From NCBI GenBank assembly GCA_002238505.1, contig MPMM01000007.1, forward strand, positions 1 through 64,000: a DNA stretch of 64,000 bases, read 5' to 3'. The position numbers and the translations under genes were made by a program. The DNA is from SAR202 cluster bacterium bin22. Its GTDB lineage: Bacteria; Chloroflexota; Dehalococcoidia; Lucifugimonadales; UBA3495. Below, piece by piece: positions 1 through 64,000 of this stretch; positions within the stretch are counted from its first letter, which is position 1, and the number at the start of each line of letters is the position of its first letter. A model generated the notes under the pieces. The model did no database searches. It worked only from the letters and a program-made list of their open reading frames with translations, and was not told the origin of the DNA.

Positions 1-385
1 AGATCCTTCGGCTTCGCTCAGGATGACAGGGTTTATGGTTTGGGGGGTTGGGCGGCAGCCAGGGCAGACACGCAGGTCTGCCCCTACGGGGGGTTGGGGG
101 CTTCGGCAGGGCGCAGGGCGAACGGGGGGAGTTGTACGCAAAGGGGGCCCTCACCCCCGGCCCCTCTCCCATAGGGCGAGGGGGGAACTTCGGTTTTGGT
201 GTTGGTTGCGGTTGGCTGGGCATGGTATGTGGTATGGATTGTAGACCCTTCGGCTGCGCTCAGGGCGACATGGTTTATGGTTTGGGGGGGTGGGCAGCAG
301 CCAGGGCAGACACGCAGGTCTGCCCCTACCGTGGTTTGGGGGGCTGCCACTTATGGTCTGAATCTAAAACGCGATTGGCCTGGAT
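1..385. repeat. Gene-free left edge with a duplicated intergenic repeat
   Basis: I see no credible gene here. Two related units of about 100 bp lie at roughly 1-110 and 241-345. Each has a CTTCGGCT-n-CGCTCAGG core, then GGTTTATGGTTTGGGG, then an inverted repeat GGGCAGAC / GTCTGCCC ending CCCTAC (62-87 and 304-329). Between them is a CCCCTCTCCCATAGGG-type hairpin sequence. The same GGGCAGAC hairpin recurs at 6603-6628. These look like dispersed non-coding repeats of unknown function. Confidence 0.6.
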
Positions 386-415
386 CTGACCGCTCTTCAT
401 TATCTGGCTTATAAT
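386..415 (+). promoter_or_regulatory. Putative promoter of the copper ATPase gene
   Basis: A perfect TATAAT at 410-415 lies 18 bp after CTGACC (386-391, four of six matches to TTGACA), about 55 bp upstream of the copA GTG start. No CsoR or CueR operator was recognised. Confidence 0.45.
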
Positions 416-469
416 TGCAGTAGTATCCTACAGAGTTGGCGGCATGCTGGCTGCCAGTCGAGGGCGAAA

Positions 470-3016
470 GTGCACGAAGACGGGACACGGACTTTCGACA
501 TTTCCCTGCCCATAAAGGGCATGACCTGCGCCGCCTGCGTGATGCATGTGGAGCATGCCCTGCAGGAGACGCCAGGCGTTCTGGCGGCTACCGTCAACCT
601 GGCCACCGAGCGGGCCACAGTCTCCCTGCAACCAGGGGAGTTGCCTTTGGACCAGTTGCGGCATTCAGTGGCCGACGCCGGATACGAGATCGACTCCACC
701 GAAACTACCCTTACCGTGGGGGGGATGACCTGCACGGCCTGCGTCAGCCACGTCGAGCATGCCCTGCGGTCGGTGAACGGCGTTTTGGACGCCTCGGTTA
801 ACCTGGCCACCGAGCGGGCATGGGTCAGCTATGTGCCCGGCGTGGTGGGCGTCCCCGAATTTCGCGAGTCCCTGGAGGACAGCGGTTACCGCCTGGACGG
901 GGTGGAGGGCGATGCTCGGGACAACGCGGCGGAACTGGAGAGGCTGGCCCGTACCGAGGAGATAAGATACTTCCGCAACCGGTGCGCCTTTGCGGTGACC
1001 GCCGGCGTTATTCTCTTGCTGGGATCAATGCACGCGCTGCCCTGGGTAGATTTCCTGAACGGCCTGCGACTGGGCAACTGGGCGGTTTGGCCCTGGGTGT
1101 TGTGGCTCCTGGCCACGCCGGTCCAGTTTTGGGCCGGGTGGCCTTTCTATACTTCGGGAATTCCCGCCCTGCGACACGGAACCGCAAACATGCATACGCT
1201 GGTGGCCCTGGGGTCCACGGTGGCCTATGGATACAGCGCCGGCATTACCCTTATTTTCGCCTTCGCCCCGGCGTGGCTGGCAGAGCGGGGCATCGGCAGC
1301 GGAGTTTATTTCGATACGGCGGCGCTGATTATCGGGTTAATTCTGCTGGGGCGGTTCCTGGAGTCCCGAGCGCGGGGCCGGACCTCGGAGGCTATCCGCC
1401 GCCTGATCGGGTTGCAGCCCAATACGGCCACGGTGGTGCGGGATGGGTCCGAAGTCCTGATTCCGGTGGATGAACTCACCATGGACGATATCGTGGCGGT
1501 TCGGCCCGGGGAGCGGGTGCCCACCGATGGCGAAGTGGTTGAAGGCGCTTCCACGGTGGACGAGTCCATGCTTACGGGAGAGAGCATGCCGGTGGAGAAG
1601 GCGCTGGGTCAGCCCGTCTATGGCGCGACCCTGAACCGTACCGGTTACTTCCGTTTCCGGGTCACGAAGCTGGGCCAGGAGACGGCGCTTTCCCAGATTA
1701 TTCGCCTGGTGGAAGAGGCCCAGGGTTCCAGGGCGCCGATCCAGCGGCTGGCGGACCGGGTTGCCTCGGTCTTCGTGCCCGTGGTGGGCGCCGTGGCGGT
1801 GGCGGCCTTTCTTTTCTGGCTGGTCCTGGGCCCGGCGCCAGCGCTGTCTTACGCCGTGCTGACGCTGGTGGCGGTGCTGATTATCGCCTGCCCCTGCGCG
1901 CTGGGCCTGGCCACGCCCACGGCCATTATCGTTGGTACGGGCAAGGGCGCGGAAAGGGGCATCCTCATTCGCAGCGCCCAGACCCTGGAGACCGCCCACC
2001 GGGTGGACACGGTGGTGCTGGACAAGACCGGAACCCTGACCCAGGGCAGGCCCGTGGTGACAGACCTGATTCCAGACACGGGGGATGGAGCTTTGCCTGA
2101 GGCGGAACTCCTGCGGCTGGCCGGGGGCCTGGAACATGGTTCCGAGCACCCGCTGGCCCTCGCCATTACGGAGGAAACGGCGCGGCGCGGCATTGTCCCG
2201 GCGGAGGTATCCGATTTTGAGGCCCTGCCCGGGCAGGGGGTGTCGGGGAAATCCGGTGAAGGCCAACTGTTGCTGGGCAGCCCCTCCTTCATGGTGGGAC
2301 AGGGTATATCCCTGGGCAATCTTTCCCCTGAGCTGGAGCGGCTGTCCACGGAAGGCAAGACGCCGGTAGTCCTTGCCGTCAATGGAGCGGCCCGGGGGGC
2401 TATCGGGCTGGCGGACACTCCCAAGGACGATGCCAGGTCCTCGGTGGCCCAATTGCGGGAACTGGGGCTGGAGGTAGTAATGCTGACGGGCGACAACCGG
2501 CAGACAGCCCTCCACGTGGCCGGCAGCCTGGGCATTTCGCGGGTGGAGGCGGAGACACTGCCCCACGAGAAGGTGGAAGTCGTCCGGCGGCTGCAGGCAG
2601 AGGGCAGGTCGGTGGCCATGGTGGGCGACGGCATCAACGACGCGCCAGCCCTGGTTCAGGCCGACGTGGGCCTGGCCATGGGGGCCGGCGCCGATGTGGC
2701 CATGGAGTCGGCGGATATCACCCTTATGGGCAACGACGTGGGCAGCGTCATCACCGCCCTGCGCCTGAGCCGCCAGACCATGCGGGCAATCAAGCAGAAC
2801 CTGTTCTGGGCCTTCTTCTATAACGTGCTGCTGATTCCGGTGGCGGCGGGGATTCTGTACCCCGTGTTCGCGGCGCTGGGGGGCGTTCCAATCAGTCTGG
2901 AGTTCTTCTTCGGAGACCAGGGATTCCTCAACCCCGTGCTGGCGGCCCTGGCAATGGCCTTCAGTTCAGTAACGGTGGTCAGCAACTCACTGCGGTTGAG
3001 GAAGGCCGGGGTGTAA
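470..3016 (+). CDS. copA: Cu+ exporting P1B-type ATPase (CopA)
   Basis: This is an 848-residue inner-membrane pump that exports monovalent copper using ATP. Two N-terminal heavy-metal-associated domains carry GMTCAAC (Cys20/Cys23) and GMTCTAC (Cys88/Cys91). They are followed by eight expected membrane segments. The actuator TGES is near residue 366, the transmembrane metal motif CPC at 474-476, the phosphorylated DKTGTLT at about 518, SEHPLA (the HP site of the nucleotide domain), and GDGINDAP near 720. The last helices contain [12 protein letters not shown] and [12 protein letters not shown], the pattern of Cu+ (IB-1) rather than Zn or Cd pumps. The start is GTG with a weak ribosome site. 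No chaperone or regulator gene is adjacent. Family assignment is certain and Cu specificity very likely. Confidence 0.95.
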
Positions 3017-3107
3017 GCGGCGGGCAGTCAGGGGCAGTTCAAGGACGGCCCAATTCCCGGGGCAAACTGGTTCCGTGTTCGGATTTTGAGGGCTGGTGGC
3101 GGGGCAT

Positions 3108-3241
3108 CAGGGTCTTTCGATTGTCGGTGGCAACTCCTCGAGTCCGTTCGTGGTGAGCTTGGAGAACCACTCCGGGCGGCCCTTCGACAGGCTCAGGGCG
3201 AACGGTGGAAGAGACTCTACCAAAATAATAGAAAGACCCTG
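3108..3241. mobile_element. MITE-A copy 1, with 10-bp target duplication
   Basis: A 134-bp element bounded by inverted repeats CAGGGTCTTTCGATTGT and, on the other strand, CAGGGTCTTTCTATTAT. It is flanked by a perfect direct repeat GGCGGGGCAT (3098-3107 and 3242-3251). It carries no ORF that looks real. The inside holds a second inverted pair, CCGTTCG.GGTGAGC against GCTCAGGGCGAACGG. Sister copies are at 27056-27189 and 34953-35087. The right target duplication ends on the first base of the stop codon of the minus-strand gene at 3251. Confidence 0.8.
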
Positions 3242-3250
3242 GGCGGGGCA

Positions 3251-3454
3251 TTACCCCTGCGCAGCTTCCCTTCTCTTGTTCAGGAACAGTATCAGCCAGA
3301 TGAGGTTGCCCACGAACAGGGCGCCGGAGATGAACCAGAGGGCCGTTCCCGCCGCAGGATTCAATGCCAGCCCGACCCCCAGACCCACATAGAAGATGAC
3401 CACGGCCAACAGGGCCAGCACGACGTGGATAGCGATCCTTAGTCCGGTCTTCAT
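3251..3454 (-). CDS. Small two-helix membrane protein, unknown
   Basis: A 67-residue product beginning MKTGLRIAIHVVLALLAVV. I chose the ATG at 3454 because GGGGAA lies just before it and because the longer reading frame upstream has no membrane or family character. Two hydrophobic stretches (about residues 7-28 and 38-60) and a positively charged C-terminus (NKRREAAQG) fit a small inner-membrane protein with a cytosolic tail. It lies about 80 bp downstream of secA in the same direction and might share its transcript. No family was recognised and no function is proposed. Confidence 0.6.
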   Translation of the reverse strand: MKTGLRIAIHVVLALLAVVIFYVGLGVGLALNPAAGTALWFISGALFVGNLIWLILFLNKRREAAQG

Positions 3455-3534
3455 TTCCCCAGCCTCACTCCATCCTTTAACGGCGGCATTGGTACCGGCG
3501 GCGTTGATGGTTCGACCTGCCAGAATTGGGCGGT

Positions 3535-6357
3535 TCAGGCGGCCGCGCCGCAGCACCGCTTGTACTTTTTGCCGCTGTTGCAGGGACACTTGGAATTGCG
3601 GCCAACCTTGGCCCCTCCCAGGGCCTGGCGTCCGTTGCCGGTTACCTTCTGCATGGGGCTGGCCTTGGCGGAGTCGGAAGGCCGACGGGCGGCGGCAGCG
3701 GGTCGCTGGTTGACTGTCACGTGGAACAGGGAGTGGACCACGTCCTGCTGCATCCTTTGGAGCAGTTCCTGGAAGGTCTTGTGCCCCTCGGTGCGGTACA
3801 TCACCAGCGGGTCGCGCTGGCCGTAGGCGTGGAGGCCTATACCAGTCCGCAGATTCTCCATGGTTGTCAGGTGGCTGACCCAGTGGAGGTCGATGGCCCG
3901 CAGCAAGAGCAGGCGTTCCAGATCCCGCATCTCCTCTGATCCCAACTGCGCTTCCCGGGTGTCGTAGGCAGTCTCAGCGTAGTCGGAAAGTATCTGGCTG
4001 ACTTCCTCCAGCTTGTGGCTGAAGACCCGGTCCTCGTCCTGCAATTCGGGCGGCAGGGGACAGATGAGGGCCACTTCGGAGATGAGGCCGGTGGCGTCCC
4101 AGTTGTCCTGGTGCCGATCGGGCAGGTACTTGCGAATCAGGTCGTTAAATTCCTGCCGCAGCATCTCAACGATCTTTTCCTTCAGGTTGTCGCCGTTGAG
4201 GATTCGCTCCCGGTCGATGTAGATGACTTCGCGCTGGGTGTTGAGGACGTCGTCAAAGTTGAGCAGGTGCTTGCGGACGTCGAAGTGGTAGCCTTCCACC
4301 TTGACCTGGGCGCTGGTGATGGACTTGGTAATCAGCTTGTTCTCGATGGGGGTATCGTCGTCCAGGCCCGTCCAGCCCATGACGGACTTGATGCGGTCGC
4401 CGCCGAAGCGCTGCATCAGTTCGTCCTCCAGGGCCACGTAGAACTGGGAACTGCCGGGGTCGCCCTGGCGGCCGGACCTGCCGCGAAGCTGGTTGTCGAT
4501 GCGGCGGGCGTCGTGATGTTCGGTGCCAATCACGTGGAGGCCACCCAGTTCGATGACCTTCCGGTGTTCCTCGGCCCAGCCTTCGCTGTCGGTATTGGCC
4601 CCGCCCAGGACGATGTCGGTGCCGCGACCGGCCATGTTGGTGGAAACGGTAACCGCGCCCAGCCGACCGGCCTGGGCAACAATGCCCGCTTCCTGCTCGT
4701 GGTTCTTGGCGTTAAGCACTTGGTGGCGAACCCCCCGCCGCTTCAGCCTTTCGCTCAAGGCCTCGGAGGACTCAATGGAAGTGGTGCCAACCAGGATGGG
4801 CCGGCCCGTCTCGTGGATTTCGACAATGTGCTCCACCACGGCGCGCCACTTGGCCTCGGAAGCCTGGAACACCAGGTCTGCCTCATCCTGCCGCACCATG
4901 GGCACGTTGGTGGGAACAACCGCCACTTCCAGCCCATAAATCTTGTAGAACTCGTCGGACTCGGTGGCCGCGGTACCGGTCATTCCGGCCAGCTTGTCGT
5001 ACATGCGGAAGTAGTTCTGCAGGGTGATGGTGGCGTAGGTGACACTTTCCCGCTGGATTTTCAGGCTTTCCTTGGCCTCCACGGCCTGGTGCAGGCCGTC
5101 AGACCAGCGGCGGCCGAACTGGAGGCGGCCGGTGAACTCGTCAACTATTACCACCTCGCCGTCCCGAATCACGTAGTCCTTGTCCTTGACCTTCTGGACC
5201 TCGGCGTTGAGGGCGTTTTCGATGTAGTGGACCAGGTGGTAGTTGTCGGGGTCATAAAGGTTGTCCACCCGGGTCCACTGCTCCATCTTCCCGATGCCCT
5301 GCTGGGAGAGGGAGATGGCCTGGGTGCGTTCGTCGATGGCGTAGTCGGTGTCCGGGTCCAGGCGGGGAACGAGCTTGGCAAAGGTGTAGTAGTGCTGGAC
5401 GGGTTCTTCGGCGGGCCCGCTGATGATCAGGGGGGTTCGGGCCTCGTCAATCAGGATGTTGTCCACCTCGTCAACGATGGCGTAGTGACGGTCACGCTGC
5501 ACCCGGAACTCCGGTTCCAGCGACATGTTGTCGCGCAGGTAGTCGAAGCCAAACTCGTTGTTGGTTCCATAGAGCACGTCGGCGCCGTAAGCTTCCTGGC
5601 GGGAAACTTCGCGCAGGAACTTCATCGCGCTGGGGCCGCTGGTATGTTCGGGGTCGTATATATAGGAGGAATCGTGCTGCAGGCAGCCGACGGTTAACCC
5701 CAGTTTGTGGTAAATGGGTCCCATCCACACCGGGTCGCGGCGGGCCAGGTAATCGTTTACCGTTACCACGTGGACGCCCCGGCCGGTGAGGGCATTCAGG
5801 TACACGGGCAGGGTGGCCACCAGGGTCTTGCCTTCGCCGGTCCGCATTTCGGAAATCTGGCCCCGGTGGAGGACAATTCCGCCAATAAGCTGAACGTCGT
5901 AGTGGCGCTGGCCCAGGTTTCGCCGGGCTACTTCCCTTACGGCTGCGAAGGCTTCGGGCAGCAGGTCATCCAGGGATTCTTTCAGGGCGCCCTTTAGTTC
6001 TTTTTCCAGCGCTTCGTTCCGAGTAGTCTTGCAAATTTCCAGGGCATTCTTCAAGGCCTGTTTCAGACCCTCTCCCTTCTCTGCCAGGGCTTCCTTGAGG
6101 GCCCTGCTCTTCTCTTCCAGGGCTTTGATTCGGTCTCCCTGCGAGGCTTCTGTCAAGACTCTCTGCAGGACTTTGTTGACGTTGCCGTCGAGAGCTATGC
6201 GGTCACGGAACTGGTCCGTCAAACCCTCCAGATCTTCATCGGAAGAGTTCTCCATCCTGGGTTCGAGGTCGTTAATGTCCTCAACCAGGGTTTCGCCTAT
6301 CTTTTCGATGGCTTTCTCGCCAGGGTCGCCAATGATTTTGCGGAGTAATGTAACCAT
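3535..6357 (-). CDS. secA: Preprotein translocase ATPase SecA, with extra N-terminal insert
   Basis: This 940-residue ATPase drives proteins through the SecYEG channel. The Walker A motif MRTGEGKT is near residue 171, followed by VDEVDNILIDEARTPL (Walker B region), the NMAGRGTDI motif and GRSGRQGDPG of the second nucleotide domain. It ends in a zinc-binding SEC-C tail, KCPCNSGKKYKRCCG. In ordinary SecA the Walker A motif lies near residue 100. Here a Lys/Glu-rich segment of about 65 residues (roughly 60-125, probably coiled coil) is inserted between the N-terminal helices and the LDDLLPEAF segment. The start ATG at 6357 begins MVTLLRKIIGD, typical of the family. The gene reads alone on the minus strand, followed by the small membrane gene. 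Confidence 0.97.
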   Translation of the reverse strand: MVTLLRKIIGDPGEKAIEKIGETLVEDINDLEPRMENSSDEDLEGLTDQFRDRIALDGNVNKVLQRVLTEASQGDRIKALEEKSRALKEALAEKGEGLKQALKNALEICKTTRNEALEKELKGALKESLDDLLPEAFAAVREVARRNLGQRHYDVQLIGGIVLHRGQISEMRTGEGKTLVATLPVYLNALTGRGVHVVTVNDYLARRDPVWMGPIYHKLGLTVGCLQHDSSYIYDPEHTSGPSAMKFLREVSRQEAYGADVLYGTNNEFGFDYLRDNMSLEPEFRVQRDRHYAIVDEVDNILIDEARTPLIISGPAEEPVQHYYTFAKLVPRLDPDTDYAIDERTQAISLSQQGIGKMEQWTRVDNLYDPDNYHLVHYIENALNAEVQKVKDKDYVIRDGEVVIVDEFTGRLQFGRRWSDGLHQAVEAKESLKIQRESVTYATITLQNYFRMYDKLAGMTGTAATESDEFYKIYGLEVAVVPTNVPMVRQDEADLVFQASEAKWRAVVEHIVEIHETGRPILVGTTSIESSEALSERLKRRGVRHQVLNAKNHEQEAGIVAQAGRLGAVTVSTNMAGRGTDIVLGGANTDSEGWAEEHRKVIELGGLHVIGTEHHDARRIDNQLRGRSGRQGDPGSSQFYVALEDELMQRFGGDRIKSVMGWTGLDDDTPIENKLITKSITSAQVKVEGYHFDVRKHLLNFDDVLNTQREVIYIDRERILNGDNLKEKIVEMLRQEFNDLIRKYLPDRHQDNWDATGLISEVALICPLPPELQDEDRVFSHKLEEVSQILSDYAETAYDTREAQLGSEEMRDLERLLLLRAIDLHWVSHLTTMENLRTGIGLHAYGQRDPLVMYRTEGHKTFQELLQRMQQDVVHSLFHVTVNQRPAAAARRPSDSAKASPMQKVTGNGRQALGGAKVGRNSKCPCNSGKKYKRCCGAAA

Positions 6358-6863
6358 GCTTAATTACCTTAATTGCCAGTTTTTCGTAACGATTAGCGTA
6401 CAGCTTGATGATACGCCCGGCTCTTTCCAACGGTTTGGGGCAGGGGGAGTTGATACGAGGGGGAACCCAGCGGGCAGACCCCTTCGGCCCCTTGGGCGGG
6501 ACGCCCTGCATTAAAGAATTGTAACCGAACAGGGCAAGTCTTGCACATTGGCCCCTTCTTCTGAGTACCGTTCCTATCCGGGTGGTTTCATTTGTGAGCC
6601 AAGGGCAGACACACAGGTCTGCCCCTACCGTTCGGGTTGTCCATACCACCTGAAACGAAACCCTACGCTGCTTCTGCCAGGGCAATCGCGTTTTACGTTC
6701 AGACTACAGGTTGCGGACATTCGCGAGGTGCAGGTCATGTCTTTTCCTGATGCCCCCCGGACTGGCGCTTCAGCTAGGGCCGCCCCTGCTGGCGGGGACT
6801 TTCCTTGACAGATTTCGGGTTTGAAAGCAGTATAGGGCTATCCCACGGGACCGCGTTTAAAGG
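6358..6863. other. Intergenic region between divergent secA and MFS genes
   Basis: About 500 bp without a supported gene. It should contain the secA promoter on the minus strand and the MFS promoter on the plus strand, but I could not place either with confidence. At 6603-6628 lies a copy of the GGGCAGAC-type hairpin repeat seen twice at the left edge of the window. Confidence 0.5.
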
Positions 6864-8324
6864 ATGCCCCTGTTGAACGTTAACCTCAGACCTTCCCAGC
6901 TGGCCTTCGGAGACCGTCAAGTACACTACGCCTGGGTAATCGTTGCCGCCGCCGCCCTGATGCGGCTGGCCTCCTCCAGCTTCCGCACCTCTTCCAGCAT
7001 TCTCATACCACGCCTGGTGGAAACCTTCGGGTGGAGCTATGGCATGGTGGGGCTGGCCTTTTCGCTGCAGTGGGTGGTTTCGGGCATGTTCGGGACTCCG
7101 GCAGGGTGGCTGGGAGACCGGTACGGAGTCCGGTTCACCATGGTGGTGGGGGCCTTCCTGTTCATCATTGGCATGGTGCTTACCGCCACGGTAAACAGCC
7201 TGTGGGAATTTTACCTTTACTTTGGAATCATCCTCAGCGCGGCTATGGGTATCTTCCAGGTGCCCCTGACCGCTGGCGTAACCCAGTGGTTCCACCGGCG
7301 GCTGGGTGTGGGCATGGGGTTGCTGCAGGCATCCCAGGGTCTTGGCCCGCTGGTGGCGGTTCCCATAATCCTGCTGATCATTGCGGGTTTCAGTGGAAGT
7401 CCGGCTGGCTGGCTGACGTGGATACCGGGCGTTGAAGTCCTGTTCGGAGACGGGGAGAAGGGTCTCAGGGCAGCCTTCTGGATACCGGGGATAATTGGCG
7501 GCCTGTTCTTGCTGGCCCTGATCCGGCTGTTTTACGACGAACCCGCTTCCATCGGCATGCGGCCCCTGGGCATGTCGGCCGAAGAACCGGTGAGGCAGCT
7601 GCAGTCCGGACAGGCGGCCAAGGCAAGGTCCAAGGTATTCCTGAAGCAGGTGGTGCCGACTACGGCCTTCTGGAACCTGATCGGCATACACTACTGGGGT
7701 TGTGCTGGCCACGCCATTGTCATGGTGTTCATCGTGGCCATGGCGGAAGAGGCCGGGGTATCCAGGGGCCTGGCGGCGGGAACCTTTATCGCCCTAACGG
7801 TGAGCAGCACTCTTACGCGCTTTGCTGTTCCTATTCTGGCCGACCACTTGGGCAGCAAGGGTGTTATGGGCGTCTGCTTCTTTCTGCAGGTTGCGCCCGT
7901 GGCCCTGCTATTCTTCGCCGACAGCGCGTGGATGTTTTACCTGTTTGCCATACTGTTCGGCATTGGGTTCGGCGGCGAAATGACGGCCTTCCCCATAATC
8001 AACCGGCAGTACTACGGCAACGCCCCCATTGGCACTACCTACGGGTTCCAGATGATGGGGGCCGGCTTTGGCATGGCCTCGGGGTCGGCCATCGGCGGTC
8101 TGCTGCGCGACCTGACCGAGGGTTTCTCATATCCGGCAATCATAGCCTCCGGCGACTTTACGGCAACCATCGCCGCCTCCCTGATTCTCAGTGGAATGGG
8201 CGTAGTTTCCATCTTCCTGCTGCCCAATACCGGTCACCACCAGTTGCCCCACTGGGAGGAAGCCCTGCCAGATGAGTACCGCACCGCGCCGCAGCCGGGA
8301 AAGGCCGGGGCCGCCGGGGACTAG
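6864..8324 (+). CDS. MFS transporter, monocarboxylate/oxalate-formate type
   Basis: A 486-residue major facilitator with about twelve hydrophobic segments. The first half has GWLGDRYGVRFT, the loop 2-3 signature (GxLaDrxGrr) of the superfamily. The N-terminal VHYAWVIVAAAALMRLASSS and the general layout resemble the oxalate/formate and monocarboxylate antiporter branch (MFS_1). The start ATG at 6864 has only AAAGG directly before it, so a slightly later start is possible. It precedes the hydantoinase gene by 108 bp in the same direction, which makes uptake of a cyclic ureide or a related organic acid an attractive but unproven role. Confidence 0.75.
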   Translation: MPLLNVNLRPSQLAFGDRQVHYAWVIVAAAALMRLASSSFRTSSSILIPRLVETFGWSYGMVGLAFSLQWVVSGMFGTPAGWLGDRYGVRFTMVVGAFLFIIGMVLTATVNSLWEFYLYFGIILSAAMGIFQVPLTAGVTQWFHRRLGVGMGLLQASQGLGPLVAVPIILLIIAGFSGSPAGWLTWIPGVEVLFGDGEKGLRAAFWIPGIIGGLFLLALIRLFYDEPASIGMRPLGMSAEEPVRQLQSGQAAKARSKVFLKQVVPTTAFWNLIGIHYWGCAGHAIVMVFIVAMAEEAGVSRGLAAGTFIALTVSSTLTRFAVPILADHLGSKGVMGVCFFLQVAPVALLFFADSAWMFYLFAILFGIGFGGEMTAFPIINRQYYGNAPIGTTYGFQMMGAGFGMASGSAIGGLLRDLTEGFSYPAIIASGDFTATIAASLILSGMGVVSIFLLPNTGHHQLPHWEEALPDEYRTAPQPGKAGAAGD

Positions 8325-8432
8325 ACCAGCTGCAATAAAGGGGAATAATCCTCCCGTTTGTGGGAAAATACAGGAGCACAGTCCGGCGCAAACGGGGGCA
8401 GGCAAGCACACAATCGGAGACAGGAGGGGAGC

Positions 8433-9857
8433 ATGTTTGACCTGATAATCCGCAATGGCCAGGTGGTTACGCCCTGGGGAGTGGGAGACTGGGACGTGGC
8501 GATACAGGGCGAGAAGATCGTAGCCGTAGCCGCCAACCATACCCTGACGGAAGAGACAACCCGGGTTATTGACGCTGCGGGCAAGGTGGTAGTCCCCGGT
8601 GGCATTGAGCCCCACGCCCACGTTTACGCGCCAATTATGGGCCAGGGCGACCTGAAAACGGCGCCCCCGGACCAGGTCAGCCGGGCCGCCCTGTTTGGCG
8701 GCACCACAACCATCCTGGACTTTGCCATCCAGTACCCGGGCATTGACATCAACCAGGCCATCCAGGAACGGACCAATGTCTGGCAGGGCAATTCCTACGC
8801 CGACTACGCCCACCACCTGATGCTGCTGGGCGACATTTCCGACAACGTCCTGGGGCAGTTGAACGAACACATCCAGGACGGCTTTTCCAGCGTCAAGATT
8901 TTCACCACCAACATTCGGCCGCCCAGCATGTCCGGTGAGCCGCGCATGGTGCGCATGGGCCACCTCCACGACCTGATGGAACAGGTGCAGCGGCACGGGG
9001 CCATGCTGATGGTCCACGCCGAAGACGACGATATGGTCCAGCACATGTACCGCAAGTTGACGGAGCAGGAACAGACCGAGTGGTGGAATATGCACCTGGT
9101 CCACAGCAACGAGTCGGAGGATGTTTCCTTCCGGCGGGTGCTGCGGGTGGCGGAATGGACGGGTTCGCCGATCTATTTCGTTCACGTCAGCGCGCGGGAA
9201 GGACTGACAGCCGTCCAGGAAGCCCGGGCCAATGGCCGGCCCGTCTATGGCGAAACCCTGCACAACTACTGCTGCTTCAATGCCGAGGACTACAAGGAAG
9301 AGAACGGCATGAAGTACCACACCTACCCCTCCCTCAAGTCCGAGGAAGACCGAAAGTCCCTGTGGCGCGGCATCATCCAGGGCGGATTGAGCACCATGGC
9401 CACCGACGAGTACTGCACCTCCTGGGACGTCAAGATTTCCGGAAAGCTGGTAACGGACGTGACCGGCGGCCACAACGGCGCGGAAACACGAATGGGCGTC
9501 ACCTTCAGCGAGGGCGTGTCGCGGCAGGGTATGTCCCTGCAGCGTTTTGTTGACGTCACCTCGGCCAACGCCGCCAAGATAATGGGTCTCTACCCCCGTA
9601 AGGGTGTTATTGCCCCGGGCAGCGACGCCGATATTGTCCTGATCGACCCCACCATCCAGCGGCCCCTGACCATGGACGACTTCCACATTTCCGACTACAG
9701 CATCTGGGAAGGGTTCGAGGCAGCAGGCTGGCCGGTGATGACCATCCTGCGTGGCATGGTAGCGGTGGAAGATGGAAGACTGCGTACCGGCAATGGCAGT
9801 GGCAAATTCGTCCGGCGCAAGGTGGATCCGGAAGTGACCAACCGCCCGGCCGCCTAG
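8433..9857 (+). CDS. Hydantoinase / dihydropyrimidinase family amidohydrolase
   Basis: A 474-residue cyclic amidohydrolase, predicted to open hydantoin or dihydropyrimidine rings in the cytoplasm with a binuclear metal centre. I chose the ATG at 8433 because AGGAGGGG lies just upstream and the protein then begins FDLIIRNGQVV, as in the family. Metal ligands are visible: His61 and His63 in PHAHV, the probably carboxylated Lys155 in SSVKIFTTN, His195 in MVHAED, His251 in FVHVS and Asp325 in ATDEYC. The first motif reads EPHAHV where dihydropyrimidinases usually have DPHTHL, so the natural substrate is uncertain and allantoinase-like activity is possible. The MFS gene upstream may supply substrate. 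Confidence 0.85.
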   Translation: MFDLIIRNGQVVTPWGVGDWDVAIQGEKIVAVAANHTLTEETTRVIDAAGKVVVPGGIEPHAHVYAPIMGQGDLKTAPPDQVSRAALFGGTTTILDFAIQYPGIDINQAIQERTNVWQGNSYADYAHHLMLLGDISDNVLGQLNEHIQDGFSSVKIFTTNIRPPSMSGEPRMVRMGHLHDLMEQVQRHGAMLMVHAEDDDMVQHMYRKLTEQEQTEWWNMHLVHSNESEDVSFRRVLRVAEWTGSPIYFVHVSAREGLTAVQEARANGRPVYGETLHNYCCFNAEDYKEENGMKYHTYPSLKSEEDRKSLWRGIIQGGLSTMATDEYCTSWDVKISGKLVTDVTGGHNGAETRMGVTFSEGVSRQGMSLQRFVDVTSANAAKIMGLYPRKGVIAPGSDADIVLIDPTIQRPLTMDDFHISDYSIWEGFEAAGWPVMTILRGMVAVEDGRLRTGNGSGKFVRRKVDPEVTNRPAA

Positions 9858-10035
9858 CAGGCCAACAAGTTTGAAATGATGACTGCTAAATCTGTATCGT
9901 CCTTCCGGCTCAAGGCCGGAATCCGGACAGGTTGCGAATGGTCAACTGCAGGGCACTAGAGGGGCTCTGGATTCCGGCTTTCGACGGAAAGACGGTTAAG
10001 CCCCAACCCATCATTACGATGCTTTTGAACTACTA
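9858..10035. repeat. Repeat R, uninterrupted copy
   Basis: 178 bp starting directly after the hydantoinase TAG. It matches 40383-40685 along its length once the 130-bp MITE-B there is removed: shared CAGGCCAACA, GGCTCAAGGCCGGAATCC, GGGGCTCTGGATTCCGGCTT and CATTACGATGC or ATTACGATGC stretches in the same order. It contains two self-complementary segments around CCGGAATCC and GGATTCCGG. This copy shows the empty MITE-B site. Confidence 0.75.
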
Positions 10036-10110
10036 AACCAAAGCCACGGTGAAAACAACATCGAGGGTACCTGGCATTGGAGTGGTAGTAGTCCAGTTTT
10101 TCTCTGAACC

Positions 10111-10138
10111 GTAGGGGCGCACGGCCGTGCGCCCCTAC
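10111..10138. repeat. Perfect 28-bp palindrome P, copy 1
   Basis: A perfect palindrome whose half is GTAGGGGCGCACGG. Identical copies are at 37789-37816 and 40272-40299, all outside genes. It could form a cruciform or bind a dimeric protein; the function is unknown. Confidence 0.85.
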
Positions 10139-10264
10139 TTGGGCACCATATCAAGTTCGCCTTAAGCATCATACCCTCATAGATGGCATACCATAGTCGA
10201 TAGAAGGGTAATGCACATCCCACCCTGGCTTTGGTTTAGTACCCCTGCTGTTCGGGCAAAAGAT

Positions 10265-10289
10265 ATGGGGCGCCGAAAGAGCGCCCCAT
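10265..10289. terminator. Hairpin between convergent genes, likely bidirectional terminator
   Basis: A perfect 9-bp stem ATGGGGCGC / GCGCCCCAT with a 7-nt loop. It is followed by TTCAGTTT on the plus strand and ATCTTTT on the minus strand. It lies between the convergent hydantoinase gene and the lipB end of the dehydrogenase operon. Confidence 0.55.
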
Positions 10290-10476
10290 TTCAGTTTCCC
10301 GCATTTGTGCCGCCCCGAAATTTTCGCTGGAGTGTGTGGTCATTCGGGCGGAAACCGCTGCTCGGGCCTGGCAGGTTCTGCCATTAACCCCAAGTGGCGG
10401 GGCCACGTTTTAGGATGGCAACATCGGGCTGCTCAGACGCCGTCTTCTGATATGGCTTCAGCCTGGGGAGTGGCCA

Positions 10477-11184
10477 TCAGTCAGGAACCTCATCCTCCAT
10501 AGTAACCCGTACCAGGTCTCCCATCTGGTAGCCCATTGCTTCTCCAAAGCGTTGGGCCACCCTGTCTTGGAAATCTTCCATCAAGGGCGCACTTGCCCCT
10601 TCGCCATTGTCGTCCAGCACCTGGGCAATGGAAGTTACAGGTCGGTCCGTAATGCCGCAGGGGACAATCAACTCGAACTTGGACAGGTCGGGAGCGACGT
10701 TGATGGCGAAACCGTGGTGGGCGATGTGGCGGCTGATCTTCACCCCTATGGCGGCAATCTTGGCCTGTTCTACCCACACGCCGGTAAGTCCCGGCTCAAT
10801 ACCGGCCGCTATCCCCACGTCGGCCAGGGCGGTGATGATTACCTGCTCCAGGGTGCGGACGTACTTCAATGGGCCGCCCCAGTTCCTAAGGTTGACGATG
10901 GGGTAGGCCACCAACTGACCCGGGCCATGGTAGGTTACCTGTCCTCCACGGTCCGTTTCCACCACGCTGACACCCTCGCAGGCCAGTTCATAACGCGACA
11001 GGGGAATGTGTTCCGCCTTTGACAGCCGGCCTCGGGTGTAAACGTGGGGGTGTTCCAGGAGGAGCAGCGTGTTGGGCTGGTTCCCGGCATGGACTGCGTC
11101 AACCAGGTCGGTCTGCAGGTCCCAGGCACGGCGGTATTCGACCGTCCCAAGGGCGACTGCCTGGCAGTAAGGTTGTTCAGGCAT
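10477..11184 (-). CDS. lipB: Octanoyl-ACP:protein N-octanoyltransferase LipB
   Basis: A 235-residue enzyme that transfers octanoate from acyl carrier protein to the lipoyl lysine of E2 and H proteins, the first step of lipoate synthesis. Family motifs are clear: TDRGGQVTYHGPGQLVAY, the KIAAIGVK segment with the catalytic lysine, HGFAINV, and PCGITD with the acyl-carrying cysteine. It is the last gene of the minus-strand 2-oxoacid dehydrogenase operon, about 130 bp after the E2 gene whose lipoyl domain is its natural substrate. LipA is not in the window. The ribosome site before the ATG at 11184 is weak. Confidence 0.95.
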   Translation of the reverse strand: MPEQPYCQAVALGTVEYRRAWDLQTDLVDAVHAGNQPNTLLLLEHPHVYTRGRLSKAEHIPLSRYELACEGVSVVETDRGGQVTYHGPGQLVAYPIVNLRNWGGPLKYVRTLEQVIITALADVGIAAGIEPGLTGVWVEQAKIAAIGVKISRHIAHHGFAINVAPDLSKFELIVPCGITDRPVTSIAQVLDDNGEGASAPLMEDFQDRVAQRFGEAMGYQMGDLVRVTMEDEVPD

Positions 11185-11315
11185 AGGTGGTTAACCGGCG
11201 AAGGGGTTCTCTTGAAAGACTGCTCATGGGCAGGACATCTCCAAACAAGCAAATCAGGGCAACCACAAGGGTTGCCCCTACGATCAGACATTAGGTTATT
11301 GCAGGGCCGACAGGT

Positions 11316-12774
11316 TTACCAGGCGCTGTCGGGCCCTATCTCTTCCAGCCGGCGTTTCATGGACTGCATGAAGGCGCTGGATTCGGCGCCGTCGTTGATG
11401 CGGTGGTCGAAGGACATGCAGAGGTTCATCATCGAGCGGATGGCGATGGCATCGTTGATGACAACCGGCCGCTTCTGCACCGCCTCGGTGGTCATGATGG
11501 CCGCCTGGGGATAGTTAATGATGGGCTGGGATACCACCGACCCCAGGGCCCCGGTGTTGTTCAGGGTAAAGGTTCCGCCCTGAACGTCGTCAATGGTCAG
11601 CTTGTTATCCCGGGCCCGCTGCGCCAGGTCGGCAACGGCATGGGCGAGGCCCGAGAGGCTGAGGCGGTCGGCGTTGTGGATGACAGGGACCACAAGGCCA
11701 TTGGGAGCGGCCACGGCGAGGCCGATATTCAGTCGCTTCTTCAGGACTATCTTGTCCTCGCCCCACGTGGCGTTGAAGGTGGGGTTCTCCTTCAGTGTTT
11801 CCACCAGGGCCCGCAGTACGAAGGGCAGGTAGGTCAGGTCCACCCCTTCGCGCTGGCGGAAGGACTCCCGCATGGCAGTTCGCGCCGCCACCAGGCTGGT
11901 TACGTCCACCTCCACCGTGCTCCAGGCGTGGGGTATCTGGCTGACGCTGCGCACCATGGCTTCGGCAATCATGCGGCGAACCGGAGTCAGGGGCAGGTAT
12001 TCCTCGTCTCCTGAGTCTGAGGGTTGCGGCTGGGTTGCAACTACGGCGGGGGCGAGGTCTTTGGTGTCCAGGTACTTGAGAACATCGTCCCTGGTGATAC
12101 GACCGCCCATGCCGGTGCCGGTGATCAGGCTCAGGTCAACGTCGTGTTCGCGGGCGAGGCGGCGTACGGCGGGAGACAGCCTGGTACGGCCATCTCTGCC
12201 GGGCGCGGTTACCATAGGAGTTTCGATGGCGACCTGGGCCGCGAGGGACGCTGCCAGCGCGGCGGCCGGCTCCGGCGGCGGGGCTGGCGGGCTCTCGTCA
12301 CCCGCGCCGCCCCCGGTGGGGCCGATCATGGTCGCAGAAGTGTTCAGGTAGCCAATGCGGCTGACGGAAGGAGCTTCAGCCGGGTCTGCCACCGGTTCGG
12401 CAGGGGGAGGCGGCGCTGCTGCGGAAGGAGCAGGGAAGTCTGCTGCGGCCGGGGGGGCCGGGGGTTGCTGGGAAAGCCGCAGGAACTTCTGCTGCGGCGG
12501 GTGGCACTTCGGCAGCCTCAGCAGGAGCGGGGCCGCCTTCGGTCTCCACCTCGGCAATAGGGGCGCCCATGGGAATGGTCTGCCCTTCCTCGGCCAGGAT
12601 TTTCAAAAGGGATCCGTCAACCGGCGAGGGAACTTCCATGGTGACCTTGTCGGTCACGACTTCCACCAGCGGTTCGTAGCGTTCAATCCGGTCGCCCGGT
12701 TTCTTGAGCCACTTGCCGATGGTCCCTTCGACGACCGATTCGCCGACGTGGGGAAGTTCTATAGTCTGGGCCAA
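11316..12774 (-). CDS. 2-oxoacid dehydrogenase E2 acyltransferase, split by a frameshift
   Basis: Two overlapping frames make one E2 protein. The 5' frame (from TTG 12774) encodes the lipoyl domain with EVVTDKVTMEVPSP, where the DK lysine is lipoylated, then a Pro/Ala linker. The 3' frame (in use by about 12450 down to 11316) encodes the rest of the linker, the E1/E3-binding domain (SPAVRRLAREH, GTGMGGRITRDDV) and the catalytic domain ending SFDHRINDGA, which carries the active His. The switch falls in the linker at a run of seven G on the plus strand (12451-12457). Removing one base restores a single frame of about 485 residues reading ATPGPPAAADFPAP across the join. This is either a sequencing or assembly error or a real lesion. 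It sits between lipB and the PIN gene in the E1/E2 operon. Confidence 0.85.
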
Positions 12775-12792
12775 GGTATCACCACCCCTGGG

Positions 12793-13224
12793 TTAATTGG
12801 TTGTGGGTTCGACCAATTGAATGTGGTCCTGAAAGCGACGGAAGTCTGCTTCATTAAACGTCAGAAGCCTGTCCTCTCCGTAAGCCAGCATAGTCGCCAC
12901 AATATTCGCGTCGTGTATCTGTTTACCGCCTACGGGAATTCGGCGACACAGCAATAAGAGCCAATCGGTTACTGTGCGGCCGTCCTCCAACACCTCAAAA
13001 CTGTCGGCGAGTCTTTCAATATCGCCAAGGGCTTCATTACGAGCAATCGGCACTGACCACGTTTGAGGTCGGGTTACCACAGCAAGATACTCACGAAAGA
13101 CCTGGCGACTTATACGAACTGGTTCACCTTCCGCCAGGGCATTTTCGAGACTGCCGCGTGCAAGCTGATGATTCGGGGCTTCCACGAATCTGGCATATAC
13201 CAGCACGTTCGTGTCGACAAACAT
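12793..13224 (-). CDS. PIN-domain ribonuclease, VapC-like
   Basis: A 143-residue PIN-domain protein, probably a VapC-type toxin that cleaves RNA with a metal cluster. It begins MFVDTNVLVYA (Asp4) and has a middle acidic residue in SRQVFREYLAVVTRP. QIHDANIVATML carries the third acidic position, and LLTFNEADFRRF the fourth near the C-terminus. It lies 20 bp downstream of the DUF7662-like gene and 18 bp upstream of the E2 gene on the same strand, so it interrupts the E1/E2 order of a dehydrogenase operon. No classic VapB antitoxin is visible. Whether the neighbour acts as one is unknown. Confidence 0.8.
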   Translation of the reverse strand: MFVDTNVLVYARFVEAPNHQLARGSLENALAEGEPVRISRQVFREYLAVVTRPQTWSVPIARNEALGDIERLADSFEVLEDGRTVTDWLLLLCRRIPVGGKQIHDANIVATMLAYGEDRLLTFNEADFRRFQDHIQLVEPTTN

Positions 13225-13244
13225 CTAGCGTGACATATTCCGAT

Positions 13245-13628
13245 TCAGTACAAGTCCTCGCGCCTCAAACTCAGCATTGGAGGCCAAACTCCCACCGAGT
13301 GTACGGGCAGAATGCCGGCCATGCGTGAAGGCCTTTCTTTTCCCGCGAATTTTCGTCGCAGTAACAGTGTTTCGGCCACCATGTCAACCTCCGCCGTCTC
13401 CCAACCGGCCGCGCTCCAGGCCAATGCGTGGCTGTGGACCTGGCGGGACCCATTGGCCCACCAGGGTCGGTGCCGGCGGGCCGACGAAGGGAGCTCGAAA
13501 CCTATGATTGACTCTATCTCGCCGAAGGTGGTCCGCCACTCCGAGGTTGAAAGGTCGGAGAGGTGGGAAAAGAGCCTCCTGTACTTTCCCGTCGAAGCTC
13601 TCTGCTGGTAGTCCTGCTCATTGCTCAT
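13245..13628 (-). CDS. DUF7662-like protein upstream of PIN nuclease
   Basis: A 127-residue product. Residues 16-90 (KYRRLFSHLSDLSTSEWRTT, then FGEIESIIGFELPSSARRHR, PWWANG, AGWETAEVD) match the small domain I know as DUF7662: a helix, a FxEIExIxG motif, PxSARxHxxWWxN, then AGW. The final 35 residues (from about GKERPSRMAG) look unrelated and may be non-homologous read-through. No function is established for the domain; its basic SARRHRPWWAN motif could suit nucleic-acid binding. Its tight spacing to the PIN gene suggests a pair. The start ATG at 13628 has a poor ribosome site. Confidence 0.55.
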   Translation of the reverse strand: MSNEQDYQQRASTGKYRRLFSHLSDLSTSEWRTTFGEIESIIGFELPSSARRHRPWWANGSRQVHSHALAWSAAGWETAEVDMVAETLLLRRKFAGKERPSRMAGILPVHSVGVWPPMLSLRREDLY

Positions 13629-13687
13629 AGTAATGCGTCAAACTACGTTCGAGTGTAAAGGCTATGCTTTCTATTGAACCACTAAAT

Positions 13688-14674
13688 CTAGTAGGCCGCC
13701 AGGTTGCGGAGGGCCTGGGCTATTTTCTGGGTGTTGGGCATGTAGGCGTCTTCAAGGGTCTGGGCGAAAGGCATGGTGGGTACGTCGGGGCCACACACCC
13801 GGCCAATGGGGGCGTCCAGGTAGTCGAAGGCCTGGTCTGCTGCCAGCGCGGCAATTTCCGAGCCCACGCCCCCGGTGATGTTGTCTTCGTGGACGATGAG
13901 TAGCTTGCCGGTCTTCTTCACCGATTCCAGGACTGTTTCCGTGTCCAGGGGCTTGAGGGTGCGCAGGTCCACCACTTCCACCTGGGCAACGCCCTCGGCA
14001 GCCAACAGTTCCGCAGCCTCCAGGCAATAGTGGACCATAAGGCCGTAGCTGACTACCGTGATGTTCTGGCCCGGGCGCTTGACCTCGGCCTTGCCGATGG
14101 GCAGGACATAGTCTTCTTCCGGTACATCGCCCCGAACCAGGCGGTAAGTTTTCTTGTGCTCCAGGAAAACCACCGGGTTGTTGTCGCGGATGGCGGACTT
14201 GAGCAGACCCTTGGCATCGTAGGGGGTGGCCGGAGCAACCACCTTCAGGCCCGGAGTGTGGAAGAAGTAAGCCTCCACATTCTGGGAGTGGAAGAGGCCA
14301 CCGCGAATGCCGCCGCCGTAGGGAATGCGGATGGTAACCGGCGCATTGAGGTTGCCGTCGCTGCCGTAACAGACGCGGGCCGCCTCGCCAATAAGCTGGT
14401 TGACCGCCGGCCAGAGGAAGTCGGCGAACTCCACCTCGGGTATGGGACGCATTCCTCGGAAGGAGGCGCCCAGGGCAATGCCCATAATGGATGCCTCGGC
14501 CAGGGGCGTGTCGATAACCCGCTCGGGACCAAACTCCTCGATGAAGCCCTGGGTGGCCAGGAATACGCCGCCGCGCCAGCCCACGTCCTCGCCCATGACG
14601 AAGACCTGCTCGTCGCGGTGCATTTCTTCCCACATGGCTTCCCGTACGGCTTCTATTACGCTTTTGACGGCCAT
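13688..14674 (-). CDS. 2-oxoacid dehydrogenase E1 beta subunit
   Basis: A 328-residue thiamine-diphosphate enzyme subunit, pairing with the E1alpha gene 52 bp upstream to decarboxylate a 2-oxoacid and reductively acylate the E2 lipoyl arm. Family blocks seen: VFVMGEDVGWRGGVFLAT, RVIDTPLAEASIMGIALG, PEVEFADFLWPAVNQ, RIPYGGGIRGGLFHSQ, and the C-terminal transketolase domain with LIVHEDNITGGVGSEIAA. Sequence alone does not separate pyruvate, branched-chain and acetoin dehydrogenases. No E3 gene lies in the window, so a shared dihydrolipoamide dehydrogenase is expected elsewhere. Downstream genes are DUF7662, PIN, E2 and lipB. Confidence 0.93.
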   Translation of the reverse strand: MAVKSVIEAVREAMWEEMHRDEQVFVMGEDVGWRGGVFLATQGFIEEFGPERVIDTPLAEASIMGIALGASFRGMRPIPEVEFADFLWPAVNQLIGEAARVCYGSDGNLNAPVTIRIPYGGGIRGGLFHSQNVEAYFFHTPGLKVVAPATPYDAKGLLKSAIRDNNPVVFLEHKKTYRLVRGDVPEEDYVLPIGKAEVKRPGQNITVVSYGLMVHYCLEAAELLAAEGVAQVEVVDLRTLKPLDTETVLESVKKTGKLLIVHEDNITGGVGSEIAALAADQAFDYLDAPIGRVCGPDVPTMPFAQTLEDAYMPNTQKIAQALRNLAAY

Positions 14675-14726
14675 CGGCTTTCCTTAATCGATTTTTCCAC
14701 GAAGGGCACGAATCTACACGAAGGAG

Positions 14727-15767
14727 CTATGGTGCATAAACGTGGTTGTGCAGGTTGGAGGCGTCCGGCGGCAGTGCGGCTTCGGCGGCGTCGGTTGCTT
14801 CATTGACGGCACGGCGGGCCTGGGCACGGATTTCCTCTTGCTGCTCTTCGGTCAGGTATCCCTGTTCGAGCATAAAGTTGCTGAAGGCGGCTACGGGATC
14901 CCTCCCCCGAACGGCTTCAATTTCTTCCTTGGGCCGGTAGCGGGAATCGTCATCGTCGGTTGTATGGGGCATCAGGCGTTCCAGCTTCATTTCCAGCATA
15001 ACCGGGCCTTCGCGGCGGGCGTGGTTTATCGCCTCGCGGCAGGCCTCATAGGAAGCCAGCAGGTCGAGACCGTCAACAATGAGTCCCGGGAAGCCGTACC
15101 CTTCAGCCCGATTGGCCACGTCGCCGATAGCCATCTGCATCCGCTGGGGGACGGAGATGGCGTAAGCATTGTTTTCGCAGATGAATATCACGGGCAGCTT
15201 GTGGACTCCGGCAAAGTTCATGGCCTCGTGGGTCTCGCCCTGGCTGGAGGCGCCGTCCCCGAAGTAAACGAAAATTACCTTGTCGTCGCCCTGCATTTTG
15301 CAGGCGAGAGCATAGCCCACCGCCTGGGTCAACTGGGCGGCCACCACGTTGGAAGTCTGGATTACGTTGTGCTCCAGGTCGGCGCCCTGAAGGGGGAACT
15401 GGCGGGCGTTGCTGTAAGGGTCGCCTTCCTTGCCCATGAAGGAGAGCATTACCTGGGTGGGTGTCAGTCCCACGCCCATCTTGATGGACAGGTCGCGGTA
15501 GTAGGGAAAAAAGAAACAGTTGCCGTCTTTTTCGGCGGCCAGCAGGCTGCCCAACTGGGCGGCTTCGTGGCCCTGGCCCGACGCGGCGATGGGGACCTTG
15601 CCCTGCCGGTTCATCATCCAGATGCGTTCGTCAATGGTGCGGATGGTGACCATCCGGCGGTAGAAGTCAACCAGGTCCTCCGGCGTGATGCCCTGGGGCA
15701 ACTGACGGGAAATGTCGGCCGCAATGCCATCGGCGTGGCCGTCAGTCTGATTGGTTAACTGTGTCAT
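14727..15767 (-). CDS. 2-oxoacid dehydrogenase E1 alpha subunit
   Basis: A 346-residue, thiamine-diphosphate-binding subunit and first gene of the dehydrogenase operon. The cofactor motif GDGASSQGETHEAMNFAG runs into VIFICENN, as in all E1alpha proteins. RTIDERIWMMNRQGKVP near residue 45 and LIVDGLDLLASYEACREAI are also typical. The N-terminal 20 residues are polar and poorly conserved. The length and the sequence around RQGKVPIAASGQGHEAAQLG resemble branched-chain 2-oxoacid or generic E1alpha more than the short acetoin form. A promoter is suggested about 90 bp upstream on the minus strand. ATG 15767 is preceded by a GGAGGAAA ribosome site. Confidence 0.93.
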   Translation of the reverse strand: MTQLTNQTDGHADGIAADISRQLPQGITPEDLVDFYRRMVTIRTIDERIWMMNRQGKVPIAASGQGHEAAQLGSLLAAEKDGNCFFFPYYRDLSIKMGVGLTPTQVMLSFMGKEGDPYSNARQFPLQGADLEHNVIQTSNVVAAQLTQAVGYALACKMQGDDKVIFVYFGDGASSQGETHEAMNFAGVHKLPVIFICENNAYAISVPQRMQMAIGDVANRAEGYGFPGLIVDGLDLLASYEACREAINHARREGPVMLEMKLERLMPHTTDDDDSRYRPKEEIEAVRGRDPVAAFSNFMLEQGYLTEEQQEEIRAQARRAVNEATDAAEAALPPDASNLHNHVYAP

Positions 15768-15854
15768 GGTTTCCTCCGGCGGACGAACCGGGATGGTCTG
15801 GTGTAGGGCAGGTGGTCTGGTAAAGGGTTGCTACCAACTGATGTATGCAAGGCA

Positions 15855-15883
15855 ATTATATATGCCGGGGTGGGGGTGGGCAA
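15855..15883 (-). promoter_or_regulatory. Putative promoter of the E1/E2/lipB operon
   Basis: On the minus strand TTGCCC (15883-15878) is followed after 17 bp by a perfect TATAAT (15860-15855), about 90 bp before the E1alpha start. Confidence 0.5.
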
Positions 15884-15914
15884 ACGCACATAGGGAGGAG
15901 CGGGTTCCAGGCGA

Positions 15915-16073
15915 TGTCGTCACATTAGCCATTGCTGACGGTCAGGAATCGGGTATAAAGAGGCGATATACCAGAGTCCTGGTATATCGCGGAGCATATC
16001 ACCCATTTACATAACGGATCTAGATTTCGGCTTTCGCCGGAGAGACGAAACTGGGCTTTTGACGACGTCCCCT
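15915..16073. repeat. Repeat S, copy 1
   Basis: Matches 31636-31765 over its length: CATTAGCCATTGCTG, GGTCAGG.ATCGGGTATA, TCGCGGAGCATATCACCCAT, GGCTTTCGCCGGA, CGACG.CCCCT. This copy has about 30 extra bases in the middle containing the palindrome ATACCAG / CTGGTAT. No gene is visible between the E1alpha and DUF418 genes apart from the minus-strand promoter. A degenerate GGGCAGA / TCTGCCC hairpin follows near 16110-16134. Confidence 0.7.
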
Positions 16074-16308
16074 AATTCAGGAGGAATCGCGACAATACCA
16101 GGGCAGATAGACTGGTCTGCCCCTGGCAGTTTTCCTGCGAAGGCACCTGATATGAGGCGCTATACAAGTGGTTTTGAGTCGTGCCTGGGTCCATTGTAGG
16201 TGTCTTGTGGAACAATATGAGGGCCGGGAGACGGGTGAACAAGACTGCCAGGCGCCCTGGTGGGCTCCAACCATAGCTTCATATTTCGACGAGGGGAGAA
16301 AACTGTCG

Positions 16309-17454
16309 ATGCAGAATATGCCACAAGTGTCTGCCGCTGGGCCGATAGCAGACCCGTCGCGCATTGCCAGCCTCGACCTGATCCGGGGGATGGCAGTCCT
16401 TGGCATCCTGCTGATGAACGTGGTGGCCTTCAAGTTTGGGCAGGTCCCGTACTGGAACATCAGCGCCGGCGGGTCTGAGACCTGGCCGGACTGGGTAGTG
16501 GCGATAGTCGGCGAAATACTTGTCGATCAGAAGTTTATGGGCCTGTTCTCCCTCCTCTTCGGGGCGGGGATGATGCTGTTCATCGACCGGGCATCACAAC
16601 GGGAGCGCCATCCGGTGTGGCTGAACCTGTGGCGGAATGTTCTGTTGCTGGGGATCGGCATCCTTCATTACCAGCTTTGGGAAGGGGATGTCCTGATGGT
16701 GTATGCCGTATCGTCCGTGTTTCTGCTGCTGGTCCGCCGATTCTCTCCTGGAGTATTGATTTGCCTGGGTACCGTCATTTTCCTGCTGCCCGTCGCTACC
16801 GACCTGATGGCCCAGAATGTTGCCAACAATTACAACTCGGACCTGGCAGGGATATGGACGGATCCGGGGGCGGAAATCCGTGATCCCGTTGGCCTGTTCA
16901 TGCTGTCGGGTTACGTCAACCGCGCGCTGGGTATGATTTTGCTGGGGGCGGGGCTTTACCGTCTGGGTTTTATGCAGGGGAATCTCTCCATAAGGTTGTA
17001 CCGATTTTGGGCTGGAGTCGGCCTGGGAGTCGGGATACCGCTGGCCGCCATCGGGGTTGTGCTTGTGGCCTGGAATGATTTTTCCAGGGAAGTTGCCTTC
17101 ATTGGCAACATTCCCAATACCCTGGCAACGATTCCGATGTCCCTGGGCTATATGAGCCTGATAGTGCTGTGGGATAAGAGGAAACACACCTGGCTGAAGT
17201 CTCGCCTTAGTGCGGTGGGACGGATGGCCCTCACCAATTACCTGACCCAGACCATTGTGGGGGTGCTGCTGGTGACGGTTGCCCTGGCGGATGTGAACGT
17301 GGGACGCAGCGGGTTACTGGTTTTTGTCGCCGGAGTGTGGGTTTTACAGGTGTGGTGGTCGCAGGCGTGGCTAAGTCGGTTCCAGTTTGGCCCGGCAGAA
17401 TGGCTTTGGAGGGTCGCGACCTACAGGCGGGGGCAGCCGCTGCGGCGGGGGTGA
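16309..17454 (+). CDS. DUF418 family membrane protein (YeiB-like)
   Basis: A 381-residue polytopic membrane protein. I chose ATG 16309 because GAGGGGAG lies 9 bp upstream; the reading frame extends further 5' but without family similarity. After a short polar start come RIASLDLIRGMAVLGILLMN, the N-terminal signature, and about ten hydrophobic helices. The C-terminal DUF418 hallmarks are GRMALTNYLTQTIVGVLL and FGPAEWLWRVATYRRGQPLRR. Members resemble acyltransferase-3 type membrane proteins and are often linked to transport of unknown substrates; no reaction is established. It stands alone, with about 490 bp before the complex III operon. Confidence 0.88.
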   Translation: MQNMPQVSAAGPIADPSRIASLDLIRGMAVLGILLMNVVAFKFGQVPYWNISAGGSETWPDWVVAIVGEILVDQKFMGLFSLLFGAGMMLFIDRASQRERHPVWLNLWRNVLLLGIGILHYQLWEGDVLMVYAVSSVFLLLVRRFSPGVLICLGTVIFLLPVATDLMAQNVANNYNSDLAGIWTDPGAEIRDPVGLFMLSGYVNRALGMILLGAGLYRLGFMQGNLSIRLYRFWAGVGLGVGIPLAAIGVVLVAWNDFSREVAFIGNIPNTLATIPMSLGYMSLIVLWDKRKHTWLKSRLSAVGRMALTNYLTQTIVGVLLVTVALADVNVGRSGLLVFVAGVWVLQVWWSQAWLSRFQFGPAEWLWRVATYRRGQPLRRG

Positions 17455-17942
17455 CGGGAAGGCAATTTCCCTGCGGTTGCGCCGCCACACCAGGCCGCCA
17501 CACCGGATAGTTGATCTCCGCAGGGAAGACTGCTGAATCTTAAGTCAATTCTTACGCTGCCGACTGGCAACAATCACCTGTCCCCATGCATGGCAATCGC
17601 TTTTTGATGGAAGGTGATGCCGAGCCCTTCGGCAAGCGCAAGACAGGCCCTGCCGAATGATTATAACTCCGCCCGAAGAGCCGGCTTTTGGGGCCGCCAA
17701 CCGGGCTGACGTGAAGAATTTCGGGCCCTTTGTCTGGTTCAGGGCGGCATGTTTTGAGCGTAGAGTAACCGGCTAAACACAATACGAGACTTAAGTCGGG
17801 CTTGCCTTAAATGTGCTTACCTTGCCCTTCACATACCCTTGACACCCCATAAAGACTGTGATAATTTTCACTAGGTTTGCCGACCGGGCTCTTTCAGATA
17901 GGCCCCGGAATCCATTCAGGGTAGTTTTCCAAGGCAGGACTG
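17455..17942. other. Intergenic region upstream of the complex III operon
   Basis: About 490 bp with no supported gene. Short frames on the minus strand lack ribosome sites and family features. It ends with a good promoter candidate at 17839-17865 for the downstream cluster. Confidence 0.5.
17839..17865 (+). promoter_or_regulatory. Putative promoter of the alternative complex III operon
   Basis: A perfect TTGACA (17839-17844) is followed after 15 bp by GATAAT (17860-17865). Taking TAATTT as the -10 gives 17 bp spacing but a poorer match. It lies about 75 bp before the first gene of the cluster. Confidence 0.45.
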
Positions 17943-18239
17943 ATGGGCGATCCGAATGCTTTAACCAACATAGACTGGGTCAATATCTCCAATTGGCTCA
18001 CCATGTACTGGATTGCCTTCCCACTGGTTATCATCACCGCATTTACCCTGATGATTGCTCAAGCATTCATTCCTTCTGCCATTCAAACCGGCCACCTCCC
18101 GAGGGGATTCGGCCGACTGGTTTGGCCTCTCACATTTTTTGCCGTAGCAGTGTGGGTTGTGGCGTGGATTTTGTGGATTTCGGCAATAACCCTCGGGTTC
18201 GATATGTTGGGGAACATATTCGACAATTTCATAGTCTAG
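17943..18239 (+). CDS. Small membrane protein at head of complex III operon, unknown
   Basis: A 98-residue protein with two long hydrophobic segments (about residues 20-45 and 58-85) separated by a short loop, GHLPRGFGRLVWP. It starts at ATG 17943 with AGGCAGGA close upstream. It is the first gene after the promoter candidate and reads into actA 90 bp later, so it is probably co-expressed with the complex. I do not recognise a family. An accessory subunit, or an assembly factor of alternative complex III or its partner oxidase, are possibilities from context only. Confidence 0.65.
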   Translation: MGDPNALTNIDWVNISNWLTMYWIAFPLVIITAFTLMIAQAFIPSAIQTGHLPRGFGRLVWPLTFFAVAVWVVAWILWISAITLGFDMLGNIFDNFIV

Positions 18240-18329
18240 TTCGGGTAAGCGCCGGTCTCCGGCGCAATCGGGCACTCGCTGGATGAATGATCCGGCCGGA
18301 TACTAAGAGATAGGCAGGTTTTGGCGCCG

Positions 18330-18998
18330 ATGAGGCCAAGCGCAAATATCATCCCACTGGCCATTGTAGGTTTGGTCGTCACCGGCATCGTTGGGTTCCT
18401 GGTTGCAATTATCTTTATGTCCTGGTTTTCCAACCCGCCCTTCGGCCTGGGCAACGCCCCCGCCCAACCCATCGATTTCCCGCATACGATCCACGCAGGC
18501 ACCGTTGAGGAAGGCGGCGTGGGTATTTCCTGTGAGTTCTGCCACCGCAACGTGACCGAGGGCGCGGCAGCAACGGTGCCAGCGGTCGAGCAGTGCGTTT
18601 TCTGCCACCAGCAGATCAGCCCTGAAAACCTGATGGCTTCGTCCCTGTCCAGCGTTGACCAGGACGAAATGCAACTGGTGGTGGACAAGTTTAACGATGA
18701 CGACCCCATTAACTGGGAGCGGGTGCACCGGATACCAGACCACGTTCGGTTTGTGCATGAAGCGCACATCCGGTTCCTGACCGAGGGTCAGCCACGGACG
18801 GTGGCAATGCCAATTGGCGACGGGCAGCCTCGCGAGCTACCTTTGAGCACCCAGCAAGCGTGTTCCGTCTGTCACGGCGACGTGGCCAGCATGAACGAAG
18901 TCCAGCCCACCAGCGGCCAGTCACTGAAGATGGGTACCTGCGTGGATTGCCACCGCGAGCTTAACGTGGGCACCGACTGCACGATCTGTCACAAGTAA
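18330..18998 (+). CDS. actA: Alternative complex III subunit ActA, pentaheme cytochrome c
   Basis: A protein of about 222 residues with one N-terminal membrane anchor (NIIPLAIVGLVVTGIVGFLV) and a periplasmic domain with five CxxCH heme sites: CEFCH, CVFCH, CSVCH, CVDCH and CTICH. Extra His residues in HTIHAG and HEAHIRF suit axial ligation. This is the multiheme cytochrome c (class III/c7-like) subunit that takes electrons from the iron-sulfur subunit. I prefer ATG 18330, spaced well from AGG at 18316-18318, over TTG 18321. The next gene follows after 35 bp. Order A, B, F, C, D, E identifies the complex. Confidence 0.93.
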   Translation: MRPSANIIPLAIVGLVVTGIVGFLVAIIFMSWFSNPPFGLGNAPAQPIDFPHTIHAGTVEEGGVGISCEFCHRNVTEGAAATVPAVEQCVFCHQQISPENLMASSLSSVDQDEMQLVVDKFNDDDPINWERVHRIPDHVRFVHEAHIRFLTEGQPRTVAMPIGDGQPRELPLSTQQACSVCHGDVASMNEVQPTSGQSLKMGTCVDCHRELNVGTDCTICHK

Positions 18999-19033
18999 TC
19001 GGCGCAAGCCAAATTGATCGAAGGCATCAACGT

Positions 19034-21334
19034 ATGAAACTGACACGGCGCAATTTCCTGGCCTGGGCCGGCCTCTCCGCTGTAGGAGCGGTGGCTTGTG
19101 ACGTTATCCAGGACGAGGAACTGAGCCTCCAGAGCCCCGCGTCCCTGCCCGAGGATCTGGTCAAGGGGCGGGATAACTGGTACGCCACCCTGGGCGGTCA
19201 GGCGACCGACGGCGAGGGCGTCATAGTTCGGGTTATGGAAGGCCGCGCCAAGAAGATCCAGGGCAACCCCAAGTATCCAGTTAACCAGGGCAAGCAGAGC
19301 GTACGGTCTGAGAGCGGGCTGCAGGCCCTGTACCATCCGGACCGGATTTCCGGCCCCCTGCTGCGCACCGGCCCCCGTGGTTCGGGCCAGTACCGGGCGA
19401 TCCAGTGGGAACCTGATGCGCTGGACATTTTCCGCCGCGAACTGCGGGCGCGCAGCCAGGGCATGGTTTTGATAACCGAACCGCTGCGGGGAACCCTGGG
19501 CATGATCGCCGAACGATTCGCCACATCCGTGGGCGGAAGTCATCTCGGTTTTGAGGCCCTGGACGACACCACCTACCGGGCCGCCGTCAAGGGCGTATTC
19601 GATCAGGACCGACTGCCTGACTTTGATATTGGCAACGCCAACTACGTAATTTCCTTTGGAGCCGATTTCCTGTCCACCTGGAAGGGTTCGACCCGCCTGT
19701 CCACCGCGTACGGCGATTTCCGCCAGGGCAGCAAGCGGCAGACCCAGGGTTCCAGGGGCTACCTGGTTCATGTTGACCCCCGGTTTTCCCTGACGGCAGC
19801 CAACGCTGACGAATGGCTGCCCATACGCCCGGGAATGGAGGGCTACCTGGCCCTCAGCCTGGCCTACGTGATAATCAGCGAAGGGATGCAGGCCGAAGGC
19901 GTTGACGTGGATGCGCTGACCAACGGGCAGGGCGCCGCGGCCCTGGCCGCGTTTGCTCCCGAGCAGATTGCCGGACAACTGGGCATCCCCGAACAGTTGC
20001 ACGAAGGCAAGTCGGGCGCAGAAAAGATTCGGGACCTGGCCAGCAACTTTGCCCACCACGGTCCCAGCATTGCATTGGGCGGCGACAACGCCGGAGCCCA
20101 TACCAACGGCCAGTTCAACCTGATGGCCATTTACGTTCTGAATTACCTGACAGGCAGCGTGGGCAGCAACGGCGGCATGCGCTTCAGCCCGGGCAGTCCT
20201 CTCGGCAACCTGGCAGACGCCGCCAAAATCGGCAGTGCGCAGGACTGGGCCGGGGTAGCCGGAGATATCCGCAGCGGACGGACGAGGCTGGTGCTGGTGC
20301 ATGATGCCAATCCGGTTCACGGATTGCCCGCCTCCATGGCCTTTGAATCGGCGCTTAACCGCGACGATGTTTTCATTGTCAGTTTCTCTTCCTTCATGGA
20401 TGAGACCACGGCGCTGGCGGACCTGATACTTCCGGACCGGGTTTTCCTGGAGGGCTGGGGCGATGATGTCCCTGAGCCGGGTCCGGGCTACGAAGTTATC
20501 GGAATGCAGCAGCCGGTAGTAAACCCGCTCAGCGACCTGGACCCCCGCAGTTTTGGGGACATTCTGTTGAGCATGGCCCAGGAGATGGGTCAGGAAGGGG
20601 CGCTGCCCTGGACCAGCGTCGAAGAGGCGATGAAGTCCGGTGTGGAAGCTCTCTACAACACGGGACGGGGCACTTCCAGCCACGCGGCTTCGGCCGACGA
20701 TCTGTGGAACCTGATGCTTCGCCAGGGGGGCTGGTGGGACGAGGATGCCACGGGCCCGGCGCCCACTGCGCCCTCCGGAATTTTGAACACCATCGCTGCC
20801 CAGGGCAGGGAGCCCGGGTATGCGGGAAGCGGCGACTTTTACCTGTTGCCCTTCGCCCACAATACGCTGTTGGACGGCAGGCTGGCCCACATTCCCTGGA
20901 TGCAGGGAGTGCCCGACCCCGTCACTACGGTAACCTGGCAGACCTGGGTGGAATTGAACAGCAGCACTGCCTCGCAGATGGGCCTGCGGGAAGGCGATAT
21001 TGTCAGCGTCTCGACTGATGCCGGTAGTATCTCCGGCGTCCTGTACCCCAACCCCGCGCTACCGCCCAACGTGGTAGCTGTACCCCTGGGGCAGGGGAGG
21101 AAGGTTGGCTCGGATTACGCCACGAGCGGAGACGCTCGCGAAAGTTCCAACGCGCTGGACCTGCTGTCGGCCAGCCACCTGACCGAGAGCGGCGCGCTGG
21201 CGTGGGCCGGACACCGGGCTTCGGTGTCGGGTACGGGCGAGAGTATGAAGATAGCCAAGTTTGAAGGTATTTTCCCGGCGCGGCAGATCGGCCACACCGC
21301 CGGCGAAGCGGTCATAATCGTTACCAACCACTGA
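19034..21334 (+). CDS. actB: Alternative complex III subunit ActB, molybdopterin-oxidoreductase-like part
   Basis: A 766-residue periplasmic protein that has the fold of molybdopterin oxidoreductases but, as in other ActB proteins, shows no N-terminal Cys cluster and probably binds no molybdenum. The N-terminus KLTRRNFLAWAGLSAVGAVAC carries a twin-arginine signal (TRRNF) ending in a lipobox-like AVAC, which suggests a lipid-anchored, folded export. Recognisable blocks include YHPDRISGPLLRTGPRGSG, a central NYVISFGADFLSTW region, and a C-terminal molydopterin-binding-type beta domain (WVELNSSTASQMGLREGDIV). In many bacteria this is fused to the iron-sulfur part; here the iron-sulfur part is a separate gene 70 bp downstream. 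Confidence 0.9.
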   Translation: MKLTRRNFLAWAGLSAVGAVACDVIQDEELSLQSPASLPEDLVKGRDNWYATLGGQATDGEGVIVRVMEGRAKKIQGNPKYPVNQGKQSVRSESGLQALYHPDRISGPLLRTGPRGSGQYRAIQWEPDALDIFRRELRARSQGMVLITEPLRGTLGMIAERFATSVGGSHLGFEALDDTTYRAAVKGVFDQDRLPDFDIGNANYVISFGADFLSTWKGSTRLSTAYGDFRQGSKRQTQGSRGYLVHVDPRFSLTAANADEWLPIRPGMEGYLALSLAYVIISEGMQAEGVDVDALTNGQGAAALAAFAPEQIAGQLGIPEQLHEGKSGAEKIRDLASNFAHHGPSIALGGDNAGAHTNGQFNLMAIYVLNYLTGSVGSNGGMRFSPGSPLGNLADAAKIGSAQDWAGVAGDIRSGRTRLVLVHDANPVHGLPASMAFESALNRDDVFIVSFSSFMDETTALADLILPDRVFLEGWGDDVPEPGPGYEVIGMQQPVVNPLSDLDPRSFGDILLSMAQEMGQEGALPWTSVEEAMKSGVEALYNTGRGTSSHAASADDLWNLMLRQGGWWDEDATGPAPTAPSGILNTIAAQGREPGYAGSGDFYLLPFAHNTLLDGRLAHIPWMQGVPDPVTTVTWQTWVELNSSTASQMGLREGDIVSVSTDAGSISGVLYPNPALPPNVVAVPLGQGRKVGSDYATSGDARESSNALDLLSASHLTESGALAWAGHRASVSGTGESMKIAKFEGIFPARQIGHTAGEAVIIVTNH

Positions 21335-21404
21335 ATTCGGCCGCTTGCCGGCGCGAATCTGGTGAATAGGACGGGAGTCGTGAGGCTTCCGGACGGGAAG
21401 AAGA

Positions 21405-22190
21405 ATGGTTACTAGCCGAATAGATCACAAATGGGGGATGGTCGTTGACCTGGACCGTTGCAACGGTTGCCAGGCCTGCGTGGTTGCCTGCCAGGTTGAG
21501 AATAACCTGCCCATCAACGACAAGAACTCTTTCCTCCAGAACCGGGCTTACGAGTGGATCCGGATCGAGCGGTACTGGGAGGGGGACTACCCCAACATCA
21601 AGGCCCGGTTCATCCCCGTAATGTGCCAGCACTGCGAGAATGCCCCGTGCGAACCGGTGTGTCCGGTGTTCGCCACCTACCGCAATGATGAAGGACTGAA
21701 TGTCCAGATTTACAACCGTTGTGTGGGCACCAGGTACTGCATCAACAACTGCCCATACCAGGTGCGGTTCTTCAATTACTGGCACCCCAACTGGCCCGAA
21801 AGGTTGCAGAACCAGCTCAACCCCGATGTGACGGTACGGACCCGAGGTATTACCGAGAAGTGCACTTTCTGCATCCAGCGCCTGCGCCGCGGACAGATCC
21901 AGGTGGAGCGCCGGAACGGAGGGGAGCTGAATGACGGCACGCTGAAGGCGGGGAACCACATGCCGGCCTGTGTGCAGGCCTGCCCCACCAACGCGCTGGT
22001 ATTCGGCGACCAGAACGACGTTCACAGTCCGGTGAAGCCCTACTTTGAGGACGTGAACAAGTACAACATTCACCACGAGAAAGAGCGCAAGACCCGAGGC
22101 TATCGAGTTCTCGAAGAGATGAACACCAAACCTAATGTGATTTACCTGAAGAAGGTTGATCCCAACCTGGGTGACGGACACCATGGCTAG
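21405..22190 (+). CDS. actB2: Alternative complex III iron-sulfur subunit (ActB C-terminal part, separate gene)
   Basis: A 261-residue ferredoxin-like protein of the DmsB/NrfC type with four Cys motifs: CNGCQACVVAC (about residues 19-29), CQHCENAPCEPVCP, CVGTRYCINNCPY, and CTFC with the later CVQACP. They should hold four clusters that link the quinol site to ActA. In the third motif the expected second Cys is Thr (CVGT), consistent with one [3Fe-4S] cluster, as known for ActB. It lacks its own signal peptide, so it is presumably exported with the twin-arginine partner encoded just upstream. Its stop overlaps the next gene by 8 bp, implying translational coupling. Confidence 0.92.
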   Translation: MVTSRIDHKWGMVVDLDRCNGCQACVVACQVENNLPINDKNSFLQNRAYEWIRIERYWEGDYPNIKARFIPVMCQHCENAPCEPVCPVFATYRNDEGLNVQIYNRCVGTRYCINNCPYQVRFFNYWHPNWPERLQNQLNPDVTVRTRGITEKCTFCIQRLRRGQIQVERRNGGELNDGTLKAGNHMPACVQACPTNALVFGDQNDVHSPVKPYFEDVNKYNIHHEKERKTRGYRVLEEMNTKPNVIYLKKVDPNLGDGHHG

Positions 22191-23619
22191 CAACGCTGAA
22201 CAACACCACAGTGGCGGGCACGGCCACGGTCAGCACGCCGGAATGTGGGTCTTTCCTGTAAGGGAGGAAATAACCGGGGATGTTGCCGGCAAGACTTTTG
22301 CCATGCCTTCGCCCTACAAGCTGGCCATGGGAATCGCTGCCATTCTGACGATAGTTGGGGTGGTTGGATTTTTCATTCGGGCCTCGTCCGACGGATTTGG
22401 CAGCCCCGGTCCCTGGGGCTACTATGCCGGCATATTTTCTTTTGTCTTTATGGTTACCGGAGCGGCGCCGCTGGTTGCGGTGGCTTTCCGGTTTACCAAG
22501 AGCCACTGGCGACGACCCCTGTCCCGGGTGTCGGAACTGTTCGCCATGGTGGGTATAGTCAACATAGTCCTGTTTATTCCGCTGTTGCTGGCTATGCCGC
22601 CCATCAAGAATCCCGATGTGCAGGGTTCGGACCTGGAGGTCCGACGGACGCTGTGGTTTGAGGTCCCCATAGGGGCTCCCTATACGTGGGATATTCTGTG
22701 CTTTGTGGGACTGGCGTTTTGCAGCGTATTTATCCTGTGGCTGTCGGCAACCCCCGACATGGCGCAGGCGCGGGCCACTGCCACCGGTTTCCGCCGCAGC
22801 CTGTACGGCGCGCTGGCCGGATGGTGGTTTGGCACCAAGCGGCAGTGGAACCACCAGAAGGCGGGGCTTGCTCTGCTGGGCGCGTTCTATTTCATGCTGC
22901 TGATTTTCGTGCAGTTTATATTCATCACCGAGTTTGCCATGAGCATGGTGCCATTCTGGAAGGACTCGGTTCTGCCGCCCATGTACACGGTGATGAGCTT
23001 CCAGACGGCCCTGAGCATGATCCTGATCGTCTTGTTCATCATGCGGCGATGGGGCGGCTATGAGAACTATATCGGGAAGGCGCCTTTCTGGTCCGCCAGC
23101 AAGATCCTTCTCGGCCTGACACTGTTGTGGACTTACCATTTGTTCGCCTTCTTCATCACCTACTGGTATGGGCGACTGGAAGTGGAACAGAACATCCTTA
23201 AGTACCTGTTCACCCAGCCCTACCTGGTGGTGTTCCTGGGCAACATGCTGTTCAGCTTCTTCATCCCGTTCGCGCTGTTGATCTGGAATCCCCTGCGCCG
23301 CAGCGACTGGGGTCCGCCCCTGGCTGGCCTTGTGGCGCTGGTGGGTTCGTTACTGTTCAACCTGAGGACGTTCGCAGCAGCCTTTAACACCGGCAATCAC
23401 TTTGAATTCGCTTTGTCCCACGTTCCCGCAGCGGTGTGGCCTGACATTTGGGACATTTGCATCATCCTGGGTGGCATGGGAATTGTGGCGCTGGTTTATT
23501 TGTTGTCCGCCAAGCTGTTCCCGCCAATGTCCATCTGGGAAGTCAAGGAAGGGACCCTCTATCAGAAGATGGACACCTTGGTAAAGGGTGAGTACCTGGT
23601 GCTGGCCAAGCCCGAGTAG
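22183..23619 (+). CDS. actF: NrfD/PsrC-like membrane subunit, ActF-like
   Basis: A polytopic membrane protein of 478 residues with about ten helices after a His/Gly-rich N-terminus (HHSGGHGHGQHAG). I chose ATG 22183, inside the end of the iron-sulfur gene; a TTG at 22156 is the alternative. Conserved-looking pieces are FAMSMVPFWKDSVLPPMYTV, SFQTALSMILIVLFIMRR and the terminal FPPMSIWEVKEG, the last shared in form with ActC (FPLVPLYDVKEG). It is more divergent from NrfD than ActC, and I assign it as the second quinone-fold subunit. In other operons actF usually comes after actE, so its place here is unusual. Confidence 0.75.
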   Translation: MASNAEQHHSGGHGHGQHAGMWVFPVREEITGDVAGKTFAMPSPYKLAMGIAAILTIVGVVGFFIRASSDGFGSPGPWGYYAGIFSFVFMVTGAAPLVAVAFRFTKSHWRRPLSRVSELFAMVGIVNIVLFIPLLLAMPPIKNPDVQGSDLEVRRTLWFEVPIGAPYTWDILCFVGLAFCSVFILWLSATPDMAQARATATGFRRSLYGALAGWWFGTKRQWNHQKAGLALLGAFYFMLLIFVQFIFITEFAMSMVPFWKDSVLPPMYTVMSFQTALSMILIVLFIMRRWGGYENYIGKAPFWSASKILLGLTLLWTYHLFAFFITYWYGRLEVEQNILKYLFTQPYLVVFLGNMLFSFFIPFALLIWNPLRRSDWGPPLAGLVALVGSLLFNLRTFAAAFNTGNHFEFALSHVPAAVWPDIWDICIILGGMGIVALVYLLSAKLFPPMSIWEVKEGTLYQKMDTLVKGEYLVLAKPE

Positions 23620-23725
23620 GCGTCCGCCGCCCAAGCTTGTAATTGAATGACGGGGATTTTCCCGTCAGTCGGAGCCGTTGAAGCGGTTCCGGAACCCAGG
23701 GAAGGAAGGTAACGCAGGAGCTTCC

Positions 23726-25102
23726 ATGCAGGAAGGCAGAGTCCTAAGTACAAGAGAGATAAACCGGGATTTGCTCCGGTCGATCCTGGAGAGTCCCCGG
23801 TGGTTCTGGCCGGTGGTGACTGTCCTGGGACTGATCCTGCTGGTCGCGGCTATTGCCATCGGAATAATGGTGAATCGGGGTCTGGGCGTTACCGGACTCA
23901 ACCGTCCTGTGGCCTGGGGTTTCTTTATTACCAACTTCGTGTTCTGGATCGGAATCAGCCACGCTGGTGTGATGCTGTCGGCCATTCTGCGTTTGGCCAA
24001 GGCCGAATGGCGGAGACCCGCGACCCGCGCCGCCGAGGTGCTGACCCTGTTCTCGCTGATGACGGCGATGATTATGCCCATCGTGCATACCGGTCGGCCG
24101 TGGCGGATTCTTTACTGGGTATTCCCCTATGACTTCGCCCGAGGCATCTGGCCGAACATCCGGACGCCGCTGGTGTGGGACCCCAGCGCAATTTTGACCT
24201 ACCTGACATCCAGCACCCTGTTTGTGGTTATCGCCCTGGTACCCGACTTTGCGGTCTTGCGCGATCACACTACGGGAATAGCGCACCGGGTTTATTCCGT
24301 CCTGGCAATGGGCTGGGAGGGCAACGCACGTCAATGGAAGCTGCAGATTGTCGCAGGTGTGCTGCTTTCCGCCTTGATTCTGCCGGTGTTCGTTTCAGTG
24401 CACAGCATAGTGTCCTGGGACTTCGGTATGGCGGCGGCGGTCAAATCGTGGCATTCCACGGTGTTCGCTCCCTACTTCGTGGTGGGCGCGGTCCACTCCG
24501 GCGTTTCTGCGGTGGCTTTCGCTCTGATTCTTCTTCGGTGGTGCTACGGGTGGCAGGACTACATCCGCCACGAGCACATCGACGCCTTGGGTCGGCTGCT
24601 GATTGTTGTGGCCACAGGCTGGTTCTACTTCCTGGTGATGGAAATCCTGTTTGGCATGTATGGCCGCGAAGCTGATGAACTGATGGTCAGGCAGACCCAG
24701 TTCACCTACTGGCCCTACAATTTCTGGTTTATCCTCTTCGTGATAACCACTTACTTTATACCGGTGGCGCTCTGGTTGAGCCGGGCGTGGCGCAGGAACC
24801 TGTGGATTATGTCCCTCGCCTGCATTTCGGTGAACATCGGTATGTGGCTGGAACGGTTCCTGATTATCGTGCCCGGCCTGATTAACAAGCAGATGTTTAC
24901 CTTCGTTTGGGCCGACTACCGCCCCAGCATTTTCGAGTACATCATCATTGGCTCCACCTTCGCGCTGGTGACCTTGCTGATGCTGCTGTTCAGTCGGGTG
25001 TTCCCCCTGGTGCCGCTGTACGACGTAAAGGAAGGGGATGTCCTGAGGACCCAGATCCAGATCGGGCGCCGTACGGTGCCGGCAACGTTCAGAGAAGACT
25101 AG
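23726..25102 (+). CDS. actC: Alternative complex III quinol-binding subunit ActC (NrfD family)
   Basis: A 458-residue integral membrane protein with about ten helices. ATG 23726 follows AGGAG by 5 bp. The first helices show ActC hallmarks: RPVAWGFFITNFVFWIGISH, AGVMLSAILRLAKAEWRRP, TRAAEVLTLFSL, HTGRPWRILYWVFPY and LVWDPSAILTYLTSS. These residues form the quinol-oxidation site next to the iron-sulfur subunit in characterised complexes. The C-terminus has YDVKEGDVLRTQI. It is preceded by the ActF-like gene (106-bp gap) and followed by actD after 58 bp. Confidence 0.93.
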   Translation: MQEGRVLSTREINRDLLRSILESPRWFWPVVTVLGLILLVAAIAIGIMVNRGLGVTGLNRPVAWGFFITNFVFWIGISHAGVMLSAILRLAKAEWRRPATRAAEVLTLFSLMTAMIMPIVHTGRPWRILYWVFPYDFARGIWPNIRTPLVWDPSAILTYLTSSTLFVVIALVPDFAVLRDHTTGIAHRVYSVLAMGWEGNARQWKLQIVAGVLLSALILPVFVSVHSIVSWDFGMAAAVKSWHSTVFAPYFVVGAVHSGVSAVAFALILLRWCYGWQDYIRHEHIDALGRLLIVVATGWFYFLVMEILFGMYGREADELMVRQTQFTYWPYNFWFILFVITTYFIPVALWLSRAWRRNLWIMSLACISVNIGMWLERFLIIVPGLINKQMFTFVWADYRPSIFEYIIIGSTFALVTLLMLLFSRVFPLVPLYDVKEGDVLRTQIQIGRRTVPATFRED

Positions 25103-25160
25103 TTCCCATGCCCCAAAGCGGGCAGGGAGCAATGACGGAAAGGCAGAGAGGTTTTTAGCT

Positions 25161-25667
25161 ATGGCGAGACGTCCTATATTGGGAGTGTTTGACAGCGCCA
25201 ATTCTGCGGCTGACGCGGGCGATGGTCTGCGGCGGGCGGGGATTCCTGAAGGCGACGTTGACTTTCTGACGGATACGCCTTATCCGGAAGGGGCCTTTGG
25301 TGAAAGGGAAGAACCTCACAGGCTGTATATTTTCCCCTTCCTTGGCGCGTTGCTGGGGCTGACTTCGGGTATTCTGCTCACGTCGATGACGCAGGTGGCC
25401 TATCCGATAGTTACTGGCGGAAAGCCGATCCTGTCCATACCCCCCATGGCGGTGGTGTGTTACGAAGGTACCATGCTGGGCGCCATCCTGTTTACGGTGC
25501 TGGGGATCGTCTTTGAGTCCCGGCTGCCCAAGCTGAAGGCCGGTCTGTACGATAACCGAATCACTGATGGTTACATCGGCGTCCTGGTCAATACGGAGGA
25601 GACTCAGCACAGTGAGGTTGAGGCCGCTTTCGGTCAGGCCGGCGCGGTGGACATCAAGAGGGAGTGA
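25161..25667 (+). CDS. actD: Alternative complex III subunit ActD (DUF3341)
   Basis: A 168-residue protein of the DUF3341/ActD family. An N-terminal soluble part (residues 1-50, ILGVFDSANSAADAGDGLRR) resembles a small alpha/beta fold. It is followed by two membrane helices (about 57-78 and 94-115) around the TGGKPILSIPPMAVVCYEG loop, and a cytosolic tail. The pattern of TGGKP and PP.....YE is typical of the family. ATG 25161 has AGAGAGG upstream. It lies between actC and actE as in most complex III operons. Confidence 0.9.
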   Translation: MARRPILGVFDSANSAADAGDGLRRAGIPEGDVDFLTDTPYPEGAFGEREEPHRLYIFPFLGALLGLTSGILLTSMTQVAYPIVTGGKPILSIPPMAVVCYEGTMLGAILFTVLGIVFESRLPKLKAGLYDNRITDGYIGVLVNTEETQHSEVEAAFGQAGAVDIKRE

Positions 25668-25755
25668 CGCCACAGTCACCTGGGGAAGTAACCAACTTAC
25701 TGAAAGAATTGGGAATGGCCGGAGGCCGGCAAAGGTCGGTGGAAGGCAACCAGAT

Positions 25756-26304
25756 ATGAGCAAACTTTCCGGAAGACTGACAAATCTAACAGCGAAGGGA
25801 CGGCAGTTCCGTAGCAGAACTTACCTGGGCGTTCTGGCCCTGCTGGTAGGCATAGTGGCTATGGGCTGCTCGCAGGGTTCCTATCCGCTGGACATATTCT
25901 ACGAAATGCATTACCAGCCTTCCTTCAAGGCCCACGAACCGCCGCGCCTTTCGCCCCCTGCGAGCGCCGTGCCTTTTTATGAGATGGAAGTCTCCAACCA
26001 GGACGGTGGGGAGTTGTATGACATTAACTGCTCCATGTGCCACGGGCCGCTGGGCAGAGGTGATGGCGCCGTCTTGAAGAAGATGGAGGACGACTACGGA
26101 TACAAGCCCAGTGTTCCGGCAGACCTGACTGCCGTGAACGATCCGCTGATGATTGCCAAGGACGTGGCGGGTGTCACCAACATAATGACGGGCGGCTTGA
26201 CCGTGATGCCCAGCTTCTCCAAGCTGCTGACACCCGAACAGATTGATGCGGTCGCCAACTACGTGGTGGATTGTCTGCAGGGGGTCAACCCGGAGGGGTG
26301 CTAG
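25756..26304 (+). CDS. actE: Alternative complex III subunit ActE, monoheme cytochrome c lipoprotein
   Basis: A 182-residue protein with a signal peptide ending VGIVAMGC, a lipobox-like site, followed by a periplasmic cytochrome c domain. The single heme site is CSMCH (Cys92-His96), with a probable distal Met in GLTVMPSF. ATG 25756 has GGAAGG upstream. The reading frame is open much further 5', overlapping actD, but that part has no cytochrome character. It should relay electrons from ActA towards an oxidase or soluble carrier. Confidence 0.9.
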   Translation: MSKLSGRLTNLTAKGRQFRSRTYLGVLALLVGIVAMGCSQGSYPLDIFYEMHYQPSFKAHEPPRLSPPASAVPFYEMEVSNQDGGELYDINCSMCHGPLGRGDGAVLKKMEDDYGYKPSVPADLTAVNDPLMIAKDVAGVTNIMTGGLTVMPSFSKLLTPEQIDAVANYVVDCLQGVNPEGC

Positions 26305-26396
26305 GAAAGGGTGGCAGATTTCTTGTGGAGCAGGGCTCATTGCCTCCTCCGAGATTTAAAGTGATTGTCAGAAGATTACGAGAACAAGGGCAGGTG

Positions 26397-27005
26397 TTGA
26401 GCCTGCCCTTTGCTTTTTTCCATATCAAGGCGGGTCTCCTTGCGCTGGCTTTGGCAATAGCGCTGGCGGCAGCCATGGGAGTGGGTACGTCCCATGCCCA
26501 GGCCCCCGAGGGTGGCTACGATGAAGAGGTGGCCCAGGCTATAGACCAGATGCTCATGTGCCCGGTCTGCCCCGCCGAGTCCATTGACCAGGCCCAGGTG
26601 CCCCTGGCGCGACAAATGCGGCAGCGGGTGCGGGAGCTGCTGGCCGAAGGAGCCACGCGCCAGGAGGTTCTGGACTACTTCGCCGACCGGTACGGCCAGA
26701 ACGTACTGGCCTCTCCGCCCAAGTCGGGGATTAACCTGCTGGCCTGGATATTGCCCATTGCAGGTCTTCTGGCCGCACTGGGGGTTGCCCTGCTGGTACT
26801 GCGGGCCATGCAGGGCAGGCAGGAAGCTACCGGTGAAGAGGCCGGGCCCGCTTCAACAGGGGAGGAGGAACTTGAACCCTACCTGGCTGCGGTTGACCGT
26901 TCGCTTGACCTGGAGCGGACTCCGGACGCATTGGATGGGGAGGACGCTGCTGGCAGGCAGGATGCGCGTGATGATGAGGAGCCACAGGGGAGCAGAGGGG
27001 AATAG
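26397..27005 (+). CDS. CcmH/CycL-like cytochrome c maturation protein
   Basis: A CcmH-family protein of about 200 residues. After a signal segment (FFHIKAGLLALALAIALAAA... HAQA) comes LMCPVCPAESIDQAQVPLAR, the CxxC thiol motif that reduces apocytochrome cysteines. Next are RELLAEGATRQEVLDYFADR and YGQNVLASPP, then one membrane helix (LLAWILPIAGLLAALGVALLV) and an acidic tail. The family consensus LRCxxCQNQSI is changed to LMCPVCPAESI. The start is uncertain: TTG 26397 gives a tidy signal peptide, while GTG 26361 or 26325 are alternatives. Its place after actE fits heme attachment for ActA and ActE. Confidence 0.82.
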   Translation: MSLPFAFFHIKAGLLALALAIALAAAMGVGTSHAQAPEGGYDEEVAQAIDQMLMCPVCPAESIDQAQVPLARQMRQRVRELLAEGATRQEVLDYFADRYGQNVLASPPKSGINLLAWILPIAGLLAALGVALLVLRAMQGRQEATGEEAGPASTGEEELEPYLAAVDRSLDLERTPDALDGEDAAGRQDARDDEEPQGSRGE

Positions 27006-27353
27006 ACTGTCCCTTATATGTAGGCTCAGGCAGGTGGGCTGGTTGCGGCAAAATCCAGGGTCTTTCGATTGTCGGTTGCACCTCCTCGAGTCCGTTCGTC
27101 GTGAGCATGGAGAACCGATCCGGGCGGCCCTTCGACAGGCTCAGGGCGAACGGTGGAAGAGACTCTACCAAAATAATCGAAAGACCCTGGGCGGAGTCTC
27201 CCCGGTTGAAAAGAGGCCATAGCATCATTACAGTGTAGCCAACCCACGGGAATTGCCCTGGGGTAAGGTTCCGGGAACCGGTGGGAGAATGAATCGGGAA
27301 TACAACACTTTGCCTGGCGGGGCAGCATTTGTTTCCTTTGCCGGAGGTATGCC
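27006..27353. other. Intergenic region holding a MITE-A copy
   Basis: About 350 bp between the CcmH-like gene and lhgO. It contains MITE-A copy 2 and, close to 27344, the GGAGGT ribosome site of lhgO. No gene is seen. Confidence 0.6.
27056..27189. mobile_element. MITE-A copy 2
   Basis: 134 bp, the same length and ends as the copy at 3108 (CAGGGTCTTTCGATTG and CAATAATCGAAAGACCCTG-like termini), with differences inside. No target duplication is visible: left flank CGGCAAAATC, right flank GGCGGAGTCT. It is therefore older, or one side has been rearranged. Confidence 0.75.
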
Positions 27354-28574
27354 ATGAATTCCAGGGAATACGACGTAGTTATCATCGGGGGCGGGATTAT
27401 CGGGCTCTCAACGGCCATGCAGTTGGTCCAGAGGTTTGCTGACGGTCTCAAGGTTGCGGTGGTGGAAAAGGAAAAGGACCTGGCTACCCACCAGACCGGA
27501 CATAACAGCGGCGTGATTCACTCGGGCATCTACTACCGGCCTGGGTCGCAGAAGGCCCAGTTCTGTGTCGGCGGCGCGCTTTCCCTCAAGCAGTTCTGCG
27601 ATGAGAACGAGATCGAGTACGACCTGTGCGGCAAGACCATCGTTGCCACCGAGGAAGCGGAACTCCCCAGACTGGAGAACCTGTACGAACGAGGCGTGGC
27701 CAACGGCGTGCCCGGCCTGGAGATGATCGGCCCCGAACGCCTGAAGGAGATTGAACCCCATACCTTCGGGCTGCAGGCTCTGTGGTCCCCGGCCACGGGC
27801 ATTATTGACTACGTCAAGGTCAGTGAAGCTTACGCTTCCAGGTTCCAGGCGCGCGGCGGGGACATTTACATGGATGCGGCAGTCAGATCCATCGGCGGAG
27901 CATCGGGGGCGATGACCATTGATACCAGTCGGGGAACTCTGCATGCGTCGCACGTAATTAACTGCGCCGGCCTGTACGCGGACCGGATCGCTGAGATGAT
28001 GGGAGAGCGTACCAACGTGCGCATCATACCCTTTCGCGGCGAGTACTATACGCTGCGGCCCGAGAGCCAGTACCTGGTCAAGGGCTTGATTTACCCGGTT
28101 CCGGACCCCCGGTTCCCATTCCTGGGAGTCCACTACACTCGCAACATCCACGGCTACGTGGAAGCGGGGCCCAATGCTGTGCTGGCCTTTGCGCGGGAGG
28201 GCTACCGCAAGAGCAACGTGGATGTGGCCGAATCCCTGGGCACCTTTACCTACCCCGGGTTCTGGAAGATGACCGCCAAGCACTGGCGCACTGGCGTGTC
28301 GGAAATGCACCGCTCTTACAGCAAGGGGGTATTTGTCCACGACCTGCAGAAGCTGATTCCGGAAATTAAGGACGAAGACCTGGCCCCGGGCGGCGCGGGT
28401 GTCCGCGCCCAGGCTGTGGCCACCGACGGCGCCCTGCTGGACGACTTTTCCATCCTGCAGGGAAGGCAGGCTATCCACGTCCTCAATGCGCCGTCCCCCG
28501 GCGCCACCTCGTCATTGTCCATTGGGGCCCACATCGTCAACCTGGCAGTGGAGAGTTTCGGGCTGGAGGAGTAG
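27354..28574 (+). CDS. lhgO: L-2-hydroxyglutarate oxidase / dehydrogenase (LhgO)
   Basis: A 406-residue FAD-dependent oxidase of the DAO family that converts L-2-hydroxyglutarate to 2-oxoglutarate, probably feeding electrons to the quinone pool. It begins DVVIIGGGIIGLSTAMQL (dinucleotide-binding motif), then EKEKDLATHQTGHNSGVIHS, a family signature, and GIYYRPGSQKAQFC. The tail has GGAGVRAQAV and HVLNAPSPGATSSLSIG. ATG 27354 has GGAGGT 7 bp upstream. It stands alone between the complex III cluster and two unknown genes, and metabolic coupling to complex III through quinol is plausible. Confidence 0.93.
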   Translation: MNSREYDVVIIGGGIIGLSTAMQLVQRFADGLKVAVVEKEKDLATHQTGHNSGVIHSGIYYRPGSQKAQFCVGGALSLKQFCDENEIEYDLCGKTIVATEEAELPRLENLYERGVANGVPGLEMIGPERLKEIEPHTFGLQALWSPATGIIDYVKVSEAYASRFQARGGDIYMDAAVRSIGGASGAMTIDTSRGTLHASHVINCAGLYADRIAEMMGERTNVRIIPFRGEYYTLRPESQYLVKGLIYPVPDPRFPFLGVHYTRNIHGYVEAGPNAVLAFAREGYRKSNVDVAESLGTFTYPGFWKMTAKHWRTGVSEMHRSYSKGVFVHDLQKLIPEIKDEDLAPGGAGVRAQAVATDGALLDDFSILQGRQAIHVLNAPSPGATSSLSIGAHIVNLAVESFGLEE

Positions 28575-28724
28575 GGGTAGCGGTGGGTTGCCGGAAAGCC
28601 CCTGGGTAGCTTTGCGAGGTATTTGAGCCGCTGGGTTGGTGGGTTACAATTGCAATGCAGCACCGTCGGTGTGAATTGAGGAAGTCCAGCTGACTGGTTT
28701 TCTTATGAGGCAGGGGAGGCAGCA

Positions 28725-29015
28725 ATGGCGATGAACGCTGAGTTGCACCAGCACATCATAGAAGCGATAAGCAGAAAGATTGGAAACCGGAAACTGGTTT
28801 GTCCGGTTTCCGGCCATACGGATTCCTGGGGTGTGGACATAAACGGTGCTGCGCTTCCCGTTGCCAATGAGCCCGGTGGGCTTGTCTCAGCCCATAATGA
28901 TGTTTTCCCGGTTGCGGTTATAGTTTGCGAAGAATGTGGCTATACCTTTCTGATGAATCTGCTCAAGCTGGGTTTGGCTGATGAATTAGGCGCGGAGACG
29001 CCTGTAAATGCCTGA
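28725..29015 (+). CDS. Small cysteine-motif protein, unknown
   Basis: A 96-residue soluble protein with CPVSGH at about residue 26 and CEECGY at about 66. Together these could form a zinc-ribbon-like knuckle pair, although only three Cys plus His are obvious. The middle (PVANEPGGLVSAHNDVFPVA) is unremarkable. A good ribosome site, GGGGAGG, precedes ATG 28725. Its last 8 bp overlap the next gene, so the two are translated together. I do not recognise a family. Confidence 0.65.
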   Translation: MAMNAELHQHIIEAISRKIGNRKLVCPVSGHTDSWGVDINGAALPVANEPGGLVSAHNDVFPVAVIVCEECGYTFLMNLLKLGLADELGAETPVNA

Positions 29016-29403
29016 CTCCCCATTCAGTGAGACACTGCCCCCAGATCCTTCTTCCTTCGGCGCCTCCATTGGCAATGTCTTGACGGTGACTGTGCACAGC
29101 GCCGCGTTGCATTTGTACACAGTCACAGAAGATCAGATGGACAGCCTGTCATCCGGCAGTTGGCAGATTTATGCGAACCTGGCATCGGTTTGCTTTGGTT
29201 CCTTTATTTCCCTGATAGGCATCTTTTTTGCAGGCTTTACCAACCCCTCGTTCATGCGTACTGCGCTAAGCGCAAGAGCGACGATGGCTGCCCTGGTCCT
29301 TTGTGTGCTATTCGTCATTATGGCACTTTCAGGTTATTGGTCCCACAGAAGGTTGGTGAAGCAGATAAAGGAACGGAAGAGCGACGCCCATTCAATCCAA
29401 TAA
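29008..29403 (+). CDS. Two-helix membrane protein coupled to the preceding gene, unknown
   Basis: A 131-residue protein with a polar 50-residue N-terminal part, two hydrophobic helices (about 56-77, ASVCFGSFISLIGIFFAGF, and 90-110, AALVLCVLFVIMALSGYW) and a basic tail SHRRLVKQIKERK. The ATG at 29008 overlaps the end of the cysteine-motif gene, and a hairpin terminator follows at 29442. The pair forms a compact two-gene unit of unknown role: a soluble metal-binding-like partner and a membrane partner. Confidence 0.65.
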   Translation: MPDSPFSETLPPDPSSFGASIGNVLTVTVHSAALHLYTVTEDQMDSLSSGSWQIYANLASVCFGSFISLIGIFFAGFTNPSFMRTALSARATMAALVLCVLFVIMALSGYWSHRRLVKQIKERKSDAHSIQ

Positions 29404-29441
29404 TCCGCCCTTGTCTGGGGAAACCGAGATGGGGAAGAATG

Positions 29442-29483
29442 AAACCCAGCCCTGATGCAGGTGAGCACAGGGCGGGGTTTTTT
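29442..29483 (+). terminator. Rho-independent terminator of the two-gene unit
   Basis: Stem AACCCAGCCCT / AGGGCGGGGTT (one mismatch) with a 15-nt loop, running into TTTTTT on the plus strand. It follows the stop codon at 29403. Confidence 0.6.
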
Positions 29484-29515
29484 CGGTGGGCAGCTCGCAG
29501 GCGGCGAACGTTGGG

Positions 29516-31513
29516 CTATTGCAGTACGTCGCTCTGGTCTGCCTCTTCTATGTAAGCCTGCACGTCTTCCGGGAGCAGGAATCCGTCCTGTTCCAGTTGG
29601 CGGGCTGCCTTTGCCACGGCCTCGACGTAGGTTTCATGGGTTCCGTACCGTTCTTCCAGGGAAAGGCGGGGGTCGCCGGAGGCCAGGCGTTCTGCCTTCG
29701 TGGAGGCGAAGGGGATGTGCTGGCCGTCGGCCTCGCCACCGTCGTTTTCCGCGAAACCCGGTCCGCGCAGGGCCCAGCCCGTGGTGGTGGCTATCGGGGC
29801 GGCCACCGGCGGCAGGCGCACGCCGGCTACTTCGTTGCCGTCCTCGTCCACTTTGGAAACGAAGATGGGGTAGGCTTGACGGTCGGCCAGGGAAGGCGGC
29901 GCGTTGGCCACGATGCCCCGGTCAAAGTCGGGGCCATAGTCCAGAAAGTAATGAGTGGTGATCACTCCGGTGTAGGTTACGCCGGGAATGTTCGGCCAGC
30001 CCAGTTCCTGCTGTGGGACGCAGCCGGTCTCGTAACCGGGACGGGTGACGGCGAAGGCCGAATCCTCCGACGCCCGGGGGACGCGGCTGGCCGGTGGCTC
30101 GATTCCCTCGCTGACCCAGCGGTCCAGGGCAATCAACAGGGCCCGGTGGGCGGCGAAGGGGCTGACCCCGTTGGTGAACTGCTGGTTCTTGCCCTTCCTG
30201 CTGGAGTTGCCAACGCCGTGGGACAGGCCCGACAGGAGGTAATACCGGACGTTTTCCGGGTCGGGCAGGTCATTGCCCTGGCTGTCGGTATGAAGCTGGG
30301 AACAGCCCTTCACCCAGTATTCGTTGGCGGTGTTGATTTCCAGGCGCTTCGGCAGAGTGCTGGAAGCGGCGCCCCGCTGGCTGCGGCCCGCCGTCCTTCC
30401 GCTGAGGTGGTCGGTGGTCACCTGGTGGGCGAAGGGGAACACGGCCTCGGGATAGAGGTGATTCTGGCGGTTGCGTTCAGTGCGGTCGGTCTGGGCAAAG
30501 CGGTAGTTGATCTGGTCGCCGTTCCCGCCGCCGGTGTGGCTCAGGATGCCGTCCAGGGCCCGATGCCCGTGTTCGTCCTCGTTGAAGCCCAGCATCTGGA
30601 AGTCATTCAGGGTACGGGAAGGCTGGGATATGGAATAGCTGTAGGTATAGTCAACATGGCCGGCCAGCGGATTTTCCGCCGATTCGGGGGCGTGGCGCAG
30701 GAAGGAGAGAAAGTCGCGGGTGGCGGCCAGGCCAATGCCGGCGACCAGGGGGTCTTTCGCCGTGTAGGTGAATTCATAGATGTGGCTTTGCCGGAAGGGC
30801 GTTCCCTCGGGGAGCAGGCGAATGGCCCGGCCCTCGTCGGAAGTGTACTCCCATCCGGAAGCCGGAATCTCAACTGGTGTATGGTCCAGGAGTTCCCGGA
30901 CGGTCAGCCGCGCCCGGGACTGGTCCAGGGTGGCGGCGGCGTAGGCCAGGTCGCTGGTCAGGGAGGTCTCGTTGTCGAAGACGATGTATTCGTAGGAGGG
31001 ACCGGTGATGGTCTCTCCGGCTTTGGTGGCGACCGGAACGTTGATGGTCATGTCCTCGTGGCCGCTGGCGCTGATGTCCCAGCCATTACCCACCACGGCA
31101 TAGCCCATTTCCATGACGAAGCCGGTACCGGCATCCTCGGAACTGGTGGGGTTGTTGATGGCCCGAGCCCCGTTCAGCAATCCTACCCGCATCTGGCCCC
31201 GGTTGTTGAAGTCCAGGATGACCCGGCGGTTGCCCAGTTCCGGGTTGACGGGTTTGAGGATGAAGATGTCGGTGGAGTACTCCACCAGGCCCCGCTGATT
31301 CACGGGAGCCAGTTCAATGTCGGTGATGACGGCATTGCGTGGGTCCTTCGGGTCCAGTTCCCCGTAGGCGGTCCCGCGCAGCTTCTCGTACTGGCCAACA
31401 CTGCCGAACGAACGGCCGCCAAAGGTGGGAGATTCGGACCGTTCCGGGTCTATAACTATGCGTTGTATGCCCTGCCTGGCAGCGGCCAGCGTGGTTGCCT
31501 GATTTTGAGTCAT
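29516..31513 (-). CDS. Large alpha/beta hydrolase-domain protein (PF20091 type)
   Basis: A 665-residue protein. I chose ATG 31513 because GGAGGG lies 5 bp upstream; the longer frame adds 22 unlikely residues. The sequence follows the alpha/beta hydrolase domain known as PF20091: ILDFNNRGQMRVGLLNGA, GYAVVGNGWDIS, VAGIGLAATRDFLSFLRH, LGFNEDEHGHRALDGILSH, NEYWVKGCSQLHTDSQGNDL, YYLLSGLSHG and TGVITTHYFLDYGP. The nucleophile elbow, which I recall as GISQSGR, reads SISQPSR here, keeping Ser but losing both Gly. No signal peptide is seen. It is probably an esterase or amidase of unknown substrate, and activity is uncertain. Confidence 0.75.
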   Translation of the reverse strand: MTQNQATTLAAARQGIQRIVIDPERSESPTFGGRSFGSVGQYEKLRGTAYGELDPKDPRNAVITDIELAPVNQRGLVEYSTDIFILKPVNPELGNRRVILDFNNRGQMRVGLLNGARAINNPTSSEDAGTGFVMEMGYAVVGNGWDISASGHEDMTINVPVATKAGETITGPSYEYIVFDNETSLTSDLAYAAATLDQSRARLTVRELLDHTPVEIPASGWEYTSDEGRAIRLLPEGTPFRQSHIYEFTYTAKDPLVAGIGLAATRDFLSFLRHAPESAENPLAGHVDYTYSYSISQPSRTLNDFQMLGFNEDEHGHRALDGILSHTGGGNGDQINYRFAQTDRTERNRQNHLYPEAVFPFAHQVTTDHLSGRTAGRSQRGAASSTLPKRLEINTANEYWVKGCSQLHTDSQGNDLPDPENVRYYLLSGLSHGVGNSSRKGKNQQFTNGVSPFAAHRALLIALDRWVSEGIEPPASRVPRASEDSAFAVTRPGYETGCVPQQELGWPNIPGVTYTGVITTHYFLDYGPDFDRGIVANAPPSLADRQAYPIFVSKVDEDGNEVAGVRLPPVAAPIATTTGWALRGPGFAENDGGEADGQHIPFASTKAERLASGDPRLSLEERYGTHETYVEAVAKAARQLEQDGFLLPEDVQAYIEEADQSDVLQ

Positions 31514-31920
31514 TGTGACCCTCCGAGCGGGGAGGCTTGCACTCGCCATCTTCCCGCAAACTCTAGGGTGATGATACAAAGCGCATGGGAGTTGGTCAAA
31601 CTCCGTTCGCTACGGGACAATGGCGTTCTATGGGGTGTGGTCAAATTAGCCATTACTGCCGGTCAGGTATCGGGTATATCGCGGAGCATATCACCCATTT
31701 ACATGACGGATCTGGATTCCGGCTTTCGCCGGAAAGACGAAACTCGGCTTTTGAGGACGCCCCCTGGGTCTTGCGGGTGTCTGACACCATTGGTCTGAAT
31801 TTGAGACGTGGTGGCCCTGGCGGGATTGTCTTTACCTAGTCCTGTCTTTGTGCACATAAGGTATAATCGTATGGGTCAATTTGTTAAGGGGAATTTCCAA
31901 TTCAGGCAAGGGTAACCTGT
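31514..31920. other. Intergenic region with Repeat S copy and a -10 element
   Basis: About 400 bp between divergent genes. It includes Repeat S copy 2 (31636-31765). A perfect TATAAT at 31862-31867, 54 bp before the first hydratase gene, probably belongs to the promoter of the lipid operon; no good -35 is present. Confidence 0.5.
31636..31765. repeat. Repeat S, copy 2
   Basis: The shorter version of the repeat at 15915-16073. It reads directly from GGGTATA into TCGCGGAGCATATC, without the roughly 30-bp palindromic insert present in the other copy. Confidence 0.7.
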
Positions 31921-32325
31921 GTGGACGTTGCTGCCGGTTCGGCCATAGATTTGGGGTCGTGGACTCTTACCGAAGAAAGGGTTAGAGATTACCTGGATGC
32001 CGTGGGAGATGGCCTGGACCTGTACTTGGGCAGCGGAGTCGTGCCGCCCCTTGCCCTGTGCGCTTACGCGCTGGGCGCCATGGTGGAGAAATTGTCGTTG
32101 CCAGGAGGCACCATCCACAGCATCCAGGAAATGGAGGCCTTGGCTGGCGTAGCCATCGGCGACGAAATTCGGGGCGAGGCTGTACCGGAGCGTCCCAGGT
32201 CCCGGGGAGGCCTTAGGTTTATGACTGTGGGTTACACCCTGACCGGATCGACCGGGGAAGTTGTCCAGACGGGCAAGACCACGGTCCTGGCGCCGGAAGG
32301 TGAGGCTGCAGCGGACAATGGCTGA
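31921..32325 (+). CDS. MaoC-like hot-dog dehydratase, N-terminal-type subunit
   Basis: A 134-residue protein resembling the non-catalytic FAS1-type/MaoC N-terminal dehydratase domain: TLTEERVRDYLDAVGD, VPPLALCAYALGAMVEKLSL, HSIQEMEALAGVAIGDEIRG, and the terminal GEVVQTGKTTVLAPEG. It starts at GTG 31921. The next gene overlaps by 8 bp and carries the catalytic motif. The pair therefore looks like a heterodimeric (R)-specific hydratase similar in design to mycobacterial HadAB. It is followed by plsX and fabG, pointing to acyl-chain synthesis. Confidence 0.7.
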   Translation: MDVAAGSAIDLGSWTLTEERVRDYLDAVGDGLDLYLGSGVVPPLALCAYALGAMVEKLSLPGGTIHSIQEMEALAGVAIGDEIRGEAVPERPRSRGGLRFMTVGYTLTGSTGEVVQTGKTTVLAPEGEAAADNG

Positions 32326-32731
32326 AGAAACGCTGCTGGAATCCCCGCTACCGGAGTTGACCCTGGACATTACCCAGGAACGGTTGAACGCCTACTGCGC
32401 AGCTTCGGGCGACCACAATCCCCTGCACTGGGATGCCCGGTTTGCGGCAACAACCCAGTTTGGCGGCATCATCGCCCACGGCATGCTGACCCTTGCCCTG
32501 GTTTCCCGAATGATGGCTGCGGCCTACGGGCAGGCCTGGGTCGAGACAGGCAGCCTGCGGACGCGGTTCAAGGGGGCCGCCTACCTGGGCAGCCGCGTGG
32601 CGAGTCGGGGCCGGGTGACCAGGGAAGAAGACAAGGACGGGCACAGGCTGGTAACCTGCGCTGTGGCCGTTACTAATGCGGAAACGGGCGAAGAGTTGGT
32701 AACGGGTACTGCCACGGTCAAGCTGCGGTAA
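32318..32731 (+). CDS. MaoC-like (R)-specific enoyl hydratase, catalytic subunit
   Basis: A 137-residue hot-dog protein with the hydratase-2 motif: AASGDHNPLHWDARFAATTQ (catalytic Asp and His), then FGGIIAHGMLTLALVSRMM. ATG 32318 lies within the end of the preceding gene. It should hydrate or dehydrate trans-2-enoyl and (R)-3-hydroxyacyl thioesters, with the preceding subunit as partner. The chain specificity and carrier (CoA or ACP) are unknown. fabG two genes downstream would supply the 3-hydroxyacyl substrate. Confidence 0.85.
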   Translation: MAEETLLESPLPELTLDITQERLNAYCAASGDHNPLHWDARFAATTQFGGIIAHGMLTLALVSRMMAAAYGQAWVETGSLRTRFKGAAYLGSRVASRGRVTREEDKDGHRLVTCAVAVTNAETGEELVTGTATVKLR

Positions 32732-32794
32732 ACGCGCTGACGAAGGCGGCTACCTTCCGGAAAGCCCGGGATGTTGAGGTTCAGGGAAAGCAGT

Positions 32795-33844
32795 ATGCAA
32801 AGCTTTGATTATCAATCGTCTAAGGAGGGCGAGCCCATACGCGTTGCGGTAGATGCCATGGGCGGCGATCATGCCCCCTGCGAAACGGTCAAGGGGGCGG
32901 TGGCCGCGCTGGACCACCACAACATGGAACTGCTACTGGTGGGCGACGTTGGCGAAGTCGAAGCGGAACTGGACAAGTATGACCTGAACGGCAAGGCGGT
33001 CAGAGTAATTCCCTCGGTGGGGAAGATCGGGGACGATGAGCACCCCATGCACGCCTTCCGCCAAAAGCCGGAGGCCTCGGTCATAGTAGGCACCAAACTG
33101 GTCAAGGGAGGACAGGCAGACGTGCTGGTGTCGCTGGGGTCAACCGGGGCGTCCATGGCCACGGCGTCCCTGGTACTGGGCGTTATGGACGGACTGGAAC
33201 GCCCCTGCATCGGCGGGCCTTTCCTGGGCCTGGCGCCCCGGACTGTCCTGATGGACCTGGGCAGCAACGTGGACTGCCGCCCTTCCCAATTGTTGAATTT
33301 TGCAGCCCTGGGCTCGGTCTTTGCGCGCCGCCTCCTGGGCACCGAGAATCCCCGAGTTGCCCTGCTGAGCGTCGGCTCGGAGCAGTCCAAGGGCAACCGG
33401 CAAGTGCAGGAAAGCTATGAGCTTTTCGAGCAGAGCCACCTGAACTTCGTGGGCAATGTTGAAGGAATGGACTTCTTCAACGACAAGGCAGACGTCATTG
33501 TTTGCGACGGATTTGTGGGCAATATCCTTATCAAGTTCACCGAGGGCATGGGTAGTGCCCTTGGCGGCTACCTGGAAAGGAAACTGGCTCCCTACATGTC
33601 GGAAGAGCAGATGAAGGGAGTTTTCAGCGAGCTTTGGCAGACCACCAACCTGCCCCGGACCATGGGCGGGCCCCTGTTTGGGGTGAACGGCGCGGTGATA
33701 GTCGGCCACGGGTCCTCCAGGTCTGAAGGGGTGTCGGGAGCCATAAACACCGCCGTGCGCTACGTGGATATGGGCCTGCTGGACAGCATGCGGGAAGAAC
33801 TGGCGGAAATCAGCCGAAACGGGCTGCTGGGAGATTCCCAGTAA
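32795..33844 (+). CDS. plsX: Phosphate acyltransferase PlsX
   Basis: A 349-residue cytosolic enzyme that makes acyl-phosphate from acyl-ACP for phospholipid synthesis. Family motifs are IRVAVDAMGGDHAP, VSLGSTGASMATASLVLG, DLGSNVDCRPSQLLNFA, LSVGSEQSKGN, VCDGFVGNILIKFTEG, and GVNGAVIVGHGSS. I chose ATG 32795, 7 bp after AGGGA; ATG 32771 is also possible. The N-terminal extension QSFDYQSSKEGEP is longer than usual. The stop codon overlaps the fabG start by one base. Confidence 0.96.
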   Translation: MQSFDYQSSKEGEPIRVAVDAMGGDHAPCETVKGAVAALDHHNMELLLVGDVGEVEAELDKYDLNGKAVRVIPSVGKIGDDEHPMHAFRQKPEASVIVGTKLVKGGQADVLVSLGSTGASMATASLVLGVMDGLERPCIGGPFLGLAPRTVLMDLGSNVDCRPSQLLNFAALGSVFARRLLGTENPRVALLSVGSEQSKGNRQVQESYELFEQSHLNFVGNVEGMDFFNDKADVIVCDGFVGNILIKFTEGMGSALGGYLERKLAPYMSEEQMKGVFSELWQTTNLPRTMGGPLFGVNGAVIVGHGSSRSEGVSGAINTAVRYVDMGLLDSMREELAEISRNGLLGDSQ

Positions 33845-34599
33845 TGGCGGCGGCCCGCCTGGAAGAGCAGGTTGCCCTGGTAACGGGAGCATCGCGGGGA
33901 ATAGGAGCGGTAATTGCCCAGCGCCTGGCCAGGGATGGGGCCAGGGTGGCGGTGAATTACCAGGCTTCCGCAGAAGCGGCCCGGCAGGTGGTGGAAACCA
34001 TAGCGCAGTCCGGGGGCGAGGCCGCGATGATGGCCGGAGACATATCCAACGAGGGGGAAGCCGAAGGCCTGGTCAAACAGGTGATGGACGAGTGGGGCCG
34101 TATCGACATCCTGGTGAATAATGCGGGCATTACCCGCGACCGCCTGCTGCTGCGCATGACCTCGGATGACTGGGACCGGGTGATGGAAGTCAACCTGCGA
34201 GGGGCTTTCCTCTGCACCAAGTACGTTATGCCTCACCTGATCCGCCGCCGGCAGGGACGGGTGGTCAACATTTCTTCGGTGGTAGGTCTGGGCGGCAACC
34301 CGGGCCAGGCCAACTATGCCGCATCCAAGGCTGGTCTTATTGGTTTCACCAAGGCGGTAGCCCGCGAAGTGGCATCAAGGAACATCACGGTCAACGCCCT
34401 GGCCCCGGGGTTTATCGACACCGGCGGCATGGTGGACCAGATGACCGAGGAGGCCAAGAAGACCGTGCTGGGCCGCATACCCATGGAACGGTTCGGCAGC
34501 GCCGACGATGTGGCCGAGGCGGTATCGTTTTTGTGTGGGTCCGGAGCGGGCTACATTACCGGCCAGGTTTTAACCATTGATGGCGGGATGGTTGGGTAG
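33844..34599 (+). CDS. fabG: 3-oxoacyl-ACP reductase FabG
   Basis: A 251-residue short-chain dehydrogenase that reduces 3-oxoacyl-ACP with NADPH. The cofactor motif is TGASRGIGAVIAQRLA, then NNAGITRDRLLLRM, which is typical of FabG, the catalytic Ser in NISSVVGLGGNPGQ, and YAASKAGLIGFTKA with Tyr and Lys. The tail GYITGQVLTIDGGMVG is also characteristic. ATG overlaps the plsX stop. Its place in a hydratase-plsX-fabG operon supports a role in fatty-acid synthesis rather than secondary metabolism. Confidence 0.93.
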   Translation: MAAARLEEQVALVTGASRGIGAVIAQRLARDGARVAVNYQASAEAARQVVETIAQSGGEAAMMAGDISNEGEAEGLVKQVMDEWGRIDILVNNAGITRDRLLLRMTSDDWDRVMEVNLRGAFLCTKYVMPHLIRRRQGRVVNISSVVGLGGNPGQANYAASKAGLIGFTKAVAREVASRNITVNALAPGFIDTGGMVDQMTEEAKKTVLGRIPMERFGSADDVAEAVSFLCGSGAGYITGQVLTIDGGMVG

Positions 34600-35187
34600 G
34601 GCTGGCCGTCGGCTGTAGGGTTTCAGGGGCCGCTTTTTTGCGCAGCACGCGCGCGGATAGTCCCCCGTACAGATGGGTAAGGTTCTATCAGTAGAGACTT
34701 CCTGCTCAAGGACGTCCTCCAGTTTGCGCCAGGACATGCGAATTGGAAGGCCGTCTGCATTTAATCCCACCAGTCGCCCTGCCTCTTTTCGACTGTTCTC
34801 CCGACTTGTCTCCTCATAAGCTTCGCCAATAGGGAATGTGGGGCACCGGAGATACATACACCATTCTCCCTGTCCCGTTCCTCATCGTGTCGCCGGCGTT
34901 CGAGTTCAGGATGTGAATCCAGCCTGTTAGTCGTATTCTCAAGCTGTGCGGCCAGGGTCTTTCGATAGTCGGTGGCAACTCCTCGGGTCCGTTCGCGGTG
35001 AGCTTGGAGAACCATTCCGGGCGGCCCTTCGACGGGCTCAGGGCGAACGGTGGAAGAGACCCCATTAAGATAATCGAAAGACTCTGGCTGTGCGGCACGG
35101 TCTCGTTTATGCCTGCCCGGTTTTCGTCTATACTTGCTGGAACGTGTTAAATCCCCGGGCCAGGCGATGGCCAGCAAGGAGCGACCC
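34600..35187. other. Intergenic region with MITE-A copy 3 and a possible gene remnant
   Basis: About 590 bp. On the minus strand a frame from ATG 34857 has a normal-looking stretch (GEAYEETSRENSRKEAGRLV, then SWRKLEDVLEQEV), but it then runs into the antisense of fabG. Just upstream in another frame is LDSHPELERRRHDEERDREN. These may be pieces of a decayed gene near the MITE. No homologue was recognised, so I do not call a CDS. Confidence 0.35.
34953..35087. mobile_element. MITE-A copy 3, with 10-bp target duplication
   Basis: 135 bp with ends CAGGGTCTTTCGATAGT and ATCGAAAGACTCTG, flanked by a perfect direct repeat GCTGTGCGGC (34943-34952 and 35088-35097). It shares the interior of the copies at 3108 and 27056. 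Confidence 0.8.
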
Positions 35188-36075
35188 ATGCCACACCCAA
35201 CCACCCGACTACGAGAGTTGCTGCGGGAACCGGGCATCATAATGGCGCCCGGGGCCTATGACTGCCTCACTGCCCGCATAATCGAGAACGCTGGCTTTCC
35301 CGCCGTTTACATGACCGGGGCTGGTACCTCGGTGGCTACGCTGGGTTACCCCGACCTGGCCCTGGCCACCATGAGCGAAATGGTGGGGAATGCGGCGGAC
35401 ATTGCCGCCACCGTGGACGTGCCGGTAATTGCGGATGCGGATACCGGATACGGCGGGATTCTGAATATTCAGCGGACTATTCGCCAGTACCAGCGGGCCG
35501 GTGTGGCGGGGGTGCACATCGAGGACCAGGAGTTTCCCAAGCGTTGCGGGCACCTGGACAACAAGCGAGTCATCGGCATAGATGAAATGGTGGGCAAGAT
35601 CAAGGCTGCGGTGGACGCCCGCACCGACGAAGATTTTGTAATTATCGTGCGGACCGATGCCCTGGCGGTGACGGGGTGGGACGACACCATGCGCCGTTGC
35701 GAAGCATTCACCAGGGCCGGGGCCGACGTACTGTTCGTGGAGGCGATACGGTCGCCGGAGGAGGCGGAGCGGGTAGTGGCCTCGGTTGAGGTACCCCTGC
35801 TTTACAACTTCGTGGAGACGGGCAAGTCGCCGCTGTTCACGGCTGGGGAACTGGAGGAACTGGGTTTCAAGATAGTTATCTATCCGGGCAGCGCGCTGCT
35901 GACCGTGAGCAAGGTAGTTGCGAGACTGATGGAAGAACTGAAGGTGAAGGGCACCACGGCCCACCTGGTGGACAACATGATAACTCTGCAGGACTGCTTT
36001 GAACTGATGGGGATTTCGGAAATGCTGGCCACGGACGAGATCTATTCTGCCGAGGCGATTAAGGCTGGTCGATGA
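35188..36075 (+). CDS. Isocitrate lyase / PEP mutase family enzyme
   Basis: A 295-residue TIM-barrel enzyme. I chose ATG 35188, which has AAGGAG 7 bp upstream, over earlier ATGs at 35134 and 35167. Key motifs are PGAYDCLTARIIENAGFPAV, the metal-binding DADTGYGG, EDQEFPKRCGHLDNKR with the catalytic loop KRCGH, and IIVRTDALAV. The KRCGH loop is shared by 2-methylisocitrate lyase, oxaloacetate decarboxylase-like proteins and carboxyphosphonoenolpyruvate mutases. Without prpC or prpD nearby the substrate cannot be fixed. It overlaps the DUF5671 gene by 4 bp. Confidence 0.85.
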   Translation: MPHPTTRLRELLREPGIIMAPGAYDCLTARIIENAGFPAVYMTGAGTSVATLGYPDLALATMSEMVGNAADIAATVDVPVIADADTGYGGILNIQRTIRQYQRAGVAGVHIEDQEFPKRCGHLDNKRVIGIDEMVGKIKAAVDARTDEDFVIIVRTDALAVTGWDDTMRRCEAFTRAGADVLFVEAIRSPEEAERVVASVEVPLLYNFVETGKSPLFTAGELEELGFKIVIYPGSALLTVSKVVARLMEELKVKGTTAHLVDNMITLQDCFELMGISEMLATDEIYSAEAIKAGR

Positions 36076-37145
36076 ACGACGAATTGCGCCAGTTCATCAA
36101 GGAGGCCCTGGAGCTGGGTCAGTCGCGGGACGCCATCCGGCAGGCGCTGCTGGAGGCAGGCTGGCAGGAACGGGAAGTGCGCAGCGGGCTGGGCGCCTTT
36201 GCCGATATGGATTTTCCGGTGGCGGTGCCCCGCCCCAGGCCATACCTTCACGCTCGGGAGGCGTTTCTTTACCTCATTTCCTTTATTGCTCTTTATGTGT
36301 TTGCCTTCAGCCTGGGCGCGGTCTTCTTCGGCCTGATTGACTATCACTTCTCCAGTTCCATCTACCGGTATGATTCCGGCCCGTCGGCGGCCCAGACTAC
36401 GGCGCTGGCCGCGATAATTGTGGCTTTTCCCCTGTACCTGTTCCTGATGCGCCGACTGGCGGCGGCGGTGGCCGCTGACCCGGAGCGGCGGCAGTCCCTT
36501 ATACGTCGCTGGCTGACCTACCTTACGCTGGTCGTGGGGGCGGCGGTAATCCTGGGGGACGTGATTGCCCTGCTGGCACGGCTGCTGGCGGGCGACCCCA
36601 CCACCGGATTTGTACTGAAGGTGGTGGCCATCCTCGTAATCACCGGGCCGATTTTCGGGTACTACCTGTGGGACATGCGGCAGGCGGAAGACCAGGTTGT
36701 AGAGTCGGCTGCCCGGGCAGCGCCGGTCCTGATGGGCCTGGCAGTAGTGGCGGTTGTGGTGGTGGTTTCGACCATCGGCTACTCCATATACCTGGCGGGG
36801 ACGCCGGGGCAGCAGCGGGATGTGCGGCTGGACGAGCGGCGGGTAAGCGACTTGCAGAACATTTCCAACAACATAGACAGTTACCTCGATCTCAATTTTG
36901 AGATGCCGGGGGCACTTGAAGACTTGATGGGTCCCAGGTTCTTTGTCCGCTCTGTTGAAGACCCGGAAACGGGCGAACCCTACGAGTATCGGGTCATAGA
37001 AGGTACGTCCTACGAGCTTTGCGCCATATTCGCCACGGATACGTCGGAGCGAAGGGATGACCGCCGGACTTTCTCCGAACGCGCCTGGGACCATGGCAGG
37101 GGGAGGACCTGTTACGAGCTGGAAGCCAAGGCGGAACCCCGATAA
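36072..37145 (+). CDS. DUF5671-like membrane protein
   Basis: A 357-residue protein. The first 45 residues (LRQFIKEALELGQSRDAIRQ, ALLEAGWQEREV) form a small helical domain often found before such membrane regions. They are followed by about six hydrophobic helices (residues 60-245) with a DUF5671 look: YLHAREAFLYLISFIALYVF and DPERRQSLIRRWLTYLTLV. A C-terminal soluble tail (LDERRVSDLQNISNNIDSYL, YEYRVIEGTSYELCAIFATD) resembles the small periplasmic tails seen in this family. Function is unknown. It begins with an ATGA overlap with the lyase gene. Confidence 0.7.
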   Translation: MNDELRQFIKEALELGQSRDAIRQALLEAGWQEREVRSGLGAFADMDFPVAVPRPRPYLHAREAFLYLISFIALYVFAFSLGAVFFGLIDYHFSSSIYRYDSGPSAAQTTALAAIIVAFPLYLFLMRRLAAAVAADPERRQSLIRRWLTYLTLVVGAAVILGDVIALLARLLAGDPTTGFVLKVVAILVITGPIFGYYLWDMRQAEDQVVESAARAAPVLMGLAVVAVVVVVSTIGYSIYLAGTPGQQRDVRLDERRVSDLQNISNNIDSYLDLNFEMPGALEDLMGPRFFVRSVEDPETGEPYEYRVIEGTSYELCAIFATDTSERRDDRRTFSERAWDHGRGRTCYELEAKAEPR

Positions 37146-37180
37146 ACGACGTCAACCAGAGAGGTCTCGGAGGTGCAGCT

Positions 37181-37699
37181 ATGCCTAACGTCGTGCTGGT
37201 CATTGATATGGTGCGGGGGTTTGTTGAGCCGGGCCACAACCTTTACTGCGAGGGTTACCGGCCCCTGATTCCCCGAATCCAGGCCCTGCTGGAACGGGAA
37301 ACCGCCGCCGGTTCCCGGGTCCTGTTCATATCCGACCATCACCTGCCGGATGACCTGGAATTTCAGATCTTTCCCGTCCACTGCGTCATTGGCACCGAGG
37401 AACCTGAGGTAATACCGGAGCTGGCCGGATACCTGACCGGCGACAACCTGGTGCCCAAGAACCGGTATAGCGGCTTCTTCAACACCGACCTGGAGCAGCG
37501 CCTGGCGGACCTGCAGCCGGTGAAGGTAATCGTGTGCGGGGTATGCACCGACATCTGCGTTCTCCACACCACCTCCGATGCCCGCAACCGGGACTACCGG
37601 GTGGAGGTACCGGCGGACTGCGTGGCTACTTTCGACCCGGACGCCCACACCTGGGCATTGGGTCACCTGGAGAAGATCCTGGGGGCACAGGTGGTTTAA
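37181..37699 (+). CDS. Isochorismatase-family cysteine hydrolase, nicotinamidase-like
   Basis: A 172-residue hydrolase with the full catalytic triad: Asp9 in LVIDMVRGF, Lys93 in NLVPKNRYSGFFNT and Cys122 in VCGVCTDICVLHTT. The probable metal-site residues are near DHHLPDDLEFQIFPVHC (Asp/His). This arrangement is nearest to nicotinamidase PncA, which turns nicotinamide into nicotinate, but other amidases share it. It starts at ATG 37181 after a GGAGGTG site, 35 bp after the DUF5671 gene, and may be the last gene of that unit. Confidence 0.85.
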   Translation: MPNVVLVIDMVRGFVEPGHNLYCEGYRPLIPRIQALLERETAAGSRVLFISDHHLPDDLEFQIFPVHCVIGTEEPEVIPELAGYLTGDNLVPKNRYSGFFNTDLEQRLADLQPVKVIVCGVCTDICVLHTTSDARNRDYRVEVPADCVATFDPDAHTWALGHLEKILGAQVV

Positions 37700-37788
37700 G
37701 GGGGGTTCTGAACAGGGCATGCTGGGTTTGGGGTCGGGAGAAGAATAGCAGGCACCCAAATTTGCCCATGCGGGGTCTGAAATTTGTA

Positions 37789-37816
37789 GTAGGGGCGCAC
37801 GGCCGTGCGCCCCTAC
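37789..37816. repeat. Perfect 28-bp palindrome P, copy 2
   Basis: Identical to the palindromes at 10111 and 40272 (half-site GTAGGGGCGCACGG). It lies between the convergent isochorismatase and LLM genes. Confidence 0.85.
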
Positions 37817-37844
37817 GGCGTATGGGAACCTTTTCAGATGGTTC

Positions 37845-39014
37845 CTAGTTATCGTCTCCGGCTACGGAGGCTTCCCGATTGGTGAAGGCGGGCATTACCT
37901 CGGCGGCGAACTGGGAAAGCTGGTCCTTGAACTCCAGCCAGGGCATTCCCTCGGGCCACTGTAGGAGGACGTCCTCGAGGCCCGGGTACTTCTCCTCCAT
38001 CTCCTGGAGGAAAGGAACAAAGCCTTCGCCCGGTCCGCAGTACCAGGCCTTCTGCTGCACGCCGTCCTCAATGCGCGGGACGCCGGTGGGCGCGCCGGGG
38101 GTGCCCCAGGGGCGGCCCTGGGAATCGGTGTAGCGGACGAAGCCGAAGGGTGCGAACCACTTGTAGCGTTCATCGTGGTAGGGGCGGACGCGATCTATGG
38201 CCTTCTGCTGGGTATCGTCCAGGCAAAAGCCGAAGCCCAGGCACATATCCTGGCCCAGGGCGATGTCCCTTCCGGCGGCGGTGGCGGCCTGGTGATAGGA
38301 GTTGAACATCCGGTCCACCAGGACCTCGCCGGTGAGGGCCACCATGGCCTTGATTCCCCGCTGGGCGATCCACTCCAGGGTTCTGCCGCTGGCGATGGGC
38401 TGCCAGATTTCAACGGGCCGGTTCAGGGGACGGGGGACCAGGGTTACGTCTTCCACCTGATAGCCCCGGTAGGGTATGTCCGGCGGAATGGTGTAGTACT
38501 TGCCCTTGTGGCTGAAGGAGTCTTCGTTGAAGGCCTTCTGGATGATCTCCATCTGTTCTTCAAACAACTCGCGGTTGGCGTCGTTGTCGATCACGGGCGC
38601 GCCGAAGGTCTCGACCTCGCGGGAGTGGTAGCCGCGGCCCACGCCGAAGATGAGGCGACCGCCGGTAAGGATGTCGGCCATGGCGTAGTCCTCGGCCAGG
38701 CGAAGGGGGTGCCACATGGGAACGATGTTAAAGGCGGCGCCGAACTTCAACTGCTTTGTGAGCCCGGCCAGGTGCACACCCAGCAGGGTCATGTTGGGCA
38801 GGCACTCGTAGCCTTCCCGCTGGAAGTGGTGCTCGGCGGTCCACATGCAGTAGAAGCCGAGTTCGTCCAGGTGTTTGGCCAGAGCTACGGCATGGTCGTA
38901 GGCCTGAACCAGCTTTTCGTTGGGATACAGCCGGTCGTTTGCCGGAGTACCGTCGGCGCCAACATTGTCCAGGTCAATCTGGCCGACGTATAAAACGGAA
39001 AAACGCTTAATCAT
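37845..39014 (-). CDS. LLM class flavin-dependent monooxygenase
   Basis: A 389-residue luciferase-like TIM-barrel oxidoreductase. ATG 39014 follows GGAG by about 7 bp, and the frame extends slightly upstream. Visible blocks include YDHAVALAKHLDELGFYCMW, TAEHHFQREGYECLPNMTLL, FNIVPMWHPLRLAEDYAMAD, LTGGRLIFGVGRGYHSREVE, and RPLNRPVEIWQPIASG. This is the bacterial-luciferase/alkane-monooxygenase pattern using FMNH2 (or F420). The substrate is unknown. It reads alone on the minus strand. Expanded families of these enzymes are reported in SAR202 Chloroflexota. Confidence 0.88.
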   Translation of the reverse strand: MIKRFSVLYVGQIDLDNVGADGTPANDRLYPNEKLVQAYDHAVALAKHLDELGFYCMWTAEHHFQREGYECLPNMTLLGVHLAGLTKQLKFGAAFNIVPMWHPLRLAEDYAMADILTGGRLIFGVGRGYHSREVETFGAPVIDNDANRELFEEQMEIIQKAFNEDSFSHKGKYYTIPPDIPYRGYQVEDVTLVPRPLNRPVEIWQPIASGRTLEWIAQRGIKAMVALTGEVLVDRMFNSYHQAATAAGRDIALGQDMCLGFGFCLDDTQQKAIDRVRPYHDERYKWFAPFGFVRYTDSQGRPWGTPGAPTGVPRIEDGVQQKAWYCGPGEGFVPFLQEMEEKYPGLEDVLLQWPEGMPWLEFKDQLSQFAAEVMPAFTNREASVAGDDN

Positions 39015-39345
39015 TCCCAGTCTCCTCATGTTTTGGGGTCCGCCGCCGGCGGTTTTGATGGCCCGACGGGATGCCGGAGTCCAGCTTCGGACACTCCAAA
39101 ATTCGGCCTAATTATAGCACGGCCTCAATGCGTTACCTAAGGGGAATCAGCTTGGAGGCAGGGTTCCAGTGGAGGTGACGCCGGCCTGGAGCCTGGGGCA
39201 GGCCGCCGCTGAATGGGGACGTCCTGACTGGATGGAGAGATGGGCATTAGGCATAGTCTGGGACAGCCCTTATAATCGGAACAAACCTGGCCGGCCCTGC
39301 CCCTGCAGTACAGGGGAAAGGGGTCGGCTGCATTGGAGGCAAGCT

Positions 39346-40122
39346 ATGGATCTGGGATTGCAGGGAAGAGTCGCAATGATAACCGGAGGGAGCCGCGGCC
39401 TGGGACGGCGTATTTCGGAGGCCCTGGGACGGGAGGGGTGCGCCCTGTCTATCTGTGCCAGGGATGCAGGACAGTTGGCCACTGCAGTGAATGAACTGTC
39501 CGCCCAGGGGTACAAAGTTCGGGGTACCCCGGCAGACGTGACCGACGAGGGAGACGCGCGGCGCTTCTACGAGGAAACGGTGGCCGAGATCGGCGATCCG
39601 GACATCCTGGTCAACAACGTGGGCGGCCGGCGGGGGTCAGTCCTCTTTGAGGAGACCAGCATGGAGCAGTTCCGCGAAGGGCTGGAGGTTAACCTGTTCA
39701 GCGCGGTGGAGCTTACGGCCATGGCGCTGCCCCACATGAAAGAGCAGGGCTGGGGACGCATCATCAGCATCTCGTCCATTTACGGGCGGGAGCACGGGGG
39801 ATCCATTGATTACATGACGGGCAAGGCCGCGCTGATTGCCTTTTCCAAGCACCTGGCCCTGCAGATGGCGCCCCACGGTGTGCTGGTCAACTGCGTGGCC
39901 CCGGGTTCCATCGACTTCCCGGGAAGTACGTGGGACCGGTTCCAGAATACCCAGACTCCCGAGGTAGTAGCCGAGTTCATTGACCGCAACCTGCCCATGG
40001 GGCGATTCGGGTGGCCTCAACCCATAGCAGAAACGGTGGCATTCCTGGCCTCGGACTGCGCCGACCTGATAACGGGGGCGTGCATCAACGTGGATGGGGG
40101 GCAGTCCAAGTCGTTGTTCTAG
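39346..40122 (+). CDS. Short-chain dehydrogenase/reductase
   Basis: A 258-residue Rossmann-fold oxidoreductase. ATG 39346 is preceded by GGAGG at a 6-bp gap; the frame is open 177 bp further upstream but without similarity. Motifs are TGGSRGLGRRISEAL (NADP-binding), DILVNNVGGRRG, Ser in IISISSIYGREHGG, YMTGKAALIAFSKHLA (catalytic Tyr and Lys) and the ending ITGACINVDGGQS. It resembles 3-oxoacyl-ACP reductase-like SDRs in secondary catabolism. The substrate is unknown. Confidence 0.85.
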   Translation: MDLGLQGRVAMITGGSRGLGRRISEALGREGCALSICARDAGQLATAVNELSAQGYKVRGTPADVTDEGDARRFYEETVAEIGDPDILVNNVGGRRGSVLFEETSMEQFREGLEVNLFSAVELTAMALPHMKEQGWGRIISISSIYGREHGGSIDYMTGKAALIAFSKHLALQMAPHGVLVNCVAPGSIDFPGSTWDRFQNTQTPEVVAEFIDRNLPMGRFGWPQPIAETVAFLASDCADLITGACINVDGGQSKSLF

Positions 40123-40271
40123 GGGCTGTTTCGCGGACCGGGAGGCGGGCTGACAGTTGCGACTGGAGGCGACTCCTGGAAGGGAGTCACCCTTATCCTG
40201 GTCTTCCCCCGTCAAATGGGGAAGGACTCTGGGGGAGTTGATAAAGGACGATGACGTTCAAGCCCGACACC

Positions 40272-40299
40272 GTAGGGGCGCACGGCCGTGCGCCCCTAC
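40272..40299. repeat. Perfect 28-bp palindrome P, copy 3
   Basis: Third identical copy of the 28-bp palindrome at 10111 and 37789, 150 bp downstream of the SDR gene. Confidence 0.85.
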
Positions 40300-40382
40300 A
40301 TCTGGTTCGCTCAGGACTATTGCCAGTTTGGGCGACGTTGACTGCTAAGTCCGTATCTTCGGGGTACAAAGGCTGGCCCTAT

Positions 40383-40685
40383 CAGGCCAACAGGTTTGAA
40401 ATTATGAGTGCTAAGAAACTATCTCAAGATTATTCAAGGCAGAGCATTGGGCAAAATGCGACAGCAAAAGAGATTGCTTTTCACCCCCATCCTAACCTTC
40501 CCCCGTCAAGGGGGAAGGGATTCTTGAGATAGTCTCTAAGTTCGTGTCGTCATTCCGGCTCAAGGCCGGAATCCAGACGGGTTGCGAAAGGCCAACCGCA
40601 TGGTACAAGAGGGGCTCTGGATTCCGGCTTTCGCCGGAAAGACGGTTAAACCCCAACCCATAATTACGATGCTGTTGAATTACTA
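40383..40685. repeat. Repeat R copy interrupted by MITE-B
   Basis: Corresponds to 9858-10035 with a 130-bp MITE-B inserted after GAGTGCTAA. The copy ends exactly on the stop codon (CTA on the plus strand, 40683-40685) of the minus-strand Zn-ribbon gene. Confidence 0.75.
40411..40540. mobile_element. MITE-B copy 1
   Basis: A 130-bp element with terminal inverted repeats CTAAGAAACTATCTCAAGA and CTTAGAGACTATCTCAAGA (17 of 19 identical). Inner sequence includes CAGAGCATTGGGCAAAAT and a CCTTCCCCC / GGGGGAAGG hairpin. TA dinucleotides at both ends suit a TA target duplication, as with IS630/mariner-type elements. The sister copy is at 51293-51445. Confidence 0.8.
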
Positions 40686-40901
40686 GCCGCCCAGGAAAAA
40701 GTCAGCTACGTTGCCCCACTTGGAGGTGTCGCCGCGGTAGATCTCGGTGTAGCCGCACTGGGAGCAGGACACCGTGGTGAATTTTTTGTTCTGCACGTCA
40801 AAGAATCGGGAGAAACCTCCGCCCGTGGCGCGGAACTCGTCGGTAGTGTAACTGTTGTTGTTGCACTTTACGCAGGCATATGCGATCCGCTGGGTGGCCA
40901 T
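40683..40901 (-). CDS. Small Zn-ribbon nucleic-acid-binding-like protein
   Basis: A 72-residue protein with two CxxC pairs: YACVKCNNN near the N-terminus and SCSQCGYTEIY at about residue 48, a classic zinc ribbon with 30-odd residues between (GGGFSRFFDVQNKKFTTV). It resembles the COG3478 predicted nucleic-acid-binding Zn-ribbon proteins, ending SKWGNVADFFLGG. ATG 40901 has AGGAGG 8 bp upstream. Its stop codon coincides with the edge of a dispersed repeat. The role is unknown. Confidence 0.82.
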   Translation of the reverse strand: MATQRIAYACVKCNNNSYTTDEFRATGGGFSRFFDVQNKKFTTVSCSQCGYTEIYRGDTSKWGNVADFFLGG

Positions 40902-41260
40902 CCTCAATCCTCCTATCCTTGGCGTCCGATGCCGTTGTCATTACTGGCTAATATCCAGCCTATCAGCGGGGTAGATTACTTTCAAGGTCTGTATAGACTT
41001 TGGTTTAAGCAAATGCCTCTTCCCATTACCAAACCCGTTGATTGAAGGCCGCATTTCAGTGATGCGGTTCTGATGATGTTATACGATGTGGTTCGACAAG
41101 TTCTCGCCGAACGGAGCGGGCGGAGAATGGGCCGGGGCAGAGCAGGGAAGGGGAGCAGAGAAGGGAACAGAACAGGGGAAAACGTCGGCTTCGATAGACC
41201 TTCGACAGAGCAGGGACGAAGAGACTTTCGAAGCCAACGGTGGGGCGCTGAACTGATTTC
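40902..41260. other. Intergenic region, nothing recognised
   Basis: About 360 bp upstream of the Zn-ribbon gene and downstream of the alpha/beta hydrolase. There is a purine-rich stretch at 41130-41180 and imperfect inverted pieces around TCGATAGACCTTCGAC, but no convincing gene or terminator. Confidence 0.45.
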
Positions 41261-42064
41261 TCAGGCCAGGCTGCCGATGAACTCCCGCCACGCCAATACG
41301 CACTTTTCCGGTTCCGAGTGCTGCACGTAGCCCGTGGCGTTGGGAATGGCGACCAACTGGCAGTTGGGCATCAGCGCGGCCATGCCCGAAGCCCGGTCGG
41401 GGGTGTTGGTGTCACTATCCCCGGCGACGAGGGCGAGGGCGGGAGTGTGTATTTCGGGCAGGATAGGCGACAGGTCCTGGTTAGCCAGGTAGGCCAGGGT
41501 TTCCATGACCACCCGGGGTGTTGTCGCCATCATCTGCTGGGCGTACCACTGGTGGTGGGCGGCGGTGGAGGGATCCGGGGCGATGCGCCGGTCAGCCGAA
41601 CGCCGTACCCATTCCTCGATTCCCTGCTCTTTGATCAGGTTGTAGTTCTCCAGGTACTGGGCCGCGCCCACAAACTTGTAGGGTGAGGTGCAGGTGGTGA
41701 CGGTGTGGAGCCGTTCGGGGTGTTCGTAGGCGAACTGGAGGGCTACGGTGCCACCGACGGTTTCGCCGACCAGATGGACCCGGTCCAGTTCCAGGTGGTC
41801 CAGCAGGCCCAGGAGGTCGCTGGCAAATCCGCTGAGGGACCAGTCGTAGCCTTCGGGGGGAACTGTGGAGCGGCCGAAGCCCCTGGCATCCAGCCTGATA
41901 ACCCGATACTGTCGGGACAGCAGGGGAACCCAGGCGTACCAGAGCCTGCCGTTCTTGGCATTGCCGTGGTGGAGGACGATGGTTTCAGGTTCCCGCCAGG
42001 GGTCGGTATAGTCGTCATCGTCGTAGTACATTTCCAGGTTGTCTCGCAGTTGTGCGGTGGGCAT
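41261..42064 (-). CDS. Alpha/beta hydrolase with Thr at the nucleophile position
   Basis: A 267-residue alpha/beta hydrolase fold protein. ETIVLHHGNAKNGRLWYAWV contains the HG oxyanion motif, and YRVIRLDARGFGRSTVP is typical. The nucleophile elbow is LVGETVGGTVALQFA, that is G-x-Thr-x-G where Ser is expected. The acid residue is likely in LALVAGDSDTNTPDR and the catalytic His in YVQHSEPEKCVLAWREF. It resembles 3-oxoadipate enol-lactonase and haloperoxidase-type enzymes. The Thr substitution is supported by the codon ACC and leaves activity uncertain. ATG 42064 follows GGAGGCCACC. Confidence 0.78.
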   Translation of the reverse strand: MPTAQLRDNLEMYYDDDDYTDPWREPETIVLHHGNAKNGRLWYAWVPLLSRQYRVIRLDARGFGRSTVPPEGYDWSLSGFASDLLGLLDHLELDRVHLVGETVGGTVALQFAYEHPERLHTVTTCTSPYKFVGAAQYLENYNLIKEQGIEEWVRRSADRRIAPDPSTAAHHQWYAQQMMATTPRVVMETLAYLANQDLSPILPEIHTPALALVAGDSDTNTPDRASGMAALMPNCQLVAIPNATGYVQHSEPEKCVLAWREFIGSLA

Positions 42065-42320
42065 GGTGGCCTCCTTTCCGGTTTCGAGTTTGATATCTTG
42101 GAGAATGTCTTGAAATGGTTGCAGGGTTAACTATGCCAGGCCGCCAGGAGTTTGCCAGTTTCTTCGTCCTTGGTCCTTCCCCATTCAGGGATCTGTGCCT
42201 TAAGCGCTGGCGGTCCGCTTGCGATTCCATCTGCAAGGATTCTAGGCCCTTCGGCAGGCTCAGGGCGACATGGTTGATGGCGTGGGTGTTGTTGTGGCCC
42301 ACAGCCACTCACGCACACAT

Positions 42321-43028
42321 TTAGCACACCATCCGCGCTTTTTCCAACTCCTGTCCGGTGGGACAGACAGAGAGCAGGCAGCAGCCTTCGCAAACCGGGG
42401 TTTTGCGGCAAACCCCGCCAGCGTGGTGATCCAGCAGGGCGTGAAACTCGTTAAACAGGGCAACGTTCGGGGGGAGTTGATTGTGGAACATCTCCTGCCA
42501 GTCTCCGTACCGGTTGCTGCCGTTTTCCGGGACGATGCCCAGCCGTTCCATAATCCGGATGGTGTAGGTGTCGATGACAAAGGAGGGCTTGCCGGCGGCG
42601 TAAACCAGTATATCGTCGGCGGTTTCCGGTCCGATGCCGTGGATGGAGAGGAGTTCCCGGCGCAGAAGCGCAGTATCCTTAGAAAACATGCGGTCCAGGT
42701 CGCCTTCGTATCCTTCCAGCAGATGGGCAGCGAAGGCCTTGAGCTTGGCGGCCTTGGCGTTGAAGTAACCCGATGGCCGGATGATTTCTGCCAGGGTTTC
42801 CTGGGGAAGGGCTGCAATTGCCTGGAAGGACCAGCAGTGTGCCGCCTTCAAATTGGCCAGGGCAAGTTCGACGTTCTTCCAGGAAGCGGCCTGGGTCAGG
42901 ATGGCGCCGATGATGACGTCGAAGGGCCCGTCGCCGGGCCACCAGCCTCGCGGACCGTACTCCGCCAGCAACAGGTCGTGCAGGGCAAGGAGGGAGGGCT
43001 GGCCGTATGCGGCTCGGGATTCTGCCAT
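42321..43028 (-). CDS. Endonuclease III-related DNA glycosylase (COG2231 type)
   Basis: A 235-residue HhH-GPD base-excision repair protein. ATG 43028 lies 8 bp after sfsA and gives a start matching the family. N-terminal blocks YGPRGWWPGDGPFDVIIGAI, LTQAASWKNVE and IIRPSGYFNAKAAKLKAF are typical of the uncharacterised EndoIII-related group (COG2231). The helix-hairpin-helix LLSIHGIGPETADDIL is followed by Asp in SFVIDTYTIRIM, the catalytic acid. A C-terminal 4Fe-4S motif reads CRKTPVCEGCCLLSVC. The Lys of bifunctional EndoIII is not evident, so it may be a monofunctional glycosylase. Confidence 0.85.
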   Translation of the reverse strand: MAESRAAYGQPSLLALHDLLLAEYGPRGWWPGDGPFDVIIGAILTQAASWKNVELALANLKAAHCWSFQAIAALPQETLAEIIRPSGYFNAKAAKLKAFAAHLLEGYEGDLDRMFSKDTALLRRELLSIHGIGPETADDILVYAAGKPSFVIDTYTIRIMERLGIVPENGSNRYGDWQEMFHNQLPPNVALFNEFHALLDHHAGGVCRKTPVCEGCCLLSVCPTGQELEKARMVC

Positions 43029-43036
43029 CGCTTCTT

Positions 43037-43729
43037 TCACAGTATCACCGGAATGGGGTCTGCCAGGCGAATTTCTTCGGGCGTCACGGTGCAATTGCAG
43101 GCAAGGATATCCACCCCGGCTGCACTGGCTTCCCGCAACGCCTTGCCGAATTCGGGGTCGGAGGTGTCGTGGGGCTTCAGGGACGTGGCATCGCTGCGCT
43201 GCACGACGAATATTGCCCCGGCCCGATGCCCTTCCGCCGCCACCTGCGCCAGGGTGTGCAGATGCTTGACGCCCCGGGTGGTGGGCGCGTCGGGAAACAG
43301 GGCCACGCCGTCCTCCACCACCAGGGTTACAGACTTGGTCTCCAGGTAGCACTTGCCCGGGGGCCCTTCCAGCATCAGATCCAGGCGGCTTTCGCCACAG
43401 GTTACCTCCCGCCGCAGTTCCGGGTAGTCGGCGTAGGGTTCCAATTCGCGCGCCTGCAGCGCCTCCGCCACCAGGGCATTGGGCAGCCGCGCGTCGGCGG
43501 AAACCAGGGTGTGGCCCAAGTCCACCAGGGCCAGATCGTACCTGGTCTTGCGGTGCTTGCCGGGGGCGGGCGCCAGCAGCAGTCTCCGTCCCGGCTCGAA
43601 TAGCTCCCCCAGCCTTCCGGAGTTGGCGACGTGCACCATTTCCTCCCGTCCCGCCACCTCGACCAGGGCAGCGAAGCGGTTCAGGCGGGCAATGAAATGG
43701 CCTTCTTCCAGGTCGGGGCTCAGTTTCAA
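43037..43729 (-). CDS. sfsA: SfsA family protein (sugar fermentation stimulation / putative nuclease)
   Basis: A 230-residue protein. I chose TTG 43729 because GAGG lies 5 bp upstream and the protein then has the usual SfsA length; the open frame continues 312 bp upstream without similarity. Motifs are FIARLNRFAALVEVAG, HVANSGRLGELFEPGRRLLL, APGKHRKTRYDLALV, GESRLDLMLEG, CYLETKSVTLV (nuclease-like Glu-x-Lys), FPDAPTTRGVKHLHTL, and AIFVVQRSDATSLKPHD. The exact role is unsettled; SfsA has an OB-like N-terminal and a PD-(D/E)XK-like domain. It sits directly upstream of the DNA glycosylase. Confidence 0.92.
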   Translation of the reverse strand: MKLSPDLEEGHFIARLNRFAALVEVAGREEMVHVANSGRLGELFEPGRRLLLAPAPGKHRKTRYDLALVDLGHTLVSADARLPNALVAEALQARELEPYADYPELRREVTCGESRLDLMLEGPPGKCYLETKSVTLVVEDGVALFPDAPTTRGVKHLHTLAQVAAEGHRAGAIFVVQRSDATSLKPHDTSDPEFGKALREASAAGVDILACNCTVTPEEIRLADPIPVIL

Positions 43730-43874
43730 CGGTGCCTCACAGGCAGACGGAACGCTTAAGGGCTGGCGATATGGTAGCAATGGTCCCAATCGCTGGCAAA
43801 CCGGAGGGATGATCGAAGGTGCATGACCCGCCCTGGTGAGACTATAATTTCCTTCAATTATCAGGGAGCCTGCC

Positions 43875-44711
43875 ATGCCCACTTTTCTCGAGAGACTTGA
43901 CCGCGCCTGCGAGGCAAACCAGAGCCTGGTATGTGTCGGCCTGGACCCGGAGCCGTCCCGCCTGCCCGTGCCAGATGTGCTGGACTTCAACAAGGCGATA
44001 ATTGACGCCACCGCTGACCTGGTGTGCGCGTACAAGCCCAACCTGTCGTTTTACGAAGCCCTGGGCATTCCCGGGCTGCAAGTCCTGGAAAAGACCGTCC
44101 AGCACATTCGGAGTACCGCCCCGAACGCGCAGCTTATTGCCGACGCCAAGCGTGGCGATGGGGGCCCCTCGGCAGCAGCTTACGCAAGGGCGATGTTCCA
44201 GGTGTGGGACTTCGACGTGGTAACGGTCAACCCCTGGGGCGGGGGCGAGACTCTGCAGCCCTTCCTGGAAGATGAGAGCAGGGGAGTATATATCTGGTGC
44301 CGGGGTTCCTACGCCAGCGCCGCCGACCTGCAGGACCTGCTGGTTGACTCGCCCCACGGGAAGGTGCCGCTGTACGAGCACCTGGCTCGTACTTCCCTGG
44401 AGTGGAACGGCAACGGCAACGTCGGTCTCGTGGTCGGGGCCACTGTCCCGGAGCAACTGGCCGCCGTCAGGAGCATCTGTCCTGATGTTCCGTTCCTGAT
44501 TCCAGGGATAGGAGCGCAGGGAGGAGACCTGGAGGCCTCGGTCAAGCAGGGCACCGACAGCAGGGGCCGGCGGGCCGTGATCAACTCTTCCCGAGGAATC
44601 ATTTTTGCCTCGGCGGGTACTGACTTTGCGGAAGCAGCGCGCCGGGCGACCATGGAATTACGAGACGCAATAAACCGGACCCTGGAATCTGAGGGGAAAG
44701 GGTGGCGCTAG
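43875..44711 (+). CDS. pyrF: Orotidine 5'-phosphate decarboxylase, type 2
   Basis: A 278-residue enzyme for the last step of UMP synthesis. The type 2 (longer) family is indicated by LVCVGLDPEPSRLPVPD, ATADLVCAYKPNLSFYEALG and the catalytic Lys-Asp cluster in LIADAKRGDGGPSAAAYARA. VVTVNPWGGGETLQPFLED and LIPGIGAQGGDLEASVKQG are also present. ATG 43875 has AGGGAG upstream. It lies far from the main pyr operon at 52-61 kb and is not obviously under the same PyrR control. The DUF951 gene overlaps its 3' end by 10 bp. Confidence 0.95.
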   Translation: MPTFLERLDRACEANQSLVCVGLDPEPSRLPVPDVLDFNKAIIDATADLVCAYKPNLSFYEALGIPGLQVLEKTVQHIRSTAPNAQLIADAKRGDGGPSAAAYARAMFQVWDFDVVTVNPWGGGETLQPFLEDESRGVYIWCRGSYASAADLQDLLVDSPHGKVPLYEHLARTSLEWNGNGNVGLVVGATVPEQLAAVRSICPDVPFLIPGIGAQGGDLEASVKQGTDSRGRRAVINSSRGIIFASAGTDFAEAARRATMELRDAINRTLESEGKGWR

Positions 44712-44923
44712 AGGTAAGGATTGGCGACCAGGTGCGCCTGAAGAAACAACACCCCTGCGGCGGCTACCACTGGCGGGTTACACGGCTGGGCGCCGATATA
44801 GGGCTGCTGTGCCTCAACTGCCGCCGGCATGTGATGATTCCCCGGCCCCAGCTGCAGCGGCGGGTACGGGAAGTGCTGCCGGCGGAGGGTTCGTCCGACC
44901 AAGCGGGGGACTCGCAAAGCTAA
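44702..44923 (+). CDS. DUF951 family protein
   Basis: A 73-residue protein of the DUF951 family: VRIGDQVRLKKQHPCGGYHW, then VTRLGADIGLLCLNCRRHVM and IPRPQLQRRV. Cys19 and the LCLNC pair could bind zinc. Homologues are common in Firmicutes and Chloroflexota, with no known function. It starts at GTG 44702 inside the pyrF end, so it is co-translated with pyrF. A terminator hairpin follows. Confidence 0.88.
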   Translation: MALEVRIGDQVRLKKQHPCGGYHWRVTRLGADIGLLCLNCRRHVMIPRPQLQRRVREVLPAEGSSDQAGDSQS

Positions 44924-44924
44924 A

Positions 44925-44965
44925 GGGCCGCCTCGCAAGGGAGGCGACCCTCTTATTGTTCTCGT
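44925..44965 (+). terminator. Terminator after pyrF-DUF951
   Basis: GGGCCGCCTC / GAGGCGACCC stem with one mismatch (44925-44950), followed by a T-rich run (TCTTATTGTTCTCG). It lies between convergent pyrF-DUF951 and the LysR gene. Confidence 0.55.
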
Positions 44966-45023
44966 TTTATTGTTCTCGTAGGCGTGGCCTGGAAGTGTTT
45001 GAAGGGGATCCTGGCGGGCTGGA

Positions 45024-45986
45024 CTACCGCCCGCTCCGCACCAGACCGCCCACCCGCTCGGGGATGGAAGGGGTTGTGGCCTCCCATTCTTCCAGGTGGA
45101 TGTGGAAGTCGCTGAGGTGCTTGACCAGGGTGTCCATGAAGTTACGCACGGCCCGGCCCAGGAACTTGCCCCGCAGGGTGCAGACGCCCAGCACGTTGGA
45201 GGGGAAAATGTGCTCCAGCGATACTACGCCCAGCTTGTCGTGGTCCTCCGGGTGCAAGGTGAAGTCATTGCCCACGGCTACGCCCATGCCAATTTCCACG
45301 TACTGCTTGACCGACTCGGCGTGGTCCACGGCCAGCACGATGTCAAACCGGATGCCGTTGTCCTTGAAGGCCTGTTCCAGGTTGCGGCGGGTGAGACTCT
45401 CGGGACTGGACAGGATCAAGGGCCAGTTGGCGATTTCCTCAAGTTCGATAGGGTGCTTCTGCAGCAACTGGTGCCCCGGTGGAGTCAGCAGGACAACCTT
45501 GTACTCGAACAGCTTGAAGAACTCCAGCGATGGTTCGTCGGTGGGCGGTGGCGAGGTAATTGCCAGGTCCAGTTCGCCGGACTTTACCATCTGGATCAGG
45601 GTTGTGTAGGGTCGGGCGGTGAGCTGCAGGCGGACGTCGGGGTAGAAGTCTAGGTAGGACTGGATGGGCTTGGGCAGGTGGTGGGTTACTACGTCGGGAT
45701 AAGCGCCTATGTGAAGGGAACCGCGCCGCTCGGTGTAGTCCATCTGGGTCTTGAGGGTATCCACGGATTCTACTATCGGGGTTATCAATTCGAGGAATAT
45801 GGAGCCTTCGGAGGTGAGCTGGATTGGTCGTTTGATTCGGTCGAACAGGGTAATGCCGAATTCGTCCTCCAGCTTGCGTAAATGGGTGGTTACCGTAGGC
45901 TGACCCAGTTCCAGCTTGCGCGCCGCCTTGGAAACGCTGTGGAGTCGGGCCACATGGTAAAAGCTGATAATCTCCCGCAGCTCCAT
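45024..45986 (-). CDS. LysR-family transcriptional regulator, CysB-like
   Basis: A 320-residue regulator with an N-terminal winged helix (SFYHVARLHSVSKAARKLEL, GQPTVTTHLRKLEDEFGITL) and a periplasmic-binding-type effector domain. The effector region (HIGAYPDVVTHHLPKPIQSY and AITSPPPTDEPSLEFFKLFE) is closest in feel to the CysB/Cbl or general LysR group. It is transcribed divergently from the ferredoxin gene across a 175-bp AT-rich gap holding an inverted repeat, a typical LysR arrangement. The effector is unknown. Candidate targets are the ferredoxin gene and the DHA2 transporter gene behind it. Confidence 0.9.
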   Translation of the reverse strand: MELREIISFYHVARLHSVSKAARKLELGQPTVTTHLRKLEDEFGITLFDRIKRPIQLTSEGSIFLELITPIVESVDTLKTQMDYTERRGSLHIGAYPDVVTHHLPKPIQSYLDFYPDVRLQLTARPYTTLIQMVKSGELDLAITSPPPTDEPSLEFFKLFEYKVVLLTPPGHQLLQKHPIELEEIANWPLILSSPESLTRRNLEQAFKDNGIRFDIVLAVDHAESVKQYVEIGMGVAVGNDFTLHPEDHDKLGVVSLEHIFPSNVLGVCTLRGKFLGRAVRNFMDTLVKHLSDFHIHLEEWEATTPSIPERVGGLVRSGR

Positions 45987-46028
45987 AATGGCAGGTTACC
46001 TCACATGGATTTAGGACATATAATACAT

Positions 46029-46053
46029 CGATATAAAATATTATACAATATCG
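46029..46053. promoter_or_regulatory. Candidate LysR operator
   Basis: Inverted arms CGATAT and ATATCG (25 bp overall, AT-rich centre with a T...A spacing) directly upstream of the ferredoxin -35 element. The position suits a LysR activator or repressor site between the divergent genes. Confidence 0.45.
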
Positions 46054-46054
46054 C

Positions 46055-46083
46055 TTGACAAAATACTAATATCTCTTGAGAAT
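46055..46083 (+). promoter_or_regulatory. Putative ferredoxin promoter
   Basis: Perfect TTGACA at 46055-46060, 17-bp spacer, then GAGAAT at 46078-46083 (four of six to TATAAT), about 80 bp before the ATG at 46162. Confidence 0.5.
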
Positions 46084-46161
46084 GAGGAATGCCGGCATAT
46101 GTCGGAAAATGCAAATAACGTTTTACATCTTTGCCTCTGGGTTTAAGGAGGAACAGGGCTA

Positions 46162-46404
46162 ATGGCTTTCGTTATTACCGAACCCTGTATCGGGGTCAAA
46201 GATGCTTCCTGCGTTGAGGTGTGTCCCGTGGACTGCATCCACACTGACGACGAGGAGGAGATGTACTTCATCAATCCCGATGACTGCATCGACTGCGCCT
46301 ATTGCGAGTCTGCCTGCCCGGTGAATGCCATATTTGACGAATTTACCGTACCCGCCCACCTCCGGGAATATACCCAAAAGAACCGGGCCTTCTTCCGCAA
46401 ATAA
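46162..46404 (+). CDS. Seven-iron ferredoxin (FdxA-type)
   Basis: An 80-residue electron carrier. The first site has Cys9, Cys17 and Cys21 (CIGVKDASCVEVCPVDC), the spacing of a [3Fe-4S] site. The second CIDCAYCESACP holds a [4Fe-4S] cluster. The C-terminal tail (FTVPAHLREYTQKNRAFFRK) matches FdxA proteins of bacteria. AAGGAGG lies before ATG 46162. It is divergent from the LysR gene and 102 bp upstream of the DHA2 transporter. A role in oxygenase or redox metabolism is likely; partners are unknown. Confidence 0.93.
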   Translation: MAFVITEPCIGVKDASCVEVCPVDCIHTDDEEEMYFINPDDCIDCAYCESACPVNAIFDEFTVPAHLREYTQKNRAFFRK

Positions 46405-46506
46405 TCCCTGGTCTGCAAGAGCTGGCGGGCCCCTCCCAGTGGCCAAAGGCAATCCTGATTCGACGCGTACCCCGGTGGCCGGGCCCGCAAGTAAAAAGGA
46501 ACCAGC

Positions 46507-48051
46507 TTGGACCTCTTTTTCCTGATCGTCCGACGGCTTAACGTCATCGGAAACTTCAAAGAACTGGGCACCGACCGCCAACGCAAGGAAACCCTCATTG
46601 GCCTGGCCGCAACCCAGTTGCTGGTACAGCTGGCCAGTATGCCCATTGCCCTGGTCATCCCTTCGGTAGCCCGCCACTTCGATGTGAACGTGGCAGAGGC
46701 GGCCTGGATGGTCGTAATCCGCCTGCTGATGCTGGGCAGCACTGTATTCCTGGCCGCCCGGCTGGGCCAGAAGTACGGTCACGCGCGGATCTACTTCATC
46801 GGCGCCATTGTCCTGTCCGGCGGCAGCGTGATGGCCGCAACCTCCTTCTCCACCATGCAGCTTATTCTGTGGAGCGGACTGGTGGGCATTGGCGGGGCCA
46901 TGGTGACCGCCAACTCCAACGCCATCCTGTCCATGGTTTTCCCCGCCGAGGAACGGGGCCGGGCCTTCGCCGTGCCGGTGGTGGCAGCCCGTTTTGGAAC
47001 GTTGATCGGCCTGGGTATGTTCGGGCTGTTCCTCCAGTTCTTCAGCCTGCAGTGGGGCTGGCGGATGGTGTTCCTGTCCTCCCTGCCGATAGGGTTGCTG
47101 GCCATTTATTGCAGTTTGCCGCTTCTGAAGTACCATGTTCAACAGAACGTGGCGGAGATGAAGCAGGTTTCCATCAACTACGTGGGCGCCATCCTGATGG
47201 TGGCCACCCTGGGAACTTTCATACTTTCGGGCCTGCACATCCACGAAGGGGCGGAGTCGTTCACCACGCCCGACGCCCTCGGCTACCACATCCCGATGCA
47301 CCTGCTGTTCTTTGCCTGCCTTGCCCTTTTCTTCGTCATCCAGCAGCGAAGCAGCGACCCATTCGTTCAGTTCGGGTACTTCAAGCAGAAATACTTCTCG
47401 ATGGCGCTGTTCACCAACACGTGCTTCCACCTGTCCATGCTGGCGGTTACGACCCTGATACCGATCCTGGTGGAGAACGGGCTGGGTCAACCTCCCATAT
47501 TTGTGGCGCTGGTGCTGCTGCCCAACCAGGTACTGGGCCTGTTCCTGCCCACGCTGGGAGGGTGGATTCATGACCGGCATGATCCCAGGTGGCTGCGTCC
47601 GGCTTCCCTTTTGCTCATAGCGTCGGGATTCTTCCTGGCCGGTTTCTTTGCGGACGACATTCCCGTGCTGGCGCTGCCTTTACTCCTGTTGCCCATCGCG
47701 ATAGGGTCCAACATGTTCAATTCGCCCAACAATGCTACGGTGATGAACTCGCTGCCGGATAACCGAAGTTTTGCCTCCGGTATGCTGGAAACTACGCGGC
47801 AGATGGGCCACTCAATAGGTACTACAGTCAGCGCAACCGTGCTTGGACTGGCCCTGCCCGTGGCTATCGACCTGCTGCCCAGGGCGGAGGCCCAGACCCA
47901 TTATCTGAGCGGGTTCCAAATTTCGGCCCTGGCCGTAGTCTGGATAATGATGTCGGGGGGCATTGTGGCTATTTTCCAGCGCACCCCCACTGCCAGGTCG
48001 GAGCAGCCCCGGGCCGCGCCTGCGCCCCAGCCGGGAGGCGGCGATAACTGA
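46507..48051 (+). CDS. DHA2-type MFS drug/solute exporter
   Basis: A 514-residue major facilitator with about 14 hydrophobic segments, as in the DHA2 (EmrB/QacA) family. It starts at TTG 46507, 6 bp after AAGGA. Features include LASMPIALVIPSVARHFDVN, RLGQKYGHARIYFIGAIVLS (loop 2-3) and FPAEERGRAFAVPVVAARFG, which occupies the position of the drug-antiporter motif C region. The substrate is unknown. The gene may be co-expressed with the ferredoxin gene under LysR control. A strong terminator follows at 48083. Confidence 0.87.
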   Translation: MDLFFLIVRRLNVIGNFKELGTDRQRKETLIGLAATQLLVQLASMPIALVIPSVARHFDVNVAEAAWMVVIRLLMLGSTVFLAARLGQKYGHARIYFIGAIVLSGGSVMAATSFSTMQLILWSGLVGIGGAMVTANSNAILSMVFPAEERGRAFAVPVVAARFGTLIGLGMFGLFLQFFSLQWGWRMVFLSSLPIGLLAIYCSLPLLKYHVQQNVAEMKQVSINYVGAILMVATLGTFILSGLHIHEGAESFTTPDALGYHIPMHLLFFACLALFFVIQQRSSDPFVQFGYFKQKYFSMALFTNTCFHLSMLAVTTLIPILVENGLGQPPIFVALVLLPNQVLGLFLPTLGGWIHDRHDPRWLRPASLLLIASGFFLAGFFADDIPVLALPLLLLPIAIGSNMFNSPNNATVMNSLPDNRSFASGMLETTRQMGHSIGTTVSATVLGLALPVAIDLLPRAEAQTHYLSGFQISALAVVWIMMSGGIVAIFQRTPTARSEQPRAAPAPQPGGGDN

Positions 48052-48082
48052 GGCAGATTTCCCACGATTGAACACGGAGAGA

Positions 48083-48119
48083 CACGAAGGAAGGCGGGAA
48101 AGATCCTTCGTGTTTTTTT
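48083..48119 (+). terminator. Rho-independent terminator after the MFS gene
   Basis: Perfect 9-bp stem CACGAAGGA / TCCTTCGTG with a 12-nt loop and a run of seven T (48113-48119). Confidence 0.8.
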
Positions 48120-48498
48120 GTGTTTCGCGAAATTGAAGGACAGAATTACCAGACTCACGGGAGCGAAAGGCAGGAAAACGGCGTGGTAACAGCAGCTGCC
48201 CTCTCAGTACCTGGACTTTACCCAGGACCTCTGCTGGAGTATGGTGCCGGAGTGCCGACGCCAAAGCTGCTGGCACCCTGACGCAGATCCTGTAATGAAG
48301 TGTGGGATTCAAGAGAACAGAAAAGGGCGCGGCCACAGGGCCCGCCCCTTTTGCGAAGACAGGAAAAGCCCGGGGAATGGGGCGACAGTGCCTGCGGCGT
48401 TGCCTCAACCAGGACTTCAGGATACTGTCCGATAAGGAAGGGAAACGAACCTCGAAAGAGATGGAATTCCTAAAGCGCCCCGCAAAGGACAAGCCAAG
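48120..48498. other. Intergenic region before the lipoprotein gene
   Basis: About 380 bp without a supported gene. An imperfect hairpin AAAAGGGCG... / ...CGCCCCTTTT at 48321-48352, flanked by A and T runs, could be a second terminator or a regulatory stem. Confidence 0.45.
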
Positions 48499-49893
48499 GT
48501 GACCGGGAACCGCGACCAGGACATGAAGCGCTCCGGACGGAGCCTTTTCGCAAACATGGTGATTCTTGCCGCAGGCATGGCGGCTCTGGCCTGTGCCGGG
48601 CCGCCCTCGTCCGCCACTCCATGGCCGGAAAAACACACAACCGTCGCCGCCCCGGAGGAAAAGGGGCTGTCCACTCTCCCAGCGCCGACGGGTACCAGCG
48701 CCCCCGACACCGGGGACACCGTGACGGCCCAGGTGCGGGCTGAAACTACCAGGTACCCCACGCCGTCGGCCGCGAATACGCCCGAAGTCGGGGCAACCGT
48801 GCTACCGGACATTCCGGCAACTGCCGCTGCCCAGGAGGAAAAGAAGCCGGCCACACTCCCGGCTCCGACTGGTACCGGCGCCCCGGACACCGGGAACAAC
48901 GTGACGGCCAAGGCGCGGGCTGAAACGACCAGAAATCCCATGCCGCCGGCCGCGAATACCCCGGAAATCGAGCCAACCGTGACGCCGGACATTCCGGCAA
49001 CCGCCACCGCCCGGGAGGAAAAGGAGCTGACCACTCGCCCAGCGCCGACGGCCACTATCATCCCCGTCCGACCTGAACTGTACCTGCTGGCCGATACACC
49101 GGAACACATGGCATACGTCTCCTGGCTGTGGGAAAGCGTCACCGGCGGCGAGGGTCAGGAGTTCACCGGATTCAAGGAACTGGCAACAGAGTTCACCATC
49201 CACAACAATGTATCCCTCCGGGGTGACAACGGCCTGTACCTGATGCTGGCCGACGGCTCTATCAACGGCCAGGGCTACTATTTCGGCCTGCAGACTGAAG
49301 TCCACGCCCCCGAACCTCCATTCCGGCGGGGAAAGGGTCTCATCTTTTCGCGCTGGGGCACCCGTGACCTGGCCAACGCCCGCTACTCCGACGAGGACGG
49401 CTGGACAGAGTCGTCTGGCCACGAGGGGGACTTCATAGGGATTCGCCGGTCATACGAATGGGGAGCCGGAGACTACCGCGTGACGCTGGCGCCCGACGGG
49501 GAACCCGATGAGGACGGCGTATGGATGAGTCTGCGGATCACCGACCTCCAGACTGACGTCACGACCTGGGTCGGCTCCCTGGAATTTCCCGCCGACGACG
49601 GTCATGCAACTATTAGCCCGCATTCCTACTCAACCATTGAGATATACGGCAGCAAGATCATACCGGTTGAAATCCCCCAGTGGCACGTCAGCATCAACAG
49701 GCCCGAGGGAGACGGCATAAGAGCGACTAGCGGTCGGACGGGATACTCTCCCTTCTACGGGCAGATCACCAACAACGAGGCAAACTACAACGACGAGACT
49801 CAGCAAATCCATCTCAGGGTCGGGGGAGACATCTCCAGGGATACCAGGGGGGAAACGATCTCATTTGAAGACCCAGAGGGCGGTTCAGGGTAG
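48499..49893 (+). CDS. Predicted lipoprotein with 60-residue tandem repeats
   Basis: A secreted protein of 456-464 residues. The start is GTG 48499 or ATG 48523; the latter gives MKRSGRSLFANMVILAAGMA with a lipobox-like ALAC. Residues about 50-190 are a low-complexity Pro/Thr/Ala linker made of a 60-residue repeat (180 bp at DNA level): EEKGLSTLPAPTGTSAPDTG, EEKKPATLPAPTGTGAPDTG, then a partial EEKELTTRPAPT. The C-terminal part, from ELYLLADTPEHMAYVSWLWE onward with LRGDNGLYLMLADGSINGQG and YYFGLQTEV, looks like a beta-sandwich resembling DUF3472. It is probably a surface protein with a stalk. Confidence 0.72.
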   Translation: MTGNRDQDMKRSGRSLFANMVILAAGMAALACAGPPSSATPWPEKHTTVAAPEEKGLSTLPAPTGTSAPDTGDTVTAQVRAETTRYPTPSAANTPEVGATVLPDIPATAAAQEEKKPATLPAPTGTGAPDTGNNVTAKARAETTRNPMPPAANTPEIEPTVTPDIPATATAREEKELTTRPAPTATIIPVRPELYLLADTPEHMAYVSWLWESVTGGEGQEFTGFKELATEFTIHNNVSLRGDNGLYLMLADGSINGQGYYFGLQTEVHAPEPPFRRGKGLIFSRWGTRDLANARYSDEDGWTESSGHEGDFIGIRRSYEWGAGDYRVTLAPDGEPDEDGVWMSLRITDLQTDVTTWVGSLEFPADDGHATISPHSYSTIEIYGSKIIPVEIPQWHVSINRPEGDGIRATSGRTGYSPFYGQITNNEANYNDETQQIHLRVGGDISRDTRGETISFEDPEGGSG

Positions 49894-50052
49894 CCACATA
49901 GGGGAAGGTCCGTGCTTGAGAGGAAGGCTCCAGGCCGGTTCCGACCCACGGCGGAGAGAATGAATCAGGAAGTCCCGAAAAAGGCAAACCTTTCCAGGCA
50001 CGCCACGACATAAGGGACAGGGTGTCTTGACTCTCTCTTGAAGGATAAGCTT

Positions 50053-50081
50053 TTGCCAGACGAGGCTGGGACGGGTACACT
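50053..50081 (+). promoter_or_regulatory. Putative promoter of the ornithine cyclodeaminase-like gene
   Basis: TTGCCA (50053-50058), 17-bp spacer, TACACT (50076-50081), about 65 bp before the ATG at 50145. Confidence 0.45.
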
Positions 50082-50144
50082 ATGCGGGCAAATTCCAGAG
50101 GGTCTTTGACCCTTCCAAGACTTGAGAATAAGAGGTAGCTAACC

Positions 50145-51098
50145 ATGGCCCTGTTTTTGCGGGACGACGAGGTAAACCAGGCTGTCAACATGGATGAGAT
50201 GCTGGTGGCCATCGAAAATATGCAGCGCCACTACGGCCTCGGAGAGGTGATGAACCTGGGGCGGCGCAAGATTGTCGCGCCGGGCGGACTGCTGTCGGTT
50301 ATGGGAGGCGGCCTGTTCTACGACGGCATCCTGGGCGTCAAGACCTACACCGTGGTGCAGGGCAAGTATTCCTTCCAGGTCAGTATCTACAACGCAGACA
50401 CGGGCGAGCTTATGTGCTACACCCAGGCCAACCGACTGGGCCAGCTTCGCACCGGCGCCACCACCGGCGTGGCGGTGAAGCACCTGTCCAATCCCGATGC
50501 CGCCACGGTAGGAATTATTGGCACGGGCTACCAGGCGCCCACCCAGCTGGAGGCGGTCAGCAAGGTGCGGGACCTGAAAAAGGTCAAGGCCTACAGCCGC
50601 ACGCCCGAGCGTCGGGAAGCCTTTGCCCAGGCCATGACCAACTCCCTGGGCGTGACGGTGGACGCGGCGGAAAGCAGCGAGGAGGCGGTGTCGGGCTGCG
50701 ACATTGTCATCTGTATTGCTGCCGTGCTGGACCCGGTGCTGCAGGGGGAGTGGCTTTCGCCCGGGGCAACGGTCATCGGGGCCGGACCAACGACCTGGAG
50801 AGCGCGAGAGGTGGACGATGCCACCTTTGCCAGGGCGGCCAAGATCTTTGTGGACTCGCCGGAGCAGGCTCCCATTGAGGTGGGGGATATGGCCGGCGCC
50901 GTGGACCGGGGCATACTACAGTGGAGCCAGCTTCAGGAATTGCGCCACGTGGTGTCGGGCGCGGTCAAGGGCCGGGACAGCGCAGACCAGATCATCTATG
51001 CCAAGTTGATGGGCACGGGCGTGGCCGACGTGGCCGCCGCCAAGCTGGCCCACGACAATGCCAAGGCCAGGGGCCTGGGTATGGAAATGGAGTGGTAG
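50145..51098 (+). CDS. Ornithine cyclodeaminase / mu-crystallin family protein
   Basis: A 317-residue NAD(P)-dependent enzyme. The N-terminal catalytic part has FLRDDEVNQAVNMDEMLVAI and GILGVKTYTVVQGKYSFQV; the Rossmann part has VGIIGTGYQAPTQLEAVSKV and GADIV-like SGCDIVICIAAVLDPVL. NRLGQLRTGATTGVAVKHL is the family signature. Members include ornithine cyclodeaminase, alanine dehydrogenase and ketimine reductase; the lysine and arginine residues that fix substrate cannot be judged by eye. A very strong terminator follows at 51192. It stands alone. Confidence 0.88.
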   Translation: MALFLRDDEVNQAVNMDEMLVAIENMQRHYGLGEVMNLGRRKIVAPGGLLSVMGGGLFYDGILGVKTYTVVQGKYSFQVSIYNADTGELMCYTQANRLGQLRTGATTGVAVKHLSNPDAATVGIIGTGYQAPTQLEAVSKVRDLKKVKAYSRTPERREAFAQAMTNSLGVTVDAAESSEEAVSGCDIVICIAAVLDPVLQGEWLSPGATVIGAGPTTWRAREVDDATFARAAKIFVDSPEQAPIEVGDMAGAVDRGILQWSQLQELRHVVSGAVKGRDSADQIIYAKLMGTGVADVAAAKLAHDNAKARGLGMEMEW

Positions 51099-51191
51099 GG
51101 TCTCTCTATACGACCCACGAGTGGGCACGAATAAGCAGGAATGATAGACGGTATTGCTTGTTTTCGTGCCTCTTCGAGTGGCTGAGACATA

Positions 51192-51224
51192 CGGGGGCGG
51201 GTTCAAAACCCGCCCCCGCTTTTT
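51192..51224 (+). terminator. Strong Rho-independent terminator
   Basis: Perfect 12-bp stem CGGGGGCGGGTT / AACCCGCCCCCG with a 3-nt loop, then CTTTTT. It terminates the ornithine cyclodeaminase-like gene. Confidence 0.85.
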
Positions 51225-51292
51225 GTTTCCCGAGGAGGTCTCCCAGCCAACCCCATTTGTGAGCATTCGTGGCTATTTGCGGATAGGCTCCA

Positions 51293-51445
51293 CTAAGAAA
51301 CTATCTCAAGATTATTCAAGGCAGAGCATTGGGCAAAATGTGACAGCGAGAGAGACTGCTTTTCACCCCCATTCCTTCGGCAGGCTCAGGCCAGGCTCTA
51401 ACCTTCCCCCGTCAAGGGGGAAGGGATTTTGAGATAGTCCCTAAG
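51293..51445. mobile_element. MITE-B copy 2, overlapping the SMP-30 stop codon
   Basis: 153 bp, ends CTAAGAAACTATCTCAAGA and CTTAGGGACTATCTCAAAA. The interior matches the copy at 40411 except for about 24 extra bases containing TTCGGCAGGCTCAGG after CACCCCCAT. Its right end supplies the TAG (51443-51441 on the minus strand) that ends the SMP-30 gene. Confidence 0.8.
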
Positions 51446-52337
51446 GCCACATTATCCAGCCGGTGTGGTCGGTGCGGGCGCGGAAGAGATGGCCGCCGCC
51501 GGTGGTGACGTAGAGGGTTTTCATGTCGGCGTCGCCGAAGCAGCAGTTGGTGGCCCGTTCTACGCGGATGGGGTGAGTTTCCAGTACCCTTCCTTCCGGC
51601 GAGAATACATAAATCATGGGGCCAGGTCCGGCCGACTCCCAGCCGGCGCAGACAATGATGTTGCCGTCGGTGTCCAGGGTCATGCCATCCACGCCCCGCT
51701 GGGCGCCCCGGTGGTCCACTCCGAAGGTGTGCAGGGTCTCGTAGTCACCCAGGGACCCGTCGTCGTTGATGGGGTAGGCACGCAACTCCCGCAGGCGATC
51801 CAGGCCGTAGTCGCTCTGGGCTACGTACAGGGTCTTCTGGTCGCGGGAGATGATGATGCCGTTGGGTCGGGAAATGTCGGTGGTTACCCGCTTCAGTTCG
51901 TAGTTGCCGTCGCCGGTGGGGTCCAGCCTCAGGACCGACATGTGGTCAAGTTCCTGGGGGCCGCTGTCGCCGATACCGCTGTAGGGGTCGGAAAACCAGA
52001 TGCGGCCGGAACGGTCCACCACCAGGTCGTTGGGGTTGTTATGCCGTTTGCCGTCAAGCGTGTGGGGCAGGGAGGTAACCGTCTGGCCGTCCTTTTCAAA
52101 TCGGACAATGCGGCGTCCACCCTGCTGGCAGCCGAAGAGGTTGCCGGAGACGTCGAAACAGAGGCCGTTGACATGGTTGACGCCGGTGAAATATTCGGTG
52201 GTCTCTCCGGATTTGGGGTCATACCTCAGCAAACGGCTCTCGGGGATGTGGGTAAAAATGACCGACTCGCCGTCCCACACCGGCCCTTCGGTGGTGCCGC
52301 CATAGGGTCCCGCTACCAGTTCAAAGTCCCAACTCAT
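51441..52337 (-). CDS. SMP-30/gluconolactonase-like beta-propeller protein
   Basis: A 298-residue protein of the SMP-30/LRE-like family, a six-bladed propeller with lactonase or related hydrolase activity. ATG 52337 follows AGGAGGG by 7 bp. Family motifs: TEGPVWDGESVIFTHIPESR with the metal-binding Glu, NHVNGLCFDVSGNLFGCQQG, NNPNDLVVDRSGRIWFSDPY (Asn and Asp ligands), SRPNGIIISRDQKTLYVAQS, and VDGMTLDTDGNIIVCAGWES. Substrates of this branch are often sugar lactones but are unproven here. The last residues MWP and the stop run into MITE-B, so the original C-terminus may have been altered. Confidence 0.88.
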   Translation of the reverse strand: MSWDFELVAGPYGGTTEGPVWDGESVIFTHIPESRLLRYDPKSGETTEYFTGVNHVNGLCFDVSGNLFGCQQGGRRIVRFEKDGQTVTSLPHTLDGKRHNNPNDLVVDRSGRIWFSDPYSGIGDSGPQELDHMSVLRLDPTGDGNYELKRVTTDISRPNGIIISRDQKTLYVAQSDYGLDRLRELRAYPINDDGSLGDYETLHTFGVDHRGAQRGVDGMTLDTDGNIIVCAGWESAGPGPMIYVFSPEGRVLETHPIRVERATNCCFGDADMKTLYVTTGGGHLFRARTDHTGWIMWP

Positions 52338-52402
52338 GGCTTTGCCCTCCTGGGGCTGCAAGCGCCCTGTACTATGTCCTGAATCTACACCTCTGTACCT
52401 TG

Positions 52403-55400
52403 TCAGACCGGCCCCTGCCCCTCCGCCGGCTGCAGGTAGGCGTCTATTTGCTCTATGTTGTAGCTGCCGCGCTGCATCAGCAGGGCCTCCACTGCCGCCC
52501 GGGCCGTGTCAAGGGAGGTAAAGCAGGGGATGCGGCGGTCCACGGCCGCCCGGCGGATGTAGAAGCCGTCCCGCAGCACGGAGGTGTCGCCCGACAGGGT
52601 GTTCACCACTGCCGACACCGTGCCGTCATTGATGACGTCCACCACATTGGGATAGGACTCGGTCAGCAGCTTGGTGACCATGGTTACGGGCATGCCGGTG
52701 GCCTGGATCATGGCCGCCGTACCCTCGGTGGCATACAGCTTGCAGCCGGCTTCCAGCAGTTCACGGATGAGGGCTAGGGACTCCGCCTTTTGCTGGTCGG
52801 CAATGCTCAACAGGATGCCGTCGCCCTCTTTCAGGCTGAGGCTGGCCGCCAGCAGGGCCTTGGACAGGGCGCCGGGGAAGTCGCGGTCTATGCCCATAAC
52901 CTCGCCGGTGGACTTCATTTCCGGACCCAGGTAGGAGTCCACTCCCACCAGCTTGGACATGGAGAAGACGGGCGCCTTGATGGCTGCCAGCTTCTGCCTG
53001 GGCCAAAGGCCGCCGGAGTATCCCATGTTGGCCAGGGTCTCGCCGAGCATGACCCGGGTGGCGATGCTGGCCACGGGGACGCTGGTGACTTTGGAGATGA
53101 AGGGGATGGTACGGCTGCCCCGGGGGTTGACCTCAATGATGTAAACGGTGGTCTCCGACTCGTCCGATGGCGCGTGGGGGCTGCGGTAGGCGCTGCCGCC
53201 CTGGATGACGAACTGGATATTCATCAGGCCGCGCACGCCCATGGCCAGGCCGATGCGGGTGGTGTACTCCACCAGGGTGTCCACTTCCTGTTCGGTCAGG
53301 TTCAGGCCCGGGTATATGGCCATGGAGTCGCCGCTGTGGACGCCGGCCCGCTCGATGTGCTCCATAATGCCGGGGATGAGCACCTGTTCCCCGTCGCAGA
53401 TGGCGTCCACCTCGCATTCCTTGCCTTCCATGTAGTGGTCCACCAGCACGTGCCTTTCGGGAGTTACCTCGGTGGCCACCGTCAGGTACCGGACCAGTTC
53501 CGAGGCGTTCTGGACGATTTCCATGGCCCGGCCGCCCAGCACGTAGCTGGGACGTACGACCACGGGATAGCCGATGTTCTGGGCCACCTGCAGCGCCTCG
53601 GATACAGAGGCAACGGAGGCCCCGGGCGGCTGGGGAATGCCCAGCCTGGACAGGAACTCCTCAAAGCGCTGGCGGTCCGAGGCCACGTCAATGGAGTCGG
53701 CGCTGGAGCCCAGGATGGGCAGGCCGGCATTGGCCAGAGACTGGGACAGGTTAATAGCCGTCTGGCCTCCAAACTGCACGACCGAGGGTGGAGGCACGTC
53801 GTCCACAGTTTCGTTCTCGATGATGTCCCGCACCGCCTCTTCGTCCAGCGGTTCGAAGTAGAGGCGGTCGCTGGTATCGAAGTCGGTGGAGACCGTCTCC
53901 GGGTTGGAGTTAATCATCACGCTGGAGACGCCGGCCGCGGATAGAGCCCAGGCAGCGTGAACGCTGCAGTAGTCAAACTCGATGCCCTGACCGATGCGGA
54001 TGGGTCCGCTGCCGATGACGATGGCCTTTTTGCCGGGGAGGGCCGGAGCCTCGTTTTCCTGCTCGTAGGTGCTGTAGTAGTAGGGTGTGATGGCCTCGAA
54101 CTCGGCGGCGCAGGTGTCCACCATCTTGTACACCGGGCGCAGGTCCCAGTCGTGCCTCAGGTTACGCACCTGCTCGGCCAGCATGTCGGCCAGGGTGCCC
54201 ACCTGCTGGTCGGAGAAACCCAGCCGCTTGGCCCGGTAAAGCAGGTCGGGGGTTAGGGTTTCACGCAGGAGCCGCCGTTCCATGTTTACGATGCGCTGCA
54301 TGGCGCTGATGAACCAGGGATCGACATAGGTGCGGTTCATCAGGTCTTCGGCAGAGGTGTTCCGGCGCAGGGCAGACATCATGGCCCACAGGCGCAGGTC
54401 GTTGGGCCCCAGCAATTCCTCCGGGTCCTTTCCGGCCTTCTCGTACTCTGCCGAGGCTCCTTCCCAAAGGAGGGTGCGGTTGCCAATTTCCAGGGAGCGG
54501 GTGGCCTTCTGGAGAGCAGCCTCGAAGGAGCGGTCAACGGCCATTACCTCGCCGGTGGCCTTCATCTGGGTGGTTATCTGGCGGTCGCCGTTGGGGAACT
54601 TGTCAAAGGGCCAGCGGGGTATCTTGACCACGCAGTAGTCGAGGGCCGGTTCAAAGGCCGCCCCGGTCTTGCCGGTTACGGCGTTGGGGATTTCGTGCAG
54701 GCGCTTGCCCACGGCAATCTTGGCGGACACCCGGGCGATGGGGTAGCCGGTGGCCTTGCTGGCCAGGGCAGAACTGCGGCTGACCCGGGGGTTTACTTCG
54801 ATGACGTAGTAGTCGGAATCGGGTTCCCAGTGGGACTGCAGGGCGTCTTCCACCCGGGGATGGGGACGCAGGGCCATCTGGATGTTGCAGCCACCCTCGA
54901 TGCCCAGGCCACGAATGATTTTAAGGCTGGCCGTCCGGAGCATCTGGTACTCCTTGTCGGACAGGGTCTGGCTGGGGGCCACTACGATGCTGTCGCCGGT
55001 GTGGGCGCCCATGGGGTCGAAGTTTTCCATGTTGCAGACGGTGATGCAGTTGTCGTCGCCGTCCCGGATTACTTCGTACTCGATCTCCTTCCAGCCCACC
55101 AGGGAGCGTTCCAGCAGCACCTGGGAGATGGGGCTGAGGGTTAAGCCGGACTGGACAATTTCCTCGAACTGCTGAGGGGTGTTGGCGATGCCGCCGCCGG
55201 TACCGCCCAGGGTATAAGCGGGGCGGATCACCAGGGGCAGGCCCACCTCTTCGCAGTATTCCTGCGCCTCTTCCATGGAGTTGACGGTGCGGTTGGGCGG
55301 TTCCGGTTCGCCGATGTCGTGGAGGAAGTTGCGAAAAAACTCCCGGTCCTCGGCCTTGCGGATGGTTTCCAGCGGGGTGCCCAGCAACCGGACGTTGTAC

Positions 55401-55732
55401 CGGTCCAGCACGCCGGCGTCAGAGAGGGCCACGGCCAGGTTGAGGCCGGTCTGTCCTCCTAAAGTAGGAAGAACGCCCTGGGGACGCTCCCTGGCGATGA
55501 TGCGTTCGATGACTTCCACGGTTAGGGGTTCGATGTAAACGTGGTCGGCGATGTCCGTGTCGGTCATGATGGTGGCCGGGTTGGAGTTGACCAGGACTAC
55601 GGAGACGCCTTCTTCCCGAAGGGCCTTGCAGGCCTGGGTTCCCGCGTAGTCGAACTCGGCGGCCTGGCCGATGACGATGGGCCCGGAGCCGATTACCAGT
55701 ACCTTTTCCAGTGGCGGCGTGTTATTGCTCAA
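52403..55732 (-). CDS. carB: Carbamoyl-phosphate synthase large subunit
   Basis: A 1109-residue enzyme that makes carbamoyl phosphate from bicarbonate, ATP and ammonia channelled from CarA. I chose TTG 55732, giving [20 protein letters not shown]; the frame is open 162 bp further upstream with no similarity. The two ATP-grasp halves are seen: [20 protein letters not shown] and [20 protein letters not shown] in the first, [20 protein letters not shown] and [20 protein letters not shown] in the second. A C-terminal MGS-like allosteric domain has [14 protein letters not shown]-like [17 protein letters not shown]. It is the last gene of the pyr operon. Confidence 0.96.
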
Positions 55733-55914
55733 GTCAGCCTGAATTCCTCCCCGATAATTGATTGTCTGCCGTTGAACATTGCCTTGGCATGGGATGGGCG
55801 CCCACGCGGGACGCCCATGGGGTCTGCGCTGGCTACAGCCTTTACGCTCCCCCGGTTTCAATCGGAAGGGCAGCAACCCGGGCTGCCCACTCAAGCAACA
55901 GCCCTGGTCCCTTC

Positions 55915-56337
55915 TTAACCGAAGGTCGGCAGCCGGCCAGGCAGTTGCATCAAGCCCCGATCGTAAAGGTGGTTGATCATTTCGCAGCAGAAGGAGCCGT
56001 AATAAACTCCGTCAAAGTCCAGCTTGGCCATTCCGGGGTAGTCCTGCTCCGCCCGGGGCGGAATCCGGAAATTCACCGTGTCTTCGGCGGTCTTCTGCAC
56101 CTCGATGCAGCCCACGGGCTCTTCGTAAACCCGGTTGTTGCGCAGGTCCACCAGCTTTACGTTCAACTCCCAGCGGCTGCCCAGGCGGGCCCGGCTTACC
56201 GAGGCCAACTGGTAGCCAAAGTTGTTGTGTTCAATCTTCGGGACTATCTGGTCCAGCAGCCCCAACATGTTGGACAAATTGATGGGAAGATCGGCTTCTA
56301 TGCCTTCTTCCACAAGTACCAGCGCAAAGGTGGACAT
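55915..56337 (-). CDS. Unknown protein between carA and carB
   Basis: A 140-residue soluble protein beginning [20 protein letters not shown], with ATG 56337 preceded by GGAGGG. It contains [60 protein letters not shown] and a CCEM near residue 118. No signal peptide or membrane segment is seen. It is inserted in the pyr operon between carA (130 bp upstream) and carB (180 bp downstream), in the same direction. I do not recognise a family and can offer no function beyond likely co-expression with pyrimidine genes. Confidence 0.7.
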
Positions 56338-56466
56338 AATAACCCTCCAAATAATGCAATCAGGAATCGAACTAACCGGACCGTCCGCCGGAAATTCCGC
56401 AGCGCCGCGCGGAAACGTCAGCGTCGGCCTTTAACACATCCCCTGCCACACCTCCACACATAAAGG

Positions 56467-57660
56467 TTAGTGGTTGAATTCCTTAACCATCCCCAGGAAT
56501 TCGTCGAAAATATACTCGTTGTCCCTGGGCCCGGGCGATGCCTCTGAGTGGTATTGGATAGTAAACAGGGGCATATCCCGGTGGCGGGTTCCTTCGACGG
56601 TACCGTCGTTAAGATTTATGTGGGACACTTCCAGCCCCGGGGGCAGGGTGTCCGGATTGACCGCAAAGCCGTGGTTCTGGGCGGTGATATAAACCCGCCC
56701 GGTGGCCAGGTCCTGCACCGGATGGTTGCCGCCCCGGTGACCGAACTTCAGCTTGAAAGTGTCGGCGCCCAGGGCCCGGGCCACCAGTTGGTGGCCGAGG
56801 CAGATTCCCATCACCGGCACCCGGCCCAATATCTGCCGGACGTTGCCCACGACGTAGTCCAGCAACTGAGGGTCCCCGGGCCCCGGAGACAGCAGGATGC
56901 CGGAGGGATTCATCGCCAGCATATCTTGCGCGGAGGTTTCCGCCGGCACCGCGATGACCTCGCAGCCCCGCGCCTGAAGCAGGCGCAGGATGTTGTATTT
57001 CAGTCCTACATCAGTTACCAGGATGCGGCGCTCGGGCATCTCGCCATCATTATCTTCCGAACCCGCAACTAGGGTTGGCCGAGAAATACTCCCGCTGGCT
57101 CGTATTCGAAGAGTCTCCAATGTGACAGGCTGCCCGTCCCAACCGTATTTGTCTTCCGCCGTTACCGTCCGCACCAGGTCCTGGTCTTCGTACCGGGGCA
57201 TTTCGGCCAGCCTGGCTGCGGCGGCTTCCGGCGAACCGGTGGTCAGCAGGCCCATCATTACCCCGCGGTCCCGCAGGCGGCGGGTGATGGCCCGGGTGTC
57301 CACCCCGCAGATTCCCGGGATGCCCTGGGCCCTCAGGTATTCGTCCAGGGTTCGATCGCTCCGGCCATGGCTGGGCTGGTCGCAATGTTCCCGAACAATG
57401 AAGCCGGCCACTCGAATTCCGGCCGACTCAAAGTCCTGGGGATTAATACCGTAGTTACCTACCAGAGGATAAGTCAAGGTAACCAGTTGACCAGCATAGG
57501 AAGGATCGGTGAGGACCTCCTGGTAACCGGTCATGCTGGTATTGAAAACTACCTCGCCGTGGCCGTCCACCCGGGCGCCCATAGACTCGCCCCGGTGCAC
57601 CGAACCATCCTCCAGGACCAGATAAGCCGGAACGGAACTATCGCTATCGGAAGTTGCCAA
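56467..57660 (-). CDS. carA: Carbamoyl-phosphate synthase small subunit
   Basis: A 397-residue glutaminase subunit. The N-terminal domain has AYLVLEDGSVHRGES, GEVVFNTSMTGYQEVLTDPS and GICGVDTRAITRRLRDRGVM. The class I amidotransferase domain has GILLSPGPGDPQ, the nucleophile in VMGICLGHQLVARALGA, and His/Glu in IQYHSEASPGP. It starts at TTG 57660, 9 bp after AGAGG. It supplies ammonia to CarB. It lies between pyrC and the unknown 140-residue gene. Confidence 0.95.
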   Translation of the reverse strand: MATSDSDSSVPAYLVLEDGSVHRGESMGARVDGHGEVVFNTSMTGYQEVLTDPSYAGQLVTLTYPLVGNYGINPQDFESAGIRVAGFIVREHCDQPSHGRSDRTLDEYLRAQGIPGICGVDTRAITRRLRDRGVMMGLLTTGSPEAAAARLAEMPRYEDQDLVRTVTAEDKYGWDGQPVTLETLRIRASGSISRPTLVAGSEDNDGEMPERRILVTDVGLKYNILRLLQARGCEVIAVPAETSAQDMLAMNPSGILLSPGPGDPQLLDYVVGNVRQILGRVPVMGICLGHQLVARALGADTFKLKFGHRGGNHPVQDLATGRVYITAQNHGFAVNPDTLPPGLEVSHINLNDGTVEGTRHRDMPLFTIQYHSEASPGPRDNEYIFDEFLGMVKEFNH

Positions 57661-57761
57661 TGTTCAGAACCTCTTTTTCTCTTCGAATCCACGAACGGGC
57701 ACGAATCGCGATGAACAATCGTCGGTGAACGTACGTGGTAATTCGTGGATAAACTAACTCT

Positions 57762-59123
57762 CTAGACGCCAAAATCCTGGTGTACCAGTCGGCCCTCGAC
57801 CATGGTGGCCACCACCCGGCCCTTCAGAGAGGCTCCCTGCAGTGGCGTGTTGCGGCCCCTGGAGGCGAACTGGCTGGTGTCCACCGTCCACTCCAGGTTG
57901 GGGTCAAACAGGACCAGGTCGGCCGGCGATCCTGCCTCCAGGGTAGCGTACTGCTCAAAACTTGGGCCGAGCACGCGCGCCGGTCCCACGGTCAGGCGGT
58001 CCACGAGGGTGCTCAGGGAGATGCGTCCGCCGTGCACCAAGGCCAGCAGTGAACCCAGGGCCGTTTCCAGTACGCTGATGCCAAAGGAGGCTTCTTCGTA
58101 GGTGACTTCCTTGCTGGCCAGTTCGTGGGGCGCGTGGTCGGTAGCAATGCAGTCAATCACGCCCTCGGCCAGACCTTCGATCAAAGCTTCAACGTCGCTC
58201 CTGCCGCGCAGGGGCGGATATACCTTGGTGGAGGTGTCGTAGTTAAGGGTTCCGGCGGTGCGGACCGTATCGCCCTGGTACCCCAGTGCCCATTCGTCGG
58301 TGAGATATAGGTGCTGGGGACACACTTCGCAGGTTACCGACACCCCCCGCTGACGGGCCTGTCGCACGAGGTCCACGGAACCGGCGGTGCTCAGGTGGGC
58401 CAGGTGCAGCCAGCCGCCGGTCATTTCGGCCAGGGCCAGGTCGCGGGAAACCATGGCCTCCTCGGCGGCGGCGGGAATGCCGGGAAGGCCCAGGCGGGTG
58501 GCAGTCCACCCTTCGGCCATGACTCCCCCGGGGCAGAGGCTGTGTTCCTGGCAGTGGTTGATAACCGGCATGCCCAGGTCCAGGGTGTAGGTCAGGGCCA
58601 GGCGCATGATGTTGGGGTCGTAAACCGGGTCGCCGTCGTCACTGTAGGCCACGACACCGGCGGCGGCCAGTTCTTCCATTTCGCAGAGTTCGCGGCCTTT
58701 GCGGCCCTTGGTAACGGCGCCAATGGGAAAGACGCGTACCAGGGCGTCGGCGTCGGCCCGCCGCTTCACCAGTTCCACCACTGCCTCATTGTCGATGGCA
58801 GGGTCGGTGTTGGGCATACAGCACACTGAGGTGAAACCGCCACGGGCGGCAGCGCGGGCGCCGGTGGCTATGGTCTCCTTGTATTCATAGCCGGGCTCAC
58901 GCAGGTGGGAGTGCAGGTCAATGAACCCGGGAGCCACCACCAGCCCGTTGGAAGGGATGGAATGGGTGCCGTCGGGCACATCGGATGGGGAAAGAATGGG
59001 GCCGGCGGAAACGATCCTGCCCTCCTGGGTCAGGACGTCGCCTGCGGCGTCCATGCCCCGCCCGGGGTCAACTATTCGGGCGCCCTTTATCAGTACCGGT
59101 CTGTTGTGGGTTCGATTCAACAA
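57762..59123 (-). CDS. pyrC: Dihydroorotase
   Basis: A 453-residue class I dihydroorotase that cyclises carbamoyl aspartate. Metal ligands: DLHSHLREPGYEYKETIATG, His in MPVINHCQEHSL, His in LHLAHLSTAGSVDLV and Asp in CIATDHAPHE. VLFDPNLEWTVD and RNTPLQGASLKGRVVATMVE mark the C-terminal part. It starts at TTG 59123 with AGGA 9 bp upstream. It follows pyrB in the operon. Confidence 0.95.
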   Translation of the reverse strand: MLNRTHNRPVLIKGARIVDPGRGMDAAGDVLTQEGRIVSAGPILSPSDVPDGTHSIPSNGLVVAPGFIDLHSHLREPGYEYKETIATGARAAARGGFTSVCCMPNTDPAIDNEAVVELVKRRADADALVRVFPIGAVTKGRKGRELCEMEELAAAGVVAYSDDGDPVYDPNIMRLALTYTLDLGMPVINHCQEHSLCPGGVMAEGWTATRLGLPGIPAAAEEAMVSRDLALAEMTGGWLHLAHLSTAGSVDLVRQARQRGVSVTCEVCPQHLYLTDEWALGYQGDTVRTAGTLNYDTSTKVYPPLRGRSDVEALIEGLAEGVIDCIATDHAPHELASKEVTYEEASFGISVLETALGSLLALVHGGRISLSTLVDRLTVGPARVLGPSFEQYATLEAGSPADLVLFDPNLEWTVDTSQFASRGRNTPLQGASLKGRVVATMVEGRLVHQDFGV

Positions 59124-59220
59124 TGCCTTTTGTCCTGGAGCATATTTTGTTCACGAAGAGACACAGGGTTCACCAGGTCTTGCTTCTCTTCCTTCGTGGT
59201 TCTTCGCACGCCTTCGTGGG

Positions 59221-60264
59221 CTACGAATTGCCCTCGCCGTTGCGCCCGCCCCGACCGGCGCACAGGCGGTAGAGCAGGGCCATGCGGACGGCCACCCCGT
59301 TGGTGACCTGGGCTTCAATGACCGAGCTTTCGCCGTGGGCCAGGGACGTGCTGATTTCCACGCCTTCGTTCATGGGTCCGGGATGCATTACCAGGGCGCC
59401 GGACCTGGCCTTGGCCAGACGATCGTCGGTTACCTGCCAGCGGCGGATGTACTCCCGTATGCTGGGGAGAAAACCGCCTTGCTGTCGCTCCGACTGAAGG
59501 CGCAGGGCCATCACCACGTCGGCCCCTTCGATGGCCCGGTCCAGATCGGTATCAACCTCCACCTGGGCGAAGGGATGGTCCTCCTCCAGTTCATCCCTTC
59601 CGCTGAGCAGGTCCAGGGGCATAAGGGTGGTGGGACCGGACAAGACAACCTGGGCGCCCATTTTGGTCAGGCCCCAGAGGTTGGAACGGGCCACCCGGCT
59701 GTGCAGGACGTCGCCAACGATTACTACCCGGGCGCCGGAAAGGGACCCCAGCCTTTCCCGCATGGTGTACAGGTCCAGCAGGGCCTGGGTGGGGTGGGCG
59801 TGGAGACCGTCACCGGCGTTGATTATCGAAACCTGGGGCAGGTGGCGGGCCAGCAAGTAGGGCGCGCCGGAGTGGGGATGCCGGACGACTAACACATCCA
59901 CGCCCATGGCCTGCAGGGTTAAGCCCGTGTTCAGCAGGGACTCGCCCTTGTCCACGCTGCTGCCGGAACTGGCCATATTGATGACATCGGCGCTGAGTAC
60001 CTTTCCCGCTTCCTCGAAGGAGATGCGGGTGCGGGTGCTGGACTCGTAGAACATGGTAACGACGACGCGGCCGCGCAGGGTGGGCACTTTCTTGATGTCA
60101 CGACCCAGGACTTCGACCATGGCCCCGGTGTCGTCCAGAACCGAGGCGATTTCGTCAGGGGTGAAATCGTCCAGGTCCAGCACGTTACGGCGGGTGCTGG
60201 CTGTCCCGGCCAGGGTTACATCCTGGGGGTCGTTGCCCAGGGCCATTGCGTCCGGAGTGGTCAT
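59221..60264 (-). CDS. pyrB: Aspartate carbamoyltransferase catalytic subunit
   Basis: A 347-residue enzyme joining carbamoyl phosphate and aspartate. Seen are the N-terminal phosphate loop [52 protein letters not shown], and [17 protein letters not shown]. The N-terminal 25 residues are an extension. No regulatory PyrI gene is present, as expected when PyrR controls the operon. Its start overlaps the end of pyrR by 4 bp, so the two are translationally coupled. Confidence 0.96.
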
Positions 60265-60827
60265 TTTATCTCCCGCCCCAGCTTGACGATGATTACGTCC
60301 TCGTTCTGGTCGGTTTCCGTCAGCCTGACCTTGACTTCTTCGTCCAGGCTGGTAGGCACGTTCTTGCCCACGTAGTCCGCCCGGATAGGCAGTTCGCGGT
60401 GCCCCCGGTCCACCAGGATGGCCAGTTGCACCTGTCGGGGACGTCCCAGGTCGCTGAGAGCATCCAGCGCGGCCCGGATGGTGCGGCCGGTAAAGAGCAC
60501 ATCGTCCACCAGCACAACGCGCTTTCCCTGGATGTCCACGGGGAACTTGGTAGGCCTGACCCTGGGGTTTTCCCGTGCCTGCAGGTCGTCGCGGTAAAGG
60601 TTGATGTCCAGTTCGGCCAGGGGCGCCTGGCTGCCCTCAAAACGCTGGATGTTCTCCGCCAGTCGCTGGGACAGTATCACGCCCCGGGTGTGAATGCCTA
60701 CCAGCACCAGGTCCCCAACGCCCCGGTTCCGCTCCAGGATTTCGTGGGCGATGCGGGACATGGAGCGCTGGATCTCCTGCGCATCCATTATCTGGCGTTC
60801 GGGCCGTTCAGTGCCGCTTGATGCCAT
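60261..60827 (-). CDS. pyrR: Bifunctional PyrR: mRNA-binding attenuator and uracil phosphoribosyltransferase
   Basis: A 188-residue protein that binds pyr mRNA in the presence of UMP to favour termination, and also has uracil phosphoribosyltransferase activity. The PRPP-binding motif is [30 protein letters not shown], and [20 protein letters not shown] are typical of PyrR. I chose ATG 60827; a GTG at 60866 would add 13 residues and overlap the flavoprotein gene. A perfect PyrR-binding loop sequence lies upstream of the operon at 61551-61564, which strongly supports the regulatory role. Confidence 0.96.
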
Positions 60828-60849
60828 AACCAAATCCGTCAAATCCGGG

Positions 60850-61404
60850 TCAGGCCCGGGCGCCACTCATCGTATTGATGGTGTTCACCAGCGTGGTCAT
60901 TGCCTCTTCAAGCTGGTCGCCAACGGACTGGTCCAGCAAGTTTCCGTCACTGTCAAAGACGCTGGCGGCGTTGGGCACCAGCACCATGGGCCTGGGAATC
61001 AGCCATGCCCCCTCGCACTGGAGGCAGTCGGACAGGTGCAGGTGCATCCGGATTCCGCCGGAGCGTCCTGGGGTGGTACTCATGGCAAAGACTACCTTGT
61101 TGGTCCAGCAGTTGGGCGGGCGGCAGGTCCACTCGATGGCGTTCTTCATCACTGCAGATATGGAGTGGTTGTATTCCGGCGACGCAACCAGCAGTCCGTC
61201 GGCGCCTTGCATGGCGCTGCGCAGGGCTGCCACGGGTTCCGGGAAGGTGCCGTCGTCCAGGTCGCCGCTGAACAGGGTCAGGCCGCCCAGGCTGGCTTCC
61301 TCCACTTCGACACCCTTGCTCCTGAGGATGTCTGTGGCCGCCCGGGTTAGTTTGTGGTTCCAGGAGTCTTGCCGCAGACTCCCGACAATGCTGACGACTT
61401 TCAT
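60850..61404 (-). CDS. NADPH-dependent FMN reductase, first gene of pyr operon
   Basis: A 184-residue flavodoxin-like reductase. ATG 61404 has GGGAG 8 bp upstream, and [20 protein letters not shown] is the family start (phosphate-binding GSLRxxS). [18 protein letters not shown] is the second FMN/dimer motif. It sits between the PyrR attenuator and pyrR (22-bp gap), so it is almost certainly transcribed and attenuated with the pyrimidine genes. Such a gene is not a usual part of pyr operons. It could serve reduced flavin to a monooxygenase or a dihydroorotate dehydrogenase, but that is speculation. Confidence 0.88.
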
Positions 61405-61450
61405 TCTTGCTGCTCCCGCCGCGTGGTTCTCCGGGCGGCGTGGGATTTCC

Positions 61451-61482
61451 AAAATAAAGCCCCTTACCCAGCTGGCAAGGGG
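61451..61482 (-). terminator. Attenuator terminator of the pyr operon
   Basis: On the minus strand CCCCTTgCC / GGgtAAGGGG forms a stem, followed by CTTTATTTT. It precedes the first gene of the operon by about 50 nt and follows the PyrR loop, the usual order for PyrR attenuation. Confidence 0.8.
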
Positions 61483-61550
61483 TCGGGCGAGAATGTCCGG
61501 GCCGCAACTTGGCGACTAACCAGACTACTCAAAGGCCAAAACACTTTGCC

Positions 61551-61564
61551 AGCCTCACGGGACT
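61551..61564 (-). promoter_or_regulatory. PyrR-binding loop (anti-antiterminator)
   Basis: On the minus strand the sequence AGTCCCGTGAGGCT matches the PyrR recognition consensus ARUCCNGNGAGGYU at all fourteen positions. It is placed between promoter and terminator in the pyr leader. UMP-bound PyrR should bind here and prevent the antiterminator. Confidence 0.88.
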
Positions 61565-61655
61565 GCTTAAAAGACGGCCAAGGGCTATTCAGTTTACAGG
61601 CACTGGCGAAGCGACATCACCGGCTACCCGGTCTGCGCCTCGAAATCACTCGCAT

Positions 61656-61683
61656 ACTATAGCACAATTCGTTACTTTGTGCA
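61656..61683 (-). promoter_or_regulatory. Putative pyr operon promoter
   Basis: On the minus strand TGCACA (61683-61678) is followed after 16 bp by TATAGT (61661-61656), about 90 bp before the PyrR loop. Confidence 0.5.
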
Positions 61684-61850
61684 GGTTTATTTACGCCTTC
61701 TTGCACACTGGCTGCGGTGGCGCTCACGCACTGGCCCCCGCAATACAAGCTGAGATTTTAACCACCCGTCTTGCTGCATTAATCCCAGCGCATCTCTAAA
61801 TTTGGTCATACATCGAAGGGTTTTTGGATGCAGCCACGCCGGACGTTGAC

Positions 61851-63884
61851 CTACCCCGTAACCCGCTTCTTCCGGTTGTTCATGTAATCGACCAGCATGT
61901 ATTCGCCCAGGTTTTCCGAGCTGCTGTAGAAGGCGCGGCCCCGGTTGATGCGGGTCATGCGGTCAACGAAGTTCACCAACTGGTAATTGTTTTCCAGCAT
62001 GAAGGTGTTGATGACGATGTTCTCCTGGGTACACCGCTTTACTTCCTTCAGCGTTTCCAGTTCGGTGCGGTAGCTGGGCGGGTAGTTGAAGTAGGAGCGG
62101 CCGTTTTCCAGGTGAGCCGTGGGTTCCCCATCGGTAATCACTAGTATCTGGCGGCTGCCGCCCTTTTCCTTGGCCAGTAGGTTGCGGGAAAGCATGAGGG
62201 CGTGGTGCAGGTTGGTGCCCGACACCCAGGCGTTCCAGCTAAGCGAGGCCAGGTCTTCCTCCTTGATTTCCCGGGCGTAGTCGGAGAAACCCACTACGTG
62301 GAGGGTGTCCCGAGGGTACTGGGTACGAATCAGGGCGAAGAGGGCCAGGGTGACCTTCTTGGCCGCCTGCCAGTTGTTAAAGAGGCCCATGGACCGGCTT
62401 TGGTCCAGCAGCACAATGGTGGCGGCGCGGGTCATGTGCTCGTTGCGATAAATCTCGAAGTCCTGGGGGCTGATCTTGACCGGGACCTGGGGCCCGGCCC
62501 GCACGATGGCGTTCTTCACCGTAGATTGCAGGTCAATCTGGAAGGGGTCGCCGAACTCGTAGGGCTTGGTCTCGCCCAGCAGGTCGCCGCCGGCGCCGCG
62601 GGTGTCCAGCTCGTGGTTGCCGGAACGGTCCTTCTTCAGGTGGATGAAGACCTCCCGCAGGGCTTTCTGGCCGATGCGGCGAATGCCCCGGGCGGTCAAT
62701 TGCAGGTCGTCGTCCCCGGTAACGTAGCCGGCCTCCTTGAGCAACTGGCGCAGCCGGTCCAGTTCCTCCCAGGCCCGGCGGGCTTCGTCGCCCAACAACT
62801 GGGCCAGCTTGTCCGGGTCTATGTCGTCCATGTTGCCGGTGCGCATGGCCTGCTGCAGCATCTGTTCCAGCTGGTCCAAGTCCTGGAACTGGCGCATCAT
62901 TTCCATGGCTTGCTCGAGGGTCATGCTGTCGTCGCCCAGGAAGGGGTACTGGCGGCGCAGGTCGTCCATGGGCATCAACTGTTCCATCAGCGAAGCGAAC
63001 TCGGACATCTGCTGCTGAATTCCCTGGTCCAGGGCCGACTGCATGGCGTCTTCCAGTTCCCGTCGGGCCTCGGGAGACATGCTGTCCAGCATAGACTGCA
63101 TCTGGGCCAGTTGCTGCTGGAGCATTTCCATCAGCTCTTCAAAGCTCTGGGGCGGGTTGTCGCCGAACATCCCGCCGAACTGCTGCATAAATCCGTCGAA
63201 GTCGGGTTCGCGACCGGCCAGCTTGTCCCGCATCATCTCGTTAAGCTGGCGCATCATTTCCTGCATGGCCGCCATCTGTTCGGGCGACATATCCTGCATT
63301 TGCTGCTGCATCTGCTGGCCCATGTTCTGGGCCATCTGCTGTTTCAGCATGTCCAGCAGTTCCTGGAACATCTGCTGGGCGTCGGGGTCCATGAAGTCGT
63401 ACTCCATTAGATCCTGGATCTGGCCGCCCAGGCTGTCGGGGAGGTTGTCCAGCTTTTCCCGGTTTCGGTCTGCCCGCTGTTTCAGCAGGTCCAGCAGGTT
63501 TTCCTGCATGGAACGGTTTTCTTCGGAGGACTGGTTCACCTGCTCCCCGGCCTCGTCCATCCGCCGGTCGATGCCCTCACGCTCGGTGCGGAGAATCTCA
63601 TCGAGCCGCTCCTTCAGGTCATCCACCACCGAGTCCATGTTGTGTTGCTGGAGATCCTGGCGGCGGCGGTCGCGGAGCATGTCCATCAGTTCGCGAAGGC
63701 CGGGCATCTGCTGACCGTTGCGGTCCTGCATGCCGTTGCGAAGCAGTTCGCGCAGGGCCTGCATCACATCGCCCTGCTTGAGGAGTTCGTCGGCCAGACG
63801 GTCCATCAACTCATCAGCGTCGATGTCGAAGATGTCCTGGGTGCCGTCCCACTGGGAGTAGCGGTAGGTGCGGTAGAAGAGCAT
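61851..63884 (-). CDS. VWA-domain protein with long Met/Gln-rich helical region
   Basis: A 677-residue protein. Residues about 20-360 are strongly charged and rich in Met and Gln (for example MLKQQMAQNMGQQMQQQMQD), likely long helices or coiled coil. The C-terminal von Willebrand A domain has a full metal site: DQSRSM (DxSxS), a Thr in VSGTNLHHAL and Asp in VITDGEPTAHLENG. FIHLKKDRSGNHELDTRG and FGDPFQIDLQSTVKNA lie between. Such VWA proteins normally follow a MoxR or Mg-chelatase-like AAA+ ATPase gene. Here the upstream neighbour lies beyond the right edge of the window. Function is unknown; protein remodelling with the ATPase is likely. Confidence 0.82.
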   Translation of the reverse strand: MLFYRTYRYSQWDGTQDIFDIDADELMDRLADELLKQGDVMQALRELLRNGMQDRNGQQMPGLRELMDMLRDRRRQDLQQHNMDSVVDDLKERLDEILRTEREGIDRRMDEAGEQVNQSSEENRSMQENLLDLLKQRADRNREKLDNLPDSLGGQIQDLMEYDFMDPDAQQMFQELLDMLKQQMAQNMGQQMQQQMQDMSPEQMAAMQEMMRQLNEMMRDKLAGREPDFDGFMQQFGGMFGDNPPQSFEELMEMLQQQLAQMQSMLDSMSPEARRELEDAMQSALDQGIQQQMSEFASLMEQLMPMDDLRRQYPFLGDDSMTLEQAMEMMRQFQDLDQLEQMLQQAMRTGNMDDIDPDKLAQLLGDEARRAWEELDRLRQLLKEAGYVTGDDDLQLTARGIRRIGQKALREVFIHLKKDRSGNHELDTRGAGGDLLGETKPYEFGDPFQIDLQSTVKNAIVRAGPQVPVKISPQDFEIYRNEHMTRAATIVLLDQSRSMGLFNNWQAAKKVTLALFALIRTQYPRDTLHVVGFSDYAREIKEEDLASLSWNAWVSGTNLHHALMLSRNLLAKEKGGSRQILVITDGEPTAHLENGRSYFNYPPSYRTELETLKEVKRCTQENIVINTFMLENNYQLVNFVDRMTRINRGRAFYSSSENLGEYMLVDYMNNRKKRVTG

Positions 63885-64000
63885 TTCGGCCTCCCTTTGC
63901 CGGGTGGTGGACCGTTCGGGAGAATCGGGGAATGCGGAAAGGGTTTCCGGGAATGATACAGGGCAATATGGCGGGCTGCAAGAATAGTGGAGGTCAGGCA

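Follow-up and report, generated by a model that had tools for sequence, protein, structure and literature searches.

The questions raised by this locus are whether a 134-bp repeat that carries no gene is a transposable element and, if so, which enzyme moves it. Three copies, termed MITE-A, lie on the plus strand of the window, the whole stretch of 64,000 nucleotides that was analysed, which is part of a MAG of a marine SAR202-type Dehalococcoidia (Chloroflexota; 4.39 Mb in 58 contigs, 97% complete). Copy 1 (3108..3241) has terminal inverted repeats CAGGGTCTTTCGATT.../...AATAGAAAGACCCTG and is bounded by exact 10-bp target duplications that can be read from the sequence, GGCGGGGCAT at 3098..3107 and again at 3242..3251. 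Copy 3 (34953..35086) lies between exact 10-bp duplications of GCTGTGCGGC (34943..34952 and 35087..35096), and copy 2 (27056..27189) is without a target duplication. A preliminary description of this DNA had reported three copies of nearly equal length with shared ends, two of them between perfect and different 10-bp repeats. The repeats at copies 1 and 3 are as it reported, and the copies are in fact all exactly 134 bp; its positions for copies 1 and 2 are correct, but it placed the end of copy 3 one base too far, at 35087 rather than 35086. The ends are conserved but not identical, as the 14-bp right ends of copy 1 (ATAGAAAGACCCTG) and copy 3 (ATCGAAAGACTCTG) have one mismatch each.

By ORF position all three window copies are intergenic, with neighbouring genes named here from their translations alone. 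Upstream of copy 1 a gene for a copper-type P-ATPase ends at 3016, and on its other side are the ends of a small ORF and of secA, on the opposite strand. Copy 2 is positioned between a CcmH-like ORF (ending at 27005) and an oxidoreductase ORF (starting at 27354), and copy 3 between a fabG-like ORF (ending at 34599) and a lyase-like ORF (starting at 35134). An Rfam search of the window gave no match, a promoter and terminator scan at copy 1 found none, and the sole match in a plasmid search with the element was a 39-bp interior piece on one Sphingobium plasmid. A clean empty site for copy 1 was looked for in genomes G002 and G003, which lack the element there, and none was obtained; the left junction could not be aligned because about 0.7 kb of other DNA lies between the flanking genes (G003:C43, locus L203, approximately 780-1480, and likewise in G002, judging by spacing). 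In G003, this DNA may be a toxin-antitoxin-like gene pair, as judged by eye.

Evidence for mobility comes from the rest of the genome, where the 134-bp element has 44 BLAST matches, mostly full length and with 91-99% identity, and where the 13-bp end, allowing at most one mismatch, occurs at 103 sites versus 6 for a reversed control. To count as stand-alone, an element had to measure 115-200 bp and to show no more than three mismatches at each end (n=41), and chance was estimated from mis-pairings, in which the left and right flanks came from different elements. The 9-10 bp flanks are at least 80% identical in 25 of the 41 elements, compared to 0.2 expected (0.43% of mis-pairings), and form a perfect duplication in 9 of 41, compared to 0.08 expected (0.18%). 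Duplications at this frequency, as opposed to about 0.4% by chance, show that the element transposes and generates target duplications of 9-10 bp, bearing out the earlier view that this is transposition rather than a static repeat. Good duplications are absent from 16 of the 41 stand-alone elements. The 31 elements of exactly 134 bp diverge from their own consensus by a mean of 4.9%, indicating a burst that is not very recent and for which decayed duplications are to be expected. A direct sign of two insertions is found at C53:499258-499534, where two elements 9 bp apart share a target that was reused, in the arrangement GCCATGCCCT-element-CCATGCCCT-element-GCCATGCCCT. Target preference is weak, with C at position 10 (0.51 bits) and G or C at position 1 (0.37 bits) of 37 duplications. 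Short length (134 bp), 15-bp inverted ends, the absence of a transposase gene, dispersal in multiple copies (the 44 matches) and the target duplications are together the features of a MITE; ends held in common with an autonomous IS in the same genome are usual for this class, and are not required for it. In another genome, G133, locus L099 contains two neighbouring elements that differ but have related ends (1236-1490 and 1501-1668), the first with a perfect duplication, CTGGGAGCAT, that the second apparently re-used as its target.

An element without a transposase must be moved in trans, as the preliminary description had argued, and this agrees with the absence of such a gene from the element and with the occurrence of the same 15-bp ends on an ISAs1 element of a relative. 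Within the window's genome, no ISAs1 transposase was detected by family profile, nor by a search with a same-genus ISAs1 protein at E values up to 10, and the copies are therefore probably fossils of past activity, unless the partner was left unassembled. Across the order, the exact 15-mer CAGGGTCTTTCGATT is present in 29 of 250 genomes, with none for the reversed control. In G026, a 1225-bp element is bounded on both sides by exact ends that face each other, and the ISAs1 transposase that it encodes, in two frames, scores 107.9 and 79.5 bits against NF033564 (cut-off 70) and 76.9 bits against PF13808. This copy, which is frame-broken and without a clear duplication, places the identical terminal repeat on an ISAs1-encoding element; candidate ISAs1 partners were found only in related genomes, and among them no intact element with exactly these ends. 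In G092 and G237, ISAs1 coding remnants are found about 100-125 bp away from an exact end.

Two ISAs1 types of the same bacterial family as the window's genome have well-defined ends and 10-bp duplications. One, at locus L181 in the same-genus genome G003, is a 1273-bp element with ends CAGGGTCTTTTCATT on both sides, differing at 2 of 15 bases from the MITE ends, and a perfect 10-bp duplication, GCTCTTACAC. The other is represented by four copies in G034 (one contig) with ends CAGGGCAATCGCGTC, and with the ends set at CAGGG a 10-bp duplication is seen at each of them. For the ISAs1 family, duplication length is given as 8-10 bp, a range that includes the 9-10 bp of the MITEs as well as the 10 bp observed in G003 and G034. 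ISAs1 genes are present in 33 of the 250 genomes of the order, and in 18 of the 29 that bear the exact end versus 15 of the other 221 (Fisher p 1e-11, uncorrected for shared ancestry).

Reading ends and frames in these transposase genes calls for some care. End-like matches inside ISAs1 genes (CAGGGTCTTGCCATC) were rejected as ends, being the antisense of DGKTL-motif codons; at L147, L149, L168 and L188 the antisense of these codons, CAGGGTCTTGCC, comes near to the terminal repeat and misleads end searches within the genes. The transposase of the L181 element is split (1748-2389 and 1183-1728, minus strand), and its two parts could be joined only by a shift of +1 or -2 close to a T4C5 run; this may be simple decay. 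A distant ISAs1 relative at L195 (G013:C6:15500-18600), the one read of four places in G013 with equal ISAs1 profile score, encodes its transposase in two ORFs with a 4-base overlap at about 1668-1685, and has an A7 run directly ahead of the stop of the first ORF (GAAAAAAAGCGGGGGTGA), a possible -1 frameshift site.

The same ends enclose more than one kind of DNA. A second type of element, about 155 bp long but found at 170, 178 and 191 bp as well, has only its ends in common with MITE-A, and its interior is a different palindrome that contains CCCTAACCCTCTCCC; several of these elements have duplications, one of them perfect (GCCCAACGAC). Composites of about 556-863 bp have CACGGTCTTTCGATTGTAT, or a variant, at their start and at their end a MITE-A that is complete except in one case, where it is shortened. 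Perfect 10-bp duplications surround three of these units as a whole (CCCTACGTAC, GGGGCAAGTG and GGAAAAGGAA), and since the MITE inside has no duplication of its own, the composite moved as a whole. No gene was recognised in the composite, where open stretches reach about 110 codons at most. In other genomes, whose interiors were sampled only at exact-end matches, these ends bound yet more unrelated fold-backs, with perfect duplications in several cases (L106, L110, L114, L122 and L137). In six foldings, copy 1 on both strands and four elements from other genomes, all pair nearly end to end, with z-scores of -5.1 to -10.0. Neither the driver family nor the second interior type, the composites or the end-to-end folding of whole elements had been part of the preliminary description.

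The palindromes themselves have a wider distribution than the ends. Searches of relatives with the 134-bp element mostly match only positions 37-98 or thereabouts, a REPIN-like inverted doublet of 62 bp without transposon ends (3144..3205, plus strand, in copy 1, as delimited by the relatives' matches and the fold), which argues that the repeat spreads or persists on its own as well. The earlier suggestion that the interior repeat spreads as part of such elements is accordingly right for 39 of the 90 genomic copies of the exact half-site GCTCAGGGCGAAC, which lie inside them, but does not account for the interior-only matches that predominate in relatives; the remaining half-sites are scattered or in tandem arrays. 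For the second type, the 17-mer CACCCTAACCCTCTCCC occurs four times in the window's genome, always within ISAs1-ended elements, so that, judged by this exact 17-mer, it is present there solely as cargo. Elsewhere it is present in 73 copies in G001 (same genus), 141 in G026, 30 in G059 and 28 in G054, and as it is abundant even in the last two, both of which lack the exact 15-bp end, these palindromes have an existence of their own and travel as cargo. A separate observation concerns L214 (G000:C45:3700-4600), where a 44-bp tandem array of the REP-like interior, in 5.8 copies (260-514), follows a single element-like end, as if the interior of an element had expanded; a matching second end was looked for there and not found. 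Similar arrays are located at C33:1-400 and C19:74488-74763. Pattern matches were also obtained in named genomes, namely Chloroflexi bacterium SB0662_bin_28, SAR202 cluster bacterium bin90 and two Dehalococcoidia MAGs. Since contig VXOH01000114.1 and G001:C37 have the element in common, flanks included, the window's genus probably includes SB0662_bin_28.

Other accounts of these elements have to be weighed against a driver of the ISAs1 family. Some IS4-type elements also make duplications of 9-12 bp, and the genome has 17 DDE_Tnp_1 (PF01609) matches, among which another DDE family with CAGGG-type ends, for instance of IS4 type, might be sought as the driver. However, none of these 17 loci has CAGGGTCTTTCGATT-like flanking inverted ends with a duplication within 1.5 kb, whereas such ends are found on the ISAs1 elements of relatives, and a driver from among them is improbable. 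The possibility that copies are static repeats spread by recombination or gene conversion, with duplications arising by chance, could draw on the 16 elements without a good duplication, but it is refuted by the excess of duplications over the chance expectation and is at odds with their position around whole composites rather than the inner MITE; we regard it as almost certainly wrong.

A further alternative starts from the interior. A REPIN is an inverted doublet of a short palindrome, and the 62-bp interior is just such a doublet of a widespread palindrome that occurs alone in relatives, which would fit a REPIN or REP-type unit moved by a RAYT (Y1 transposase), with the ends as flanking sequence carried along. 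However, no Y1_Tnp gene was found in the window's genome or in 58 of the 59 genomes searched, the exception being a partial match in another genus, and a RAYT as driver of the interior was rejected on this ground. Furthermore, these elements have target duplications, which Y1 enzymes are not known to make, and their ends also enclose unrelated interiors. Movement as a REPIN is thus very improbable, and MITE-A, while it resembles REPINs in its interior, differs in that no RAYT was found and in that the doublet sits inside a DDE-type MITE.

Comparison with known systems places MITE-A closest to the ISAs1 family (NF033564, PF13808/PF01609), with which it shares ends starting with CAGGG and 10-bp target duplications; unlike its relatives of about 1.2-1.3 kb, which encode the transposase, the 134-bp element has none, and no ISAs1 gene was found in its genome. 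None of the papers searched was found to describe ISAs1-driven MITEs in this lineage. The Chunjie MITE of Geobacter uraniireducens is intergenic, with conserved ends, duplications, varying size and dozens of copies (PMC10969869), and on this description it resembles MITE-A. QMITE2 of Coxiella burnetii is a 150-190 bp MITE with unique duplications of 7-11 bp and a REP palindrome inside, with short REP-only forms elsewhere, the REP being of the GTAG type and a target of IS1111 (PMC5896051). MITE-A is similar in its duplications, internal REP palindrome and separate REP-only forms, but its end type fronts several unrelated palindromes. TIMEs and TIME-COMP composites, which are Tn3-derived, resemble MITE-A and its composites in that they are gene-less, with conserved ends and variable cores, and are mobilised in trans and can mobilise intervening DNA (PMC4133298). 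They have the 38-bp ends and 5-bp duplications of the Tn3 family, in contrast to the ISAs1-type ends and 9-10 bp duplications of MITE-A.

Taken together, it is highly likely that the 134-bp element is a MITE whose ends are recognised and inserted in trans by an ISAs1-family DDE transposase, with duplication of 9-10 bp of target. Judging from the anatomy of the relatives' elements, it is an ISAs1 transposase that would have moved the copies in the window's genome. Such an enzyme would recognise the CAGGGTCTTTCGATT terminal inverted repeats and make a staggered cut at the target, leaving the 9-10 bp duplication. Because the transposase would need the ends alone, the interior would be exchangeable; in this genome one end type carries three cargoes, the REPIN-like palindrome of the 134-bp element, the unrelated palindrome of the 155-191 bp elements and the composites, which use a MITE-A as one end. 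We also raise, as a speculation with a rather small chance of being right, that existing intergenic palindromes have been captured again and again by ISAs1-type ends, in SAR202 as in other Dehalococcoidia, and that one transposase type would thus spread many unrelated REP-like families within and between genomes. On this view, folding back from end to end would serve a function (it might bring the ends together or shield neighbouring transcription) that the element needs, and would be neither an accident nor a mere reflection of how common palindromes are between genes.

The element is of an ordinary kind, an IS-derived MITE, and is unusual for the range of its interchangeable palindromic interiors. 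The analysis names a probable enzyme family for an abundant small transposon of an uncultured bacterial lineage, and shows a route by which common intergenic palindromes can travel as cargo. How REP-like repeats pass between genomes is an old question, and one that can now be tested by ordinary comparative genomics.

Follow-up and report, generated by a model that had tools for sequence, protein, structure and literature searches.

Structure of the locus

The window analysed here is the first 64 kb (64,000 nucleotides) of contig C10, which belongs to a 4.39-Mb genome assembled into 58 contigs. It carries two copies of a repeat, referred to below as Repeat R, one of which is interrupted by a short element with inverted ends, MITE-B. 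The features are as follows.

9854–10035, + strand: Repeat R, empty copy
9887–9889: the one TAA of the empty copy, at the point of insertion
10036–10236, + strand: a third element, a TA-flanked IS630-type MITE of 201 bp that directly adjoins the end of the empty R copy
40379–40685, + strand: Repeat R, filled copy (R sequence 40379–40414 plus 40537–40685)
40412–40414: TAA target duplication, left copy
40415–40536, + strand: MITE-B, 122-bp copy (121-bp class), one of 28 two-ended copies in its own genome
40415–40429, + strand: MITE-B left terminal inverted repeat, GAAACTATCTCAAGA; the same ends occur on insertion sequences of relatives
40492–40522: G+C-rich hairpin module, CCTTCCCCCGTCAAGGGGGAAGG plus tail, also dispersed alone in the genus
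40522–40536, − strand: MITE-B right terminal inverted repeat, GAGACTATCTCAAGA as read on the − strand
40537–40539: TAA target duplication, right copy
51297–51441, + strand: second MITE-B of the window, 145-bp class, with TAA at 51294–51296 and 51442–51444

Both R copies and the interrupting element are present where the first-pass annotation had placed them, with the starts of the R copies corrected to about 9854 and 40379. The element, described there as about 130 bp long with 19-bp inverted ends, measures 122 bp, and its true terminal inverted repeats are 15 bp long and identical at 14 of 15 positions; the longer version takes in the palindromic target CTWAG. An RNA identity of the element was rejected, its two weak miRNA matches in Rfam lying far below gathering scores and being taken as chance hairpin matches.

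Other repeats were also seen in the window. The G+C-rich palindromes CCTTCCCCCGTCAAGGGGGAAGG and GTAGGGGCGCACGGCCGTGCGCCCCTAC occur at 40492–40522, 51398–51428, 10108–10138, 37786–37816 and 40269–40299; they turn up within MITEs that are not related to one another and also stand alone at many sites across the genome or genus, as though each were a mobile module in its own right. A 180-bp tandem repeat (75–79% identical) lies in apparent coding sequence at 48624–49066, and a 139-bp direct repeat is present in three copies (3108–3246, 27056–27194 and 34953–35091) that are 89–95% identical.

Empty and filled sites in Repeat R

Excision of MITE-B together with one TAA from the filled copy yields the R consensus without an internal gap. 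When this copy was scored against the consensus, removal of 3 or 4 bp with the element gave 145, removal of 2 bp 144 and removal of none 140. A second R copy, on contig C19, carries a 145-bp MITE-B (C19:13378–13522) at exactly this position; here removal of 3 bp is the single best solution (142 versus 139 and 138), and the right-hand TAA now reads AAT. Thirty R loci were aligned, the best-scoring of 74 BLAST pieces (the other 44 being mostly short fragments): the site is uninterrupted in 27, interrupted in two (C10:40415 and C19:13378) and unreached in one (L057). These data support the earlier proposal that a MITE has been caught within an older repeat, and the empty site, which is genuine, fixes the borders of the element.

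Two other histories of the site were weighed. In one, which the first-pass annotation had itself raised, the inserted sequence (130 bp in its measure) is usually present in R and the copy at 9858 is a deletion derivative. No point was found in its favour, and it is refuted by the 27 of 30 aligned R loci that lack the 122 bp; moreover, MITE-B resides at many other places with duplications of its own, and the deletion would also need to have removed one TAA exactly. We regard its probability as negligible. In the other, a single insertion into R was followed by copying of the R–MITE-B composite, which would account for both insertions lying at the same R base. However, the two elements belong to different length classes (122 versus 145 bp), though both could derive from a 185-bp ancestor by separate shortening, and the filled copies are 86.0% identical to each other, compared with 87.8% and 87.2% to the empty copy. 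Since the length classes differ and the filled copies are no closer mutually than to the empty one, we consider composite copying unlikely and favour two independent insertions, the R site in the window and that in C19 having likely been hit separately.

Repeat R may itself be an older MITE, with CTAG as its target. It has 11-bp inverted ends (YAGKYCAACAG) in a CTAG context, two hairpins that face each other, and a mean pairwise identity of 80.7%. A 4-bp duplication was found in the flanks of four of 22 loci (P = 0.065), or in seven of 22 if read as a 2-bp duplication; these counts cover 22 of the 27 R loci tried, and another analysis of R covered 23 of the 27. No autonomous partner for Repeat R was revealed when its ends were searched for in 50 family genomes, nor was one found beside 17 DDE_Tnp_1 and seven DDE_3 places. 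In the two R copies of the window, the loop of the first hairpin (9903–9924 and 40553–40574) reads CTCAAGG, the exact reverse complement of the CCTTGAG present in most of the others, as if the hairpin had flipped, and C19 has a similar loop. At another locus (L046, C4:64925–65454) three R copies are arranged in tandem, head to tail, joined via a few shared bases where CTAG would be expected.

The MITE-B family

MITE-B has the traits of a MITE: a length of 120–185 bp, 15-bp ends, no transposase and 28 two-ended copies. The copies come from 30 loci fetched out of 64 BLAST pieces, many of the others being hairpin modules alone; two of the 30 (L022 and L025) were dropped as having no end pair. Nine copies fall into the 121-bp class, three into the 185-bp class and 16 into the 145-bp class, the last including L029, which is paired at 143 bp but has a longer, split BLAST match and is of uncertain class. 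The end pattern, with up to two mismatches allowed, has 57 matches in the genome versus one for the reversed control; because of this difference, and because 28 two-ended copies can be aligned, the ends are not a product of chance.

Mean pairwise identity is 93.0% within the 121-bp class, 91.9% within the 145-bp class and 89.5% within the 185-bp class; the values of the two large classes, set against 80.7% for Repeat R, bear out the claim that R is the older repeat. The 185-bp form contains two hairpin modules, and the alignment of the length classes is as would be expected from deletions between internal direct repeats. In the four other genomes of the genus, only the hairpin part (about positions 55–122) is covered among the matches listed.

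Five of the 30 MITE-B loci lie in Repeat R or within 30 bp of it (P = 0.0003, calculated with our own estimates of 45 R copies, each 240 bp long with its margin, and an intergenic share of 12%), two of the five belonging to one cluster in C19. At C53:89683, MITE-B is positioned exactly between an R end and an IS630-type MITE, so that three families are nested at one spot.

Target site and duplication

The first-pass annotation had suggested a short duplication of TA, or CTAA. Neither is supported by the 28 copies: exact flank duplications are of 3 bp in 14, of 2 bp in two and of 1 bp in one, and none is of 4–7 bp or longer. TA lies within TWA, so single copies cannot distinguish 2 from 3 bp, and only the whole set can. 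The 3-bp duplications are TAA in eight copies, TTA in five and CAA in one, and their number exceeds the 7.9 expected from random re-pairing of the flanks (P = 0.0038). The other 14 copies lack an exact 3-bp duplication, some through single changes and some through more. Of the 15 copies with TWA on both sides, 13 have the same middle base in the two flanks (P = 0.011).

Outside the duplication, 36 of 56 MITE-B flanks have C at –4 and 28 have A at –5. Because C and then A follow outside the duplication, the target of MITE-B is approximately ACTWAGT, a palindrome of which the 3-bp TWA is duplicated. A similar preference is seen at ends beside IS5-type transposases in other records, 14 of 16 having C at –4 and eight having A at –5 (16 ends from 13 of 118 loci, among the matches listed, with TWA fixed by the search pattern). 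By our own estimate about 60 chance matches of the end pattern were to be expected, and thus only these 16 places beside a transposase were used. The target of PIF is CWCTTAGWG; our literature search found no paper containing this string.

A probable IS5-type partner element

Twenty of the 50 family genomes contain the end pattern of MITE-B. In relatives, one of them in the same genus, insertion sequences of about 0.9 kb have ends matching those of MITE-B. The fetched loci contain 17 pairs of ends separated by 0.6–1.4 kb; an exact 3-bp duplication flanks 11 of them and is absent from the other six, of which two (L215 and L235) are poor pairs. In both elements that were typed, ORF1 matches PF13340 (DUF4096) and ORF2 PF01609 (DDE_Tnp_1). 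Against NF033580 (IS5 family), with a cut-off of 110 bits, the two ORF2 products score 132 and 127 bits, while the ORF1 products score 94.8 and 100 bits, below the cut-off, and cover the N-terminal part of the model. The two ORFs are in a –1 relation and overlap, the overlap containing a T4G6-7 run, and a –1 frameshift probably joins them into one transposase.

A related transposase (E-value at most 1e-20) is encoded in 10 of the 50 genomes, including one of the same genus (G002). The G002 element has 91% protein identity and both ends, with zero and two mismatches; its flanks are TAG and TAT, with no exact duplication. In MITE-B's own genome we found neither a full insertion sequence with MITE-B ends nor such a transposase, the best transposase match there being 28% identical. 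The sole match of the insertion sequence is a 53-bp stump of its right end (C57:55762–55814), which has 91% identity to the final 52 bases and lies in the interior of the contig; as there is no other match, nothing points to a collapsed copy at the ends of contigs. The same search did not match the MITE-B copies, whose interior has no counterpart in the insertion sequence even though the ends are identical. A search of this genome for a long element with MITE-B ends found none, the unpaired ends in C19 and C16 belonging to diverged short elements. From these searches the helper appears to be gone or unassembled, a MAG of 97% completeness being unable to prove loss. Another genome, G001, has 34 MITE-B-type ends, and the transposase search of the 50 genomes found no helper in it.

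Family assignment

We conclude that MITE-B is very probably a type II MITE that has nothing but its ends in common with an IS5-family insertion sequence and is predicted to be mobilised by it in trans. As the interior does not match the insertion sequence, the link rests on the ends, the target and the duplication. A 3-bp duplication of the TNA type is a subgroup feature of the IS1031 group of IS5, and it is found in 14 of 28 MITE-B copies as well as in 11 of the 17 pairs of ends from relatives.

The first-pass annotation had assigned the element to the IS630/mariner-type MITEs, with TA duplication. IS630 elements follow a TA duplication rule, and TA is contained in both TAA and TTA; the genome also has seven DDE_3 matches, of IS630 type, and a real IS630-type MITE at 10036–10236. 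However, the third base is duplicated as well, and both full insertion sequences with MITE-B ends that were typed are of IS5 type, carrying DUF4096 and DDE_Tnp_1 (NF033580) rather than DDE_3. The check proposed at the time, for an IS630-family transposase with matching ends, revealed no MITE-B-like ends near any of the seven DDE_3 matches of the genome. An IS630-type origin of MITE-B is thus very improbable, and we retain the IS5 assignment. The MITE at 10036–10236 is separate from MITE-B: it has the ends AACCAAAGCC, similar to those of a DDE_3 element at C37 (L296), and full-length relatives elsewhere in the genome.

Discussion

We propose that an IS5-type transposase encoded by two overlapping ORFs would bind the ends of MITE-B, excise the element, acting in trans, and insert it, through cuts staggered by three bases, at the TWA of an ACTWAGT-like site. 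One site of this kind would be the CTAA(G) of the old Repeat R, hit at least twice. The 145- and 121-bp forms probably arose from the 185-bp form with two hairpins, through deletions bounded by internal direct repeats, and may then have spread too. The helper would later have been lost from its own genome, leaving the 53-bp stump.

The analysis provides exact borders, a target rule and a likely helper for a MITE family in an uncultured Dehalococcoidia lineage, in a genome that keeps many passengers while the helper seems gone or unassembled. Elements of this kind are already known, type II MITEs being defined by their ends alone (PMC10969869), and IS5 subgroups have been described (PMC12730594, PMC3196728). 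As far as our literature searches show, MITE-B, its target rule and the nested record are undescribed; no paper was found that joins Dehalococcoidia, miniature inverted-repeat and insertion sequence.

The closest known system is offered by IS5-family insertion sequences of the NF033580 (IS5_3) type, with ends GAAACTATCTCAAAA, a length of about 0.9 kb, DUF4096 and DDE_Tnp_1 in overlapping ORFs, and a TWA duplication, whereas MITE-B is non-coding and has only the ends in common with them. The IS630-type MITE of the window is, like MITE-B, small and dispersed with inverted ends, but differs in its TA duplication, its ends and its DDE_3 relative. BrickBuilt of Porphyromonas gingivalis is presented in PMC4596501 as an IS5-type MITE with an internal minisatellite. 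By that account it resembles MITE-B in IS5-type ends beginning GAGAC/GAAAC, an unshared interior and an internal repeat module; its module is a 23-nt minisatellite and its duplications vary in length, while in MITE-B the module is a hairpin and the duplication is uniformly TWA.

For PIF/Harbinger elements a TWA duplication is given in PMC4482050, along with a preference of NuwaII for C|TNA|G and an ANT duplication for bacterial IS5. PIF/Harbinger and Nuwa are thus like the elements studied here in duplicating TWA and in having transposases of the same PHIS/IS5 relationship, while ANT does not fit our elements. They differ, according to the same source, in being eukaryotic and in having a second, Myb-like ORF; the insertion sequence partner has no such ORF, its two ORFs being halves of one transposase. 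TWA duplication in a palindromic target works here as in PIF/Harbinger, with no membership claimed. The ACTWAGT rule, also seen beside IS5 transposases in other phyla, ties bacterial IS5_3 to targeting of the PIF/Harbinger type. A bolder and doubtful idea, which we offer tentatively, is that the IS5-type transposase reads palindromic ACTWAGT as PIF/Harbinger transposases read their target and that insertions land preferentially in old MITEs belonging to other families; if true, this would represent a bacterial counterpart of the nested MITE clusters of plants, with a shared, ancient target rule.
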